A stretch of 64,000 nt of DNA from Arthrobacter globiformis NBRC 12137 (GTDB lineage: Bacteria; Actinomycetota; Actinomycetes; Actinomycetales; Micrococcaceae), in NCBI RefSeq assembly GCF_000238915.1, contig NZ_BAEG01000037.1, forward strand, positions 1 to 64,000, read 5' to 3'. The notes under the pieces are model-generated. The model was not told the DNA's origin and searched no databases. It worked only from the letters and a program-made list of their open reading frames with translations. Shown piece by piece: positions 1-64,000 of this stretch. The number at the start of each line of letters is the position of its first letter. Positions within the stretch are counted from its first letter, which is position 1. A program made the position numbers and the translations under genes.

Positions 1-546
1 ATGGTTTTTGCCCCTGACACGGAACTCGCGCTGCGCTTCGTAGTGAACCTCATCAACTCGGCCGCCAACGGCGAGGAACACCTGGCCACAGTGGAAGATC
101 TGGACGAGTTCCTGGGGCAGGAGGGCTTTACCGGTTTCCGCACCCGCGACGCCGCCGAGCTGTCCAGCATCCACGCACTGCGGACGGAACTGGCAGCCCT
201 GTGGACGGCAGATGAGGACACGGCCGTGGCTGGCGTGAACCGTCTCCTGCGCGAGGCCCAGGCACTCCCCCAGCTCCTCAAGCACGACCAGTGGGACTGG
301 CACCTGCACGCCACGACGCACGATGCCCCGCTGGCGGACAGGATGGGCACCGAAGCAGCCATGGCGCTGGTGGACGTGATCCGCAGCAAGGAGATGGACC
401 GCATGCTCGTGTGCGCGGCCGATGACTGCGACGCTGCGGTGCTCGACCTCAGCCGGAACCGGTCCAAGCGGTACTGTGACACCGGGAACTGCGCCAACCG
501 AGCGCACGTGGCGGCGTACCGGGCACGCCGCGCCAGCGGAGAGTAG
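1..546 (+). CDS. CGNR-type zinc finger protein (ABATE domain)
   Basis: A 181-residue protein whose first ATG is the first base of the window, so the upstream region is not visible. The N-terminal part resembles the stress-induced ABATE domain. The C-terminal 45 residues hold a four-cysteine zinc finger (C138, C143, C159, C164) followed by N-R and the basic A-x-R-A-R-R tail typical of CGNR proteins. The signature reads CANR instead of CGNR, a single Gly-to-Ala change. The family is regarded as DNA-binding transcriptional regulators; the target is unknown. The opening M-x-F-A-P-D-T-E is usual for actinobacterial members, which supports a complete N-terminus. Confidence 0.85.
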   Translation: MVFAPDTELALRFVVNLINSAANGEEHLATVEDLDEFLGQEGFTGFRTRDAAELSSIHALRTELAALWTADEDTAVAGVNRLLREAQALPQLLKHDQWDWHLHATTHDAPLADRMGTEAAMALVDVIRSKEMDRMLVCAADDCDAAVLDLSRNRSKRYCDTGNCANRAHVAAYRARRASGE

Positions 547-596
547 TCACCGCGAGCAGAGAGTATGCCGCGCCGGCGGCGACTGGCGGTTAGGCG

Positions 597-1022
597 TTAG
601 GAGGTTCCGCCGTCGGGCCCGGATTCGCCGGTTGCGGCCGAACCCGCCGAACCCGGGGCATCCGGGCGGCGCTGGGTTCCCCCGCTTGAGGTTCCCCCGC
701 TCGAGGTTCCCTGGGCCCCGTGGCCGCCGTGTCCCTGCGAGGGCTTCCGGGCCGAGCTCAGGTTCACCCCGGAGCCTTTCCCCAGGTGGGCGGCATTGTC
801 CTTGTAGCTCATGGACAGCATCGCGGCGATGACGAGGGTGACAATGAAGGCGATGCCGGCGGCGGTGAAGGCCAGGTCGAACCGCGGCGACCGGGCGCTG
901 CCGCCGGAAGCAAAAATCAGAACTGCGAAGAACGCCACCACAGCCCAGAAGGCGGAGAACATCAGGGGTCCCTTCACCGAGGTCCGCAGGTTGCGCGGTT
1001 CTCCTGGTTTCTGGTGTGCCAA
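597..1022 (-). CDS. Small two-helix membrane protein, Ser/Gly-rich tail
   Basis: The frame is open for 358 codons, but only the last 141 look like protein. A TTG at 1020-1022 sits 7 bases after a GGAGG, and I take it as the start. The product has a short basic N-terminus, two predicted membrane helices (about residues 22-42 and 52-75) and a long Gly/Ser/Thr-rich, probably disordered C-terminal tail. Such proteins recur in Arthrobacter without known function. It lies downstream of another membrane protein gene on the same strand, about 110 bp away. The function is not recognised. Confidence 0.65.
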   Translation of the reverse strand: MAHQKPGEPRNLRTSVKGPLMFSAFWAVVAFFAVLIFASGGSARSPRFDLAFTAAGIAFIVTLVIAAMLSMSYKDNAAHLGKGSGVNLSSARKPSQGHGGHGAQGTSSGGTSSGGTQRRPDAPGSAGSAATGESGPDGGTS

Positions 1023-1135
1023 GGTGATTCCTCCCGTGCGGGCGGCGCGATGCGGCCTGCCCGCTGTGATGTGTGCTGGTGCTGAAGGGGTACTGGGTGT
1101 CGAAGGCTGTTCTACAACGAGTAGAAGCCCTGGTA

Positions 1136-1729
1136 CTAGTTTACGGCCTTTGGCGCGTCCGCCCGCGCATCGTGCCGGAGCGAGAGGCCTGCCAGGATCC
1201 AGAGCACGCCCGAGATTATGGCCCCGCCGCCGGCAACACCCAGCAGTGCGTGGGGACCAAGGCCCACAAAGAACGGCAGGGTGCCGGCCGTGCCCAGCCC
1301 GATGACTCCGGAGGCCAGCCAGTCGCGGGCCAGGACGTGCCGTCCGCGCAGCGTAACGCCCAGCCACAGCTCGGCCGCCGACGCCACGGCCAGCCCCACA
1401 GCGCCAATCACGGCGAACACCAGGCTGCCCTGCAGGAACAGCAGGGCCACGCCGGCACCGGTCAGGGCCGCACCCGCAGCGGACAGCAGTCGGCCGGCGG
1501 GCGCTTCCCGCCGGAAACCGGTCATCGGAATGCCCCACAGCAGGATCAGGCCCGTGGCCAGCAGATACACCCCGCCCGTCAGCGACATTCCGGCCACCGA
1601 AGGGGCCGCCCAGAACACGGTCACGGCGCCGAACGCCAGCGCGGCGGCAGCCCGCAGCAGGGCGGGTTTCCACAGCTCCGCCGAGGGGGCAGGCACATCG
1701 GATTCAGCAGGGTTAACGGGGGAAGTCAC
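1136..1729 (-). CDS. Multi-pass membrane protein, DUF308/HdeD-like
   Basis: A 197-residue protein with a polar N-terminus of about 25 residues and then six predicted hydrophobic helices rich in Ala, Gly and Leu, arranged as in the DUF308/HdeD acid-resistance membrane family. Relatives in Arthrobacter are sometimes mislabelled as acyl-CoA synthetase, but no adenylation motif is present. It lies 48 bp downstream of the MATE exporter gene on the same strand and may be co-transcribed with it. The family assignment rests on helix pattern and composition only. Confidence 0.65.
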   Translation of the reverse strand: MTSPVNPAESDVPAPSAELWKPALLRAAAALAFGAVTVFWAAPSVAGMSLTGGVYLLATGLILLWGIPMTGFRREAPAGRLLSAAGAALTGAGVALLFLQGSLVFAVIGAVGLAVASAAELWLGVTLRGRHVLARDWLASGVIGLGTAGTLPFFVGLGPHALLGVAGGGAIISGVLWILAGLSLRHDARADAPKAVN

Positions 1730-1777
1730 TGCTCCAGTTTAGTGCGCCGGCCTGTGCCCGCGAATCCGGGCCGCAGG

Positions 1778-3130
1778 CTAGGAGCCGAGCACCATCCAGC
1801 GGTCCGTCCTGGCCCGCAGTCCCAGGGTCACGGCCCGGGCGCACATGTAGCCCAGCGAAAAGGCCACCCACACCCAAACCAGCGCCGCCGCGCCGTCGGC
1901 CCCGGCCAGCGGCACCACCAGCAGCAGCGGAAGGTACACCGCGAGATTTACGACGCCGGCAATCGCCAGATACTTCGCGTCGCCGGCCCCGATCAGCACC
2001 CCGTCGAGGACGAACACGTAACCGGCGAGGGGCTGGCCCGCGGCCAGAACCCACAGGGCCGCTGTCAGCACCGACTGGACGCCGGCGTCGGGCGTGAAGA
2101 GAGCGCCGGCGAACGGGGCAGCCAGGGCGAGGAGCACGCCGGTGACCACACCGAAGCCGGTGCCCCAGCGGATCATGGTCCGGGTCAGGATCCGGGCTTT
2201 GCCGGGGTTGGAGGCGCCCAACTCCTTGCCGATCAGCGCCTGCGCGGCGATGGCCAGTGCGTCCAGTGCGAAGGCAAGGAAGGTGAAGACCGTCATGGCC
2301 AGCTGGTGGGCGGCCAGGTTCACCGCTCCCTGGGCCGTCACCACGAGAACGGTGGCAAGGATGGCAGTGCGCAGGCTGAGGGTCCGCAGCATGAGCCAGG
2401 AGCCCACCTTGGTCATGGCCCGGATCCCATGCCAGTCGGGCAGCAGGCTGACCCCGTAATGACTGGCGTTGCGCTGCACCATCACCAGGTACACCGCTGC
2501 CATGGCCCACTGCGCGATGCTGGTTCCCATTGCAGACCCGACCACGGACAGCCCGAGTCCGTACACCAGCACCAGGTTCAGCACGATGTTCAGCCCGAAA
2601 CCCGCCGTGGCCACTACCAACGGCGTCCGGGTATCCTGCAGTCCCCTCAGCACGCCCGTGCCCGCGAAGATGAGCAGCATCGCGACCAGCCCGGGCATGG
2701 ACCAGCGCAGATAGTCGACGGCGAATGTGCGGATTTCCGGGCTCGGCCCCATGAGCCCGATCAGCGGCTCCGCGGCGAGGAACCCTGCCAACGCCAGCGT
2801 GGTCCCGAGCAGGAGGGCGAGCCAGACGCCGTCGCGCCCGGCGGCCAGCGCCCTGCCCAGCTGGCCGTCCCCTACCGCCCGCGCCACGGCCGGGGTGGTG
2901 GAGTAGGCCAGGAAAACCATCAGCCCCACCGCGGTGTGCAGCACCGCCGAGGCCAGTCCGACGCCGGCCAGCTGGGCCACGCCCAGGTGCCCCACGATGG
3001 CCGAATCGGCAAGCAGAAAGAGCGGTTCGGCGATCAGCGCGCCGAAGGCTGGAACGGCAAGCCGGAGGATTTCACGGCCGTGGCTCTCGGGTTTGGGGGT
3101 GGAAATGGCGGCGGAAGGCGATTGTGGCAC
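1778..3130 (-). CDS. MATE family efflux transporter (DinF-like)
   Basis: A 450-residue integral membrane protein with about 12 predicted helices. After a short polar N-terminus, the run I-L-R-L-A-V-P-A-F and then A-D-S-A-I-V-G-H-L-G matches the N-terminal signature of DinF-type MATE exporters, which expel cationic drugs or toxic metabolites using Na+ or H+ gradients. The length is typical (440-460). It is divergently oriented from the doxX-like gene; the 158 bp between the two starts contain an inverted repeat. The substrate cannot be told from sequence. Confidence 0.88.
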   Translation of the reverse strand: MPQSPSAAISTPKPESHGREILRLAVPAFGALIAEPLFLLADSAIVGHLGVAQLAGVGLASAVLHTAVGLMVFLAYSTTPAVARAVGDGQLGRALAAGRDGVWLALLLGTTLALAGFLAAEPLIGLMGPSPEIRTFAVDYLRWSMPGLVAMLLIFAGTGVLRGLQDTRTPLVVATAGFGLNIVLNLVLVYGLGLSVVGSAMGTSIAQWAMAAVYLVMVQRNASHYGVSLLPDWHGIRAMTKVGSWLMLRTLSLRTAILATVLVVTAQGAVNLAAHQLAMTVFTFLAFALDALAIAAQALIGKELGASNPGKARILTRTMIRWGTGFGVVTGVLLALAAPFAGALFTPDAGVQSVLTAALWVLAAGQPLAGYVFVLDGVLIGAGDAKYLAIAGVVNLAVYLPLLLVVPLAGADGAAALVWVWVAFSLGYMCARAVTLGLRARTDRWMVLGS

Positions 3131-3174
3131 GGATTCAGCCTAGCTGGCGCAGAAAAGATAACCACGACACATTA

Positions 3175-3188
3175 GTTGACACTTCAAC
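3175..3188. promoter_or_regulatory. Inverted repeat GTTGA-N4-TCAAC, possible operator
   Basis: A perfect 5-bp inverted repeat with a 4-bp spacer lies between the divergent MATE and doxX genes and overlaps a TTGACA that could be a -35 element for doxX. TTGA/TCAA half-sites are typical of MarR-family regulators. The operator role is inferred from position and symmetry only. Confidence 0.4.
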
Positions 3189-3288
3189 AAAATTTCGGGA
3201 GAGTGGAATGGAAGCATCACCGGACGCGCTCCGGACCGCATGCGTAAAAGAGACAAACCCCCAATCGATCCGAACGGTGAGAATCTCC

Positions 3289-3723
3289 ATGAACCAGTCC
3301 ACCCAGACCACCACAGCCCTGACGATCCTGCGAGTGATCGCGGGATTCCTCTTCGCCGCGCACGGCTGGCAGAAGTTCAACGAATTCACCATCGCCGGCA
3401 CGCAGGCATCCTTCGCCAAGATGGGGGTCCCGGCCGCTGAGGTCGCCGCCCCGGTCGTCGCCACGCTGGAACTGGTGGGCGGCATCGCCCTCATCCTCGG
3501 CGTGCTGACCCGCGTCTTCGCCGCCCTTCTCGCCCTGGACATGCTCGGCGCCCTCTTTCTGGTCCACGCCTCGGCCGGAGTTTTCGTCGCCACCGGCGGC
3601 TACGAGCTGGTTCTCCTGCTTGCAGCCGGGGCAGCGGCCATCGCCCTTGCCGGAGCCGGCCGCCTCTCGGCGGACGCAGCCCTGTTCGGCCGCAGCGATT
3701 CAAAGCTCAAGGTTCTCGCGTAA
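3289..3723 (+). CDS. DoxX family membrane protein
   Basis: The open frame extends upstream to 3124, but the ATG at 3289 opens the recognisable domain, giving 144 residues. There are four hydrophobic helices. The first contains R-V-x-x-G-x-L-F-x-x-H-G-x-Q-K, the DoxX signature, followed by the central E-L-V-G-G-I-x-L-I-L-G segment. DoxX proteins are small quinone- or redox-linked membrane proteins; the actinobacterial homologue takes part in oxidative stress resistance. The gene stands alone and is followed by a strong terminator. No ideal ribosome binding site precedes the chosen start. Confidence 0.85.
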   Translation: MNQSTQTTTALTILRVIAGFLFAAHGWQKFNEFTIAGTQASFAKMGVPAAEVAAPVVATLELVGGIALILGVLTRVFAALLALDMLGALFLVHASAGVFVATGGYELVLLLAAGAAAIALAGAGRLSADAALFGRSDSKLKVLA

Positions 3724-3771
3724 CATCCCCGGACAGGCAGCACCGTTCCAGGGCGGTGATTGTCCGGGAAC

Positions 3772-3828
3772 AACGACGGCGGCTGCTCGCCTGGCGCTTC
3801 GGCGCCCGGCGGGCGGCCGCCGTCGTTT
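3772..3828. terminator. Long hairpin terminator between doxX and aztD
   Basis: Twelve-base arms (3772-3783 and 3816-3827) are perfectly complementary and enclose a second GC-rich hairpin with a TTCG-like loop. A short T run follows on the + strand and an A run precedes it, so it can serve both convergent genes. Confidence 0.8.
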
Positions 3829-3881
3829 AATGTCATTCCGTGGTTTCGGCCGGCTGCTGTCAGCTCGGCCATGCCTGTTGT

Positions 3882-5261
3882 TCAGCCGGTGACGCCCGTC
3901 AGTTCATCGGGCGTGTGGGCCAGCGTTGCTGTGCGGACAGTCTTTCCCGCCTTCAGGTCAACGGCGTGCAGTTTCCGGGTGGCCGGTTCGGTTACATAGG
4001 CCATGGAGCCCTGGACGTACAGGGTGGGCCGCGGGTCCTGCCACGCCTCGGGCTCCTGCCAGGCCGGCACGACGGGAATCGTGGACTCGGTGGCGCCGGT
4101 CAGCGGGTTGAGAACATGCAGCGCGCCATCGGTGCCAAGGACCAGTGCCTCCCCGGCCGGCCCGCGCCCCAGCGACCGGAAGGAATAGCTCGTCCTGAGT
4201 TCCACCAGCTTCAGGGCCTTGGTGTCGGTGTTCACCAGTGAAATCCTGGTGGGCCGCTCCAATACCGCTTCCTTGTCCACCTTGTAGTCCCCCAGCACCA
4301 CAGGCGACGCCGGCGAGCCGGCCTGGTTGCCCATCCTGCCATAGGCGTCCGGGCTGGCGACCTTGGCGAACTTGCCGTCCTTGAATACCAGCATCCCGTC
4401 CTCGCATCCGAAGATCACGGTACTGTCGCCGGCCACCGCCTCGCCGTGGACGCCCGGGCAGTTCGGGCTCCGGAGGATCTCCTTGCGGCCCTGGCCCGCG
4501 GCCTGCCCCAGGAGGGCCACGGCGTTGCGGGCATCCTCGTCCCCCACTGTCACCAGCAGCTTCCCGTCATCCAGTTCCACAGCCACGCCGTGGTGGGCCT
4601 CGGGCGCTGTGTAGGTCGCCGTCTCCGGAAGCCCGTCATCCGCCAGCGTTCCAAGGGCGGCCGATTCAAAGGACTCCACCTTGCCGGACCCGTCACTGAA
4701 CAGGACGGTCCTGCCCGCGTGCCGCACCACATGGCCCGGCTTGCTGGCCCCGAACGCGTGATCCGTCAGTGTTGGCTCGGCGGCATAGGAATGGCCATGG
4801 TCGCCATGCTGCTCGGTCCAGGTGCCGGCATCGAGAACGCGGAATGAGTCGTCCGCCGCCACCAGGACGTGGCGGCCGTCCCCCGCAGGGCTGATGCGGT
4901 TGTAGCCGTCCATTGCAACGTCCCCGGCGGGCTGAAGGGTTGCCGCGTCCAGCACTCCGACGCCGCCGGCGTAGGTGTACACCAGTCGCGGCTCAGGGGC
5001 GCGAAGCTCGGCCGGTTCCGCGGCCCCTCCGTGCGGGGAGGTGCTGGCGGAACTTTCGGCGGTACTCTGCGCGGGGCCAATGGCGCAGCCTGCCAGCAGC
5101 AGGACAACTCCGCAGGCGGCGGCCACGGGCACTACCAGCGGCGCTGCGAGGGGCCTTTTGAAACACGCCACGAATGGCTTGGTGGACAGCCCTGAATATG
5201 GGCTCTCTGCGCGGCGGCGGATGCTGCGCGGGGCAGGAGAATTGAATCGTCTCGTCAACAT
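3882..5261 (-). CDS. aztD: AztD-like zinc metallochaperone lipoprotein
   Basis: A secreted beta-propeller-type protein of 459 residues from the ATG at 5259-5261. The N-terminus has a long basic region, then a hydrophobic segment ending L-L-A-G-C, a lipobox. A His-rich motif H-G-D-H-G-H and further paired histidines (H-H-G-V) match AztD, the periplasmic chaperone that hands zinc to the AztABC importer. An upstream ATG at 5279 is possible but lies inside the palindromic operator. No aztABC genes are adjacent, so the partner transporter must be elsewhere. The family call is confident; zinc specificity is inferred from the family and the operator. Confidence 0.82.
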   Translation of the reverse strand: MLTRRFNSPAPRSIRRRAESPYSGLSTKPFVACFKRPLAAPLVVPVAAACGVVLLLAGCAIGPAQSTAESSASTSPHGGAAEPAELRAPEPRLVYTYAGGVGVLDAATLQPAGDVAMDGYNRISPAGDGRHVLVAADDSFRVLDAGTWTEQHGDHGHSYAAEPTLTDHAFGASKPGHVVRHAGRTVLFSDGSGKVESFESAALGTLADDGLPETATYTAPEAHHGVAVELDDGKLLVTVGDEDARNAVALLGQAAGQGRKEILRSPNCPGVHGEAVAGDSTVIFGCEDGMLVFKDGKFAKVASPDAYGRMGNQAGSPASPVVLGDYKVDKEAVLERPTRISLVNTDTKALKLVELRTSYSFRSLGRGPAGEALVLGTDGALHVLNPLTGATESTIPVVPAWQEPEAWQDPRPTLYVQGSMAYVTEPATRKLHAVDLKAGKTVRTATLAHTPDELTGVTG

Positions 5262-5263
5262 GA

Positions 5264-5290
5264 CACTAATGATAATCATTATTATTAGTG
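5264..5290. promoter_or_regulatory. 27-bp near-perfect palindrome, Zur/Fur-type operator
   Basis: Two 13-base arms around a central C at 5277 match at 12 of 13 positions (outer arms CACTAAT and ATTAGTG). The core TAATGATAATCATTA resembles Fur-superfamily operators. It lies directly before, or over, the start of the aztD-like gene, which fits zinc-dependent repression by Zur. The palindrome is seen; the regulator is inferred. Confidence 0.75.
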
Positions 5291-5425
5291 ATTCGGCGAC
5301 TCCGGCTCTTGCGTGACGGGGAATTCAGGGCACGGGATTCATCGCGCGGGCGTCTTATGGCATCGATGAACACGATTGTGAAGCCCCGGATCTGACCAAA
5401 GGAAGGCGGTCAGTAAACTGCGACC

Positions 5426-6400
5426 ATGAGCGAGACTGCCGCCAACTCAGTGACCCTCCGCTTCCTTGCCGCCCCCATGGACGTGGGCCACAGCGGATCC
5501 GTCGACGCCGGCACGGTGCTCGAGTGGGTGGACAAGGCGGCATATGCGGCCGCCGTCGGCTGGGCCAAGTCCTACTGTGTCACCGCCTACGTGGGGAACA
5601 TCCACTTTGCCGACCCGGTGAACATCGGCGACATGGTTGAGGTCACGGCCACCATCGTCTTCACCGGCCGCTCCTCCATGCATATCCGAACGGTGGTTTC
5701 CTCCGGGGACCCCAAGGGCGGGCCGGCCACCATGCGCAGCCAGTGCATGGTGATCTTTGTGGCGGTTGGCGAGGACGGGAAGCCCGTCCCGGTTAAGCAG
5801 TTCGAGCCGGTAACGGCGGAGGAACTGGAACAGCGGGACCACGCCCTGGCCCGGATCGGGATCCGCGAGCAGATCGTCGAAGCCATGAGCGCGCAGGAAT
5901 ATACAGATGCCGGGACCGCCGAGCGCGTCGTGCTGCGGTTCATGGCAGCGCCCACCGACGTTAACTGGGGCGGAAAAGTCCATGGCGGCATCGTCATGAA
6001 ATGGATCGACGAAGCCGCATATGTTTGCGCCTCACGCTACTGCGGCCGGGACACGGTGGCCGTCTTCTCCGGCGGCGTGCGCTTCTACCGGCCGCTGCTG
6101 ATCGGCCACGTGGTGGAGGTGGAGGCGCGGCTGGTCTACACGGGCACCAAGGGCATGCACGTTGCCGTACATGTCCGGTCCGGGGACCCCAAGGGCCGCG
6201 AACTGAACCTGACCACCTACTGTCTCACCGTGATGGTCGCCCGCGACGCCGAGGGCACCTCGGTCCCCATCCCTGCATGGACCCCCGTGTCCGAGGAGGA
6301 CAAGCGGCTTCACGCCCATGCCCGGGAACTCCTGGAAATCAGGGCAGCAGCCCCGGGAAACAGGCTGCCCAACCACCTGCTGCAGTCGCAACGGCACTAG
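5426..6400 (+). CDS. Acyl-CoA thioesterase with two hotdog domains
   Basis: A 324-residue protein made of two homologous halves (about 1-150 and 165-305). Each contains R-F-x-A-A-P-x-D-V, then G-x-V-x-x-W-x-D-x-A-A-Y, and a later S-G-D-P-K-G near the end of the fold. This is the tandem BFIT/YciA-type hotdog arrangement; such enzymes hydrolyse acyl-CoA esters to free acid and CoA. The second half carries N-W-x-G-x-V-H-G-G, closest to the catalytic consensus; the first half has H-S-G-S-V-D-A-G, so the halves may not be equally active. It converges on dnaB. Confidence 0.88.
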   Translation: MSETAANSVTLRFLAAPMDVGHSGSVDAGTVLEWVDKAAYAAAVGWAKSYCVTAYVGNIHFADPVNIGDMVEVTATIVFTGRSSMHIRTVVSSGDPKGGPATMRSQCMVIFVAVGEDGKPVPVKQFEPVTAEELEQRDHALARIGIREQIVEAMSAQEYTDAGTAERVVLRFMAAPTDVNWGGKVHGGIVMKWIDEAAYVCASRYCGRDTVAVFSGGVRFYRPLLIGHVVEVEARLVYTGTKGMHVAVHVRSGDPKGRELNLTTYCLTVMVARDAEGTSVPIPAWTPVSEEDKRLHAHARELLEIRAAAPGNRLPNHLLQSQRH

Positions 6401-6497
6401 CACCGGCGGCCTGCGCTGCCCCCTCGGACACTGCTCCCGCGGACACTGACCCCTTGGACATCGCTCCCGCGGAACGCCCGGCCGAGGCCGCCGCAGC

Positions 6498-7883
6498 CTA
6501 GAAGCCGCCGCCTCCGCCGGCGTCCCCAGCCATGTTGGCGAACCGCGAGTAATGGCCCTGGAAGGCGACCACGATGTCCTTGGTAGGGCCGTTACGGTGT
6601 TTGGCCACGAGGATGTCTGCCTCACCGGCCCGCGGGGACTCCTTGTCGTAGACGTCCTCGCGGTGCAGCAGAATCACCATGTCGGCGTCCTGCTCGATGG
6701 AACCCGACTCACGCAGGTCCGAGACCATGGGGCGCTTGTCCTGGCGCTGCTCAGAACCACGGTTCAGCTGCGACAGCGCGATGACAGGCACCTGGAGTTC
6801 CTTGGCGAGCAGCTTCAGCGCACGGGAGAACTCGGAGACTTCCTGCTGGCGGGACTCCACCTTCTTGCCCGAACTCATGAGCTGCAGGTAGTCAAGGATG
6901 ACGAGTTTGAGGTCGTGCTGCTGCTTGAGGCGGCGGCACTTGGCCCGGATCTCCATGAGGGACATGTTGGGGCTGTCGTCAATGAACAGCGGGGCATCAT
7001 TCATGCGCCCCATGGTGGTAGCAATCTTGGACCACTGCTCGTCCTTGATGGTGCCCTTGCGAAGGTCCTGCAGGCCGATGGTGGCCTCGGCCGACAGGAG
7101 ACGCATGGCGATCTCGTTGCGACCCATTTCCAGGGAGAACATCACTGTGCTCAGGTTGTTCTTGATGGCTGCCGAGCGGGCAAAGTCCAGTGCGAAGGTG
7201 GACTTACCCACGGCAGGCCGGGCAGCAATGACGATCATCTGGCCCGGATGCAGCCCGTGCGTCAGCTCGTCCAGCTCGTAGAAGCCGGTGGGGACGCCCA
7301 CCATGCCCTCGCCGCGGTGGCCGGAGGCCTCGATCTCATCCACCGTGGACTCCATGACGTCCTTCAGGACGACGTAGTCTTCCGCCGTGCGGCGCTCGGC
7401 CACCGCGTAGACCTCCGCCTGGGCCTGGTTGACCAGGTCTTCGACCTCGCCGTCCTGCCCGTACCCGAGCTGCACGATCTTGGTGCCGGCATTGACCAGC
7501 CGCCGGAGCACGGCGCGCTCCGCCACGATCTCGGCGTAGTAGCCTGCGTTCGCGGCCGTGGGTACCGTCTGAATGAGCTCATGGAGGTAGGCAGGTCCGC
7601 CGATCCGGTTGATCTCGCCGCGTTTGGTCAGCTCATCGGACACCGTGACGGCATCCGCGGGTTCTCCGCGGCCATAGAGGTCAATGACCGCCTCGTAGAT
7701 GGTTTCGTGGGCAGGGCGGTAGAAGTCTTGCCCGCGCAGGATCTCAACCACGTCCGCAATGGCGTCCTTGGAGAGCATCATGCCGCCCAGGACGGACTGT
7801 TCGGCGGGGATATCCTGGGGAGGTTTACGGCTGCCTTCGGATTCGCGGGTACCTTCGATTGAGTCCAGGTGCGTAACTGACAA
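6498..7883 (-). CDS. dnaB: Replicative DNA helicase DnaB
   Basis: The hexameric fork helicase, 461 residues from a TTG start at 7881-7883. I prefer this TTG because a GGAGG lies 9 bases upstream and conserved sequence begins there; upstream codons in the same frame look non-coding. The N-terminal domain (P-A-E-Q-S-V-L-G-G-M-M) is followed by the RecA-like domain with Walker A A-R-P-A-V-G-K-S-T near residue 225 and Walker B L-V-I-L-D-Y-L-Q-L-M. The arginine-finger region D-L-R-E-S-G-S-I-E-Q-D-A-D is present. There is no intein, unlike many mycobacterial DnaB proteins. It lies 3.5 kb from rplI, its usual neighbour, and has a DnaA-box-rich upstream region. Confidence 0.97.
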   Translation of the reverse strand: MSVTHLDSIEGTRESEGSRKPPQDIPAEQSVLGGMMLSKDAIADVVEILRGQDFYRPAHETIYEAVIDLYGRGEPADAVTVSDELTKRGEINRIGGPAYLHELIQTVPTAANAGYYAEIVAERAVLRRLVNAGTKIVQLGYGQDGEVEDLVNQAQAEVYAVAERRTAEDYVVLKDVMESTVDEIEASGHRGEGMVGVPTGFYELDELTHGLHPGQMIVIAARPAVGKSTFALDFARSAAIKNNLSTVMFSLEMGRNEIAMRLLSAEATIGLQDLRKGTIKDEQWSKIATTMGRMNDAPLFIDDSPNMSLMEIRAKCRRLKQQHDLKLVILDYLQLMSSGKKVESRQQEVSEFSRALKLLAKELQVPVIALSQLNRGSEQRQDKRPMVSDLRESGSIEQDADMVILLHREDVYDKESPRAGEADILVAKHRNGPTKDIVVAFQGHYSRFANMAGDAGGGGGF

Positions 7884-8048
7884 AGCTGCCGTCCTCCAAT
7901 GTGTCCGCAGTCCGTGCAGGAGGACTGCGGCGCGTGTGCCGTGTGCCGTGGGTGGGCCGCGCAGCAAGTATCTGCTGCCCGGGCTGGTGCAACTACACCA
8001 GCAGGCCCTGACATTTTTCGGTCCTGGCCGTTGAACCCAGGCGACGCC

Positions 8049-8565
8049 TCATCCACAGGTTTTCCACAGGGCAGCACTAATCTCCCGGAGCCCGGCTGTT
8101 CGCTGGCTCCGGTATTCAGGCCGGCAGGGAAAACTCACCCGAATGGGGTGTCTCCGCTACGTTAGCGCCCGGGTGGCCACTCACAAAGCCGGCAGTTTCG
8201 CACCTCTGTGGATAACGTGTGCACAACAGACTGCTGCTTGTGCACAGCCTGTGGGGGAAGCTGTGGATAGTAAATTTCTTTCCGGCATATATGCCGCTTG
8301 ACCTGCGGAAACGTTCCGATTTCCCTGTGGACAAATTTAAAATTTGCGCCAACCTTCATCCACAGCCTTAACCGTTGTCTGGGGATACCGGCCGGTAGGT
8401 CTGCCTCCGGCGGGAGTTTTCGCGGCCTGTATTCCCACTTTGTGATACTGATCACCGGCATATGTCGGGGGCCGTCCACGCATGCATGGCGCTGGACGAA
8501 CCTTCCAGTCGAGGGTCATCACAGGAGGGCAGCACCATGCGCAGCCGGGCATATGCTGTGGATAA
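8049..8565. promoter_or_regulatory. DnaA-box cluster upstream of dnaB
   Basis: The 708-bp gap between dnaB and the next gene (7884-8591) carries two perfect DnaA boxes on the minus strand (8207-8215 and 8557-8565). Single-mismatch boxes lie at 8049-8057, 8060-8068, 8262-8270, 8326-8334 and 8356-8364. AT-rich tracts at 8265-8282 and 8330-8348 stand out from the GC-rich surroundings. No gene is seen in the gap. The cluster could couple dnaB expression to DnaA level or titrate DnaA. Confidence 0.75.
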
Positions 8566-8591
8566 CGCTGATCTGGCGTTAAGCTCTAGGT

Positions 8592-9071
8592 ATGGGCGAC
8601 GTTCTGACAGTCTTGGTTCCTGCCCTTGTCCTCGCCGCAGTCCTCTGGGCTCTCGCAACGGCATTGAAGCCGCGGGATGGGGGCATGTCCGACGCGGACC
8701 GCTACCAGCTGGATCTGGCCCGGCGTTCCCAGGCCCATTACGCAGCCCAGGTTCAGGCGGCCATGACGGCCCGGGCACGCATAGAGGCGGCAGCCCTGCC
8801 AAGCCAGAACCGGCAGCAGCAGATCCAGCAGCACGACCATCGTCAGGCGCCGCCGCCGGGCCATGCCGGCCACGATCCCGGCCACCTTCCTGACTACCCG
8901 CACGGCTCGTATCCTGCAGCGCTTGGGCCCGGGACAATGCTGAACCCGCAGCTGGCGCTGCAGCTGCAGACATTGGTGCGCAACGGGCAGAAGCTCCAGG
9001 CCATCCGGCTTTTGCGCCAGGCCACCCATTCAAACCTTTTGACCGCCAAGCAATATGTAGATCGGCTGTAA
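8592..9071 (+). CDS. Membrane-anchored L7/L12 C-terminal-like protein
   Basis: A 159-residue protein with one N-terminal helix (about residues 4-24), a Gln/His/Pro-rich linker, and a C-terminal 40-residue module N-G-Q-K-L-Q-A-I-R-L-L-R-Q-A-T that resembles the ribosomal bL12 C-terminal domain. It is not a ribosomal protein: rplL has no membrane anchor and lies elsewhere. Its stop is 2 bases before the next ATG, and the two products share the same plan, so they probably act together. The function is unknown. No clear ribosome binding site precedes the start, so leaderless translation is possible. Confidence 0.7.
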   Translation: MGDVLTVLVPALVLAAVLWALATALKPRDGGMSDADRYQLDLARRSQAHYAAQVQAAMTARARIEAAALPSQNRQQQIQQHDHRQAPPPGHAGHDPGHLPDYPHGSYPAALGPGTMLNPQLALQLQTLVRNGQKLQAIRLLRQATHSNLLTAKQYVDRL

Positions 9072-9073
9072 CC

Positions 9074-9640
9074 ATGGAATCGCTCGTGATCCCCTTCCTG
9101 ATCCTCGTGGCCGTGGCTGTCGCCGTGGCCCTCGCGGCTCGTGCGTTCAGCCGCCGCCGGCGCACGGTCGGTGAGCCAGCCAAGCCGCCGGCGGAGTCCG
9201 CGGAGCTCGCAAAGGAAGCCGCAGCCAAGCTGTCCGAGGACGAACACAGGCGCCTGTATGCGCTCATCGCCCAGGGTCAGGCCATGGCGGCGATCAAGCT
9301 GTACTACGAGGTGTCAGGACAGGGCTTGCGCGCATCGCGGGACGCAGTGGCCGCGCTGGCAGCCCATCCGCAGCCCTTCCGCTCACCGGCCCAGGTACCC
9401 AGCGAACCCGAAGACGACGACGAGCCGCCGCAGCGGTTCCCTTACCGGTACCGGGCCATTGCCAGCAAAGGCGATGTCACCCGGGAGGTCAGCAGCAACA
9501 TGCTCAATGACGAGATCTACGGCCGCATCCGCACGCTTGCCAAGAGCGGCAACGTCGAAGCAGCCGCCACCGCGCTGACCCGGCACTCAGACATCACCAT
9601 GAAGCAGGCGCGCGAATTCATCGCCCTGCTGGACGACTAG
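9074..9640 (+). CDS. Membrane-anchored protein with two L7/L12-like modules
   Basis: A 188-residue protein with an N-terminal membrane helix (about residues 3-25) and a charged linker. There are two copies of a bL12 C-terminal-like helix pair: G-Q-A-M-A-A-I-K-L-Y-Y-E-V-S near residue 73, and G-N-V-E-A-A-A-T-A-L-T-R-H near the end, closing with M-K-Q-A-R-E-F-I. It follows its shorter paralogue with only 2 bases between, so the pair is an operon and probably a tandem duplication. The function is unknown. Confidence 0.7.
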   Translation: MESLVIPFLILVAVAVAVALAARAFSRRRRTVGEPAKPPAESAELAKEAAAKLSEDEHRRLYALIAQGQAMAAIKLYYEVSGQGLRASRDAVAALAAHPQPFRSPAQVPSEPEDDDEPPQRFPYRYRAIASKGDVTREVSSNMLNDEIYGRIRTLAKSGNVEAAATALTRHSDITMKQAREFIALLDD

Positions 9641-9677
9641 CAGGGCCGGGCGCCCGCGGGCACGTAGAGGCAGCCGC

Positions 9678-10034
9678 CTAGAAGTCGAACAGGTCCCCCA
9701 GCCAGCCTTCCTTCTTCTTGTGGCGGCGGCGGTCATAGTCGCGGTCGTATCCCTTGCCGTAGCTGCGGTCGTCGTAGCGCGGCTGGTCACGCCGCGGTTC
9801 CACGTTGCGGTACAGCGGCGGAGGAACCATGCCGGGCGCGGGCGACACCGGCGCAGGGGGAGCGGGCGCCGGAGGTGCCGCCGTCGCCCCCGCGTCGACC
9901 CGGTCGATGATCTTGTCCAGTTCGCCGCGGTCCAGCCACACACCCCGGCACTGAGGGCAGTAGTCGATTTCGACCCCGCTGCGTTCGCTCATGACCAGGT
10001 CTGAAGAATCAATGGGACATTTCATGCCCGGCAC
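9678..10034 (-). CDS. Zinc-ribbon (zf-TFIIB) domain protein
   Basis: A 118-residue protein. Residues 4-45 form a TFIIB-like zinc ribbon: C6-P-x-D, then Y-C26-P-Q-C29-R-G-V-W-L-D-R-G-E-L-D. After a Pro/Ala-rich stretch comes an Arg/Tyr/Asp-rich tail, ending with a hydrophobic-acidic W-L-G-D-L-F-D-F. Small proteins of this type are widespread and uncharacterised. The GTG at 10034 and the ATG three codons later are both possible starts; neither has a good ribosome binding site. Confidence 0.8.
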   Translation of the reverse strand: MPGMKCPIDSSDLVMSERSGVEIDYCPQCRGVWLDRGELDKIIDRVDAGATAAPPAPAPPAPVSPAPGMVPPPLYRNVEPRRDQPRYDDRSYGKGYDRDYDRRRHKKKEGWLGDLFDF

Positions 10035-10052
10035 AACGAGCGGGTACCGCGA

Positions 10053-10688
10053 TTAGTTCGCGTTGCCGCCCGCCGAGATCCCGGCCAGCAGCTGTTCAAA
10101 GGGCAGCGACTCCAGCACCGCCGGCCTGCGGCCCGGCTGGTCGCCCTCCAGGAGGCTGCTGAACTCTGCCGCTGCCCGTTCGATCCGCGCCGAAAGGGGG
10201 GTTCCGCCGTCGTCCGCGTTTCCCCAGTCCTGGGGGCCGGCGAAGACGGCCGTGGCGGCCGTCCGCGTGCGCAGGTAGCTGAACAGCGGGCGCATGGCGT
10301 GGTCGAGCACCATCTGGTGGCGGTCCGTTCCGCCGGTGGCCCCCAGGAGGGCCGCCTTGCCGTCCAGCGACTTGGGGTCGAGCACGTCAATGAAGGACTT
10401 GAATAGCCCGCTGTAGGACGCGCTGAACACCGGTGAGACCGCGATGATGCCGTCGGAGGACTCGACGCCGGCGATGACCTCTGCCAGCCGGGGCGGGGCA
10501 AAACCCGTGACGAAGTTGTTGGCGATGTCCACGGCCAATTCACGGAGTTCCACGACGTCGGTGGTCACCTCGTAGCCGGCGGCCGCCAGCTCCCGTGTGG
10601 CGGCTGCGGCCAGCTGGTCGGCCAGCAGGCGGGTCGACGAAGGCACTCCCAGGCCGGCGGACAGAACGGTAATGCGGCGGGTCTCCAT
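10053..10688 (-). CDS. NAD(P)H-dependent FMN reductase, CE1759 family
   Basis: A flavodoxin-like fold reductase of 211 residues. The N-terminal V-L-S-A-G-L-G-V-P-S-S-T-R is the phosphate-binding loop, and V-S-P-V-F-S-A-S-Y-S-G-L-F-K is the second flavin-contacting segment of NADPH-dependent FMN reductases. The CE1759 subgroup usually pairs with a luciferase-like monooxygenase, but none is adjacent. The start has a clear GAGGAG ribosome binding site. An inverted repeat lies just upstream. Confidence 0.85.
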   Translation of the reverse strand: METRRITVLSAGLGVPSSTRLLADQLAAAATRELAAAGYEVTTDVVELRELAVDIANNFVTGFAPPRLAEVIAGVESSDGIIAVSPVFSASYSGLFKSFIDVLDPKSLDGKAALLGATGGTDRHQMVLDHAMRPLFSYLRTRTAATAVFAGPQDWGNADDGGTPLSARIERAAAEFSSLLEGDQPGRRPAVLESLPFEQLLAGISAGGNAN

Positions 10689-10715
10689 GGCGGTCTCCTC
10701 TGGATGGCTCTATAT

Positions 10716-10727
10716 ATGCATTTGCAT
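10716..10727. promoter_or_regulatory. ATGCA-TT-TGCAT inverted repeat upstream of the FMN reductase
   Basis: A 5-bp inverted repeat within an AT-rich stretch 28 bases before the reductase start, where the promoter should be. The alternation resembles small ArsR- or MarR-type operators. Only position and symmetry support it. Confidence 0.4.
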
Positions 10728-10796
10728 CTACTCGCTCAACCCGGGAGGGATTGCCTTTATTCCGCTGCCCCGTAGACGGCCCAGTACACTGCGTCC

Positions 10797-11219
10797 ATGG
10801 CGGATAACAAGACACAGGTGACAGGGGTTTCGGCGGACGACTTCATCGCGGCTCTGGAGCACCCGGTGCGCCGGCAGGACGGCCTACGCCTTCGCGCCCT
10901 CATGGCGGAACTGACGGGCCAGGAACCGGAGATGTGGGGTCCTACGATCGTCGGATTCGGTACGGTGCACTACAAATACGCCACCGGGCGCGAAGGGGAC
11001 ACTGCAGCAGTGGGGTTTTCTCCCCGCAAAGCCAGCCTGTCACTGTATGGGCTAACGAATGCGCCGGAGTCGGCTGCGCTCCTCGAGCGTCTGGGAAAGC
11101 ACAAGACGGGTGCCGGCTGCCTCTACATCAACAAGCTGTCCGACGTCGATGAGGCCGTGCTGGCCGAGCTGATCAGCATCGGCTACCGCTATGGGACCAC
11201 AGTCCTGCACAGCCGGTAG
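10797..11219 (+). CDS. DUF1801 domain protein
   Basis: A 140-residue protein with the DUF1801 (YdhG-like) pattern: an N-terminal helical segment, W-G-P-T-I-V-G-F-G near residue 47, Y-x-Y-A-T-G-R-E-G-D near 59 and a conserved L-Y-I-N-K-L-S-D-V-D-E near 118. Members are small soluble alpha/beta proteins without a fixed function. The gene is diverged from the FMN reductase and ends at a hairpin terminator shared with rplI. Confidence 0.85.
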   Translation: MADNKTQVTGVSADDFIAALEHPVRRQDGLRLRALMAELTGQEPEMWGPTIVGFGTVHYKYATGREGDTAAVGFSPRKASLSLYGLTNAPESAALLERLGKHKTGAGCLYINKLSDVDEAVLAELISIGYRYGTTVLHSR

Positions 11220-11250
11220 GAAGCAGGACGAGACCCGCAGGAACGACGAA

Positions 11251-11292
11251 GCCCCCGCCGTCGGCTTCCCGGAGGAATCCGACGGCGGGGGC
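11251..11292. terminator. Bidirectional terminator between the DUF1801 gene and rplI
   Basis: Perfect 14-base arms (11251-11264 and 11279-11292) with a 14-base loop lie between two convergent genes. There is no long T run, so termination may be partial. Confidence 0.75.
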
Positions 11293-11339
11293 CGTCAGCA
11301 GTTCAGGACTGCGGAGTGGACCGGCAAAAGCCGGATGTC

Positions 11340-11792
11340 CTACTTGCCTGCGACTACGTCGAGTTCGATCACAGCGGCAACGTCGTCGTGCAGACGAACG
11401 TTGGCCTGGTAGGAACCAACCGACTTGATGTGTGCCGGCAGTTCAACCTTGCGCTTGTCGATGCGGCCGAGGCCAGCGGCCTCAACAGCGTCGGCCACGT
11501 CGCCCTGCTTGACGGTGCCGAACAGGCGTCCGGACTCGCCAGCCTTGACAACGAGCTTGACCGGCTTGGCGGAAAGTGCAGCAGCCTGCTTCTGAGCGTC
11601 TTCCAGGGAAGCGTGCTCGCGGGCAACGCGGGCAGCCTTGATGGACTCAACCTGCTTCTCGCCACCCTTGGACCAGGTCAGAGCGAAACCGCGGGGCAGC
11701 AGGAAGTTACGTGCGTAACCGTCCTTGACCTCGACAACGTCGCCAGCAGCACCGAGACCGGTTACTTCGTGGGTCAGAATGAGCTTTGCCAT
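11340..11792 (-). CDS. rplI: 50S ribosomal protein bL9
   Basis: Full-length bL9 (150 residues). The N-terminal domain [25 protein letters not shown] is the family signature, followed by the long helix and the C-terminal rRNA-binding domain. bL9 binds 23S rRNA at the base of the L1 stalk and affects frame maintenance. It is the last gene of the rpsF-ssb-rpsR-rplI cluster, 18 bp after rpsR. Confidence 0.98.
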
Positions 11793-11810
11793 GTTAGTTA
11801 ATCCCTTTCC

Positions 11811-12050
11811 TTAGCCCCGGCCAGCGCCGGAGTAGGGCAGCAGAGCAACTTCGCGGGCGTTCTTGATTGCCTGGGCGATCTTGCGCTGCTCCTGCACCGT
11901 GACGCCAGTGACGCGACGGGCGCGGATCTTTCCGCGGTCGGAGATGAACTTGCGCAGCAATGCTACGTCCTTGTAGTCGATGACAGTGATGTCAGCGGCC
12001 TTCAAGGGGTTGGACTTTGGTTTGGGCTTACGGAGTTCAGCCTTAGCCAT
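11811..12050 (-). CDS. rpsR: 30S ribosomal protein bS18
   Basis: A 79-residue bS18 with the family core [19 protein letters not shown] and R-R-V-T-G. It forms a heterodimer with bS6 on the 30S platform. No zinc-binding cysteines are present, so this is a C-minus form. It lies 129 bp after ssb and 18 bp before rplI. Confidence 0.97.
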
Positions 12051-12179
12051 CGTGGAGCTCCTATTCTAGGGAGCCCGTGAATCGTGATCCACGGGATGGT
12101 GGTGGTCCGATCGCGACATGTACAAAACGTCCCGCGTGGAACGCCTTGGCGGATGCTGCGCCGGGCCTTTGTTTTGTTG

Positions 12180-12761
12180 TTAGAAGGGAGGTTCGGAATC
12201 CGGGCCGTTGCCCCAGCCGCCGCCCGCATTGCTGACTCCGGGCGTGGCCCATGGGTCATCCTGCGCTGCTGCGGGCTGGTTGCCGCCCCAGTTTCCTCCG
12301 GTGTTGCCGCCCTGGTTTCCACCCTGGCCGCCACCGAATCCACCGCCACCGAATCCGCCGCTGTTGCCGCCGCCAAAACCGCCCTGGCCGCCGGAGCGCT
12401 GGGTGCGGTTGACTTTGGCATTGGCGTAACGCAGGCTCGGGCCGATTTCGTCGACTTCGAGCTCGATAACGGTGCGCTTCTCGCCTTCTTTTGTTTCGTA
12501 GGAACGGCTCTTCAGGCGGCCGGAAACAATCACGCGGGTGCCCTTGGTGAGGGACTCGGCGACGTTCTCTGCTGCCTCGCGCCAAACCGAAGCGCGGAGG
12601 AACAGGGTTTCCCCGTCCTTCCACTCATTGGACTGGCGGTCGAAGGTGCGAGGCGTGGACGCGATGGTGAAGTTCGCTACTGCCGAACCTGACGGTGTGA
12701 ACCTCAGCTCGGGGTCATTGGTGAGATTACCGATGACCGTAATAGTGGTTTCGCCTGCCAT
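12180..12761 (-). CDS. ssb: Single-stranded DNA-binding protein
   Basis: SSB of 193 residues. The OB fold occupies about residues 1-115, with [14 protein letters not shown] near the start. A Gly/Gln/Asn-rich flexible linker follows, and the acidic tip ends D-S-E-P-P-F, which recruits partner proteins. It binds single strands at the fork. It sits between rpsF and rpsR, the usual bacterial order. Confidence 0.97.
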
Positions 12762-12816
12762 CTACTGCCTCCTTGTTCGTTCCTGCGGTGTAAAGAATGA
12801 AAGCTGTGAGCTGAAA

Positions 12817-13122
12817 TTACTCAGCAACAACCTTCTGCTCTTCGGGGCGGATGATCTTGGTGCGCATGATGGTCTCGTTGAGACCCAGCTGGCGGTCAAG
12901 TTCCTTGGCGGTAGCCGGCGTCGCGGTGAAGTTCACCACGGCGTAGATACCTTCGGACTTCTTCTTGATGTCGTAAGCCAGACGGCGACGGCCCCAAATG
13001 TCAACCTTTTCGATGGTTCCACCATCGTTGGTGATGACGTTCAGGAACTTCTGAAGCGACGGCTCTACGGTACGCTCTTCGACCTCGGGGTCGATGATTA
13101 CCATCAATTCGTAAGGACGCAT
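12817..13122 (-). CDS. rpsF: 30S ribosomal protein bS6
   Basis: A 101-residue bS6 starting [12 protein letters not shown]. An in-frame GTG at 13134 lies inside the ribosome binding site, so the ATG at 13120-13122 is chosen; it follows AGGAGGT by about 10 bases. bS6 pairs with bS18 on the 30S platform. It is the first gene of the ribosomal/ssb cluster and is preceded by a structured leader that could mask its ribosome binding site. Confidence 0.97.
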
Positions 13123-13132
13123 ATGTGAACCC

Positions 13133-13177
13133 ACCTCCTTTGGGCTAAGCGGTTACGGTATTTCCGTAACAGGAGGT
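13133..13177 (-). promoter_or_regulatory. rpsF leader structure, candidate S6:S18-responsive element
   Basis: In the rpsF 5' leader, an ACCTCCT (minus strand, 13177-13171) is perfectly complementary to the rpsF ribosome binding site AGGAGGT (13139-13133). Between them is a perfect 7-bp hairpin (13152-13158 with 13164-13170) followed by A-C-C-G. The structure would sequester the ribosome binding site. Bacterial rpsF leaders are known to bind the S6:S18 dimer through a CCG-containing stem. The pairing is seen; the autoregulation is inferred. Confidence 0.65.
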
Positions 13178-13430
13178 TCATTTGCGATGCCGTGCAGGCC
13201 CGCGTCCAAAAATGGACCAGGGCGCAGCACAGACTTCACTATCTTAGTGCATCGGGACGGAATTCTGCGATTCGGACAGCTCCAAGGCTAGTGGCCGCGA
13301 TGGCGAGCCGGAAGCGGCGGGCCGCCTATGTGGAAAACCCGCAGGAAGCCGGCCGCCCGACTTACACTGGCGCCGGCGCCAGTCATATGGCCCGGGCTGC
13401 GGACAACTCCCGGCCCGGGATACTGGAGCC

Positions 13431-13766
13431 ATGACGATTCTGAAATCCGTGCTCCTCTTCACCCTGGCTGCGGTTGCGGAGATCGGCGGAGCATGGCTGA
13501 TCTGGCAGGCCGTGCGGGAGGACAAGGCGTGGTGGTGGGCCGGACTCGGAATTGTGGCGCTGGGGCTGTACGGCTTCGTGGCCGCTTTCCAGCCGGACGC
13601 GCACTTTGGCCGTGTCCTCGCGGCGTACGGCGGGGTCTTCATCGTCGGGTCCTTGGCCTGGGGCATGCTTCTTGACGGGTTCCGGCCCGACCGCTGGGAC
13701 CTCATCGGTGCCACCGTCTGCCTCGTTGGCGTCGCCGTGATCATGTTCGCCCCACGGCAGGGCTGA
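13431..13766 (+). CDS. YnfA family (UPF0060) membrane protein
   Basis: A 111-residue protein with four membrane helices. The first holds [13 protein letters not shown], and the second half has [25 protein letters not shown], the UPF0060 signature. The fold is related to small multidrug resistance transporters. It stands alone between rpsF and a strong terminator. Confidence 0.93.
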
Positions 13767-13775
13767 CCTCCAAAT

Positions 13776-13825
13776 GAAATCATCCGCCCGGTCCGGCCGT
13801 GACGGCCAACCGGGCGGATGATTTC
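13776..13825. terminator. Strong bidirectional terminator, 17-bp stem
   Basis: Perfect 17-base arms (13776-13792 and 13809-13825) lie between the convergent ynfA-like and permease genes. The A-rich outer base of the stem gives a U-rich end in both directions. Confidence 0.88.
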
Positions 13826-13854
13826 AGAAAAACGGTTTGAGATGCGGAGCCGGT

Positions 13855-15285
13855 TTACGACGCCGGGCCGGACCCGACGCCTGCGTCCGCGGTTTCGGGG
13901 GACGTTTCGGAGGTGGCCGGCACCTCAGCCCGGCCCGGACCGCCCTTGCGGTAGCGCCACACACCGATACCGACCACCACGACGGCCAGGGCAACGGAGA
14001 GCAGGAGCGACTCGCGGGTGGTATCCAGGATGACCATGCCGATGATGAGCGCCACGATGCTGCCGATCGCCAGCCAGGTGAGGTAGGGGAAGAACCACAT
14101 CTTGAGCGTCAGGTCCTTGGCCGCCGCTCCCATCCGGCGGCGCAGCACCAGCTGCGACGCTGCAATGACCAGCCAGACAAAGAGCGCGATGGCGCCGGAG
14201 GTGTTCACCAGGAACAGGAATACCGTGTCCGGGGCGATGTAGTTCAGTCCCACGGTGATGAATCCGACCACGGTCGATGCCAACACTGCAGCGGCCGGCA
14301 CGCCGCGCTTGGAGATGCGGGTCCAGGACTTCGGGGCGTCCCCGCGCTGCGAGAGCGAGAACAGCATGCGGCTGGCCGTGTAGAGGCCCGAGTTCAGGCA
14401 GGACAGCACCGAGGTCAGCACCACGACGTCCATGATGGTGCCCGCACCGGGAATACCAAAGAGCTCAATGACCGCGACGTAGGGGCTCTTGGCAACGTTG
14501 GCGGAGTTCCAGGGCAAGAGCGTGACAACGATCGCGATGGAGCCGATGTAGAAGACGAGGATTCGCCAGACGGTGGACTTCACGGCCTTCTTGACCGCTT
14601 CAACCGGGTTTTCGGATTCACCGGCTGCAATGGTGGCGATCTCGGCCCCGAAGAACGCGAAGACCACCACGAGGATTCCGGCCAGGACGGCTCCCGGCCC
14701 GTTGGGGAGGAAGCCGCCGTTGCCCGTCAGGTTGCTCAGGCCAGGCGCCGGAACGCCCGGAACCAGGCCGAGGATCGCCGCCACACCGAAGAGGAGGAAC
14801 AGGATGATGGCCGTGACCTTGATGGAGGCGAACCAGAACTCGAACTCCCCGTAGGACTTCACCGAGCCCAGGTTGGTCAGCGTGAGCAGGACCATGAGCA
14901 CCAGGGCCCAGACCCACTGGTCGATGCCGGGCACCCAGCGGTGCATGATCGCCGCGCCGGCGGTCGCCTCGATGCCCAGCACGATGATCCAGAACCACGC
15001 GTAGAGCCAGCCGATGCTGAAGCCCGCCCAGCGGCCCAGTGCTTTGTCCGCGTAGGTGGAGAAGGAACCGGTTTCGGGGTTAGCGGCCGCCATCTCGCCA
15101 AGCATCCGCATGACCAGAATGACCACGATGCCTGCGGCCATGTAGGCCAGCAGGATGCCGGGACCGGCCTGCTGGATGGCCGCGCCGGAGCCGACGAAGA
15201 GGCCGGCGCCGATGACGCCCGCAATGGCGATCATCGACAGGTGCCGGGGTTTTAGGGATTTCGACAGTTGTTGGTCAGCGTGCAT
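13855..15285 (-). CDS. Amino acid permease (APC family, GABA-permease-like)
   Basis: A 476-residue transporter from the ATG at 15283-15285, which has a GAGGA ribosome binding site; the open frame runs further upstream but is not conserved-looking. There are twelve predicted helices. R-H-L-S-M-I-A-I-A-G-V-I-G-A-G-L-F-V-G-S-G is the substrate-binding first helix of APC permeases, and E-N-P-V-E-A-V-K-K-A-V lies in the middle loop. The closest known types are GABA and aromatic amino acid permeases. Specificity cannot be read directly. Confidence 0.88.
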   Translation of the reverse strand: MHADQQLSKSLKPRHLSMIAIAGVIGAGLFVGSGAAIQQAGPGILLAYMAAGIVVILVMRMLGEMAAANPETGSFSTYADKALGRWAGFSIGWLYAWFWIIVLGIEATAGAAIMHRWVPGIDQWVWALVLMVLLTLTNLGSVKSYGEFEFWFASIKVTAIILFLLFGVAAILGLVPGVPAPGLSNLTGNGGFLPNGPGAVLAGILVVVFAFFGAEIATIAAGESENPVEAVKKAVKSTVWRILVFYIGSIAIVVTLLPWNSANVAKSPYVAVIELFGIPGAGTIMDVVVLTSVLSCLNSGLYTASRMLFSLSQRGDAPKSWTRISKRGVPAAAVLASTVVGFITVGLNYIAPDTVFLFLVNTSGAIALFVWLVIAASQLVLRRRMGAAAKDLTLKMWFFPYLTWLAIGSIVALIIGMVILDTTRESLLLSVALAVVVVGIGVWRYRKGGPGRAEVPATSETSPETADAGVGSGPAS

Positions 15286-15522
15286 GGCTGCGCCATCCTC
15301 GTTTTGATTGCAGGTTTTGGGGCGGTGGCCGGGCGGCAGAGTCTGTGCCGGGGACCACACTGTGCGTTTCACACTAAGGGAGCCGGGGGCAGGTCCGGGC
15401 TGTGCAAAGACACAGTTTACGGGACGGCAAAACAGGCACTCTCCCAAGCTGAAGAATTCATATGCAACTAATGTTGCGTGCAAAGCAATTTTGTAACGGG
15501 GCTGAAATGTTCGTTCGCCCGG

Positions 15523-16872
15523 CTAGATCCGAGCGCGCGTCCCAAAGAACAGCTCAGTCACACGGGCCAGGCGGTGCGGATCCTCCACGCCGCAGAGCTC
15601 CCGGGCCGAGTGCATCGACAGCAGCGGAACACCCACATCCACGGTCCTGATGCCCAGCCGGGTGGCCGTCAGCGGGCCGATCGTGGAACCGCACGGCATC
15701 ACGTTGTTGGAGACAAACTCCTGGAAGGGAACCCCGGCCTCACCGCACAGCCGCGCCCAGAGCGCAGCCCCTGCTGCGTCGGTGGCGTACCGCTGGTTGG
15801 CGTTGATCTTGAGCAGCGGTCCGCCGTTGAGGACGGGACGGTTGACGGGGTCGTGGCGTTCGGCATAGTTGGGGTGGACGGCGTGGCCGGCGTCGGCAGA
15901 AACACAGAGCGACGCCGCGAACGCCTGCCGCCGCTGGCTCGCCGAGGCGCCTAGCCCGTCCGAGATCCGGACCAGAATGTCTTCCAGGACCGGCCCGCAC
16001 GCCCCGGACCGGGACGCGGAACCGATTTCCTCGTGGTCGAAGGCGGCGAGCACAGCAATCGGTGCGGTTCTCCCGGAAGCCTCCGGGCCGCCGTCGGAAG
16101 CGTCAGCGTGGGCGATCAGCGCCGTAATCCCGGCGTGCGTGGCGGACAGGTTGTCCAGCCGCCCGGAGGCGAAGAACTCACTCCTGACCCCGAAGACCGC
16201 AGCCGGCTGCGTGTCCGCGATGACGACGTCGTACCCGCCGATCCGGGCCGGATCAACAGGCGTGCCGCCAACAGGATTGCCCCCGCCGGACACCCGTTCG
16301 GCCAGCACCGCCAGCAGGTCCTCCCCGTCAGGATCGCCGAGCCCGAACACCGGGTTCATGTGCTGCTGTTTGTCGAGGGTGAGGCCTTCGTTCACGGCCC
16401 GGTCAAGATGGATGGCCAGCTGCGGAAAGCGCAGCAACGGACCGGTGGCGGTCAGGTGCTGCGTGCCGTCGAGCATCACGAGGCGCCCGGCCAGCTGCAG
16501 TTCCCGGTCCAGCCACGAGTTCAGCAGCGGACCGCCGTAGACCTCCACGCCCGCCTGGAGCCACCCGAAACGGCCCGTGGTCGGCTTGGGCTTGAGCTTG
16601 AACGACGGCGAATCCGTGTGGGCGCCCAGGATGTTGAAGCCGGTGGTGGGTCCGGCACCTTCGGGCGTGACCCATGCGATGAGCGCACCGTCCCGGACAA
16701 CGTAGAACTTGCCTGCCGTGGCCTCCCAGGGCTGCAGCTCGTCCAGGCCGGTGAAGCCGGCCTCCGCCAGGCGCCGGGCGCCCTCGTGGGCGGCGTGGAA
16801 GCTCGACGGCGAGGCGCTGACGTAGTCGCCCAGGTCCCGGATGTGCTCTGCGGCGGAGGAATGGAGAGGCAT
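15523..16872 (-). CDS. M18 family metalloaminopeptidase
   Basis: A 449-residue cytosolic aminopeptidase. Metal ligands are visible in G-A-H-T-D-S-P-S-F-K near residue 86, in F-D-H-E-E-I-G-S near 280 and in the late M-H-S-A-R-E-L-C segment. Length and motif order match M18 peptidases, two-zinc enzymes that remove N-terminal, often acidic, residues. It stands between the permease and the dioxygenase. Confidence 0.92.
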   Translation of the reverse strand: MPLHSSAAEHIRDLGDYVSASPSSFHAAHEGARRLAEAGFTGLDELQPWEATAGKFYVVRDGALIAWVTPEGAGPTTGFNILGAHTDSPSFKLKPKPTTGRFGWLQAGVEVYGGPLLNSWLDRELQLAGRLVMLDGTQHLTATGPLLRFPQLAIHLDRAVNEGLTLDKQQHMNPVFGLGDPDGEDLLAVLAERVSGGGNPVGGTPVDPARIGGYDVVIADTQPAAVFGVRSEFFASGRLDNLSATHAGITALIAHADASDGGPEASGRTAPIAVLAAFDHEEIGSASRSGACGPVLEDILVRISDGLGASASQRRQAFAASLCVSADAGHAVHPNYAERHDPVNRPVLNGGPLLKINANQRYATDAAGAALWARLCGEAGVPFQEFVSNNVMPCGSTIGPLTATRLGIRTVDVGVPLLSMHSARELCGVEDPHRLARVTELFFGTRARI

Positions 16873-16893
16873 GGCTCCGAGTCTAGCGTTGCC

Positions 16894-17832
16894 CTAGATG
16901 GTGACGTTGAGCCCTGCCGTGTAGCCGCCGGACACGGAACCCGACATGGTGGCCAGCTGGTAGATGCCGCCGTCTTCGCCGAACACGTTGTCTGACTGCA
17001 GGGTTGTGTTGGGGAAATTCCGGGCGCTGGTTTCGTAGCCCGCAGACGCGTAGACCTCCCTGCAGGCAGCGTCGGTCATGGCTAGCTGCGAGACAGCAAG
17101 GACCTGCCCTGCCGCCGTGGCGTTATTCATGGACTCGAACACTTCGAAGTGGATATGCGGCCAGCGGCCGTTGTAGGCGCCCGGGTAGATGGTCTTGAAG
17201 GTGACCTGGCCGTTGGCGTCCGCCTCCTGCACGCCCCGCAGGAAGTTCTCGTTCTCCAGCCCCGAATCGTAGAGCGAGTACCGTCCCTCCTTGTCGCAGT
17301 GCCAGGCGTAGACGGCCGCACCGGCCAGCGGGACGCAGCCGTTGGAGTTGTCGAGCAGGGTCAGTGTGACGGTCAGTGGTACGCCGTCCGCCGTCGTGGT
17401 GGACGTGCCGAAACTTGAGGTGATGTCCTGCCGGACCACCCCGGAGGCTTCCAGGACGTTAGGCCCGTTGGAGCCGTCGCCCGGATACGGACCGGCGGTC
17501 TCCTGCGGGATCTCGACGCCGCATTCGGCGATCGCCCGGGTGACGGTGGGGGTCGAGGTAGCCGAGCCGGACGGCGCCGTCGCCGTCGCCGTTGTGGTGG
17601 CCGAAGCGGTGGCGGTTGCGGCAGCGGAAGCCGTCGACGGCGATCCTGAGGGTGCCGACGATGACCCGCCGGGCGTGCACGCCGCCAGCGCGGCCGCCGT
17701 GCCGGCGCCGAGGAACATTCCCAGCGAGCGTCGGGACATCAGCGTGGACAGATCGAACTCGAGCCCGCGGTCATGGCTGGGATGCGGCTCGTGCCGGGGC
17801 TGCTGCCCTTCGGGTGTGCGTGGAGTTGTCAT
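16894..17832 (-). CDS. Secreted intradiol ring-cleavage dioxygenase-like lipoprotein
   Basis: A 312-residue protein from the ATG at 17830-17832; the TTG four codons earlier would abut the GGAG. Residues 33-52 carry an S-R-R Tat motif, a hydrophobic stretch and a lipobox L-A-A-C52, so it is probably exported folded and lipid-anchored. After a Ser/Thr/Ala-rich linker, the catalytic domain has A-G-P-Y-P, then Y-A-W-H-C-D-K-E-G-R-Y-S-L-Y and W-P-H-I-H-F, the Tyr and His iron ligands. Cytoplasmic relatives cleave catechols; the substrate of exported forms is unclear. Confidence 0.87.
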   Translation of the reverse strand: MTTPRTPEGQQPRHEPHPSHDRGLEFDLSTLMSRRSLGMFLGAGTAAALAACTPGGSSSAPSGSPSTASAAATATASATTTATATAPSGSATSTPTVTRAIAECGVEIPQETAGPYPGDGSNGPNVLEASGVVRQDITSSFGTSTTTADGVPLTVTLTLLDNSNGCVPLAGAAVYAWHCDKEGRYSLYDSGLENENFLRGVQEADANGQVTFKTIYPGAYNGRWPHIHFEVFESMNNATAAGQVLAVSQLAMTDAACREVYASAGYETSARNFPNTTLQSDNVFGEDGGIYQLATMSGSVSGGYTAGLNVTI

Positions 17833-17916
17833 GGCATCATCCAACTCCAGCCTGCTATGGCGTGCATAGGGCCCGGCTGTGTGGAAGCTGTGGAGCCTGT
17901 TTCCGTAATTGCCCGT

Positions 17917-18645
17917 TCAGTAGTCCGGGTTGCTCGGGGTCACCAGGCCGGTTTCGTAGGCGTACACCACGGCCTGGACGCGGTCACGGAGGTGCAGCTT
18001 GGTCAGGATCCGCCGGACATGTGTCTTCACGGTGGCCTCCGACAGGAAATAGCGGTGCGCGATCTCCGCATTGGAAAGCCCCTCGGACATCGCTTCCAGC
18101 ATCTCGGTTTCGCGCGGAGTGAGGTCCTCCAGCAGCGGGTCGCGGGGAGCAGGTGCCGTGGCTGGCGGGGACGCCTCGGCTGGACCATTCAACGCGGAAA
18201 CGGGTTCTGCCCCGCGGACGTACGTCTCAAGAAGCCGCTGGGTCACCCGGGGCGCCACCACGGCGTCGCCGCTCGCCACCACCCGCACGGCCTGGACCAG
18301 TTCGGCGGGTGCCACATCCTTGAGCAGGAAGGCCGAGGCCCCGGCCTGCAGGCCGGCGAAGGCGTACTCGTCCAGGTCGAAGGTGGTCAGGATGATGATC
18401 CTGGCACGCGAACCTGAACTGGTGATGGCCCGGGTGGCCTCGATCCCGTCGAGCGTAGGCATCCGGACATCCATGAGCACGACGTCGGGATCGAGGTGGC
18501 CCACCTGGCGGACTGCCTCGGCCCCATCGGAGGCCTCGCCCACCACCTCAAGTCCGTCCTCACCCTCCAGGATGAGCCGGAACCCCATCCGCAGCAGCGG
18601 CTGGTCATCCGCCAGCAGGACCCGGAGGTGTCCGGACTCATTCAT
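17917..18645 (-). CDS. NarL/LuxR-type response regulator
   Basis: A 242-residue regulator. The receiver domain has D-D near residue 13, the phosphoacceptor D59 in V-V-L-M-D-V-R-M-P, and L-L-K-D for the conserved lysine. A Pro/Ala-rich linker of about 40 residues, longer than usual, leads to a LuxR helix-turn-helix starting L-T-P-R-E-T-E-M-L. It lies 49 bp after the histidine kinase gene and probably controls the adjacent ABC transporter. Confidence 0.95.
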   Translation of the reverse strand: MNESGHLRVLLADDQPLLRMGFRLILEGEDGLEVVGEASDGAEAVRQVGHLDPDVVLMDVRMPTLDGIEATRAITSSGSRARIIILTTFDLDEYAFAGLQAGASAFLLKDVAPAELVQAVRVVASGDAVVAPRVTQRLLETYVRGAEPVSALNGPAEASPPATAPAPRDPLLEDLTPRETEMLEAMSEGLSNAEIAHRYFLSEATVKTHVRRILTKLHLRDRVQAVVYAYETGLVTPSNPDY

Positions 18646-18694
18646 TATTCCCCCATTTTGCCGTTTTCCAAGTTGCCGTCCCGCATCCCGCCGG

Positions 18695-19987
18695 TCAGCG
18701 TGCGCCGTCCTGAGTCCGGCCGTTCAGTGCCAGGACGGCCTGCACGCGCCAGCCGCCGCCGGCGGCCGGGCCTGCCTCCACCGTACCGCCGTAGATCCGG
18801 GCCCGTTCCTTCATCCCGGCCAGGCCCTGTCCTGTCCCGCCGGAAGTGGCGGCCTCAACGGTGCCCCGGCCGTCGTCGTGCACTTCTATGGTGACGGTGG
18901 AATCGTCGCGCACCACCAGTACGTCCACCCGGCTCAGTGCGCGGCCGTAGCGCAGCACGTTGGTCAGCGATTCCTGCACGATCCGGTACACGGTCAGCTG
19001 GAGAGCCACCTCCTCCGGCAGCGCCGGACCCGTATGCGAGTAATGGACGGGAAGGCCTGCGGTCCGGAAGCCGTCCAGCAGCTTCCCGAGGCTTGCGCCG
19101 TCCGCGAGCGGCTCACGGGGCGCCCGGCCGGCGGAGGCGTCATCCCGCAGGACGCCGAGGACCCGGCGCATGTCCGCCAGCGCGGTACGCCCGGTCCTGG
19201 ACAGTTCCGCGAGGACCTCCGCGGCGCGTTCCGGATCCCTGCGGACCACGACGGCGGCGCCGTCGGACAGGGCGACCATCACGGTCAGCGAGTGGGCAAC
19301 GACGTCGTGCATCTCACGGGCGATCCTGTTGCGTTCGTTGACTGAGCCCAGGCGTGCGGCCTGCGCGGCCCACGCCGCGATTTCCTGCTCGTGCTCCCGC
19401 CGCTGCCGGACGGAAATGCCGATTCCGGTGGCGATGATGTTGGAGAACGCGATGCTGGTGCCGGCCGCGATGCTGGTCACCAGGTGGAACTCCTCCGGCG
19501 AGGCGGCGTGCTTGGGCAGTTCCCGCTCCAGCGGTCCCACGGCGGCCAGGAAGTACAGCAGCGCCAGTGGCGCTGTGGCCACGGCCATCGTGACCAGGGC
19601 AAAGCGGCGCGTGTGGACCACAGCCACCGCGTACAGCGAGAACCACAGCCCTGCCGACACATTGGATCCCCACGGATGAAGCAGACTCACGCCAACCTCG
19701 GCCGCCGCGACGAACACCACCACGGCCACCGGGCGCCGGCGCCGCAGGAAGAGGGACAGGGCGACGGCCGCGAGCAGCGCGACCGCGGCCCACCTGCCCG
19801 TAGTGACGGCGTCGATCACGGTGGGCACCACCAGCACCGCATAGCAGGCGGCGACCACGGCGTCCATGACCCGCGGACGCCGGTGCAGGTAGCGCCGGAG
19901 CAGGCCCCGCCGTCGGGCAGCAAGCTCGGCGAAGGACGCGTCAGCCGGCGTGGCTGGCGCGTCCTTCACCGAGACAGCATCAATCAT
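18695..19987 (-). CDS. Sensor histidine kinase (HisKA_3 type)
   Basis: A 430-residue membrane kinase with about five hydrophobic helices between residues 42 and 190, then the dimerisation/phosphotransfer segment I-A-R-E-M-H227-D-V-V-A-H. The ATPase domain has E-V-H-D-D-G-R-G and G-Q-G-L-A-G-M-K-E-R. It lacks a large extracellular domain, so it probably senses signals in or at the membrane, as DesK or LiaS do. It lies 19 bp after the ABC permease gene. Confidence 0.94.
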   Translation of the reverse strand: MIDAVSVKDAPATPADASFAELAARRRGLLRRYLHRRPRVMDAVVAACYAVLVVPTVIDAVTTGRWAAVALLAAVALSLFLRRRRPVAVVVFVAAAEVGVSLLHPWGSNVSAGLWFSLYAVAVVHTRRFALVTMAVATAPLALLYFLAAVGPLERELPKHAASPEEFHLVTSIAAGTSIAFSNIIATGIGISVRQRREHEQEIAAWAAQAARLGSVNERNRIAREMHDVVAHSLTVMVALSDGAAVVVRRDPERAAEVLAELSRTGRTALADMRRVLGVLRDDASAGRAPREPLADGASLGKLLDGFRTAGLPVHYSHTGPALPEEVALQLTVYRIVQESLTNVLRYGRALSRVDVLVVRDDSTVTIEVHDDGRGTVEAATSGGTGQGLAGMKERARIYGGTVEAGPAAGGGWRVQAVLALNGRTQDGAR

Positions 19988-20006
19988 GGGCAGGACCTGG
20001 GTGCGG

Positions 20007-20885
20007 CTAGACGTCCCGTTTCTTCAGCAGGACCATGGCCAGGACCACTGGCACCACCACCCAGCCGCCCAGCACCAGGGCCGCCTGCCACACCTCCAGC
20101 GTGTCGGGGACGTGCTCCACGGCGGTCAGCGGGTTGATCGTGTTTCCGGGGAGGTACTTGCGGGCCTCTTCGAAGAAGTCGCCCGGGATGAGCTGGAACG
20201 CAATCGGGGCCACAAAGAACAGGCCAACGAGGGCCATGATGCCGCCGGCTGAATTCCGCAGCATCGTGCCGAGTGCCATGCCGATTGCGGCCACCGCTGC
20301 CACATACACACTGGTGACGAGGAGCAGCTTGACCGACTGCGAGCTGGCGAGGTCGAGCTTGAGATCGAAGTTGTCCAGGATCGGCACCGCCACCAAGCCG
20401 GCAATGTAGGTGGACACGGCCGTCACGACGAAGGCGCTGAGGATCACCACCACGAGCTTGGCAATGAACGCGGGGAGCCGCTTCGGCACCGCCGCGAACG
20501 TCGAGCGGGCCATGCCGGTGGTGAACTCGGAACTCATGAGCAGGACGCCCAGTGAGCCCAGAATCAGCTGTGCAAAGGCGACGCCCGAGGTGGGGACCGT
20601 GACGGCAAGGTCGCCACCCTGTGCCGCGATGGCCGCCGCCGCCTCGGGATCGGAGCTGGCCTGGTCCGCGAACTGGCCTGTTCCCCAGGCGGACAGGGCG
20701 CCGAAGCCAACCACGACGATGGCCGTCGAAACAAGCAGGATCAGTGTGGACAGGAGCGTGCGGAACTTGATGAATTCCGAATTCAGGACCCGGAAGAAGC
20801 TTGGACCCGGTCCCGGGTTTGCAGCGTTGCGATGGGCCGCGCGGCCGGGACCGGCGGCAGGCTGGGTGGAAGTCGATGTGCTCAT
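20007..20885 (-). CDS. ABC-2 type transporter permease
   Basis: A 292-residue membrane protein with six predicted helices. Its opening R-V-L-N-S-E-F-I-K-F-R-T-L is typical of ABC-2 permeases of drug or lantibiotic exporters. It lies 4 bp after the ATPase gene and just before the two-component pair. The four-gene set ATPase-permease-kinase-regulator is a common envelope-stress or antibiotic-response module. Confidence 0.92.
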   Translation of the reverse strand: MSTSTSTQPAAGPGRAAHRNAANPGPGPSFFRVLNSEFIKFRTLLSTLILLVSTAIVVVGFGALSAWGTGQFADQASSDPEAAAAIAAQGGDLAVTVPTSGVAFAQLILGSLGVLLMSSEFTTGMARSTFAAVPKRLPAFIAKLVVVILSAFVVTAVSTYIAGLVAVPILDNFDLKLDLASSQSVKLLLVTSVYVAAVAAIGMALGTMLRNSAGGIMALVGLFFVAPIAFQLIPGDFFEEARKYLPGNTINPLTAVEHVPDTLEVWQAALVLGGWVVVPVVLAMVLLKKRDV

Positions 20886-20889
20886 GGCG

Positions 20890-21834
20890 TCAGTTGCCTC
20901 CGGACTGGGCGGGAACCGGGGCTCCCGTGGTGATCAGCGAGTGGTATTCGACCTCGTCCTTGGTCAGCTCCATGTAGGCCTCTTCGAGGCTGGCCTGGAG
21001 CGGGGTGAGTTCGTAGATCAGGACGTGGTTGTCCAGGGCGCTGCGGGCGATCTGCCGGGGGTCCAGGCCCGTGACCTCGAGGAGTTCGTGGTCCTGCAGC
21101 TCCACCGAGACACCTGTTCCGGCGAGAACGTGCATGAGCCGGTCGGGCTGGTCGGAGCGGACCCGGGTCCGGCTCTGGCCCTTGCCCGTGATGATGTCCT
21201 TAATGGGTGCGTCGGCAATGATCTTCCCGCGGCCGATCACGATCAGATGATCGGCGGTCAGGGCCATCTCACTCATGAGGTGGCTGGAGAGGAACACCGT
21301 GCGCCCCTCGGAAGCCAGGTACTTCACCAGGTTCCGCACCCAGACCACGCCTTCCGGATCGAGCCCGTTGACGGGTTCGTCCAGGATGATGGTCTGCGGA
21401 TCGCCGAGCAGCGCGGCGGCGATGCCCAGCCGCTGGCCCATGCCAAGGGAGAACCCCTTGACCTTTTTCCGGGCCACGTCGGCCAGACCGGTCATGTCGA
21501 TGACCTCGTGCACCCGCTTCCGCGGGATGCTGTGCGTGGCGGCCATGGCCAGCAGGTGGTTGTACGCGGAGCGGCTCGTGTGGACGGCCTTGGCGTCCAG
21601 CAGCGCCCCGATTTCGCGCAGCGGTGCCGTGTGCCGGGCGAACGGGACACCATTGACGGTGACCGTCCCCGCCGTCGGGGTGTCCAGGCCCATGATCATG
21701 CGCATGGTGGTCGACTTGCCGGCACCGTTGGGTCCAAGGAAGCCGGTGACCTGGCCGGCTTGGACGGTGAAACTGACGCCGTCGACGGCGGTTTTGTCGC
21801 CGTAGGCTTTTGTCAGGCCTTCTGCCTCAATCAT
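20890..21834 (-). CDS. ABC transporter ATP-binding protein
   Basis: A 314-residue ATPase. Walker A is G-P-N-G-A-G-K-S-T near residue 35, the signature is S-L-G-M-G-Q-R-L-G, and Walker B is T-I-I-L-D-E-P-V-N-G-L-D-P. A C-terminal extension of about 80 residues is typical of DrrA/NatA-type exporters. It is the first gene of a four-gene operon. Confidence 0.95.
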   Translation of the reverse strand: MIEAEGLTKAYGDKTAVDGVSFTVQAGQVTGFLGPNGAGKSTTMRMIMGLDTPTAGTVTVNGVPFARHTAPLREIGALLDAKAVHTSRSAYNHLLAMAATHSIPRKRVHEVIDMTGLADVARKKVKGFSLGMGQRLGIAAALLGDPQTIILDEPVNGLDPEGVVWVRNLVKYLASEGRTVFLSSHLMSEMALTADHLIVIGRGKIIADAPIKDIITGKGQSRTRVRSDQPDRLMHVLAGTGVSVELQDHELLEVTGLDPRQIARSALDNHVLIYELTPLQASLEEAYMELTKDEVEYHSLITTGAPVPAQSGGN

Positions 21835-21980
21835 GGAAGCTTTCCTTTGCGTAGCTACGGGCGTGCTGTCTGGTGTGCACGTTCCACGCTACCCACGCCG
21901 GCTGCCGAATTCGCCGGTCTCAGGGATGATTCAGGGGCGAATCAGGGTACCGGGTGTCATCCGGTGGGATGAGCGACGCG

Positions 21981-23483
21981 TCAGTTGCCGTCCGCCGGTG
22001 AGTAATAGCGCAGGGCGGCACTTTTCAGGGTGAACTCGACGGCCCGGACGCCTGGCATGGCTTCGCCGTCCACCGCCAGCACCATGGGGGCGGTGCCGCA
22101 CTCCACGCGGACACGGGTGGCTTCGGTGAGGTGGGTGATCCTGGACGTCGCCACCGTGCCGGTCAGCACCGACCAAAGCATGCGGAGGCGGGCGAAAGAC
22201 TCGTCAGCGGTCATCATCCTGACGTCCAGGACACCGTCGTCCAGCACCGGCCGGAAGAGCGGAGCATGGTCCCGAGGGAAGTAGCGGCCGCGGCCCAGAT
22301 ACATGATCCACAGCCTGTGGCGGACGCCATTGACGATCAGCGTTATCGGCTTCTCCACGGCGAATGTCCGGAACATGGCCACAACCCCGGCGAGCGGCTT
22401 CCCCAAGGCGGGCTGCAACTGTTCGCGGCGCCGCACCAGGTTCGGGTACAGCCCGATGCTCGCGGTGTTGAGCATCGTCAGCTCCACCTGTTCGGGATCG
22501 TCCGCGAGACCGCGTTCAACGGCCACGACGCCGACGTCCGCCAGGGCCGCTTCGCCGCGTTCAGCTGCGGCCACCGCTTCGACCACGGAGGGCGTGCCCG
22601 CGTCCCGGGCGAAGTGGTTGAGCGTTCCGCCGGCCAGCACCAGCAAGGGAAGATCATGGTCGATGGCGGCCGCCGCCGCGGTGCCGACTGTTCCGTCCCC
22701 ACCCCAGACACCGAGAGCGCGGGTGCCAGGCCGGGTGGCTGCCTCTTCCACCCGCTGGGCAACATCGTCCTCCAGTGCAATGAGCGTTATATGTGCCAGC
22801 GGGAATACTTCCTTGAGGGCCGCGGCGGTTTCCTCGGTGAACGACCCACCCAGCGTGTTCACGGCAATGCTCAGGCCTTCGCCCTGCGGGAGCGGGGCCT
22901 CCTGCACCCGCCGCCTGGACGTGGGAGGCATGGGTGGCCGAACAGGCCACCACTTCCTCGTCACGAGGGCTGCGCCGGCACCGATTGCCGAACCGAAGAG
23001 CACATCCGAGGGCCAGTGGGCGCCTGTATGCACTCTGGAGTATGCAACGCCGGCGGCAACAGGAGCGACGACCGCTCCGAGCACCGGCTGGACCATTCCA
23101 GTGCCCAGGGCGAATGCGACCGCCGAGGCGGAGTGGCCGGACGGCATGGATGAACTGGTGGGCTGCGGATGGACGAAGCGGAACACCGGCAAATGCTCAG
23201 GGAGCGGCCGCGCGCGGGGCAGCAGGGTCTTGAAAACGAGGTTCGTCACTGCTGAGGCGACGCCCTGGGCCAGCAGGCCGTGGAGTGCTGCGCGCCTGGT
23301 GCGCCCCGGGATGGCGGCAGCCACGGCAGCCACGCCAAACCACAGCTTTCCCTTGTTGGCCGAGGCCGAGAGCCGGCGGAAAAACGTGTCGTGGTGCCCG
23401 CCTGGGAAGCCGGAAACGGTCCGCATCAACGTGCGGTCGAGGGCGGCAATCCAGCCTGGCCCCCGGTGCAGCATTCGTCGCAT
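21981..23483 (-). CDS. PAP2 phosphatase fused to diacylglycerol kinase-type domain
   Basis: A 500-residue fusion. Residues about 15-180 form a PAP2 phosphatase with K-x-x-x-P-R-A-R-P, P-S-G-H-S-A-S and R-V-H-T-G-A-H-W-P-S-D, the three conserved motifs. Residues about 200-500 form a lipid kinase domain with G-V-W-G-G-D-G-T-V-G-T and L-A-G-G-T-L-N-H-F-A-R-D. One half removes phosphate from a lipid or polyprenyl phosphate and the other phosphorylates a lipid, perhaps diacylglycerol. The fusion is known in actinobacteria. Confidence 0.93.
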   Translation of the reverse strand: MRRMLHRGPGWIAALDRTLMRTVSGFPGGHHDTFFRRLSASANKGKLWFGVAAVAAAIPGRTRRAALHGLLAQGVASAVTNLVFKTLLPRARPLPEHLPVFRFVHPQPTSSSMPSGHSASAVAFALGTGMVQPVLGAVVAPVAAGVAYSRVHTGAHWPSDVLFGSAIGAGAALVTRKWWPVRPPMPPTSRRRVQEAPLPQGEGLSIAVNTLGGSFTEETAAALKEVFPLAHITLIALEDDVAQRVEEAATRPGTRALGVWGGDGTVGTAAAAAIDHDLPLLVLAGGTLNHFARDAGTPSVVEAVAAAERGEAALADVGVVAVERGLADDPEQVELTMLNTASIGLYPNLVRRREQLQPALGKPLAGVVAMFRTFAVEKPITLIVNGVRHRLWIMYLGRGRYFPRDHAPLFRPVLDDGVLDVRMMTADESFARLRMLWSVLTGTVATSRITHLTEATRVRVECGTAPMVLAVDGEAMPGVRAVEFTLKSAALRYYSPADGN

Positions 23484-23554
23484 TTCCCCACCCTACCGCC
23501 CGGTACAGCGGTGTGCTCCCGGCTTCTGTCCTAGGCGGGACATTCCCGGGCGGG

Positions 23555-24751
23555 TCATTCCCTGGCGGGAAGCGGCTTGGCGGCACCCGCGAGCATCAGG
23601 GCGACCAGGATGGGCACACCGATGGCCAGCAGTGCCATATGGATTCCGGTCAGGTCCCCCAGGTAGCCGAGCAGCGGCGGACCGGCCAGGAAGGCGACAT
23701 AGCCGATGGTGGAAACCACCGAGACCCTTGCCGCTGCGTGCCGGGGATCGTCTGCGGCTGCCGACATCCCCATGGGAAAGGCCAGGGCCGCCCCCACTCC
23801 CCACAGCGCTGCTCCAACGGCAGCCAGCCACAGGTTTCCGGCAAACACGAACAGTGCCAGGCCTGCGGCGGCGGCTGCCATGCTGCCCCGGAGCACTGCC
23901 ACCCGGCCGTACCTGTCGATGACGGTGCCGCCGAAGAAGCGCATCGTGGTCATGGCCAGGACGAAGAGCGCGAAGAGCAGTGCGCCGGTCGATTCGGAGG
24001 TTCCCAGCCCGTCCACGGACGCCTTGGCGATCCAGTCGTTGCCTGCGCCCTCGGTCAGCGTGGCGCCGAGAACCACGACGCCGATCAGCAGGGTGCGGCC
24101 GTCCCGCCATGCCGAAGGTCCGCGGACCGTCTTGGCTTCACCGTCGGCGGGCCGCTCCGGTGCGGTGTGGGGGAGGAAGTACCGGGGGACCACGATTGTC
24201 AGCACCGCCACTGAGGCGGCGATGACCAGCAGGTGCTGCGGCAAACCCACGCCGATTCCAGACAGGCCAGCCCCGATCAGGGCGCCTACGAAGGCACCGC
24301 CACTGAAGGCAGCGTGGAACTTGGGCATCACCGTCTTGCGGAGCCGGTGCTCGACGTCGGCGCCCTCAACGTTCTGGGACACGTCCCACAGCCCGATGCC
24401 GATGCCGAAAAAGAAGAGGGATGCAGCGGTGCCGGGAACCGACTCAGCGAGCAGCGACACTGCGATGCCTACACCCGCCAGCGCGGCCAGAAGGCCGCTC
24501 GCCCGGACGGTGTTGGCGGTGCCGATCCGGCTGATGACGTGCCCGGCGGTGGGAAGCGCGATCAGCGACCCGACGGCGGTGCACAGCAGCAGGGTTCCCA
24601 TCTGCCCGGACGAGATCCCGAGGATCTCCGTCACAGCCGGAATGCGGGCCGCCCAGCTCGCAAAGACCAGGCCGTTGGCGCCGAAGATGATGAACGTGGC
24701 CAAGGCGGCGGCGGAAACCTGCCGGCCGGCAAGCTGCTGGGTTGAGGTCAT
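23555..24751 (-). CDS. MFS transporter
   Basis: A 398-residue transporter with 12 predicted helices. The first helix reads F-I-I-F-G-A-N-G-L-V-F-A-S-W-A-A-R-I-P, and V-E-H-R-L-R-K-T-V-M-P-K-F-H-A-A-F-S-G-G lies in the loop after helix 4, a pattern of a subgroup related to FucP/YbjJ-like MFS proteins. The substrate is unknown. It ends about 70 bp before the PAP2-kinase gene start. Confidence 0.9.
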   Translation of the reverse strand: MTSTQQLAGRQVSAAALATFIIFGANGLVFASWAARIPAVTEILGISSGQMGTLLLCTAVGSLIALPTAGHVISRIGTANTVRASGLLAALAGVGIAVSLLAESVPGTAASLFFFGIGIGLWDVSQNVEGADVEHRLRKTVMPKFHAAFSGGAFVGALIGAGLSGIGVGLPQHLLVIAASVAVLTIVVPRYFLPHTAPERPADGEAKTVRGPSAWRDGRTLLIGVVVLGATLTEGAGNDWIAKASVDGLGTSESTGALLFALFVLAMTTMRFFGGTVIDRYGRVAVLRGSMAAAAAGLALFVFAGNLWLAAVGAALWGVGAALAFPMGMSAAADDPRHAAARVSVVSTIGYVAFLAGPPLLGYLGDLTGIHMALLAIGVPILVALMLAGAAKPLPARE

Positions 24752-24793
24752 TCGTCAACTCTAGTGCCGCGCAGCTTGAGCCTGTCGAACCCG

Positions 24794-26476
24794 TCAGCGG
24801 GCGCGTTCCACCCGCTTCTCGTCCCAGACCGGCGCCGCCGACTCGTACACCTTGCCATCGGAGCCGAAGACCAGGAAGCGGTCGAAGGTGCGGGCGAACC
24901 AGCGGTCGTGCGTGACGGCGAGGACCGTGCCCTCGAAGTGGTCGATGGCCCGTTCCAGGGCCTCGGCCGAGTGCAGGTCGAGGTTGTCGGTGGGCTCATC
25001 CAGCAGCAGCAGCGTGGCGCCGGACAGCTGCAGCAGCAGGATCTGGAACCGGGCCTGCTGTCCGCCGGACAGCGACTCGTACTTCTGTTCCGACTGCCCC
25101 GCGAGCCCGTAGCCGTCGAGAGCTCCGGCAGCGGCCTCCCGGCCCAGGCCGGAACGGTGTTCGTCGCCGCGGTGCAGGATGTCCAGCAGCGTGCGGTTCA
25201 TGAGGTCGGGCCGGACGTGCGTCTGCGCAAAGAACCCCGGCCGGATACGGGCGCCCAGTTTCACGGTGCCCTCGTGGGGCACTTCGGCAATTTCGACGTC
25301 GGACACCGGAAGGTGCTCCCGCTCCGGATCAGTGCCTCCGGTGGCGAGCAGCCGCAGGAAGTGCGACTTGCCGGAGCCGTTGGAGCCCAGCACGCCCACA
25401 CGGTCCCCGAACCAGATCTCGGTGGAGAAGGGCTTCATGAGACCGGTCAGTTCCAGCTTTTCGGCCACGACGGCCCGCTTGGCGGTGCGGCCGCCTTTGA
25501 GCCGCATCTGCACGTTCTGCTCGATGGGCAAGGCTTCCGGCGGTCCGGCCTCGAGGAATTTGGCAAGCCGGGTCTGGGCTGCGTGGTAGCGGTTTGCCAT
25601 GTCGGAGCGGAAGGCGGCCTTGTTCTTGTACATGTTGACGAGTTCCTTGAGCTTCGCGTGCTCCTCGTCCCAGCGCTTGCGAAGCTCCTCGAAGCGGGCG
25701 TTCCGGTCCGCCCGGGCCTCGACATACGACCCGAAGCCGCCGCCGTGGATCCAGGCGCCGGCCCCGTTGATGCCCGGCTCGAGCGTGACGATGCGGCCGG
25801 CGGCGTTGTTCAGCAGCTCCCGGTCGTGGCTGATGAAGAAGACGGTCTTCTTCGATTCGTTGAGCTTGTCCTCGAGCCAGCGCTTGCCCGGGACGTCGAG
25901 GTAGTTGTCTGGTTCATCGAGGAGCAGCAGCTCGTCGGGACCGGCAAAGAGCGCCTCCAGCACCAGCCGTTTCTGCTCGCCGCCGGACAGCGTGGACGCG
26001 CGGCGGTGCTGGGCGCGGTCAAAAGGCAGTCCCAGCGCGGCCATGCAGACCTCGTCCCAGACGGTCTCGACGTCGTACCCGCCGGCGTCTCCCCAGTCGA
26101 CGATTGCCTGGGCGTACCGCATCTGGGTGGGCTCGTCGTCGTGCTCCATCATGGCCAGCTCAGCCTCATCCACGGCGCGGGCGGCATCCGCCAGTGCCGG
26201 AGGAGCGGCGGACAGCAAAAGGTCGCGGACCGTGGAGTCGTCACGGACCTGCCCCACGAACTGCCGCATGATGCCCATGTTTCCGGACCGGCCGATCACG
26301 CCTTCGTCCGGAGTGAGGTCTCCGGCGATGATCCGGAAGAGGGTGGTTTTGCCTGTTCCGTTGGGTCCGATGAGCGCCGTCTTGGTGCCGTCCGGGACCT
26401 TGAAGGTCACCCCGTTGAGCAGCTGGCTGCCGTCGGAGAGGAAGTAGTCGATGCCGGAAACGTCAATATGGGCCAC
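24794..26476 (-). CDS. ABC-F family ATPase
   Basis: A 560-residue soluble protein from a GTG at 26474-26476, 9 bases after a GGAG. It has two ABC domains: Walker A I-G-P-N-G-T-G-K-T-T near residue 40 and G-S-N-G-S-G-K-S-H near 365, with signatures L-S-G-G-E-Q-K-R-L and L-S-G-G-Q-Q-A-R-F. The linker between them (about 240-320) is rich in charged helices. No membrane domain is present. ABC-F proteins act on ribosomes, either as translation factors or in antibiotic protection; which applies here is not clear. Confidence 0.94.
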   Translation of the reverse strand: MAHIDVSGIDYFLSDGSQLLNGVTFKVPDGTKTALIGPNGTGKTTLFRIIAGDLTPDEGVIGRSGNMGIMRQFVGQVRDDSTVRDLLLSAAPPALADAARAVDEAELAMMEHDDEPTQMRYAQAIVDWGDAGGYDVETVWDEVCMAALGLPFDRAQHRRASTLSGGEQKRLVLEALFAGPDELLLLDEPDNYLDVPGKRWLEDKLNESKKTVFFISHDRELLNNAAGRIVTLEPGINGAGAWIHGGGFGSYVEARADRNARFEELRKRWDEEHAKLKELVNMYKNKAAFRSDMANRYHAAQTRLAKFLEAGPPEALPIEQNVQMRLKGGRTAKRAVVAEKLELTGLMKPFSTEIWFGDRVGVLGSNGSGKSHFLRLLATGGTDPEREHLPVSDVEIAEVPHEGTVKLGARIRPGFFAQTHVRPDLMNRTLLDILHRGDEHRSGLGREAAAGALDGYGLAGQSEQKYESLSGGQQARFQILLLQLSGATLLLLDEPTDNLDLHSAEALERAIDHFEGTVLAVTHDRWFARTFDRFLVFGSDGKVYESAAPVWDEKRVERAR

Positions 26477-26602
26477 CGGGCAATTCTCCCACGCCCCGCC
26501 CGCCGGCGATTTTGCACAGATATCGTGCCCAAATGCGCCCAGGAGTCGCGACAAGTCGATAAGAACTCCGGGGGAGGCGGGGGTGGGAGGTGCGCGGGTG
26601 TG

Positions 26603-28591
26603 TCAGCCAGCGGCGGTCAGGAATTTCTTCAGGAGCGGGCCGGAAGTCGTGGCGCCAAGCCCGCCGTCCTCGACGAATACGGCCACTGCCAGGTCCCCGT
26701 GCACGGCGATGATCCACGCGTGGGTCTTGGGCGGGTTGGCGTTGCCGAACTCGGCGGTTCCCGTCTTGGCACCCACGGGTTCACCGGGGACCTCGGCCAG
26801 GAATCCGGCGTGGCCCGAGGTCACCACGGCACGCATCATGTCCGCGAGGGCGGCTGCTTCCGCCTTGGTCACAGGGGTCTGGGCGGTCTTCGCGGGGGCT
26901 TCCGCTGTGACGGTCGACGACGGGGCGGAACCTTCCGGTGTCGGCGTGGGAGCGGCCGATGCCGACGCGGACGGAGCGCTTTCCTCCACCAGGACCGGGG
27001 ACACGGGGGCGCCCTTCGCCACCGAGCCTGCCATCACGGCGGCGGAGAGCGGGGACATCAGCACCCTGCCCTGGCCGATCATGGCTGCCGCGTGCTCGGT
27101 GCCCTCGGCCTCACCGGGAACGGAGCCAAGGAACGCCTCGGCGCCAAGCTTCGGCGCCTCCACGGCTACCCCGAGGGACGTGGCGGCCGACTCCAGCTGG
27201 GCCTGGGTGACCTTGTCCCGGGCGGCAATGAAGGCGGTGTTGCAGGAGTGGGCGAAGGCGTCACGCAGGGTCACGGATCCCAGGGAGTCCTTCGGATAGC
27301 CCTCGGCGTTCTTGAACTTCCGGCCGTCGACGGTGAGCGTAGGCGTGCATTCAACGGTGGAATCGGGGGTGAACCCGTTGCGGAGCATGGCGAGGGAGTC
27401 CACCACCTTGAACGTGGATCCCGGCGCGTACTGGCCGAGCATCGCCGTGTTGTAGCCGTTGCTTCCGGGACCCGACGCGGCGGCCAGGACCGCCCCGGTG
27501 GACGGACGGAGCGCCACGATGGCTGACGCAGGCTTGACGTCGGCAAGGGTGTCCTCGGCAAGCTGCTGCAGCTTCGTGTCGAGGGTGGTCTGCAACGGCG
27601 TGCCGGGAACTGCCTGCACCTCAAAGACGGTGCGCCGCGGGTCGGTGGGCGCGGCCTGGATCTCTTCCCGGGTCAGATCGGCGCGCTGCACGCGGACCAC
27701 GGTGCCGTCTGTTCCACGGAGCTGTGCATCGTACTGCTGCTGGAGTCCGCCCGTGCCGATGACGTCGCCGGCGGTCAGGGTGCCGTTGGACTTTTCAATC
27801 TGCTCGGCGCTGGCTTCGCCAACGGTGCCAAGGACGGCCCGGGCGAAGTTCCGCGTTGGTGCCAGCGGCAGTTCGGCCGGGATGGCCCGGCCACCCGGGA
27901 TGGCCTCGATCTCGGCGTCGGTCACGGCACGGTCGCTGGTGTTGCGCAGGGTGATGGCGGGAACGAATGCCTCAGCACCGGACGCCTCCACCTGCTGCAC
28001 GTAGGCCGCGGGATCCACGCCCACAAGCCTGGCGAGCCTGGTGGCGGCATCGGCGGCATCGGCGCCGCCCAGCTGCGGTTTGTCGATGCCCACGTTGACC
28101 ACCGGCCGCAGCGTCACGAGCTTCTGGTTGCCGGCACCGAGGATGTCGGCCCGGGGGGACGCCTGCGTGGCCTTGCTGAGGATCTCGCCTTCGGCCAGAT
28201 TTGGGACGAGCAGTCCGGGCGACCAGACGGTAAGCCACTTGTCGCCGGATTTCCGCAAGTCGGCCTCGACGGTGTACTTCCACTCGCCGGTGGAAATCTT
28301 CCAGCTGTAGTTCAGCGGGATCCGGGCAGTGTCGCCCTCGAGCGTCAGCTCGCCCGTTTCGACGGAGGGCTTGGCCGGCGCCAGCGCCTTGAAGACCTGG
28401 TTGAGCTGGTCGTTGGCCACCGTCGAATCACGCCCATCGAAGGCGACCGGGCGGAGGTCCAGGCCGGCGACGGCGGAGGCCAACTGCTTCGCTGCGGCTT
28501 CCGCACCGCCGCGGCCGTCGTCGCAGGCCACCAGTGAGCCGCTGAGTATGAGACCGGCAAGGACAAGTGAAAGTTTTTTAGTGTTCCCCAC
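26603..28591 (-). CDS. Penicillin-binding transpeptidase lipoprotein (class B-like)
   Basis: A 662-residue protein from a GTG at 28589-28591, preceded by a G-rich ribosome binding site. The signal peptide ends L-V-A-C23, a lipobox. An NTF2-like MecA_N domain, a PBP dimerisation region and the transpeptidase follow. Catalytic motifs are S-T-F-K near residue 393, S-C-N near 449 and K-T-G near 607. A Ser/Ala/Pro-rich insertion lies before K-T-G. It cross-links peptidoglycan outside the membrane. It lies near the GT87-type gene, as ponA1 does in mycobacteria, but it lacks a glycosyltransferase domain. Confidence 0.93.
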   Translation of the reverse strand: MGNTKKLSLVLAGLILSGSLVACDDGRGGAEAAAKQLASAVAGLDLRPVAFDGRDSTVANDQLNQVFKALAPAKPSVETGELTLEGDTARIPLNYSWKISTGEWKYTVEADLRKSGDKWLTVWSPGLLVPNLAEGEILSKATQASPRADILGAGNQKLVTLRPVVNVGIDKPQLGGADAADAATRLARLVGVDPAAYVQQVEASGAEAFVPAITLRNTSDRAVTDAEIEAIPGGRAIPAELPLAPTRNFARAVLGTVGEASAEQIEKSNGTLTAGDVIGTGGLQQQYDAQLRGTDGTVVRVQRADLTREEIQAAPTDPRRTVFEVQAVPGTPLQTTLDTKLQQLAEDTLADVKPASAIVALRPSTGAVLAAASGPGSNGYNTAMLGQYAPGSTFKVVDSLAMLRNGFTPDSTVECTPTLTVDGRKFKNAEGYPKDSLGSVTLRDAFAHSCNTAFIAARDKVTQAQLESAATSLGVAVEAPKLGAEAFLGSVPGEAEGTEHAAAMIGQGRVLMSPLSAAVMAGSVAKGAPVSPVLVEESAPSASASAAPTPTPEGSAPSSTVTAEAPAKTAQTPVTKAEAAALADMMRAVVTSGHAGFLAEVPGEPVGAKTGTAEFGNANPPKTHAWIIAVHGDLAVAVFVEDGGLGATTSGPLLKKFLTAAG

Positions 28592-28673
28592 GGCGTTATT
28601 ATCCCCCGGCGGATGCGGGCAGCGAGCCACAACACAGCCATGCCACAGCAACGCCGCTACCCGGCCCGCTCGG

Positions 28674-30113
28674 CTAGAGTCCGAGTGCCGGCACGTCCAA
28701 CCCGAACATGTCGTTGAGAGCATATTTGGCGGCGCGGAATCCGGGCATGCCGGTGACACCGGGTCCGGGCGGCGTCGAGGAGGAGCACAGGTAGACGCCG
28801 CGTGCGGGAGTGCGCCATGGAACGGGCGAGACCACAGGCCGCTGGATCAGGCCCCGGGGATCCAGAAGTCCGGCGCTGAAGTCACCGCCGATGTAGTTTT
28901 CGTTGTAGGCGGCCAGTTCGGCCGCGGTCGTGACCTTGTGCCGCAGTACGAGGTCACGGAACCCTGGCGCAAAGCGCTCCAGCTGGTTCATGACGGCCTC
29001 GCCCATGTCCACCGTGGACCCGGACGGCACATGGCAGTAGGTCCAGAGGATGTGTCTGCCCTTCGGCGCCCGGCCGGGATCGACCACGGACGGCTGCGAA
29101 ACCAGGACGTAGGGCCGCTCCGGGTGCCGGCCCCGGGACACGGCGTGCTCCGCCTCCGCCATTTCCCCGCGCGTGCCGCCCACGTGCACCGTTCCGGCCT
29201 CTGCCAGTCCTGCAGCGGTCCACGGCACGGGACCGGACAGGATGAAATCCACTTTGCACGCGCCGTTGCCGAACCGGAAGGACTCCAGCGCGCGGCGGTA
29301 GGAGGCGGGCAGGCGGCTGCCGGCGATGCGTGCAAGGGCAGGAGGCGCAACGTCCAGCAGCACTGCCTTCGCCGGTTCCAGCTCCGCCAGCGACGTGACG
29401 CGGAACCCTGTCTGCAGTACGCCGCCGTGCGCTTCGATGTCCTTGGCCATCGCATCGGCGATCGCGGACGATCCTCCCACTGGAATCGGCCAGCCCCCGC
29501 TGTGCGCCAACGCGTTGAGCAACAGGCCGGCTCCCGCCCCGGACAGTGACGGCAGGCGCCCCACGACGTGGGCTGCCACTCCGCTGATCAGCGCGGGCGC
29601 CCTGTCCCCCCGGAAGCGGAGGTTCCACAGGGGCGAGCCCTGCTCAAAGGTCCGCAGTCCCAGGATGGCTGCGGCCAGCGGGTCGCCGGGAACTCGCAGC
29701 AGCTGGTCGGACGTGGTTTGCACAACACCGTCGATGCGCCGCACCAGTGGGGCGAGGAGCCGGCGGTAGGCGCGGCCGTCCCGGCCCAGCTCGTCGGTGG
29801 TCCGGTCGAGCGACCGGTACGCCAGGGCTGACCGGCCACCATCCAACGGGGAGCCGAACTGTACCGGCGGAAGCTGCAGGTCCACCCGCTGCGCCAGCTC
29901 GAATGCCCGGAAGAAGGGCGAGGCCAGCGCCATGGGGTGGACAGCCGAGCAGATGTCGTGCCAGTGCCCTTCCTCGATGACCTGGGACGTCCGGGATCCA
30001 CCGCCGAGCTGGTCCGCGGCCTCGTACACGTGCACCTTGAGCCCCGCCCGCGCCATGACGACGGCGGCGGCGAGTCCGTTGGGTCCGGAACCAACGACGG
30101 CGACGTCAGGCAT
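28674..30113 (-). CDS. FAD-dependent oxidoreductase, phytoene desaturase-like
   Basis: A 479-residue flavoprotein. V-A-V-V-G-S-G-P-N-G-L-A-A-A near the N-terminus is the FAD-binding Rossmann motif, with E-A 30 residues later. The C-terminus has P-G-P-G-V-T-G-M-P-G-F-R-A-A, the second FAD contact of the NAD(P)/FAD oxidoreductases related to CrtI and pyridine nucleotide-disulfide enzymes. Its ATG overlaps the end of the GT87-type gene by 8 bases, so the two are translationally coupled. The substrate is unknown. Confidence 0.88.
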   Translation of the reverse strand: MPDVAVVGSGPNGLAAAVVMARAGLKVHVYEAADQLGGGSRTSQVIEEGHWHDICSAVHPMALASPFFRAFELAQRVDLQLPPVQFGSPLDGGRSALAYRSLDRTTDELGRDGRAYRRLLAPLVRRIDGVVQTTSDQLLRVPGDPLAAAILGLRTFEQGSPLWNLRFRGDRAPALISGVAAHVVGRLPSLSGAGAGLLLNALAHSGGWPIPVGGSSAIADAMAKDIEAHGGVLQTGFRVTSLAELEPAKAVLLDVAPPALARIAGSRLPASYRRALESFRFGNGACKVDFILSGPVPWTAAGLAEAGTVHVGGTRGEMAEAEHAVSRGRHPERPYVLVSQPSVVDPGRAPKGRHILWTYCHVPSGSTVDMGEAVMNQLERFAPGFRDLVLRHKVTTAAELAAYNENYIGGDFSAGLLDPRGLIQRPVVSPVPWRTPARGVYLCSSSTPPGPGVTGMPGFRAAKYALNDMFGLDVPALGL

Positions 30114-31575
30114 TCCGGGCGACCGTTCGCCACGGGAGCAGGGAAGCAGAGGGGCGGAACAGGTCGATCCGCAGCCTGTCCGGCACGTTGTTGAAGGGAC
30201 CGCCATGTGGGTCGTCCATGGCATGGCGCCGGATGGGATCGTAGCGGGGGTCCCAGATGTCCCACGCGACCCGCAGCATTAAATATGCAGTTGCAAGCAT
30301 ATGGGCGGCGACGGCCAGGACGTAGTACGGCATGTCGATGTTGTGCTGTGAGACGCCGCCGCTGGTCACTTGGCCAAGATACATCCAGATGGCCGCCCAG
30401 TGCAGCCCCTCGATGCCCTGCCAGATCAGGAAATCGCGCCACTTCGGCCGGGCGAGTGCCAGCAGCGGCACGAGCCACAGGACAAACTGGGGAGAGTAGA
30501 CCTTGTTGGTGAGGATGAAGGCCGCCACGATCAGGAAGGTCAGCTGCGCAATCCGCGGCCGCTGGGGAGCGGTCAGAGCCAGCACCGCAATGAGGACGCA
30601 CGCCAGCAGGAACACGTTCAGGGCGAGCGTGTTGATGGCCTCCGGGGTGAGAAGCGTCCAGCGTACGCGCCCGGCCACCAGGTTGTAGGCGAACCAGGGC
30701 GAGCTGTAGCCGGCGGGGCGGTCCTGCGTGAACTCGAAGAAGTACTTCCAGCCGGCCGGGTCCCGCGCGGCAATGGGCAGGTTGACGGCGAGCCACGCCG
30801 CGGCAGCGGAGGCCGCCAGGACCAGGAAGGCACGGATCTTGCCTGTACGCAGGGCCAGCAGGAAGATGGCGCCGAAGACCAGGAGGGGGTAGAGCTTGGT
30901 GGCAGTCCCCAGCCCGATCAGGACCCCGGCCAGGATCAGCCGCTTCCGGGACAGGAAATACATGCCGAGGGCCAGCATGGCCACGGCCCACATGTCCCAG
31001 TTGATCACTCCGGCGAGAACGATGCCGGGCGCCAGGGCCACCATGGCCGCATCCCAGGGCCGGCGCCGGGTCATGCGTGCAGTGGCCAGCACGGTGACGA
31101 TCCAGACGGCTGCGATCAGGGTCGCGTTGACGTCAAAGTAGCCGAGGATCCGGGCGTCCGTGACTCCGTCGCCGGGCACCAGGCGGGCCGTGATGCCGGC
31201 AATCAGGCCCATCAGGACCGGATACTCGAAGAGGGCACCCGGCGTGAAGAACGGAAAGGCCCCGTCGCCCAGGCCACGGTTGCGGAACAGCTCAGGGAAA
31301 TCGGAGTAGCAGGTCGCATAGAACTGCGACGGCGTCTCCCAGCCGTTCACCCGGCAGTAGTCCTTGATGGCGATGGCAGCGAGGGCGGCGAGCACGGTCA
31401 GGATGATCAGCACGCGTTCCACTGTGAAGAAGCCGGGCGCGACCATCCCCGGCGCGGACCGCTGGCCCAGGGGCCCGCCGATGAGCTCGGTGAAGTTCCG
31501 CAGGAGCCGGTCGCTGCGGCTCGGCACCACCAGGCGCGCGAGCTTTCGATCGGGCGGCGGCTGTGTCTCCTGCAT
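30106..31575 (-). CDS. GT87/DUF2029-type membrane glycosyltransferase
   Basis: A 489-residue membrane protein with about ten helices after a 50-residue cytoplasmic N-terminus. Motifs N-W-D-M-W-A-V-A and G-T-A-T-K-L-Y-P-L-L are typical of the actinobacterial polyprenyl-phosphate mannosyltransferase superfamily (GT87/DUF2029). Its mycobacterial relative Rv0051 also sits beside a penicillin-binding protein and the rpsF cluster, which supports the match. It probably transfers a sugar to an envelope glycan. Confidence 0.85.
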   Translation of the reverse strand: MQETQPPPDRKLARLVVPSRSDRLLRNFTELIGGPLGQRSAPGMVAPGFFTVERVLIILTVLAALAAIAIKDYCRVNGWETPSQFYATCYSDFPELFRNRGLGDGAFPFFTPGALFEYPVLMGLIAGITARLVPGDGVTDARILGYFDVNATLIAAVWIVTVLATARMTRRRPWDAAMVALAPGIVLAGVINWDMWAVAMLALGMYFLSRKRLILAGVLIGLGTATKLYPLLVFGAIFLLALRTGKIRAFLVLAASAAAAWLAVNLPIAARDPAGWKYFFEFTQDRPAGYSSPWFAYNLVAGRVRWTLLTPEAINTLALNVFLLACVLIAVLALTAPQRPRIAQLTFLIVAAFILTNKVYSPQFVLWLVPLLALARPKWRDFLIWQGIEGLHWAAIWMYLGQVTSGGVSQHNIDMPYYVLAVAAHMLATAYLMLRVAWDIWDPRYDPIRRHAMDDPHGGPFNNVPDRLRIDLFRPSASLLPWRTVARNA

Positions 31576-31626
31576 GGTTTCGAGCTTACCGGTGGGTCCC
31601 TGATTAAAAGGCCCTGCATAAAAGGC

Positions 31627-31800
31627 TCAGCGCAGGCTGCTCATCTGCTGATGCATGAGCGCGTAGACGTCCTCCCGTTTCCGGTCCAGCAGCGAGCCAT
31701 CGAACTGTGGCTGCTGGGCCGGCGCGGAATCGCGGCCGGAAGGGCCGGCCTCATCGCTGGAATCGCGGCTTGAAAGGATCTCCTGGAGTTTGCGGAGCAT
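31627..31800 (-). CDS. 57-residue small protein with ideal ribosome binding site
   Basis: The ATG at 31798-31800 follows a perfect AGGAGGTG by about 8 bases, the best ribosome binding site in this part of the window. The product starts M-L-R-K-L-Q-E-I-L-S-S-R-D, has an acidic/Ser-rich middle and ends in a charged helix D-R-K-R-E-D-V-Y-A-L-M-H-Q-Q-M. It has no membrane segment and no cysteine. It ends 51 bp before the start of the GT87-type gene. I do not recognise it. The ribosome binding site, start and amphipathic ends argue that it is real. Confidence 0.65.
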   Translation of the reverse strand: MLRKLQEILSSRDSSDEAGPSGRDSAPAQQPQFDGSLLDRKREDVYALMHQQMSSLR

Positions 31801-32128
31801 GGTTCTTCACCTCCTTTCAGGAAATGACAAAAGAATCCGGGCACGGCAATTAGTGCCATTCGTGCACGCAAAGAAATGGCCGTAAAAGGGCAAAGAAATA
31901 CCCGGGAAGGGAAGGAAATGGAATCCGCAAAAGCGGCAATTGGCCCCGGCAACGGCAGCACGGCACCCCCAACAGGAAGCAGGGTTCCGAATTATGGGGG
32001 AGCTGCGCAACCGCGTGTTTCCGCTACATCAGGCCGCCGGGGTCAGGGTTCTGCGGAAGGGGCAGAACCTGCCGATGCCCCGCCTGCTCGCCCGCGTTAT
32101 GCGCGGGAGAAGGGCTGGAGAATCAGAA
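31801..32128. other. AT-richer intergenic stretch, no clear gene
   Basis: Between the two small ORFs, the sequence is visibly richer in A on the + strand (31825-31945) than its neighbours. Reading frames of 67-106 codons exist on both strands but none has a ribosome binding site or credible composition. It could be a leader for the 57-residue gene. Confidence 0.4.
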
Positions 32129-32224
32129 TTAGGCTCGGGCGAGTCCGTGAAGAGGGCGCAGGTCAGCAGCGAAGGCCGGAAACGCGATGATGGTCATCTT
32201 CCATCCGCTAGTCAAAGTAATCAT
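32129..32224 (-). CDS. 31-residue ORF with strong ribosome binding site
   Basis: An ATG at 32222-32224 lies 8 bases after AGGAGG on the minus strand and opens 31 codons ending in TAA. The peptide has a short hydrophobic middle (T-I-I-A-F-P-A-F-A-A) and an Arg/His-containing tail. It may be a small protein or a leader peptide controlling the downstream 57-residue gene, about 330 bp away. The ribosome binding site is the main support. Confidence 0.45.
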   Translation of the reverse strand: MITLTSGWKMTIIAFPAFAADLRPLHGLARA

Positions 32225-32332
32225 TTTCCCAACCTCCTTTTCTGCTCTGCCGCTGCACGGGATAACGGGCCGGTACAACGCGCGCCATGACCCTGGCAGA
32301 TCGCTCTGGGGTCAGGAATAAAAGTACACCAG

Positions 32333-32396
32333 AAAAAGCACAGCTGACTACTCGATTCCAGAATTTTCTGGAAAAAAAATCCGAAAAGGTGCTTTT
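32333..32396 (-). terminator. Candidate terminator after the phosphatase gene
   Basis: Nested inverted repeats: outer arms AAAAGCAC (32334-32341) and GTGCTTTT (32389-32396), inner arms TTCCAGAA (32356-32363) and TTCTGGAA (32366-32373). Read leftwards from the phosphatase stop, the outer stem ends in a U run. The loop is long, so confidence is modest. Confidence 0.45.
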
Positions 32397-32976
32397 ACAG
32401 ACCCCAACGGACAATGGCGGGCGTCCTTTTGTCCCAGCCCAGGGTGCACACTTTGGCTGTTCCCAGGATGAAGTGCCGGCCCTCTTCAGGTTCGAGTTCG
32501 AGCCAGCGTGCTGTAAGGATGCGGGAAAAATGGCCATGGGCCACGATCAGGACGTTGTCCAGCCCGGACTCCAGCACCCGGGCCACGATCTTGTCCGCCC
32601 GGGCGGCGACATCGTGAAGCTTCTCGCCGTTGGGAACACCGTGCGTCCAGATGAGGTAGTCCGGGTTGTCCTTGCGGATCAGGTCGGAGCTGATGCCCTC
32701 ATAGTCGCCGTAGTCCCATTCCACCGCCAGCGGCTCGTGGACGGCATCGGGGAAACCGGCGAGTTCCGCGGTCCGCCGGGCACGGCGCAGCGGAGAGGTC
32801 AGGACCAGGTCGAAATCCACGGTGTCCAGGATCCTGCGCGCCTCGACTGCCTGCTGCTCGCCCTCCACGGTCAGGGGAAGGTCCGTCAGTCCGGTGTACT
32901 GGCCGCTCTTGGACCATTCGGTTTCGCCGTGCCGCAGGATCCAGAGCTGGGGGCGGGCGAGGTTGGCGGCGTTCAC
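32395..32976 (-). CDS. Histidine phosphatase family protein
   Basis: A 193-residue enzyme with the catalytic L-R-H-G-E-T-E-W near residue 15 and a second active-site histidine in V-A-H-G-H-F. It resembles phosphoglycerate mutase-like acid phosphatases. The GTG start overlaps the cca stop (GTGA), so it is translationally coupled to the CCA-adding enzyme. The substrate is unknown. Confidence 0.92.
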   Translation of the reverse strand: MNAANLARPQLWILRHGETEWSKSGQYTGLTDLPLTVEGEQQAVEARRILDTVDFDLVLTSPLRRARRTAELAGFPDAVHEPLAVEWDYGDYEGISSDLIRKDNPDYLIWTHGVPNGEKLHDVAARADKIVARVLESGLDNVLIVAHGHFSRILTARWLELEPEEGRHFILGTAKVCTLGWDKRTPAIVRWGL

Positions 32977-34493
32977 TTGGACTCCTCGGTTGGGGAAGAT
33001 TCGACGTCGGCGGGAGAAGCAGGAGACTCGGGAGAAACGGAAGCATTGGCTGCATCGGCTTCAGGCTGCCCAGCCCACCAGGCCCGCAGCCGGGACTCGG
33101 CGTCGGCAGGATCGAGTGGCCCGTTTTCCATTCGTTCCTCCAGCAGGAACTTGTAGGCCCTGCCCACCACGGGTCCGGGTTTGAGGTCCAGCAGGGCCAT
33201 GATCTCGGCGCCGTTGAGGTCCGGGCGGACCGCGTCCAGGGATTCCTGTTCGCGGAGGGCCGCAATCCGGGATTCGAGGTCGTCGTAGGCGAAGGACAGC
33301 CGGTCGGCCTTGCGCTGGTTGCGCGTGGTGACGTCGGAGCGGGTCAGGCGGTGCAGGCGTTCCAGCAGGGGACCGGCGTCGGTGACGTAGCGGCGCACAG
33401 CGGAATCCGTCCAGCCGGCGTCGCCGTAGCCATAAAAGCGCATGTGCAGTTCCACGAGGCGGGCCACGGCCTTGATGGTGTCGTTGTCGAAGCGCAGGGT
33501 CTTCATCCGCTTCGTCGTCAGTTTGGCCCCCACCATGTCGTGGTGGCGGAAGCTGACCGCACCGCCCGGTTCGAACCGGCGCGTAGCCGGCTTCCCGACG
33601 TCGTGCATCAGAGCCGCAAACCGCAGGACAAAGTCCGGGCCGGGGACGGCGCCGTCGGAATCTGTCTCCAGGGCGGCCGCCTGCTCGAGGACCTGGAGGG
33701 AGTGCTGGTAGACGTCCTTGTGGCGGTGGTGCTCGTCAGATTCCAGCCTGAGCGCGGACACCTCGGGCAGCACGAACTCCGCCAGGCCGGTGTCCACCAG
33801 CAGGTCGATGCCCACACGGGGGTGCCGCCCGCAGACGAGTTTGACCAGCTCGTCACGGACGCGTTCAGCCGAGATGATGCTGATTCGCTCGGCCATCCGG
33901 GTCATGGCAACCCGGACGTCGTCCCGTACAGCCACGCCCAGCTGCGAGGCAAATCTCGCTGCCCGCATCATCCGCAGCGGATCGTCGGAAAAAGACGCCT
34001 CGGGAGCGCCCGGCGTGGCCAGCACGGAGGCGTGCAGGTCGCGGACTCCGCCGAAGGGATCCACCAGTTCCATCGAGGGCAGCCGCAGGGCCATGGCGTT
34101 GATGGTGAAGTCGCGGCGCAGCAGGTCATCGGTGAGGGAGGAACCGAAGGCCACGACGGGCTTCCGGGACTCGGGGTCGTACGCTTCGGCACGGTAGGTG
34201 GTGATTTCAATCTGGAAGCCGGCCTTGCGCATGCCGATCGTTCCGAAGGCGCGGCCGATCTCCCAGAAGTTGTCCGCCCACTTCTTGATCAGCGCCACGG
34301 TCTGGTCCGGCGTCGCATCCGTCGTGAAATCGAGGTCGGGGGAGGTGCGGCCCAGGAAGAGGTCCCGGACCGGGCCGCCGACGAGCGACAGCTCATGACC
34401 GGCATCCACGAACCGCTGACCGAGCTCCAGGACCACCGGGTCCACCTGGAAGTCAACGGTGTGAAGATCAGTCTTTTGATGTGCGTGCGCCAT
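32973..34493 (-). CDS. cca: CCA tRNA nucleotidyltransferase
   Basis: A 506-residue enzyme that adds or repairs the 3' CCA of tRNAs. The head domain has L-V-G-G-P-V-R-D-L-F-L-G and the catalytic D-L-D-F near residue 55. A C-terminal HD domain has M-H-D-V-G-K near 290. An acidic Ser/Pro-rich tail of about 30 residues closes the protein. In mycobacteria the homologue (pcnA) is likewise divergent from a Nudix gene near murJ. Confidence 0.95.
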   Translation of the reverse strand: MAHAHQKTDLHTVDFQVDPVVLELGQRFVDAGHELSLVGGPVRDLFLGRTSPDLDFTTDATPDQTVALIKKWADNFWEIGRAFGTIGMRKAGFQIEITTYRAEAYDPESRKPVVAFGSSLTDDLLRRDFTINAMALRLPSMELVDPFGGVRDLHASVLATPGAPEASFSDDPLRMMRAARFASQLGVAVRDDVRVAMTRMAERISIISAERVRDELVKLVCGRHPRVGIDLLVDTGLAEFVLPEVSALRLESDEHHRHKDVYQHSLQVLEQAAALETDSDGAVPGPDFVLRFAALMHDVGKPATRRFEPGGAVSFRHHDMVGAKLTTKRMKTLRFDNDTIKAVARLVELHMRFYGYGDAGWTDSAVRRYVTDAGPLLERLHRLTRSDVTTRNQRKADRLSFAYDDLESRIAALREQESLDAVRPDLNGAEIMALLDLKPGPVVGRAYKFLLEERMENGPLDPADAESRLRAWWAGQPEADAANASVSPESPASPADVESSPTEESK

Positions 34494-34640
34494 AGTTACT
34501 TAAGCTTGTCAGAAAACCAAGCCCCACCGCACCAAATCACGTCATTGTGCGACGGCGCCGGCGAAGCCCGTTACATGCAGTCCACCTGCAAGCCATGTCC
34601 CGGTCATCACGGCGGGGCAAGAGTCGTTAGAGTGGACTCC

Positions 34641-35189
34641 ATGGCCCATCCAGTACCGAGCGCTCCCGGCAGGAGGACGAACCCACCGTTGCCATCGGCA
34701 ATCGGTGCCCACGTCGCGCCTGCACCGCACTCGGCCCCGGCCTCGCTCCCCACCGTTGAGGAGGTCTCGGCCGGCGGCGTCGTGGTGGACACGTCCGACG
34801 ACGAACTGAGGGTTGCGATTATTGCCCGCCTTAACAGGGGCGGACGGCTGGAGTGGTGCCTGCCGAAGGGTCATCCTGAAGGCCGGGAGAACAACGAGGA
34901 AGCCGCGGTCCGTGAGATTGCCGAGGAAACCGGTATCGACGGTGACATCCTTGCCCCGCTGGGCAGCATCGATTACTGGTTTACCGTCAGCGGGCACCGC
35001 GTCCACAAGACAGTGCACCACTACCTGCTGCGCGCCACCGGCGGTGAACTCACCATCGAAAACGATCCTGACAAGGAAGCGGTTGATGTTGCCTGGGTTC
35101 CCATCCACGAGCTTGCCCGCAAGCTTTCGTTCCCCAATGAACGCCGCATCGCCGACCTGGCACGCGAAGTCCTTCCCGAGCACCTCTGA
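34641..35189 (+). CDS. Nudix hydrolase
   Basis: A 182-residue protein from the ATG at 34641. A Pro/Ala-rich N-terminus of about 40 residues is followed by the Nudix fold; the box G-H-P-E-G-R-E, seven residues, then R-E-I-A-E-E-T-G-I matches the consensus exactly. It hydrolyses nucleoside diphosphate derivatives. By position it corresponds to mycobacterial MutT4 (Rv3908), between cca and murJ. A longer open frame upstream (from 33351) is the shadow of cca. Confidence 0.92.
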   Translation: MAHPVPSAPGRRTNPPLPSAIGAHVAPAPHSAPASLPTVEEVSAGGVVVDTSDDELRVAIIARLNRGGRLEWCLPKGHPEGRENNEEAAVREIAEETGIDGDILAPLGSIDYWFTVSGHRVHKTVHHYLLRATGGELTIENDPDKEAVDVAWVPIHELARKLSFPNERRIADLAREVLPEHL

Positions 35190-35252
35190 CCGTCCGGCAA
35201 TGTCCGCCGGATACCCCTTTGTGTGCCGCAATATCAGCACCCGGGTGAGACG

Positions 35253-37376
35253 ATGAAGACGATGTCAGCAGCCAGTCCGTCCTCCGACCAGCCCCCGCAG
35301 CCGGACGAAACACCGCCAGGTGTGACGCCCGCCAGCGAGTCAGCCTCCAGTGCCGCGCAGCCCGGCGAGGCCCGTTCCAGCGCCATCATGGCAGCAGGAA
35401 CCCTCGTTTCGCGCTTCCTGGGGTTCGGCAAGACCTGGATGCTCGGCGCCGCCCTCGGCCTGGGCTCCACCGTCACTGACACTTTCATCAACGCCAACAA
35501 CCTGCCCAACCTCATCTTCTTGCTGGTGGCTGGCGGCGTGTTCAATGCCGTGCTGGTGCCCCAGATCATCAAAGCGAGCAAGGCCCCCGACAGGGGAGCG
35601 GACTACATCAGCCGGCTGCTCACGCTGGCCGTCCTGGTGCTGATGTCCCTGACCCTGCTCGTCACGCTGTTTGCTCCCGCCGTCATTGAACTCACCACGC
35701 AGGGCTACTCGCCGCAGCAAAAGTCGCTGGCCGTTGCCTTCGCCTTCTGGTGCCTGCCGCAGATTTTCTTCTACGGCCTGTATGCCCTGCTCACCCAGGT
35801 CCTCAACGCCAATGGCGCGTTCGGACCTGCCATGTGGGCGCCCATTTTGAACAACATCGTGGCCATCGCGGGCCTCGGCATGTTCATCTGGGTCTTCGGC
35901 GCCAACGAAGCAAATCCGCATTCACTGGACAACTGGGGCGCGTCGCAGACGTTTTTTGTCGCTGGTTTCTCCACGATCGGCGTGGTTGCCCAGACCGCCA
36001 TTCTGCTGATTCCCGTCTTCCGGCTGAAGCTGGGGCTGCGTCCGCGGTTCGGCTGGCGCGGCGTGGGACTCGGCCACGCCGCAAGACTGAGCGTGTGGAC
36101 GCTCCTGACGGCCGCCGTCGGGCAGTTGGCGTTCCTTTATGTCATGCGCATCGCCACCATTCCCGGTACCGAGCGGCTTCGCCTCGAGAAAGCGGGCGAC
36201 GACGGCGCCGCCGCCATGCTGCCCGGCAACGCCGTGCTCGAGGTGGCCAGCCAGCTGTACCTGCTGCCGCACTCGATCATCGCGCTCTCCCTGGCCACCG
36301 TGCTGTTCAACCGGATGACCCGGGCCTCCCAGGATGGGAACCGCGCACAACTCCGCGAAGCCCTGTCCCACGGCCTGCGGACCATGGCCGTGGCTACAGT
36401 TTTCGGAGCTTTGGCGCTTTTCGCCCTGGCGGGTCCGCTGGGCATGTTTTTCTCCGGCGGGCGCCCCACGGACGGCATCCTGCTTGCGCAGACCCTCACC
36501 ATTCTGGCGCTCAGCACCCCGTTCATGAGTGCCAACTTCATGATGTCCCGGGTCTTTTACGCCAACGAGGACGCACGCACGCCGTTCTACATCCAGCTGG
36601 TGCTGGCCCTGGTTAATGTTGTGGCCGCGTTCTTCATCCAGTTCCTGCCGTTCGACCAGATCATTTTCGCCATCGCCGTCCTGTACACGGGAGGGAACAT
36701 CCTCTCGGTGGTCGTCTCCGCCATCTTCCTCCGCCGGCTGCTGGGACACCTGGACGGTCCGCGGATCATCAACTCGTACATCCACATGGGCTATGCGGCC
36801 CTCGGCTCAGCCGTTGCCGGTGCGGGGGCGCTGTGGCTCATGGGCAGCTACAGCCCGGTCGGCTTCGCCTGGAGCAGCCGGCCCGCTGCCTTGGTGACCA
36901 TCGTCGTCGTCGGCCCCGTGATGCTCGCCGCGTACCTGGTTCTGCTGAAGCTGTTCCGGGTCACGGAGCTGCGCGACCTGCTGCGGCCGTTGCTGGGGCG
37001 GCTGGGCCGCGGTTCCGGCGCAGCGGCAGCTGCTCCGTCTGCCCCTGCCTCCGCCGGGGCTTCGGTTGCCGGAGCATCCGCCGGCACTGCATCGCGGCGG
37101 CGTCCGACGCCGGAACGCGCCACGGTCTCGTCGGACACCGGCCTGATTCCCAGGATTTCCGGCGAGTTCGATTCTGCCTCCTTCCGCGCCGGGCCTGCGC
37201 CCCAGCCGGAACCGGAAGATTACGACGGCGCCACCTACCTCCCCGAGGAGGACGTCCCCGGGACGGCCCGAGGGAACGGCTTGCGCGGGGAGATTCCGCT
37301 TCCGGGCCGCCGGACCTTCCAGGGGACCCCCGGCCAGAACCCGCATTTCCCGTCGCGGCGGCGGAGGAAAAAGTAG
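35253..37376 (+). CDS. murJ: Lipid II flippase MurJ
   Basis: A 707-residue membrane protein from the ATG at 35253, with GGTGAG just upstream; an in-frame GTG at 35223 has no ribosome binding site. Residues about 50-580 hold some 14 helices including T-L-V-S-R-F-L-G-F-G-K and D-T-F-I-N-A-N-N-L-P-N-L-I-F. It moves lipid II across the membrane for peptidoglycan synthesis. A cytoplasmic Ala/Pro-rich tail of about 120 residues ends in R-R-R-R-K-K. In mycobacteria this protein continues into a pseudokinase and sugar-binding domain, which here lie in the next gene. Confidence 0.95.
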   Translation: MKTMSAASPSSDQPPQPDETPPGVTPASESASSAAQPGEARSSAIMAAGTLVSRFLGFGKTWMLGAALGLGSTVTDTFINANNLPNLIFLLVAGGVFNAVLVPQIIKASKAPDRGADYISRLLTLAVLVLMSLTLLVTLFAPAVIELTTQGYSPQQKSLAVAFAFWCLPQIFFYGLYALLTQVLNANGAFGPAMWAPILNNIVAIAGLGMFIWVFGANEANPHSLDNWGASQTFFVAGFSTIGVVAQTAILLIPVFRLKLGLRPRFGWRGVGLGHAARLSVWTLLTAAVGQLAFLYVMRIATIPGTERLRLEKAGDDGAAAMLPGNAVLEVASQLYLLPHSIIALSLATVLFNRMTRASQDGNRAQLREALSHGLRTMAVATVFGALALFALAGPLGMFFSGGRPTDGILLAQTLTILALSTPFMSANFMMSRVFYANEDARTPFYIQLVLALVNVVAAFFIQFLPFDQIIFAIAVLYTGGNILSVVVSAIFLRRLLGHLDGPRIINSYIHMGYAALGSAVAGAGALWLMGSYSPVGFAWSSRPAALVTIVVVGPVMLAAYLVLLKLFRVTELRDLLRPLLGRLGRGSGAAAAAPSAPASAGASVAGASAGTASRRRPTPERATVSSDTGLIPRISGEFDSASFRAGPAPQPEPEDYDGATYLPEEDVPGTARGNGLRGEIPLPGRRTFQGTPGQNPHFPSRRRRKK

Positions 37377-37548
37377 CCCGGACGGGGGCCGGCCAGCCCC
37401 GTCTTCCGCGGCCGTTGCACAGCATCGGCTAGGATCGAGGGGAACAAGGGTAGTTGCAGGCCAAGGGGTCCGCCGGCGCGCCGGAGGCCTTCGGTGGCGT
37501 TGCATCGCCAGGGCCAGAAGCAATTCCCGGACAGGCTAGGAGGAACAC

Positions 37549-39273
37549 GTGTCCCACCCGATCGATGTCGGATCAGTACTTGGCGGCCGCTACAAGGTCA
37601 CGGCCACAGTGCTGAGTTCGCATGACCAGGATCTGGTGCTGGACGGTGTGGACCAGGTGCTTAACCGCCCGGTCAGCATCCTGGTGGCCGGCCCGTACAA
37701 CGCAGACCAGGTAGCCCAGAGCGCCCGCGAAGTGGCGACGGGGGAGCGCCCCGGGAACGTGCAGATCCTGGACCTTGGAGTCAGCGATGCCACGACGTAT
37801 CTGATCACCAACCACACCTCGGCCGCTGACCTGCTGGACCTTGTGGTTGCGTCCAACCCGCCCTATGTCGAGCCGTTCTTCACGGACACCCTGGGCAGCG
37901 AGATCTTCGGCCAGGCCCGCTCCCACGAACCCGAAGCCTACGACGAAGACGACGAGGTCGAAGCCGGGTACATCAACTACAACGAAAATCAGCCGGGCGG
38001 GCAGTACCCCGCCACCGCGCCTGCGCCAGCCGCCAGCCGGTCCGGCCACTCCAGCCATTCCAGCCACGGGGCAGCAGCTCCGCAGGGGCACGGACAGCAA
38101 GCGCCTGCCCAGGCACCCACAGCACCGGTGCGGAAGGCTCCCGTCGTGCCGCCGCTCCCAGCAGCCCGTCCCGCCGCGCGTGCCGGTGCCGCAGGTGCCG
38201 CCGCCGCCGGTGCCGCCGCGACCGGTTCGCGGAGCGACCGGCAGGGCATCCCGGAGACTACTGCGCCGCAGCCGATCCAGCCGGATAGGGGCTATGAGCA
38301 GGACGCCACGCAGCACGACAACGTTGAGCAGGCACTTCTGCAGCGCGACAACAACCGCTCCGGGAACGCCGCACGAGGTGCCGCCGGCGCAGGTGCAGCG
38401 GCCGCCGGAGCCGCCGCTGCTTCTGGTGACGGGCACAACTCATCCAAGGTGTCGCTGTGGTCCGAAAACGACTATGACTACGTCCCCGAAGACGAGTACG
38501 ACGACGAGGGCAGCAACGCGCACGAACAGGACCGCCGTGCGGGGAACTTCCCTGACGTCGCCCGAACCGGTACCGCTCCGGCTGCCGATTATTACGACGA
38601 TGAAGACGACGAGCCACAGAAGGAGCCGCGTTCCATGCGGTGGCTCGTCGGTGGCCTTCTTGCGGCCGTCCTGATTGTCGGACTCATCTTCGCCGTAACC
38701 AACCTCGGCAGCCTCTTCAAGAGCGCACCGCAAACGGAAGCGACCCCCGGAGCCACCGCACCGCCGTCGGCTGCCACGCAGCCGAGTACCGGAACGCCGG
38801 CCAAGAGCACTGCTCCGGCGGCAGGGCCGCCGGCCATCGAGGGGATCACCCGCCAGGGCAACTTTGATTTCGCTGCGACGTACGACGACGACCTCGGCAA
38901 GGCCTTCGACGGAAACGCGGCGAGCTACTGGTCGGACATGGAGTTTGCCACCGAGGACTGGGGCGGCCTTGCTCCCGAGGGTGTCCCGCTGGTGGTCAAG
39001 CTCAAGAGCTCTTCCAAGGTCTCCTCGATCACCCTGAACCAGTTGGGTGCCTCGGGCGGAAGCATCACGGTTTACACCAACGACCGCCCGGCGCTGGACG
39101 GTGCAAAGCAGGTGGGAACCAACAGCTTCACTTCGCCTGACCTCACTATGCCGCTTGCCGAACCGGTGACCGCTCAGTACGTCATTATCTCGATCAAGAA
39201 CCTGCCCAAGCTTGCAGCTCCGAAGACCCGCTTTGGCTACGGCCTGCGGCTGGCGGAGATCAAGGTCCAGTAA
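37549..39273 (+). CDS. Kinase-remnant, single-pass, discoidin-like domain protein
   Basis: A 574-residue protein from a GTG behind AGGAGG. Residues about 8-110 resemble only the N-lobe of a Ser/Thr kinase (G-G-R-Y-K-V, then L-N-R-P-V-S-I-L-V); no H-R-D, D-F-G or catalytic loop follows. A long Ala/Pro/acidic region leads to one membrane helix near residue 365 (W-L-V-G-G-L-L-A-A-V-L-I-V-G), then an extracellular discoidin/CBM-like domain at the C-terminus. This is the domain set of the C-terminal half of mycobacterial MviN (Rv3910), split off as a separate gene after murJ. A role in regulating MurJ is inferred. Confidence 0.82.
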   Translation: MSHPIDVGSVLGGRYKVTATVLSSHDQDLVLDGVDQVLNRPVSILVAGPYNADQVAQSAREVATGERPGNVQILDLGVSDATTYLITNHTSAADLLDLVVASNPPYVEPFFTDTLGSEIFGQARSHEPEAYDEDDEVEAGYINYNENQPGGQYPATAPAPAASRSGHSSHSSHGAAAPQGHGQQAPAQAPTAPVRKAPVVPPLPAARPAARAGAAGAAAAGAAATGSRSDRQGIPETTAPQPIQPDRGYEQDATQHDNVEQALLQRDNNRSGNAARGAAGAGAAAAGAAAASGDGHNSSKVSLWSENDYDYVPEDEYDDEGSNAHEQDRRAGNFPDVARTGTAPAADYYDDEDDEPQKEPRSMRWLVGGLLAAVLIVGLIFAVTNLGSLFKSAPQTEATPGATAPPSAATQPSTGTPAKSTAPAAGPPAIEGITRQGNFDFAATYDDDLGKAFDGNAASYWSDMEFATEDWGGLAPEGVPLVVKLKSSSKVSSITLNQLGASGGSITVYTNDRPALDGAKQVGTNSFTSPDLTMPLAEPVTAQYVIISIKNLPKLAAPKTRFGYGLRLAEIKVQ

Positions 39274-39417
39274 GGGAACGCTGCCGTTCGGAAGTCACGT
39301 TCCTCCCCGGCGTAACCGGCATGCCCTCAGGTTGCCGGAGGCGGTACCCTTGTGGAAAGTCCCGTGGCGGTGTTCCCGTGCAGGCACGGGTGTTTTCGCC
39401 TGCCTCCAAATACGTTT

Positions 39418-39443
39418 GGAATATTCCACACTGCCAATCAGTT
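39418..39443 (+). promoter_or_regulatory. SigR/SigH-type promoter of trxB-trxA
   Basis: GGAAT at 39418-39422 and GTT at 39441-39443 are separated by exactly 18 bases, the consensus of the thiol-oxidative-stress sigma factor SigR (SigH in mycobacteria). It lies about 60 bp before trxB, a classical SigR target. Transcription would start near 39450. Confidence 0.82.
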
Positions 39444-39501
39444 GTGCCATGTGGCCGGCCGGAAGGCTGGCGCATCGACAAAGGAAGAGGTTCACCGTTC
39501 A

Positions 39502-40458
39502 GTGAGCACCGCAGAAAACAGCGCGTCAGAAGTGCGTGATGTCATCATCGTCGGCTCCGGCCCCGCAGGCTACACGGCCGCCGTGTACACGGCCCGCGCC
39601 AACCTGAAGCCGCTGCTGCTGGCTGGCTCCGTTACTGCGGGCGGTGAGCTCATGAACACCACGGATGTCGAGAACTACCCGGGCTTCCCCGAGGGCATCA
39701 TGGGTCCGGACCTGATGGAGAACTTCGAAAAGCAGGCCGCCCGCTTCGGCACCGAGATCCAGTTCGAAGACGTCACCGCCCTGGATCTCGACGGCGACAT
39801 CAAGACTGTCACGATCGCGACGGGGGAGACCTTCCGCGCCCGCGCCATCATTCTTTCCACCGGTTCGGCGTACCGCGAGCTCGGCCTGGCCAACGAAAAG
39901 CGGCTCTCCGGCCACGGTGTCAGCTGGTGTGCAACCTGCGACGGTTTCTTCTTCAAGGACCAGGACATCGCAGTGATCGGCGGCGGCGACTCTGCCATGG
40001 AGGAAGCACTCTTCCTCACCAAATTCGCCAAGTCCGTCACTGTGGTGCACCGCCGCGACACGCTGAAGGCATCCAAGATCATGGGCGACCGCGCGCAGGC
40101 CCACGAGAAGATCAACTTCGTGTGGAATACCGCCGTTGAAGACGTCCTCGGTGAAGACAAGGTCACTGGCCTGAAGCTGAAGAACCTGGTCGACGGCACC
40201 GAGTCAGAACTGGCCGTGACCGGCGTCTTCGTGGCTATCGGCAACGATCCGCGCACCGAGCTCATCAAGGACAGCCTGGAGATCACGGAAGCCGGGACCA
40301 TCGCCGTCGAAGGCCGCAGCTCCCGCACGAGCATCAAGGGCGTCTTCGCCGCCGGCGATGTCGTGGACCCGACCTACCGCCAGGCGATCACTGCTTCCGG
40401 CTCGGGCTGTGTCGCAGCGATCGACGTCGAGCACTACCTCGCAGACCTTCACGCCTGA
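39502..40458 (+). CDS. trxB: Thioredoxin reductase
   Basis: A 318-residue flavoprotein from a GTG at 39502 behind GGAAGAGG; the frame is open back to 39352, but that part overlaps the promoter. It has G-S-G-P-A-G-Y-T for FAD, the redox pair C143-A-T-C146 and G-G-G-D-S-A for NADPH. It reduces thioredoxin with NADPH. trxA follows after 38 bp. In many actinobacteria a sigM gene precedes trxB; here none is present. Confidence 0.96.
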   Translation: MSTAENSASEVRDVIIVGSGPAGYTAAVYTARANLKPLLLAGSVTAGGELMNTTDVENYPGFPEGIMGPDLMENFEKQAARFGTEIQFEDVTALDLDGDIKTVTIATGETFRARAIILSTGSAYRELGLANEKRLSGHGVSWCATCDGFFFKDQDIAVIGGGDSAMEEALFLTKFAKSVTVVHRRDTLKASKIMGDRAQAHEKINFVWNTAVEDVLGEDKVTGLKLKNLVDGTESELAVTGVFVAIGNDPRTELIKDSLEITEAGTIAVEGRSSRTSIKGVFAAGDVVDPTYRQAITASGSGCVAAIDVEHYLADLHA

Positions 40459-40496
40459 CCGGCGCTGAAAATCATTCGAAGAGAGAGACAAGGGTT

Positions 40497-40823
40497 ATGA
40501 GCAACGCAAAAGATGTAACTGACGCAAGCTTCAGCACTGACGTACTCGCCGCTGACAAGCCGGTAATCGTTGACTTCTGGGCCGAATGGTGCGGTCCTTG
40601 CCGGAAGCTGGGTCCTATCCTGGATGAGATCTCGGTGGAGTACGGCGAGAAGGTCAACGTCGTGAAGGTGAATGTCGATGACAACCCGGCGATCGCCGCG
40701 GAGTACGGCATCACCTCCATTCCCGCCGTCTACCTGTTCCAGGGCGGCGAAGTGAAGAGCACGGTCATCGGTGCAAAGCCGAAGCAGTTCTTCGAGAAGG
40801 AATTCGCGGACGTTCTGTCCTAG
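40497..40823 (+). CDS. trxA: Thioredoxin
   Basis: A 108-residue thioredoxin with W-C32-G-P-C35 and the cis-proline motif S-I-P-A-V. It is the dithiol electron carrier reduced by TrxB, encoded in the same operon. A strong terminator follows at 40877. In mycobacteria and corynebacteria an amidase gene (cwlM) comes next; here a long gene-free region follows instead. Confidence 0.97.
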   Translation: MSNAKDVTDASFSTDVLAADKPVIVDFWAEWCGPCRKLGPILDEISVEYGEKVNVVKVNVDDNPAIAAEYGITSIPAVYLFQGGEVKSTVIGAKPKQFFEKEFADVLS

Positions 40824-40876
40824 CCGTAACAGGCCTGGATGGGAAACCTGACAGGCACCGCCGGCGTTAGGCGTGC

Positions 40877-40918
40877 AAAGGTGGCCATCACTCTCAGGGG
40901 AGTGGTGGCCACCTTTTT
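40877..40918 (+). terminator. Rho-independent terminator after trxA
   Basis: Perfect 17-base arms (40877-40893 and 40900-40916) with a 6-base loop, continuing into a run of five T. Confidence 0.93.
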
Positions 40919-41231
40919 GCGTCCCTGTTGGGTATCACTCAACTGGGTCTCGCTCATTTGGGACACCTTCAACTGAGTGCCGGCGGCATCACCAGCCTCT
41001 GGACTGAGCGGGGCTTCGAGAGAGTCAAAAGGTAACCTGGTTCAATCTCTTTCTGCGGGTACATTGGCCAAGAATCATTGTGACGGTTGCAGGTCTCGAT
41101 ACAAGCGATTTCGACCCGTATGCCTCCATCGAACCGCTGCATTTTGCGTCGCGGCGGCGGCGGATCAGGTGCGCTCGACGCCGCGCGACGCCAGCCGGAG
41201 CCAGAAACGCATGTAGACGTACGCTGTCAAT

Positions 41232-41245
41232 GTTTCACGTGAAAC
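41232..41245. promoter_or_regulatory. parS: parS site 1 (perfect)
   Basis: Exact match to the 14-bp palindrome GTTTCACGTGAAAC bound by chromosomal ParB. It is the leftmost site, 409 bp from the trxA stop. Confidence 0.97.
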
Positions 41246-41860
41246 TGGCTCACTTGCGGTGGCCCGTCTAACTGGGTATACCCAGGCGACTGTTGGGACG
41301 TGGGTGGCAGCCAGGTTGACTCCGGGCACGCAGACCGTCGCGCGTACTCTTGGCCGCAGTTCTTGCCCGCACCGCCTGAGGGTTCCCTCGTCCCTGCAGC
41401 ACGCGGTCTCCGCCCTCCGCTGCCCGGTAACGAGTAATGACAATTCTCGTCTATACGCGCCAAATCCCCGTGATCGGTCCCTTTCGTACAACGCCGCTCG
41501 TTACCGGGGCCTGGCACCAGGCCCGTGCTCCCATGTGTACGGTCGGGCATTGGGAGTGATTGTCGCAGTAGTCCAGCTTCCGCATGGAATCTTGTTAGCA
41601 GGCGCCGTTCCACACGGGGAGGGACCATTAGCCGACATAAGCCATTCGCCCCGCCATCACGTGCACTCCATATTTGCTGAATCAAAGTCGCGCCTCCACC
41701 TGGCCCGCGGTACGCCTCCTGGCGGAGATCTGGAATTCTCAGCGCAAACCGGTGACTGCGCTGCTACCCATGGACGCAGCATGGCGGGCTCAACGTAGCC
41801 TCCCAGGGACACCACCCATCCCGGCCCCACGTCCGACTCGATGCCTATTCCGGCATGCGC

Positions 41861-41874
41861 GTTTCACGTGAAAC
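41861..41874. promoter_or_regulatory. parS: parS site 2 (perfect)
   Basis: Exact match to the 14-bp palindrome, 629 bp after site 1, in non-coding sequence. Confidence 0.97.
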
Positions 41875-42938
41875 ATGATCGCCGCGGGGAATTAGTCAGC
41901 CGCCTACCGCCAGTTATCGGCTCCAGCACAGGCGGCACTAGAGAATCCCGATCGATCTCCCCTAAGGGACCAGCGCCTGCCCGTGATCTGAGATCGACCC
42001 GACCCTGCACGGATGGCTCAGCACGCGAGTGCCCTGCCCGCGTCAGCTTGGAACATCCTGAAGCACCCAAACACGCCCTTCCCCAGCGTTTCCCGGCCTG
42101 GCCAAGTCGGGTCTGGCCTGGCTAACAGGGCACCCCGCCAACACCGGGCACGCGCGATACTGTTCCGTGGGCCATACTTTTGAGCTGGTAGAGGCCCAAA
42201 AATGGGCAACATTCCTGCACCCGGATCTCGGAGATTTTTCGGATTTGTGCAATCTTGGACCACGACAGGATGGGTCGCAATACAGGGCTAACAATGTATT
42301 CAGGTTGCCAACACGACATGGTGAGCCGCGAGTTATACCCAGCCGCCGTGCAAACTCGCAGACGCCCAACGTTGACTACGGTCGACGACGCCTTCAGACC
42401 GGCCCGGCGGCGCATCCGTGGTATTGCGTCTTTCGGCTACGACCACGCCTCGCCTCGTCGAATCATTGGTACACAATGCGACATTGGCACACAGTGCGCA
42501 ATCGGTTCGGTCCGGATCGAGCTCGGGCACTAAAGGCCTCGGGCACTAAGGCAGAGCACGTTAGTGCACCGAACCAGCGGCCGGCCGAAGCAAGGTAGGC
42601 ATCCGGAATACACGCATGGACCGCTAGATACACCGCTTCTTGGAATGCGGCTCTTTCAGGAACCGGCCTAAGCGCTTCGACTGCCCGTTCGACCCTCATT
42701 GCAGCTTGTCGGGCACGCTGCACCCACGGCCACCCGGACGAGGCGAGAGGCGTGTTCTGCAGAATGCCGCCAACTGCTGTAGTCGTCATGCTTCGCCAGT
42801 CATCCTGGCGCGCCGCCAAAGCCTTGCTGCACCGTCATTCGTGCGAAGCACCGACTGCATCTAGCCGGATCCATGCTCTTCATTTTTGAGCGCAGGAGTA
42901 CATTTCGGACCGCTCGGACGTGATCGATCCGCGTCTGT

Positions 42939-42952
42939 GTTTCACGTGAAAC
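42939..42952. promoter_or_regulatory. parS: parS site 3 (perfect)
   Basis: Exact match to the palindrome, 1078 bp after site 2. Confidence 0.97.
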
Positions 42953-43207
42953 AGCGCTGCAGGTCGGCGATGTGCAGGTCCAACACAAGCACGCAGGCAG
43001 CCAAGTGGCGCCCTATTCTGGAATCAAAAGAGCGGTGGTGCGCGGGTTCTTTAGGCCTCCGTTCTTAGAGCCACGCTTGGTTTCAGCTTCTGATGAGCCG
43101 CACGTGCTAACCGTCCGTTCGCGCTCCAGGGCGCTCAGGCCTGCCGGCTACTACTTACCGGACTCTGCCACCGAACGCCTCACTGAGTACGGGGCCACCG
43201 CCTGGCG

Positions 43208-43259
43208 AAGCCGCATTCGGATCGGCGGGGTCGGTGGCATCCTCGATCCGATGCGGCTT
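43208..43259. repeat. 16-bp hairpin in the gene-free region
   Basis: Arms 43208-43224 and 43244-43259 pair over 16 bases with one bulged T and a 19-base loop. It lies 30 bp before parS site 4. No T run follows, so a simple terminator is unlikely. It could mark a structured RNA or a DNA cruciform. Confidence 0.7.
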
Positions 43260-43289
43260 GGGGGAGGGACGACTGGGCTCTAGCTCAAC

Positions 43290-43303
43290 GTTTCACGTGA
43301 AAC
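43290..43303. promoter_or_regulatory. parS: parS site 4 (perfect)
   Basis: Exact match to the palindrome, 351 bp after site 3. Confidence 0.97.
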
Positions 43304-44308
43304 GTGAGGACAGGACTGTGAGGCCCACGACCTGACTCCGCACAGGAAGAGACACGATGACCCGAAGCACCAGCCCGTCGGATGAGCTCACACAGGAGCT
43401 GGACGTACAACGCAGGTGCACTGAACGAAGCAGTGCTGAAGCAGGGCCGTCGCAAGCGTCCTTGGCCCAGAGAGCCGTCCAGGGCATCGCAGGTCCCCAT
43501 CCATCCACGCCATCCACGTTATCCACGCGTGCGAGCATATCGCGGCACGTCCCCAGCATGATTCTCCACCGAATTCTGCCGGGCGGGTTCCGGCTCCCGC
43601 GTCACCTCATAAGATGCCTTCGTGTGGACGGGCTATTCATGGCCATAGGCCTTGGCCTTGGCCTGCTGAGACGCTGCGGACGCCAACCGCGCCATAGCCG
43701 CCGACGAGATGCGAATCAAAGCAAAGCAAGCTTTGCATTTGACGGCGATTCAGTACGCAGCCTCGATCCCGATTCGAAGCACCTGGGCGGCCCCACGACA
43801 GTCAGAGCACGTGGAGCCTCTTATGCCGGAACCTAGAGAGAACTCGACAAGTCAGGGGTGGGGCAGCAGCATCCCGGCCTCCCACTTCGTCCATGCCCTG
43901 TCGTCTCACCACCGGTGCATCGTCCGCCCGGGGCAACAGAAGCGACTGGCGGACCATGGGACTAGGCTACAGCGTCCCAGTACGTGGTCGACCGGGTAGC
44001 TGGTCGATCGAGACCCGCTACGCATAGGGCAATCTCGCGCCGATTTTCAAGACGCAGCCGAGCCCGGGGAGCACTGTACCCGTGGAACGTAAGAGCGGCG
44101 GGTACTGCCCGAGTGTCAGGGCAACACGCGATGGTCCGATTCTCTATGCAGCGCCGAATGACCGCAGCGTTGAATTCCGCCCGTCACCATTGAGGATGGC
44201 GCAGGTTGGTCGGCTCAGCGGCTGGGTTCATCGCAACTGCGCTCCGGACATCCCAGCCAATCCAGCAAGGTCCAGCGTGGTTCAAGAACGCACATCCCTC
44301 TTTGTTCC

Positions 44309-44336
44309 CTGGGAGCTGGATAAGTCCAGCTCCCAG
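44309..44336. repeat. Perfect 12-bp hairpin with TAAG loop
   Basis: CTGGGAGCTGGA (44309-44320) pairs fully with 44325-44336 around a 4-base loop. It lies about 210 bp before the DnaA-box cluster and has no T run. It is the most stable short hairpin noticed in the gene-free region. Confidence 0.75.
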
Positions 44337-44546
44337 CACTGGCCAACCGGCGTCGGCTCTGGGTTGCCAATTCAAAGTCGCGCGCCACCTCGCTCAAGAC
44401 CGCATCAGTGGGGAACCCATCGGCATCTGGGTTCTGCCTTTGCCCCCCAAACTCGGTTAGGAACTCCGGACGAGGCTCACGGCACGACCGACGCTGAGGC
44501 CAGTTCGGTTACGTCACGTGCCGATATGGTGTGACTCACCATGACA

Positions 44547-44984
44547 TTATTCACACCTTTATCCACAGCCTAATTCACAGGGTTATCCACAACCTCCTCA
44601 CCCAGCCTGTGGATCCACCGGGCCATACGTGACTACAATCACGGATGCCTTAAGTCGTGGACGCACGAGCCACCAAATTGCGTGCACGAACCTGGCCGGC
44701 CCCCCGGGGGGATCACTCAGGCCAGTTCTGGCACCGCACGCAGGATAAACTACGGATTTAGGTGGATGATTACCCTTCGGACGCCACCTTGGGGCGCGGC
44801 GGAACGCGGCCCCAGCGTAGGCGATGCGTTTCACGTGAAACGTGCACGTCAGATGTCGATGAGGACCAACATCACCCGGGCCTAGCCGCATTGGCCGACA
44901 TAGCACTGGAGCTCCGCGACCTGTGTCATATCCCCAGTTTTATCCACACAGTTATCCACAGCGTTATCCACCGGCTTATCACCA
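44547..44984. promoter_or_regulatory. DnaA-box cluster around parS site 5
   Basis: Perfect TTATCCACA boxes lie at 44559-44567, 44583-44591, 44940-44948 and 44952-44960, all in the same orientation. TTATTCACA (44547-44555), TAATTCACA (44571-44579), TTATCCACC (44964-44972) and TTATCACCA (44976-44984) flank them. Two sub-clusters sit about 350 bp apart with a parS between. There are more perfect boxes here than in either interval flanking dnaA. The role could be DnaA titration (datA-like), accessory origin or regulation. Confidence 0.85.
44828..44841. promoter_or_regulatory. parS: parS site 5 (perfect), between two DnaA-box groups
   Basis: Exact match to the palindrome, 1538 bp after site 4 and about 100 bp before the second DnaA-box group. 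Confidence 0.97.
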
Positions 44985-45565
44985 GCGAAATTAGCCCAAA
45001 CGCCTGGTCCTCGAGAGGTAGTCCCGCAGCACAAACACAGGCCGAACCGGTCTCGCTCCAGGCCGATGACTTCAGTGACTGAAGAGTCGATGCCCTACCA
45101 CACGGATGCCGACAACGGTGGGACGCGAGGTCAATTCTGGGTTGGTGAGGTTAGGAACTGGTGCTGCACCAGATCGGGTAGAGGCGAGCCAGATACGCCG
45201 GATTCTGCCAGGACGACCAGAATGTCGGTACTGGCCCGGGCTTCTTCACCAGCCTGAACCAAAGCCTCGGTGCACTGGCGGGAAGCCCTGATCCGCGAGA
45301 TTGGACCCAGTGCTGACACGATTCCGCGATAGGGCTACCCAGTGTGGCCGGGGATAGTTGGGGGATTGCAGCGTTCTCGTCATGCCCCAGTCGGCCGTCG
45401 CTTCCCGGGAATTTCGGGTGGACCTGAGCAACATTTCTCTCGGAGGGTGCGCTGCACTTCCACGCTGCCACGGATATAGGGTTGGCTTCCACTTGGCTCT
45501 GCTGGGATGATTCACGATTCTGCGCCGGCTGCCAGCTACCAATGCAGGGAAATGAGGCCCGGCCC

Positions 45566-45579
45566 GTTTCACGTGAAAC
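45566..45579. promoter_or_regulatory. parS: parS site 6 (perfect)
   Basis: Exact match to the palindrome, 738 bp after site 5. It is flanked by a CCCG/CGTGG-type GC-rich context. Confidence 0.97.
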
Positions 45580-46352
45580 GTGGAACGGGCGGGGCGACGG
45601 GAGAGCGGCGCCGAGCCGCTGCAGTTGGGACGAGGCCACGTCGGCGGTAGGCGCCGCGAATCATGATGGAAGCCGGCCCGAAGATGGCCACCCTCGGATG
45701 GACGGACGCCGCGTTGCAGGGCTCGACGTAGATCGTTCATGGAAGGGCACAAGAAACCAGACGCCAGGGGATCAGCGAAGCAAGGCACGACCTGTCCTTG
45801 AAGGAGCTGTGTGCGTTGCGGTGCCCGCCCACTGGGCTGCCACAATACCCTGTCAGGCCGCGGGGAGAGGCCCGCATTCCCGGATGACCGCGAACACGGG
45901 GGATACGAATGCTGGCAGGACCTTGTGGAGCCCCTGCGGGACCCGTCCTTCGCGCCCTCAGTTATCGAGCCTGTAGCTACGAAGCGGGTCTAGGTGCGGG
46001 TGATACTCCTGCCTATCGTGGTTCCTTAGGTCCCTGTCGTTCGTTGCCAGCCGGACGCGTCTGATGACCGAGTCCGCATTCCTCTGCAGCTATGTGTCTG
46101 CGTCTCCACCCCGGGGACGCTAGGGGACGAGAGCACCTTGAGGATCCCCACGTGGCCGTTGGTACCTTGTCCACACGATACGCACGTTGGCTCCGCGCAC
46201 CTGCGATCCATTGCGTAGCGGCATACCGTCATCCAATTCAGACTGCGGAACAACACTCGAAGTCAGGCGCCCGCCAAACTCAGGCCGCTCTGGCGATGGG
46301 TCCACATCTGTCGGTCGCTCGCTGGCATAACTGGGAGCATGTGGCTTCGCTT

Positions 46353-46366
46353 GTTTCACGTGAAAC
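46353..46366. promoter_or_regulatory. parS: parS site 7 (perfect)
   Basis: Exact match to the palindrome, 787 bp after site 6 and only 107 bp before site 8. Confidence 0.97.
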
Positions 46367-46459
46367 ATGCGGCGCCTAGTGGCGGAGGCACGCCCACCTG
46401 TGTGGACCGTGACCACAGCCACCTCTCACACCAGACCCCGCCCCCTTCCCCGACCCCGT

Positions 46460-46473
46460 GTTTCACGTGAAAC
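46460..46473. promoter_or_regulatory. parS: parS site 8 (perfect)
   Basis: Exact match to the palindrome. Sites 7 and 8 form the tightest pair in the array. Confidence 0.97.
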
Positions 46474-46901
46474 GAAACGGGAACATGCGATGCCATTTGG
46501 CCCGCCGGAGCATTACAGAAGCCGGCCAACGACTCATCGGACCCATGCAAAATCAAGCAATCCGAATCCACCAGACCCGGACCTGGACTCACGAGATGAC
46601 GACCCTGGTGTTTGTGCAGCTGCGCCGTCGCGCGCTGTTGGCAGGCATCCTCGATTCGACGCCAGTCTCTGATGCGAATTGCGCACCCTTCCCGACGACG
46701 CATCCTACTGAACGTGCGGAGCGAAGATAGAACCGGCAGGTATTTGGCGCAATCCCCGTGGCCTGGACGCCTAAACCGGAAAAACTCACCCTCGAACTGC
46801 TGCACCGGCCACACTGGCACCAGCGAGACAGCAGCCCTTGAGGCTCTGGGAACAGTCGTTCAGGATCTGAAAGGCAGGCTAGAGCAGGCAGCTAGGGCGG
46901 A

Positions 46902-46915
46902 GTTTCACGTGCAAC
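46902..46915. promoter_or_regulatory. Near-parS site, one mismatch
   Basis: GTTTCACGTGCAAC differs from the consensus at one base in the right arm. It could be a weaker ParB site or a decayed one. Confidence 0.6.
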
Positions 46916-47716
46916 ATGCATCGAGTCCCAAAGTCACTCTTGCGTCTAAACCGGCGGACATACACCACCAGACCGCACTGCGCCCAGTATCATCATGAAC
47001 TGCAGGTTTGCGGGTCATGACGACGACAAAGGCACGCATGATTCCATCTCGGATCCTCCGCAACGCATAAGGCCCAAGCCCACGATGCATGTGCGGGGAG
47101 CGGAAGACCGTCGAGCCTTGACGCGTAGAGGGCACACAGGACGTGGGACGGCCGCCGGGTTGGAGCTGCTCGCTGAATGCCTGCATGGCGCTGGCCACAA
47201 CCTGAACTTAACCGAGACGGCGTGAGGAGTCGCCCTAAACCAGCACAAAACGCCGGACGTCGGTCTGAACATACAAATCCGGCGCGGCGAAGCGGCCATC
47301 GCACCATCATCCGAGCGGCACCACCGGGCGTCCCACAGACCCTATAGTGCAGCGGATCGATCCCATTGGGAAGGGCATCGGGCGGTAACCACAACCCGCA
47401 AAGTGAGGAGCAGTTGACCGCATTGGCCTGGGGTTTAAGGAACGTGCCATTGCCGCACCTCTGGAGCCAGTCATTCTCGTCCCACGTGAAACGACAAGCG
47501 GCATCGAAGCAAACCGTTGAGCAGCACTGTTCGTCTGGAGGCCGGCCTCATAAACAGCCCAAGAGGGAATCAACCCACAGGGCCATCCATCCCAAACACC
47601 AGCTCCAGTAGCCCGTCAGCCGTCTTGCAATCCAACCTGGCTGCGAAGTCGTTCCCGGGGCTAGCAAGACAGTCAAAGGCATCGACTATCTTCGCCAGGG
47701 TCCGCGCGAAGGAATA

Positions 47717-47745
47717 GAAAAGGGCCCGTTCATTCGAACGGACCC
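47717..47745 (-). terminator. Rho-independent terminator after parB
   Basis: GGGCCCGTTC (47722-47731) pairs with 47736-47745 with one mismatch and a 4-base loop. Read leftwards, a TTTTCT follows the stem. It ends the parA-parB transcription unit. Confidence 0.75.
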
Positions 47746-47763
47746 CAATCTTCGACTAGTACC

Positions 47764-49113
47764 TTAGTTGTCGGCTCCCGGAGCAAGCACATCCATGATC
47801 CGGTTGAGGTCTTCAACACTTGCGAACTCGATGCTCACGCGGCCCTTGCGCGCGCCGAGCGAGATCTTCACGTTGGTGTCCAGCCTGTCCGAGAGCGAGG
47901 AGGCCAGGTAGTCCAACCGCTCGTGGCGTGCACCAGGGCGGGGGATGTTGTTCTTGGCCGGCATCACGGGTTCGCGGTGTAGCGTTACCGCTTCCTCGGT
48001 GGCACGGACCGACATGCCCTCAGCCACGATCTTCTGGGCCAGGCGTTCCATGGAGGCTGCGTCGGGAAGCGAGAGGAGGGCCCGGGCGTGGCCGGCCGAG
48101 AGCACATTGGCTGCCACGCGACGCTGGACCAGCGGGGGAAGCTTCAACAAACGCAGAGTGTTGGAGACCTGCGGGCGGGAGCGTCCGATCCGGTCAGCCA
48201 GCTGCTCGTGCGTTGTGCCAAAATCCTCAAGCAGCTGCTGGTACGCGGCAGCCTCTTCGAGCGGATTTAGCTGGCTGCGGTGGAGGTTCTCCAGAAGCGC
48301 GTCCCGGAGCAGGTCATCATCCGTCGTGTCACGGACAATCGCCGGGATCGTGGAGAGTCCGGCGGCCTGGACTGCACGCCACCGACGTTCACCCATCACC
48401 AGCTCGTACGGTTCTCCACCCTTTTCGGTTGAAGTACGCACCACAATTGGCTGGAGGACGCCTATTTCCCGAACGGAGTGAACAAGCTCCGCCATGTCGT
48501 CCTCATCGAAGACGGTTCGCGGCTGCTTGCGGTTGGGATGGATGTCAGTAACCGGGATTTCAGCGAAACGCACGCCGGGCACCTCGACGAGATCGACGCC
48601 GTTGTCGGGGACAGCAGCGGAGCCTGCCTCGTGCCGGCCGTCGGCAGCCTGGGCTGAAGCGGCGTCGTCCTGAGGCCCGTCCACGGCGGACGAGTCCGGG
48701 CGAACGGGCCCGGACTTCTTAGCGTCCTTGGCGGCTCTGGCCGCAACAGCATTCTTGACGGCATCCGCGGCGGCACCCGAAGCGCCACCGGTCCGGGAAG
48801 CGGCGGTCTTCGCCGTTGACTTGGCAGAAGAGGCCTTCACTGAATCCGAAGCGTCCTTCGCATCCGCTTCGGTCGACTCCGGAACTTCGGAAGACTCCGC
48901 AGCCTTCCGGCCGGACCGGCGAGCCGGGGCTTCGTCGGGGACAGACACGTCCGGCCCTGCCGCAGGGACGGGTTCAGCCGTCTTGCGCGCCTCCGGGAAG
49001 AAGAGATCCACAGGGCGCGACGGAGCTGCTCCGTTACCCGAAGCGCCTGCGGAAGCGGAACTTGGAATGAGTGCGCCAAGACCGCGACCGAGCCCGCGTC
49101 GCTTATCGCTCAT
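47764..49113 (-). CDS. parB: Chromosome partitioning protein ParB
   Basis: A 449-residue ParB, about 100 longer than usual. The N-terminus [12 protein letters not shown] is the ParA-contacting segment. Residues about 40-175 are an Ala/Ser/Lys/Asp-rich disordered linker. The CTPase domain has I-H-P-N-R-K-Q-P-R near 191 and G-E-R-R-W-R-A at 241-247, then [13 protein letters not shown] and the helix-turn-helix that reads parS. The extra length lies entirely in the N-terminal linker. GGAGGG precedes the ATG. It lies 67 bp after parA. Confidence 0.97.
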
Positions 49114-49180
49114 GGATGATTCCCTCCATCGGAAGAGCCCGGCTATGCCGGGCTCCGGCTGTTGCTGTGTTTGGAAAATT

Positions 49181-50233
49181 CTAACGCTCAGCGATTTCCG
49201 CTGCGGCTTCCAGGTAGGACAACGCGCCGCTGGAGGATGGATCGTAGGTCATGACAGTCTGCTGGTAACTCGGCGCTTCGGAGATCCGGACGGAGCGCGG
49301 GACAACGGCGTCGAGGACCTGGTCCGGGAAGTGCTGCCGGACTTCCGCTGCGACCTGGGCGGCCAGGTTGGTCCGCCCGTCGTACATGGTCAGCAGAATC
49401 GTGGAGACCTCCAGATCCGCGTTCAGGTGCTTCTGGATCATCTCGATGTTCTTCAGCAGCTGGCTCAGGCCCTCGAGTGCGTAGTATTCGCACTGGATGG
49501 GGATGAGCACTTCGCCGGCCGCGCAGAAGGCGTTGACCGTCAGCAGTCCCAGGCTGGGCGGGCAGTCAATGAAGATGTAGTCGAGCCGCTGCTCGCCCTT
49601 CTTCTGCCGGGCTTTGGCATAGACGTCGATAGCGCGGCGGAGGCGCTGTTCCCGTGCCACCAGCGAGACCAGTTCGATCTCGGCGCCGGCCAAGTGGATG
49701 GTGGCCGGCGCGCAAATGAGGTTGCTGATGTCCGGGCACTGTGCCACTACATCTTCAAGCGCCACATCATTGATCAGCACGTCATAGATGCTGTCGACGT
49801 CGGCATGGTGCTCAATGCCCAGAGCCGTGGACGCGTTGCCCTGCGGGTCGATGTCGATGACCAGCACGTTCAGGCCGGCCGCTGCCAGCGCCGCAGCGAT
49901 GTTCACAGTGGTTGTGGTTTTACCCACGCCACCCTTTTGGTTTGAAACTGTGAAGATCCGCGTCTTCTCCGGTTTCGGCAGGTTACGGCCGAGGAGCCGC
50001 TCCCGACGCCGGTTCTCGTGCGCGAGTTCCCGGGCGATGGGGCTTGAGTCATCCAGTGTGTCCAACACGTTCCCGCGGGCCGCAGTTTCACGTGAAACCT
50101 TGGCAGCTCCCGCGCCAGCAACCGGATTGAATTGATTTGCCGTTGTAGCGACCGGTGATACGCCAAAGGCACGCGCCGACCCCAGGGACACGAACGGGGG
50201 AATCCGCTGCGTGGAGGTTTCGCTACTGGTCAC
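49181..50233 (-). CDS. parA: Chromosome partitioning ATPase ParA
   Basis: A 350-residue deviant Walker ATPase starting with GTG. Residues 1-90 form an extended N-terminus. The deviant Walker A K-G-G-V-G-K-T-T is at 100-107, followed by [11 protein letters not shown] and [11 protein letters not shown]. It binds DNA and moves ParB-parS complexes away from the origin. Codons 46-50 contain a perfect parS site. Confidence 0.97.
50085..50098. promoter_or_regulatory. parS: parS site 9 (perfect), inside parA
   Basis: Exact match to GTTTCACGTGAAAC inside the parA coding sequence, encoding V-S-R-E-T (residues 46-50) in the poorly conserved N-terminal extension. It is the perfect site closest to dnaA (about 3.9 kb). 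Confidence 0.97.
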
Positions 50234-50318
50234 TGGGACACACTCACTCTCGTTCGGCTTTCACTGCCGTTCTCTAGCCTAACCGCTACACCCTAAGGAC
50301 CCGCGGCACCTTGCGGGG

Positions 50319-50969
50319 CTAGGCGCTCTTTTGGGTCTTCTTAACTACGATCCGCACCACCGTGGTAGGTTCCTCGAGCAGGTCCTGGCCCACGGTGACC
50401 ACCGAGGTCTCCACGCCGCCAAGCTTGCGGATGGCCTTGGCTGCCTTTTCGATCTCCTCGCCGGCACTGCGGCCCTTGATGGCCACGACTTCACCTTCAC
50501 CGCCGAGCAGCGGAATGGTGAGGCCTGCAAGGTTGCTCAGTGCGGACACTGCCCGGGCCGTTACGACGTCGGCCGTCACCATGCCAACGGCAAGTTCGGC
50601 GCGCGTGCGCATAACCGTGACGTTGCCCAACCCCAGATCGTCAACCACTTCCTGCAGCCAGATCACCCGGCGTTCCAGCGGTTCGATGAGGGTCAGCTCG
50701 AGGTCAGGACGGGCAATGGCCAGGCAGAGGCCCGGAAGGCCGGCGCCGCTTCCGACGTCGGCCACGTGGCTTCCCTGCGGAATTTCACTTTCGATCACCG
50801 CGCAGTTCAGGACATGGCGTCCCCAGAGCCTGGGGATTTCCCGCGGACCAATCAGTCCGCGCTCGGTCCCGGACGTCGCCAGGTGTTCGACATACCGTTC
50901 AGCCAGGCCCAGGCGGTCGCCGAAGATCTTCTCCGCCGCCAGGCGCTCGGCAGCCGTCATTTCAACCAT
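50319..50969 (-). CDS. rsmG: 16S rRNA 7-methylguanosine methyltransferase RsmG
   Basis: A 216-residue SAM-dependent methyltransferase that modifies G527 of 16S rRNA. It has H-V-A-D-V-G-S-G-A-G-L-P-G-L near residue 74 and L-I-E-P-L-E-R-R for the SAM pocket. The frame is open to 51095, but that part overlaps jag; the ATG at 50967-50969 gives the normal family length. A TTG at 50984 is an alternative. No strong ribosome binding site is visible, so coupling to jag is likely. Confidence 0.93.
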   Translation of the reverse strand: MVEMTAAERLAAEKIFGDRLGLAERYVEHLATSGTERGLIGPREIPRLWGRHVLNCAVIESEIPQGSHVADVGSGAGLPGLCLAIARPDLELTLIEPLERRVIWLQEVVDDLGLGNVTVMRTRAELAVGMVTADVVTARAVSALSNLAGLTIPLLGGEGEVVAIKGRSAGEEIEKAAKAIRKLGGVETSVVTVGQDLLEEPTTVVRIVVKKTQKSA

Positions 50970-50988
50970 CAGTACGTCAGCCAACGGT

Positions 50989-51552
50989 TCAGTCGGCGGA
51001 AACGACGATGTGCCGGCCCGCACCCTCGCCCTCGGACTCGCTGACGAATCCAAGGTCGGCGACGGCGTCGTGGACGATCTTCCGCTCGTAGGCACTCATG
51101 GGCTCCAGCGCCACGGCCTCGCCGTTTTCCTTGACGCTGGCAACGGCGTCCTCGGCGATTTTCTGCAGGTGGCCAGCGCGTTCCTTGCGGTAGCCGTTGA
51201 TGTCGAGCACCAGGCGAGAGCGGTTTTCCGTCGCGGAAAGAACGGAGAGCCGGGTCAGTTCCTGCAGGGCTTCCAGCACCTCGCCGTCGCGTCCCACGAG
51301 GCTTTCGAGCCCGGCGGATTCTTCCTCGGTCACGATCGAGATGTAGGTGCGTCCGTTCCGGACCTCAATGTCGATGTCGCCGTCGATATCGGCAATGTCC
51401 AGCAGTTCCTCAAGGTAGTCGGCGGCCACGTCGCCCTCTTCTTCCAGGCGGCTTGCCGACGTGCCCTTGCCCGCGTTCACGGTGCCGGCAACGGAGTCCT
51501 GGTCTTCGCTGGCCTCAGCGGAAAGTGCGTGTTCAGAGCTCTCAACAGACAT
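50989..51552 (-). CDS. jag: Jag/SpoIIIJ-associated RNA-binding protein (KH-R3H)
   Basis: A 187-residue protein with an acidic N-terminus, a KH-like domain containing G-R-D-G-E-V-L-E-A-L-Q near residue 87, and a C-terminal R3H domain (R-K-I-V-H-D-A-V-A). It usually accompanies yidC. Its ATG overlaps the yidC stop (TAATG), which points to coupling. Confidence 0.93.
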   Translation of the reverse strand: MSVESSEHALSAEASEDQDSVAGTVNAGKGTSASRLEEEGDVAADYLEELLDIADIDGDIDIEVRNGRTYISIVTEEESAGLESLVGRDGEVLEALQELTRLSVLSATENRSRLVLDINGYRKERAGHLQKIAEDAVASVKENGEAVALEPMSAYERKIVHDAVADLGFVSESEGEGAGRHIVVSAD

Positions 51553-52532
51553 TACTTCTTCTTCCTGTTCTTACGTTGTGGCTGAGTGCGCTGCGTCCGG
51601 GCCTGCGCAACCGCAGCGGCGGCAGCTGCTTCCGCTTCGGCGTCGACCTTCTTGCCGCCGAGGATGGGGAGGGCCGGAAGGCCCTTGGCGGCACGGCGCT
51701 CGGCGAGGGCCTTGGCGGCGGGGGATCCCGGCGTCGGCATCCGGCGAATGACAAAGAACTGCTGGCCCATGGTCCACAGGTTGGTGGTGGTCCAGTAGAT
51801 CAGGACACCGATGGGGAAGTTAATGCCGCCCACACCGAAAACGATGGGCAGGATGTACAGCATCATCTTCTGCTGGCGCATGAAAGGGCTGGCCATGGCC
51901 TCTTCTGACATGTTCTTGGCCATGATCTGCTTCTGGGTGATGAACTGGGACGCCGTCATCGCCAGGATCATCAGAATGGACAGGACCCACACGGCCACCT
52001 CGTTGCCGCCCGGGGGCGTGCCGTGGAGCAGGGTCGCAGACAGCGGGGCGCCGAAAATGCTGGACTTGTCGAACTGCTGGACCTGGTTCGCGCTCATGGC
52101 ACCAATGCCCTGACCGCTGGAGCTGGCATTCGAAACGCCGGACAGCACCTGGAACAGTGCAAAGAAGAACGGCATCTGAATCAGCATCGGCAGGCAGGCC
52201 GAGAACGGGTTGGTCCCGTGCTTCTTGTACATGGCCATCTGCTCCTGCGCCATGGCCTGGCGGGAGAGCTGGTCGGTCTTGCCCTTGTACTTGTCCTGCA
52301 GCTTCTTCAGGTCCGGCTGCAGCAGCTGCATGCCGCGCTGGGCCTTGATCTGCTTTACGAACACGGGGATCAGGGCGGCCCGGATCACGAGCACGAGCCC
52401 GATGATGGACAGGGTCCAGGTCCAGCCGGAGGCCGCAGGCAGCCCGATGGCAGTCAGGCCCTCATGGAAGCCCACCATGATGATGGACACAAGCCACTTG
52501 AACGGAAACATGATTGTTTCAAAGAAGTCCAT
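51552..52532 (-). CDS. yidC: Membrane protein insertase YidC
   Basis: A 326-residue YidC of the short Gram-positive type with five predicted helices. Helix 1 spans residues 12-32; the conserved cytoplasmic loop A-L-I-P-V-F-V-K-Q-I-K-A-Q-R-G-M follows. The C-terminus is Lys/Arg-rich (R-K-N-R-K-K-K), fitting ribosome contact. It inserts membrane proteins with or without SecYEG. It lies 16 bp after yidD. Confidence 0.96.
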   Translation of the reverse strand: MDFFETIMFPFKWLVSIIMVGFHEGLTAIGLPAASGWTWTLSIIGLVLVIRAALIPVFVKQIKAQRGMQLLQPDLKKLQDKYKGKTDQLSRQAMAQEQMAMYKKHGTNPFSACLPMLIQMPFFFALFQVLSGVSNASSSGQGIGAMSANQVQQFDKSSIFGAPLSATLLHGTPPGGNEVAVWVLSILMILAMTASQFITQKQIMAKNMSEEAMASPFMRQQKMMLYILPIVFGVGGINFPIGVLIYWTTTNLWTMGQQFFVIRRMPTPGSPAAKALAERRAAKGLPALPILGGKKVDAEAEAAAAAAVAQARTQRTQPQRKNRKKK

Positions 52533-52548
52533 ACGATATCCCTATTCG

Positions 52549-52944
52549 TCAGGCCGCAGTGCGGCCTTCTCCATCAGTCTGAGCAGCCAGGTACTTGTCC
52601 GGGTTATTCAGCACAACAATTCTGGGGGTCCGGTTTTCAGGCCATTCCCGGTGGCCGGCGGGGACATGGTCCACGCCACCGGCGTTCCACGGATGGCAGC
52701 GTGCCAGGCGCCTGGCCGCCAGCCAGCTGCCTTTAACGGCGCCGTGGACTGTGACTGCTTCAAGCGCGTAGGCCGAGCAGGAGGGAAAGAAGCGGCAGAC
52801 CTGGCCGTACAAGGGCGAAACCACCTTGCGGTAGGCCAGAAGCAGAAGAATGAGGATATTGCGGGGCAGGTTCCAGATGAAGCTGCCAGCGGCCGCTGCT
52901 GCGGACTTGGGGGAATGGACGACGGCGGCAGTCGGGTCAAGCAC
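52549..52944 (-). CDS. yidD: Membrane protein insertion efficiency factor YidD
   Basis: A 131-residue protein with G-x-V-C-R-F-F-P-S-C-S-A-Y-A, the YidD core, preceded by an amphipathic membrane-associating segment and followed by C-H-P-W-N-A-G-G. An Ala-rich N-terminus of about 25 residues is longer than in most family members. The GTG start overlaps the rnpA stop by 8 bases. Confidence 0.94.
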   Translation of the reverse strand: MLDPTAAVVHSPKSAAAAAGSFIWNLPRNILILLLLAYRKVVSPLYGQVCRFFPSCSAYALEAVTVHGAVKGSWLAARRLARCHPWNAGGVDHVPAGHREWPENRTPRIVVLNNPDKYLAAQTDGEGRTAA

Positions 52945-53362
52945 GCTGTGTCCCTTCCTGTGTTGTTGCGTCCGTTGGCGTTCCAGCTGGCCGTTTTCCG
53001 GTCACCGCCGGAAGGCGGCCAGCCAGCCGCCTCATGGTGTTTTCCAAGGCGGCGTTGTAATCCGCCAGGAGTTCATCCCAGCTGGCTGTTGCGGAGGCGG
53101 GCAAAGCACGCACCACAATAGCGAATCCGGTGCCGTACTCGTGCAGCGAGACAGCGCCGGCTTCTCTAAGTCTCCTCTTAACGAGGTTCCTGGCAACAGC
53201 GTTCCCGACAGCCTTGGAAACGATGAACCCGATGCGGCTGGGCTCGTCCGCTCCAATAGTTGCCGTATATAACACTACGTTCCGGCGTCCATTGCGGACG
53301 CCGGAACGTACAGTTGTTGAAAAATCGGTTGAAGTCCTCAGGCGGTTCCTGGTGGCAAGCAC
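52937..53362 (-). CDS. rnpA: Ribonuclease P protein component
   Basis: A 141-residue protein starting with GTG. A-V-A-R-N-L-V-K-R-R-L-R-E is the RNR signature that contacts RNase P RNA; it helps the ribozyme mature tRNA 5' ends. The N-terminus M-L-A-T-R-N-R-L is typical. It lies 40 bp after rpmH. Confidence 0.95.
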   Translation of the reverse strand: MLATRNRLRTSTDFSTTVRSGVRNGRRNVVLYTATIGADEPSRIGFIVSKAVGNAVARNLVKRRLREAGAVSLHEYGTGFAIVVRALPASATASWDELLADYNAALENTMRRLAGRLPAVTGKRPAGTPTDATTQEGTQRA

Positions 53363-53402
53363 CGCTAATCTCGCAGAAGGAAGAAGACCGACAAGTCAGT
53401 AT

Positions 53403-53540
53403 TTAGGCCGACAGTTCGGTGCGGCCCTTGCCACGGCGGGCGGCCAGAATGGCACGGCCGGCACGGGTGCGCATACGAAGGCGGAAGCCGTGCTTCTTGG
53501 CCCGACGGCGGTTATTCGGCTGAAAAGTCCGCTTGCTCAC
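53403..53540 (-). CDS. rpmH: 50S ribosomal protein bL34
   Basis: A 45-residue basic protein read from a GTG at 53538-53540. It starts [13 protein letters not shown] and contains the family run [13 protein letters not shown]. It is the first gene of the leftward operon from oriC; the rpmH-rnpA pair beside dnaA is nearly universal. Confidence 0.97.
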
Positions 53541-54011
53541 GTTAGTTACTCCAGTGGATCAAAGGTGCGCCCACCCGATCAGTAAGGGGAAGAACTGGCC
53601 GACGCTAAGTTTTGTATGTGTCTGCTTCCCCTGAATTTCCCGGAACACACGGAGTGTCCGGAAGTCCAAAATAGGGTCAGAAAGCAGGCACAAAGGACTC
53701 CACAACGTTAGGGCAAAACGCCGCCGGGAGTCAAACCAGCAGGCTGCCCGGCGTGTTTCCCCAGCTGTGGCTAACGGCGTGCAGAACCTGTGGATGAAGC
53801 GGCTCACAACCGCTGTTTTCGAACCACAACGGTGTAATTATCCACAAGGCACTTCCCAGCTATCTTCTAGGCTTTTCATCCCCTAGAGTGTCTCAGTAGC
53901 CGATTATCCACGGACTGTGCATAACCCTGTGGATTAAGCCGGGCCAGCACCCTGGTTCCAGGCTTGCGGCTGCATGTAATGCAGGCAGCAAGCTTTGAGG
54001 AACCAAATTTG
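53541..54011. other. oriC: oriC, rpmH-dnaA interval
   Basis: This gap holds one perfect DnaA box (53838-53846) and boxes with one mismatch or a permitted N at 53766-53774, 53789-53797, 53904-53912, 53916-53924 and 53928-53936. It must also contain the divergent promoters of rpmH and dnaA; no exact promoter is assigned. Bacterial origins commonly span both sides of dnaA. Confidence 0.8.
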
Positions 54012-55433
54012 ATGACAGTAGACGAAGCCAACCACGCCAACACTGTCGGAAGTTCCTGGCGGCGCGTGGTGACCCTTCTCGAACAGGACGACCGCGTTTC
54101 GCCCCGGCAGCGCGGCTTTGTCATCCTCGCGCAGGCCCAGGGCCTCATCGGTTCCACCCTTCTCGTCGCAGTCCCGAACGAGCTGACCCGGGAAGTGCTC
54201 CAGACGCAGGTCAAGGACGCTCTCGATGACGCGCTCCGCAACGTCTTCTCGGATGACATCCGCTGCGCGATCGACGTGGACACCGATCTGGTGCCCATCC
54301 ACGAGGAGCCGGAACCCGCCGTCGAGCTTTCCCTCGCAAACGATCCGTCCATTGAGCAGAAGCCGCAGCCCATGCTGCCGAGCACCTCACACGAATTCGG
54401 CCGCCTCAACCCCAAGTACGTTTTCGACACCTTCGTGATCGGATCCTCCAACCGGTTTGCCCATGCCGCCGCCGTCGCCGTGGCGGAAGCCCCTGCCAAG
54501 GCGTACAACCCGCTGTTCATTTACGGTGACTCCGGCCTGGGCAAAACGCACCTGCTGCACGCCATCGGCCACTACGCCCGCCGCCTGTACAGCGGGATCC
54601 GCGTCAGGTACGTCAACTCCGAGGAATTCACCAACGACTTCATCAACTCGATCCGTGACGATGAAGGCGCCAGCTTCAAGACGACGTACCGCAACGTCGA
54701 CGTCCTGCTGATCGACGACATCCAGTTCCTGGCCGGCAAGGACCGGACGCTGGAGGAGTTCTTCCACACATTCAACTCGCTGCACAACAACAACAAGCAG
54801 GTGGTCATCACCTCGGACCAGCCGCCCAAGCTGCTGGCAGGCTTCGAGGACCGGATGAAATCCCGCTTCGAGTGGGGTCTGCTGACGGACATCCAGCCGC
54901 CTGAACTGGAAACCCGCATCGCCATCCTCCGGAAGAAGGCGCTCAGCGAAGGCCTCTCCGCGCCGGATGACGCGCTGGAGTACATCGCTTCGAAGATCGC
55001 CAGCAACATCCGCGAGCTCGAAGGCGCCCTCATCCGGGTGACGGCATTCGCCAGCCTCAACCGCCAGCCGGTGGATGTGGCCCTCGCAGAGATGGTGCTC
55101 AAGGACCTCATCACCGACGACGGCGCCCAGGAAATCACGTCGGGCCAGATCCTGCAGCAGACGGCCGACTACTTCAAGCTCAGCATGGAGGAGCTCTGCA
55201 GCAAGTCCCGGACCCGGACGCTGGTGACCGCGCGGCAGATCGCCATGTACCTGTGCCGCGAGCTGACCGACATGTCACTGCCCAAGATCGGCCAGGAGCT
55301 CGGCGGCCGCGACCACACCACCGTGATCCACGCTGACCGCAAAATCCGTGAGCTCATGGCTGAGCGGCGTGTGATTTACAACCAGGTTACTGAGCTCACC
55401 AACCGCATCAAGCAGCAGCAGCGCGACTCCTGA
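54012..55433 (+). CDS. dnaA: Chromosomal replication initiator DnaA
   Basis: A 473-residue initiator from the ATG at 54012; a TTG at 54009 has better spacing (8 bases) to GAGG and may be the true start. Domain I is at about 1-90, a short domain II linker at 90-130, the AAA+ domain with G-D-S-G-L-G-K-T at 172-179 and D-D-I-Q-F, and domain IV with G-R-D-H-T-T-V-I-H-A near 432. It binds TTATCCACA boxes and opens oriC. Domain II is shorter than in Streptomyces. Confidence 0.98.
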   Translation: MTVDEANHANTVGSSWRRVVTLLEQDDRVSPRQRGFVILAQAQGLIGSTLLVAVPNELTREVLQTQVKDALDDALRNVFSDDIRCAIDVDTDLVPIHEEPEPAVELSLANDPSIEQKPQPMLPSTSHEFGRLNPKYVFDTFVIGSSNRFAHAAAVAVAEAPAKAYNPLFIYGDSGLGKTHLLHAIGHYARRLYSGIRVRYVNSEEFTNDFINSIRDDEGASFKTTYRNVDVLLIDDIQFLAGKDRTLEEFFHTFNSLHNNNKQVVITSDQPPKLLAGFEDRMKSRFEWGLLTDIQPPELETRIAILRKKALSEGLSAPDDALEYIASKIASNIRELEGALIRVTAFASLNRQPVDVALAEMVLKDLITDDGAQEITSGQILQQTADYFKLSMEELCSKSRTRTLVTARQIAMYLCRELTDMSLPKIGQELGGRDHTTVIHADRKIRELMAERRVIYNQVTELTNRIKQQQRDS

Positions 55434-55970
55434 TCCGAGGTTCTTAACCTTATTAACAGGCGCGTGTGGATAACCCTGTGGACAGTTAAGGGGACAACCG
55501 CGGTTAATGGGCTTAAAACCCTTAAGCCGTCTGTGGATCACCGCAACCGGCCAAAAATGTTGTCCCCATCCACAGCCTGTTTAAAACGTGCCGAACCCAC
55601 AGTCCATGAACAGGGCTTAACCGCGGATCTGCACCGCGAAACCGGGTTATCCACAGTTTCCACAGCAGTTATTAACACTACTAATCCCAAAAAATTGAAG
55701 TCCCTCAAACAACAATCTCCATCCCCGACCTCCCCGCACCGGCCAAAGCACCGGCCACTTGGCCGCCGGCAGAGCCGGCGTCACTGGCGGGGATGGGGAA
55801 ATCCTTGTAGTTCCGGCTAAGCTGTCTGCAGCGCTCCCATCCCTGGGTTTGTTTGCGGTCGGCCATGCGTGGACCATGCAGGTCAAGGGCTTTGGGGGCA
55901 ACGGTCTTATGGGCTCCTTGCGAGTTCCCGTTCAGAAAATGGCAGCAGCAATGAAAGGCGGCACCCTTCC
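55434..55970. other. oriC: oriC, dnaA-dnaN interval
   Basis: The main actinobacterial origin location. Perfect DnaA boxes lie at 55465-55473 (reverse) and 55647-55655 (forward), with weaker ones at 55477-55485, 55532-55540, 55566-55574 and 55656-55664. AT-rich tracts at 55437-55460 and 55664-55700 are candidates for unwinding. No gene is present. Confidence 0.88.
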
Positions 55971-57095
55971 GTGAAGTTCAGAGTCGAACGGGACGTCCTG
56001 GCAGAAGCCGTCACATGGACAGCCCGGTCGTTGTCTCCGCGGCCGCCCGTACCCGTGCTCTCCGGCCTCCTTCTCAAGGCCGAATCCGGGACAGTCAGCC
56101 TGTCCAGCTTCGATTACGAGACCTCCGCTAGGCTTGAAATTCCTGCCGACATCAGGGAGGAAGGCACCATCCTGGTCTCCGGCCGCCTCCTGGCGGACAT
56201 CTGCCGCAGCCTGCCCTCAGCGCCGGTGGACATCGAAACCGACGGCAACAAAGTGACGCTCACCTGCCGCCGAAGCAGCTTCCACCTGGCAACCATGCCC
56301 GAGGCCGAGTACCCGCCGTTGCCTGCCCTGCCCACCATCACCGGAACCGTCGCAGGTGACGCGTTCGCCCAGGCCGTCTCCCAGGTGATCATCGCCGCGA
56401 GCAAGGACGACACCCTTCCGATCCTCACTGGCGTGCGGATGGAGATCGAGGACGACCTCATCACCCTCCTGGCCACGGACCGTTACCGGCTCGCCATGCG
56501 GGAAGTTCCCTGGAAGCCCGTCACACCGGGCATCTCCACCAGTGCCCTGGTCAAAGCCAAGACGCTGAACGAGGTTGCCAAGACTTTGGGCGGCAGCGGT
56601 GACATCAACCTCGCCATTGCCGACGACGACAGCCGCCTTATCGGCTTTGAGAGCGGCGGCCGCACCACCACGTCGCTGCTGGTCGACGGCGATTACCCCA
56701 AGATCCGCTCGCTGTTCCCGGATTCCACGCCGATTCACGCCACCGTGCAGACCCAGGAGCTCGTCGAGGCCGTCCGGCGCGTCTCGCTCGTGGCGGAACG
56801 CAACACCCCGGTCCGGCTCGCGTTCACCCAGGGCCAGCTGCACCTCGACGCCGGCACCGGCGAGGACGCCCAGGCCTCCGAAGAGCTCGAAGCACAGCTG
56901 TCCGGCGAAGACATCACCGTTGCCTTCAACCCGCACTACCTGGTTGAAGGCCTCAGCGTCATTGAAACCAAGTTTGTGCGCTTTTCCTTCACCACGGCAC
57001 CGAAGCCCGCCATGATCACAGCGCAGAACGACATCGAGGGCGAAGACCAGGACGACTACCGCTACCTCGTGATGCCGGTGCGCCTCCCCAACTAA
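55971..57095 (+). CDS. dnaN: DNA polymerase III sliding clamp (beta subunit)
   Basis: A 374-residue clamp from a GTG at 55971; upstream codons belong to the origin region. It starts V-K-F-R-V-E-R-D-V-L-A-E-A-V and shows three repeated clamp domains, with D-R-Y-R-L-A-M-R-E in domain II. The C-terminus ends Y-L-V-M-P-V-R-L-P, the protein-binding pocket region. It encircles DNA and tethers polymerase. Confidence 0.97.
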   Translation: MKFRVERDVLAEAVTWTARSLSPRPPVPVLSGLLLKAESGTVSLSSFDYETSARLEIPADIREEGTILVSGRLLADICRSLPSAPVDIETDGNKVTLTCRRSSFHLATMPEAEYPPLPALPTITGTVAGDAFAQAVSQVIIAASKDDTLPILTGVRMEIEDDLITLLATDRYRLAMREVPWKPVTPGISTSALVKAKTLNEVAKTLGGSGDINLAIADDDSRLIGFESGGRTTTSLLVDGDYPKIRSLFPDSTPIHATVQTQELVEAVRRVSLVAERNTPVRLAFTQGQLHLDAGTGEDAQASEELEAQLSGEDITVAFNPHYLVEGLSVIETKFVRFSFTTAPKPAMITAQNDIEGEDQDDYRYLVMPVRLPN

Positions 57096-57100
57096 CCCAC

Positions 57101-57168
57101 ACCCAACTAGGTAGCAGCTGAGGGGCTTCCCAGCGTTCAGAACGCCCTGAGCTGCTACCTAGTTGGGT
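57101..57168. terminator. 24-bp inverted repeat after dnaN, REP-like
   Basis: Arms 57101-57124 and 57145-57168 are complementary at 23 of 24 positions around a 20-base loop. The sequence starts ACCCAACTAGGTAGCAGC, which looks like a dispersed intergenic repeat rather than a simple terminator; no long T run follows. It may still end dnaN transcription. Confidence 0.75.
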
Positions 57169-57212
57169 GGACCGCCCATCCCTAACCATCCGCGCAGAAA
57201 AGAGTTCACACG

Positions 57213-58097
57213 GTGCATATCGGACTGATCGGCCTTGGAAAAATGGGTTTCAACATGCGCGAACGGCTGCGCAAAGGCGGGATCGAAGTCACTGGCTTCG
57301 ACCGCAACCCCGAGGTTACCGATGTCGCCACCACGGACGAACTCATCGCCGCCCTTCCTGCGCCCCGCCTCATCTGGGTTATGGTTCCTTCCGGTGAAAT
57401 CACCGACGCCGTCATCACCGAGCTCGGTGCCAAACTGGAGCCCGGCGACATGGTGATCGACGGCGGCAACTCCCGCTTCACCGAGGACCAGAAGCACGCC
57501 GCGGCCCTGGCCGAAAAGGGAATCCGCTTCGCTGACTGCGGCGTCTCCGGCGGAGTCTGGGGCCTTCAGAACGGCTACGGGCTCATGGCCGGGGGCGACG
57601 CCGAGGACATCGAGCGCGCCCTTCCCGTCTTTGATGCGCTCCGACCCGAAGGCGACCGCGCGGACAGCTTCGTCCACGTGGGCGGCGTCGGCGCAGGCCA
57701 CTACGCCAAGATGGTGCACAACGGCATCGAGTACGGCCTGATGCAGGCTTATGCGGAAGGCTACGAACTCCTCGCCGCCAAGGAAATCGTTACGGACCTC
57801 CCGGGAACCTTCCGGGCCTGGCAGAAGGGAACCGTCGTCCGGTCCTGGCTGCTGGACCTCATGGTGAAGGCCCTGGACGAGGATCCCGGACTGGCCTCGA
57901 TCGACGACTACGTCGAGGACTCCGGTGAAGGCCGCTGGACCGTGGAAGAGGCCATCGCCAATGCCGTGCCGGCCCCCGCCATTACCGCAGCACTCTTTGC
58001 CCGTTTCGCCTCCCGCGAGGACAACTCGCCGGCGATGAAAATGGTGTCCGCGCTGCGCCACCAGTTCGGCGGACATGCCACCCGTCCGGCCAAGTAA
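57213..58097 (+). CDS. gnd: 6-phosphogluconate dehydrogenase, decarboxylating (short form)
   Basis: A 294-residue enzyme starting with GTG. G-L-I-G-L-G-K-M-G-F-N-M binds NAD(P); V-I-D-G-G-N-S and D-C-G-V-S-G-G-V-W-G bind substrate, and H-Y-A-K-M-V-H-N-G-I-E-Y-G holds the catalytic lysine. It converts 6-phosphogluconate to ribulose 5-phosphate. It is the short (about 300-residue) class. Its place between dnaN and recF is usual in actinobacteria. Confidence 0.95.
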   Translation: MHIGLIGLGKMGFNMRERLRKGGIEVTGFDRNPEVTDVATTDELIAALPAPRLIWVMVPSGEITDAVITELGAKLEPGDMVIDGGNSRFTEDQKHAAALAEKGIRFADCGVSGGVWGLQNGYGLMAGGDAEDIERALPVFDALRPEGDRADSFVHVGGVGAGHYAKMVHNGIEYGLMQAYAEGYELLAAKEIVTDLPGTFRAWQKGTVVRSWLLDLMVKALDEDPGLASIDDYVEDSGEGRWTVEEAIANAVPAPAITAALFARFASREDNSPAMKMVSALRHQFGGHATRPAK

Positions 58098-58157
58098 GTC
58101 TGTGTCCGGGTTCCGGCCGTCTTCCGGACCGGCGGTTCCCAAGAATTCGAAGATCGC

Positions 58158-59360
58158 GTGTACCTAGAACACCTGTCCCTGACCGACTTCCGCAGTTACG
58201 CCCAGGTTGATCTCCGGTTTGACCCGGGCGTCACGGTTCTGGTCGGCTCCAACGGAATCGGCAAGACCAACCTGATGGAAGCCATCGGCTACCTGGCAAC
58301 CCTCAGCTCACACCGGGTCAGTGCCGACGGCCCGTTGCTCCGCTTCGGAACCGACCGCGCCCTGATCCGGGCAAAGCTGGTCCGGGGCGAACAGTCCACC
58401 ATCCTGGAGCTGGAGATCAACGGCGGCCGGGCAAACCGGGGCCGCATCAACCGCAGCAACCCCGTCCGGGCGCGCGATCTGCTGGGCATCTGCCACACGG
58501 TCCTGTTCGCTCCGGAGGACCTGGCGCTGGTCAAAGGCGATCCCTCGAACCGCCGCCGCTTCCTGGACGAGCTCCTGGTGAGCCTGGTTCCCCGGCACGC
58601 CGCCACCCGCAGCGACTATGACCGCGTGCTTAAACAGCGGAACGCACTGCTGAAGTCCGCACGGGCCGGAAAGTTCACCGCCGGCCACGAAGCCACCCTC
58701 GATGTCTGGGACCAGCACATGGCTCGCGCCGGAGCGGAGCTGCTCCATGCCAGGCTGGAACTCGTAGAGCGCCTGCGGCCGCACCTCAACAGTGCCTATG
58801 CCCAACTCACCGATGGCTCCAAGGCCGCGGATGCGGTCTACCGCTCAACTCTGCAGAACATGATGGACGACGACGGCGAGCCGGCCGGCGCTTCGACCGC
58901 ACCGTCAGAGCCGGGACAGCAGGCGGAGGATCTCCGCCTGCTGTCCGTGGATGACCTTGCCGAACGCTACGTGCAGGCCTTCGCGGCGTCCCGCCGCAAG
59001 GAACTCGAACGCGGCATCTCGCTGGTGGGTCCGCACCGGGACGAGCTGGAACTGGTGCTGGGGCAGGCCCCGGCCAAGGGCTACGCCTCGCACGGTGAAA
59101 CGTGGTCCATGTGCCTGTCCCTGCGGCTGGCGTCCTACTACGTCATGCTCGACGACGCCCGCACCGGAGGATCGGCGCCGATCCTCATCCTGGACGACGT
59201 TTTCGCCGAACTTGATGTCCAGCGGCGGCGTAAACTGGCCGCAATAGTTGCCGGCGCCGAGCAGGTGCTGGTGACCGCCGCCGTCGACGCCGATATTCCG
59301 GACGAGCTTGCGGGCCGGCGGGTGAAGGTAATCCCGGGAGGAATCGATGAACAGGGATAA
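58158..59360 (+). CDS. recF: DNA replication and repair protein RecF
   Basis: A 400-residue SMC-like ATPase from a GTG. Walker A G-S-N-G-I-G-K-T-N lies at about residues 30-38, and the late I-L-I-L-D-D-V-F-A-E-L-D is Walker B. It promotes RecA loading at gaps. Its end overlaps the next gene by 14 bases. Confidence 0.96.
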   Translation: MYLEHLSLTDFRSYAQVDLRFDPGVTVLVGSNGIGKTNLMEAIGYLATLSSHRVSADGPLLRFGTDRALIRAKLVRGEQSTILELEINGGRANRGRINRSNPVRARDLLGICHTVLFAPEDLALVKGDPSNRRRFLDELLVSLVPRHAATRSDYDRVLKQRNALLKSARAGKFTAGHEATLDVWDQHMARAGAELLHARLELVERLRPHLNSAYAQLTDGSKAADAVYRSTLQNMMDDDGEPAGASTAPSEPGQQAEDLRLLSVDDLAERYVQAFAASRRKELERGISLVGPHRDELELVLGQAPAKGYASHGETWSMCLSLRLASYYVMLDDARTGGSAPILILDDVFAELDVQRRRKLAAIVAGAEQVLVTAAVDADIPDELAGRRVKVIPGGIDEQG

Positions 59361-59904
59361 GGACGGCGGCCTGCAGCCAGGCCGCGATCCCGATGAAATC
59401 GATGCCGCCCAGGCTGCGCTGAACAGGATGCGTGAAGCAGCGGCCGCCCGTGGAGAGGTCCGTCGCAAGGCGCCGCGGGCAGGCGCCAGCCAAAAACCGC
59501 GCACCGCAGCCCAGGGAACGCGGGGCTTCAGCCAGTTCCACTCCACCGGACGCGACCCCCTGGGACTGGGTAAAGTCGTGGGCCGGCTGGTCGCCGAGCG
59601 AGGCTGGACCTCCCCGGTGGCCGTCGGATCGGTCATGGCCGAGTGGCCGGCGCTCGTGGGCCCTGAAATCGCAGCCCACTGCACGCCGGAAAGCTTCACC
59701 GACACCACCCTTCATGTCCGGTGCGACTCCACGGCCTGGGCCACGCAGCTGCGGCTGCTCAGCATAAGCCTGCTCGAAAAGTTCCGCACCGAACTCGGTG
59801 ACGGCGTGGTCACCAGCATCCAGGTGCTGGGCCCGTCAGCACCCAGCTGGCGCAAGGGCGGACGCACCGTCAACGGCCGCGGGCCCAGGGACACCTACGG
59901 ATAG
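59347..59904 (+). CDS. dciA: DciA family (DUF721) helicase-loading protein
   Basis: A 185-residue protein with a basic disordered N-terminus of about 70 residues and a C-terminal DUF721 domain: W-P-A-L-V-G-P-E-I-A-A-H-C near residue 99 and L-R-L-L-S-I-S-L-L-E-K-F near 138. DciA loads or recruits DnaB in bacteria that lack DnaC or DnaI. It overlaps recF and is followed by gyrB. Confidence 0.92.
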   Translation: MNRDKDGGLQPGRDPDEIDAAQAALNRMREAAAARGEVRRKAPRAGASQKPRTAAQGTRGFSQFHSTGRDPLGLGKVVGRLVAERGWTSPVAVGSVMAEWPALVGPEIAAHCTPESFTDTTLHVRCDSTAWATQLRLLSISLLEKFRTELGDGVVTSIQVLGPSAPSWRKGGRTVNGRGPRDTYG

Positions 59905-62424
<2,520 letters not shown>

Positions 62425-62482
62425 CGGTTTCCGCACTTGATATTCCCGAACTGACATATACCTGAAACGGAAAATACAGACT

Positions 62483-64000
<1,518 letters not shown>

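Follow-up and report, generated by a model that had tools for sequence, protein, structure and literature searches.

The window analysed here, the whole 64,000-nucleotide stretch of Arthrobacter globiformis NBRC 12137 DNA, raises the question of what a 6,940-bp interval without recognizable genes does between trxA (end at 40823) and parB (end at 47764). The answer to which we incline, at slightly better than even confidence, is that this gap is the chromosome's predicted centromere, in which ParB would load and DnaA bound to two arrays of boxes would time the start of segregation. A centromere role is likely because the gap combines three properties: (i) absence of a conserved gene; (ii) an array of parS sites; and (iii) centrally placed groups of DnaA boxes.

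The longest stop-to-stop frame in the gap has 247 aa, versus 207 ± 39 aa in 200 shuffles, and frames of at least 60 aa are somewhat commoner than expected (78 versus 65 ± 5). None of the 50 longest of these 78 frames matches Pfam at E 0.01. Rfam, searched over 38-52 kb, gives no match in the gap and just two sub-threshold snoRNA matches, located in parA and parB; a sigma-70-like promoter scan, which is a weak test, finds 0 sites versus 2.3 expected; and a search of plasmids and phages with the gap yielded no match.

The perfect parS 14-mer (GTTTCACGTGAAAC) occurs eight times in the gap, spanning 5.24 kb, and two of these sites match the full 16-mer. Over the whole 4.95-Mb assembly, nine perfect 14-mers are found (these eight and a ninth within parA), all within 8.9 kb, and one further site, at 46902, has a single mismatch; a control with the pattern reversed has 0 matches in the same assembly. 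When up to three mismatches to the 16-mer are allowed, the window holds 10 matches versus a shuffle mean of 0.07. Perfect parS sites are, in short, far above chance and clustered by parAB and oriC, and both a cognate ParB and a ParA-type AAA_31 protein are encoded, as in a ParABS centromere. The sites are spaced slightly more evenly than expected at random (CV 0.67 versus 0.82). The earlier note on this DNA had described a gene-free region of about 6.8 kb carrying eight perfect parS sites over 5.2 kb. The frames of chance length and the lack of Pfam matches bear out the former claim, for a slightly larger region (40824-47763), and the genome-wide 14-mer search confirms the latter.

Table 1. 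Positions of the features discussed, numbered from the first nucleotide of the window.
Feature	Position	Strand	Basis or remark
Terminator-like hairpin and T-run after trxA (left fence)	40877..40916	+	inverted repeat
Gene-free trxA-parB gap (predicted centromere region)	40824..47763	.	Pfam, shuffles, relatives
parS 1	41232..41245	.	perfect 14-mer
parS 2	41861..41874	.	perfect 14-mer
parS 3	42939..42952	.	full 16-mer match at 42938-42953
parS 4	43290..43303	.	perfect 14-mer
DnaA-box array A1	44547..44591	+	four boxes, exact 12-bp steps: 44547, 44559, 44571, 44583
parS 5 (central, between both DnaA arrays)	44828..44841	.	perfect 14-mer; position conserved in genus
DnaA-box array A2	44928..44984	+	five boxes, exact 12-bp steps: 44928, 44940, 44952, 44964, 44976
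parS 6	45566..45579	.	perfect 14-mer
parS 7	46353..46366	.	full 16-mer match at 46352-46367
parS 8	46460..46473	.	perfect 14-mer
Degenerate parS	46902..46915	.	1 mismatch
Terminator-like hairpin and T-run after parB (right fence)	47721..47746	-	consensus scan
parB	47764..49113	-	Pfam ParB_N, HTH_ParB, ParB_C
parA	49181..50233	-	Pfam AAA_31, CbiA
parS 9 (inside parA, outside gap)	50085..50098	.	perfect 14-mer
dnaA-dnaN spacer, probable oriC	55434..55868	.	DnaA boxes, low-GC stretch; about 10.5 kb from A2

Close to the midpoint of the gap are two arrays of DnaA boxes, A1 (two perfect boxes, one with 1 mismatch and one with 2 mismatches) and A2 (two perfect boxes, one with 1 mismatch and two with 2 mismatches). 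All nine boxes keep a strict register and lie some 10.5 kb away from oriC, and parS 5 is situated 112 bp ahead of the first perfect box of A2. The lowest 50-bp GC averages 0.41 in the DnaA element, 0.48 in the gap flanks and 0.29 after dnaA; a modest AT dip occurs about 200 bp ahead of A2. These arrays do not appear in the earlier note. As to the probable oriC itself, both strands of the dnaA-dnaN spacer carry DnaA boxes, and GC falls to 30% over a 50-bp stretch; dnaN was identified by Pfam, and dnaA from its place in the gene order and from tblastn hits in 76 relatives.

The comparison with relatives started from 80 named ParB loci, 72 of which also hold trxA. All 72 of these relatives retain the trxA-parB gap, which measures 3.9-8.8 kb and holds 5-11 perfect parS in each, and a parS is present in the parA stretch in 70 of the 72. 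The spacer cannot be aligned even to the nearest relatives, save for the gap ends and both DnaA arrays. The positions of parS are mostly not conserved, with the exception of the site beside the DnaA arrays: the offset of the central parS is -111 with a standard deviation of 9.4 (59 loci), versus 419 and 534 for the neighbouring parS. The earlier note's proposal of a ParB-loading platform, or centromere, thus gains sequence-based support from the persistence of gap and parS over a diverged spacer. Its expectation of conserved parS positions among variable spacers was correct for the spacers and mostly wrong for the positions. Likewise, its description of a region not shared with genes suits the gap of the window but not at least 3 of 74 complete gaps, which contain acquired genes (transposases in L026 and L015, several genes in L035), nor the ninth parS, inside parA. 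That centromere reading was also incomplete, as the kept internal sequence is the pair of DnaA-box groups.

In the 72 scored loci, perfect DnaA boxes within the element number 152 forward and 1 reverse, and there are 0 in the 366,685 bp of gap outside it. The A1-A2 distance is 364 ± 22 bp, the commonest box step is 12 bp, and the element is centred at 0.52 ± 0.05 of gap length. A parS stands no more than 133 bp from the start of A2 in all 72 genus loci (perfect in 70, with one mismatch in the other two), while random mid-gap points reach a parS that closely in a mean of 18.3 of 72 loci and a maximum of 30 (2000 draws); the nearest parS is on the opposite side of A2 in 11 of the 72. In the genus, then, DnaA boxes lie beside parS in a conserved arrangement beyond chance, as in the Caulobacter type.

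All 80 loci of one clade (clade support 1.0) that could be tested have both box groups, and the two-group arrangement is absent from 47 other measured family loci; since the 80 loci are related by descent, they are not independent observations. This set comprises the window, 72 named loci, L010 and L013 (from one metagenome bin), L035/L174, and L115, L116, L121 and L127, the last four being loci of two sister genera in which the boxes are looser. None of these four has a parS close to A2: in L115 and L116 a parS occurs about 110 bp past the start of A1, whereas L121 and L127 have no parS within 450 bp of A2. In addition, A2 of L116 has one box alone, with two near-matches reversed, and an IS separates the two arrays in L015. 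In eight of the 80 named loci the sequence does not include trxA; of these, L010, L013 and L035 (extended sequence) carry the element; L050, L051, L054, L058 and L073 were too short and were left out of the element count; and L112 and L113, duplicates of L004 and L012, were counted once. Regarding the 60 family loci, 7 lack trxA within reach and 4, chosen by their boxes, entered the detailed array measurement. A strict-pattern search of the collection failed to detect two known positives, G076 from the same genus and G044 from a sister genus, and, in consequence, its negatives are weak.

Both ends of the gap carry terminator-like hairpins. The consensus terminator scan found 6 versus 5.4 in shuffles, and the left hairpin is absent from its list. 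Across the gaps compared, such hairpins are predicted at the ends in 65 of 73 on the trxA side and 69 of 73 on the parB side, versus 45 of 292 control pieces.

On these grounds, a working mechanism can be proposed. With parS as loading sites, ParB clamps would spread along the gene-free DNA, while the hairpins would fence the gap so that ParB is left undisturbed by transcription. DnaA, for its part, would assemble on the 12-bp-phased boxes of A1 and A2. Either rising DnaA activity, or the removal of DnaA as the fork from oriC passes (about 10.5 kb away), might then alter the loading or release of ParB at the central parS, and segregation would begin together with replication. A more specific version, which we put forward tentatively and at less than even confidence, is that a composite centromere arose once in the Arthrobacter lineage: a multi-kilobase gene-free ParB platform with a mid-gap DnaA filament module that may gate ParB loading at one privileged parS and act as a physical replication-segregation switch. 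In the literature searched, with most subscription papers outside its scope, no report of such a centromere in Arthrobacter was found.

Other readings have to be weighed against the predicted centromere timed by DnaA. It is possible, though less likely, that the arrays are a sink which titrates or inactivates DnaA near oriC, is replicated early and restrains re-initiation, the nearby parS being an independent centromere. The strict register and origin proximity of the nine boxes, which form a datA-like cluster outside oriC, would suit such a sink, as would the lack of an AT-rich unwinding region at the arrays, the harmless place that a gene-free gap offers to boxes, and the four sister-genus loci whose arrays have no parS close to A2. 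Nevertheless, a sink leaves unexplained both the closeness of parS to A2 in 72 of 72 genus loci (with one mismatch in two of them) and the element's place near the middle of the parS region. We give little credence to a plain ParB-loading centromere whose boxes may bind DnaA without any role in segregation or replication control. All the parS evidence (the array, its genome-wide clustering and the 72 of 72 relatives) would agree with it, and in other genera parS arrays occur that have no accompanying DnaA arrays (e.g., L118, L119, L133 and L138). Against it, the DnaA arrays are the sole internal sequence aligned as kept while the spacer turns over, with both box groups in every testable clade locus.

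Similarly improbable is an auxiliary or split origin, in which the two arrays and the mildly AT-rich DNA separating them would act either by themselves or jointly with the dnaA-dnaN region. DnaA boxes phased in one direction, with a modest AT dip ahead of A2, are what recommends it, and it is weakened because no AT-rich unwinding region lies beside A1 or A2, where the 50-bp GC minimum is 0.41, versus 0.29 after dnaA. Moreover, the boxes beside dnaA are kept in all 76 loci with a dnaA hit (partial in L030), and an origin in the gap would put the transcription of parB and parA against the fork, whereas it is co-directional with a fork from the dnaA-dnaN region. Finally, decayed or overlooked genes, such as cwlM-like remnants, are very improbable contents of the gap, even though eight family relatives encode a CwlM-like protein (two PG_binding_1 domains and Amidase_3) directly after trxA, acquired genes occur in some clade gaps, and longer frames show the slight excess mentioned above. 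Two CwlM-like proteins match nothing at E 0.01 in the gap of the window or in the 72 genus and 4 sister-genus gaps. When ORFs were compared against ORFs, a clade ORF matched 4 other gaps at most, whereas in every one of the 8 controls the CwlM-like ORF matched all 7 others; this test is blind to single-species genes, and the three gaps with genes are a lower bound. A coding gap was rejected on these two comparisons, together with the shuffle-range frames and the lack of Pfam matches. The zeros of a codon-position GC coding filter are weak because it missed known genes: the CwlM-like gene in five family controls (L118, L119, L129, L131 and L148), as well as the transposase frame in L015.

Groups of DnaA boxes outside oriC modulate initiation in Escherichia coli (datA) and Bacillus subtilis (DnaA-box clusters), and A1 and A2 resemble them in their location outside oriC; neither is known to be tied to parS at fixed spacing. 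According to a review (PMC6399470), initiator binding at a centromere has been described for Caulobacter and for chromosome II of Vibrio cholerae. In Caulobacter, parS is bound by DnaA, and a parS that is still unreplicated moves when DnaA is low (Mera et al., 2014, as cited in PMC6399470). As in Caulobacter crescentus, where the review places DnaA boxes at an origin-region parS, the initiator and ParB targets adjoin here; unlike there, one parS out of eight is flanked by two one-directional arrays with 12-bp steps, and the surrounding actinobacterial DNA is gene-free. DnaA binding and its effect, reported for Caulobacter, are predictions here (PMC6399470). The rctA/parS2 locus of V. cholerae likewise has a centromere site within an initiator-binding locus, although its initiator is RctB rather than DnaA and its origin is plasmid-like; rctA also contains a small ORF believed to yield no protein (PMC6399470). 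The parS cluster of another actinobacterium, Corynebacterium glutamicum, has ten sites, nine of them intergenic, at which ParB and SMC load; those sites extend over 35 kb and lie 73 kb away from oriC, whereas here a single 6.9-kb gap holds eight sites, with DnaA arrays at its centre, and the term "DnaA boxes" occurs 0 times in the available text of that paper (PMC7083940).

The coupling between the start of replication and the start of segregation in bacteria is still being worked out. The module found here is compact, has countable parts (nine boxes and one central parS) and is kept lineage-wide against a background diverged beyond alignment; therefore, deletions, inversions and spacing changes would probe that link directly. 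The predicted centromere would also have its own gene-free territory within a gene-dense chromosome. As a minor observation, GC skew within the window gives no clear signal and is tied to gene direction.

The interval (gap) between trxA and parB is a real, conserved, gene-free parS region with a clade-specific core of DnaA boxes, the clade being the loci of Arthrobacter, Pseudarthrobacter and Paenarthrobacter (genus loci) together with four sister-genus loci. The earlier note had described eight perfect parS sites over about 5.2 kb in a gene-free region beside parB. Both the array and the region are borne out: eight perfect 14-mer palindromes are counted over 5.24 kb, and 72/72 measured relatives keep a gap with parS. 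In the window, the 16-mer parS is matched 10 times with up to three mismatches (0.07 expected), while the whole assembly (4,953,885 bp, 124 contigs) contains nine perfect 14-mer sites plus one with a mismatch, all ten confined to 41.2-50.1 kb of the window; the reversed pattern, used as a control, has no match in the whole assembly. Among a sample of 39 relatives, 24 of the 24 other genomes of the same genus have 6-12 perfect parS each. When one folding criterion is applied, a terminator-like hairpin comes after trxA in 65 of 73 gaps and after parB in 69 of 73, compared with 45 of 292 control pieces; a terminator consensus scan of the window picks up the parB hairpin and not the trxA one, its total sites being no more than in shuffles.

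The DnaA-box consensus is TTATCCACA. With at most one mismatch, it occurs 27 times in the window (4.2 expected), with one cluster in the middle of the gap. This cluster, a feature absent from the earlier note, is a pair of arrays, A1 and A2, hereafter the element. Double boxes phased at 12 bp (up to three mismatches) number ten in the whole genome: (i) seven in the gap cluster; (ii) two beside dnaA; and (iii) one elsewhere. The reversed double-box pattern, as a control, has a single match in the whole genome. About 200 bp before A2, in the window (44697-44790) and at the same place in relatives, there is also a mildly AT-rich block whose interior GC minimum averages 0.43 and which in some loci contains a partly conserved motif, AAAATTAACC...GATTTA.

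Features of the interval between trxA and parB, in window positions
Feature	Position	Strand or location	Description
trxA-parB gap	40824-47763		between convergent genes
A1	44547, 44559, 44571, 44583	forward	four boxes, exact 12-bp steps, 0-2 mismatches each
A2	44928, 44940, 44952, 44964, 44976	forward	five boxes, exact 12-bp steps, 0-2 mismatches each
parS 5	44828	between A1 and A2	112 bp before first perfect A2 box

From a ParB search of the named genomes, the best 80 of 210 loci were kept, labelled Arthrobacter, Pseudarthrobacter and Paenarthrobacter, with one Micrococcaceae bacterium. For 72 of these 80, the locus also includes trxA, downstream of parB, and the gap between the two genes is in every case 3.9-8.8 kb long and holds 5-11 perfect parS. 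The only parts of the window's gap that blastn aligns with relatives are the gap ends and the two DnaA arrays, the spacer being unalignable even against L002-L004, whose ParB proteins are 84-85% identical. Forward boxes (at most one mismatch) occur at two places in 73/73 gaps, L077 having a single box at each. Automated array pairing scored 72 of the 73 and left out L015, whose arrays lie about 1.85 kb apart with an integrase-core-domain frame, probably an IS, between them. In the 72 loci, the group starts are 364 ± 22 bp apart, the element centre lies at 0.52 ± 0.05 of the gap length, and 12 bp is the commonest box step; perfect boxes inside the elements number 152 forward and one reverse, and there are none elsewhere in 366,685 bp of gap.

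The nearest perfect parS is found 87-133 bp before A2 in 59 of the 72 loci and past the A2 start in 11; L041 and L047 have no such perfect site, and carry a one-mismatch parS 87 and 122 bp before A2, respectively. The parS-A2 offset has a standard deviation of 9.4 bp (59 loci) versus 419 and 534 bp for the flanking parS, and a point drawn at random mid-gap falls within 133 bp of a parS in a mean of 18.3 and a maximum of 30 of the 72 loci (2000 draws). Within the genus, then, a single parS keeps its place relative to A2 while the other sites drift. The alignment across relatives suggested by the earlier note, where conserved parS positions amid variable spacer would support a centromere, comes out in favour, with a caveat: the spacer is variable and one parS is fixed beside A2, but the remaining positions shift. 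In the 11 other-side loci (L033, L048, L052, L053, L061, L062, L065, L072, L077, L079 and L080), the distance to A2 is similar (88-115 bp vs about 111 bp) and the side is opposite.

Regarding coding content, the longest gap frame (247 aa) is within the shuffle range (207 ± 39), frames of at least 60 aa are somewhat commoner than in shuffles (78 vs 65 ± 5), and none of the 50 longest gap frames matches Pfam at E 0.01. ORFs of at least 80 aa were compared among 77 clade gaps and eight family controls with a CwlM-like ORF: each clade-gap ORF matches at most four other gaps, and, as a positive control, the CwlM-like ORF matches the other seven in each of the eight controls. The top clade ORF group comprises five close relatives whose matches fall in frames on either strand, the pattern expected of similar DNA. 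The gap of the window has no credible gene, and no ORF is widely shared among the clade gaps, but at least 3 of 74 complete gaps hold acquired genes: (i) L026, with IS21-like IstA- and IstB-type genes; (ii) L015, with the integrase core domain of the probable IS; and (iii) L035, with several genes among parS sites, some with Pfam matches. The last is the gap of Pseudarthrobacter albicanus (L035 11245-21245 and L174), which has GntR/aminotransferase, DHDPS-like, EamA transporter and other genes between parS and departs most clearly from the gene-free pattern. Despite the inserted genes, A1, A2 and the parS beside A2 are all retained in the three loci.

The remark that cwlM occupies this place in mycobacteria and corynebacteria is valid inside the family, because a CwlM-like gene (two PG_binding_1, i.e., peptidoglycan-binding, domains plus Amidase_3) adjoins trxA in L118, L119, L123, L129, L131, L145, L148 and L151, and no remnant of it is found in the clade gaps tested, including that of the window. 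A search of the own genome, run without a positive control, found no CwlM-like match.

Beyond the genus, a family-wide ParB search matched 61/61 genomes (32 genera); 60 loci were taken, with a gap measurable in 53 (76 bp to 7.3 kb). Two box groups are present in 6 of these 53: L112 and L113, duplicates of named loci, and the sister-genus loci L115, L116, L121 and L127, from two other genera. The remaining 47 gaps have at most scattered one-mismatch boxes, with no two groups, and outside the clade nearly all phased double boxes are found on the side of the locus where dnaA lies. Eight named loci had first been set aside, of which L010, L013 and L035 have the element and the other five are too short. 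The element is found in 80/80 testable loci (76 genus and 4 sister-genus). In a midpoint-rooted FastTree phylogeny of ParB+ParA+RsmG (140 loci), all loci with the element group together in one clade (support 1.0), for which a single gain would be the simplest origin.

A strict triple-box pattern, which misses the known positives G076 and G044, matches eight of the 297 genomes screened in the order: six of the eight from the same genus, plus two more. The pattern parS-N(85-115)-TTATCCACA, blind to lineages with another DnaA-box consensus, has two matches in 396 genomes of the phylum, both from the same genus. Of the two triple-box genomes outside the genus, G102 has at its site no parS and no par, trx, murJ, rsmG or dnaA query match within 17 kb. 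In the second, G173, from another family of the order, three phased DnaA-box cores with linker PVDKTVDKSVDK lie inside the parB coding sequence (L173 8331-8362), with parS in the same region; they may represent a separate link between DnaA and par, or may simply reflect codon use by chance.

Both strands of the spacer that follows dnaA carry DnaA boxes, and all 76 loci with a dnaA hit retain boxes next to that gene. In this spacer the 50-bp GC minimum is 0.29 on average, compared with 0.41 for the element and 0.48 for the gap flanks; the element therefore has no unwinding region of the kind an origin should have, which speaks against that role.

Beyond the observed anatomy and conservation of the gap, the parS array and the DnaA element, a mechanism can be proposed: ParB would load at the parS cluster and spread over the gene-free DNA, DnaA would assemble on A1 and A2, and its state would change how ParB loads at, or is released from, the central parS and, with that, the timing of segregation. 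The main rival is that the arrays titrate DnaA. The parS neighbour of A2 in the genus favours coupling over titration, but the sister genera count against a strict parS-A2 tie: they have a looser element, whose groups are 404-469 bp apart; L115 and L116 miss the parS close to A2 and have one about 110 bp beyond the start of A1, and L121 and L127 lack any parS closer than 450 bp to A2. Precedents for such coupling are given in a review: in Caulobacter, DnaA binds parS and low DnaA moves unreplicated parS, and Vibrio cholerae parS2 lies within a locus bound by the initiator RctB (PMC6399470). A second review reports links between DnaA and ParA or ParB for B. subtilis, V. cholerae and D. radiodurans (PMC7022226). 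In C. glutamicum, ten parS over 35 kb, nine of them intergenic, are described as recruiting ParB and SMC (PMC7083940). Passages of a further source place ParABS in actinobacteria and do not name Arthrobacter parS (PMC4255298).

A second DnaA-box cluster in the window (8049-8565; two perfect and five one-mismatch boxes, mixed strands) sits upstream of dnaB (6498-7967, minus strand), the gene for the replicative helicase, and DnaA might control that gene through it.
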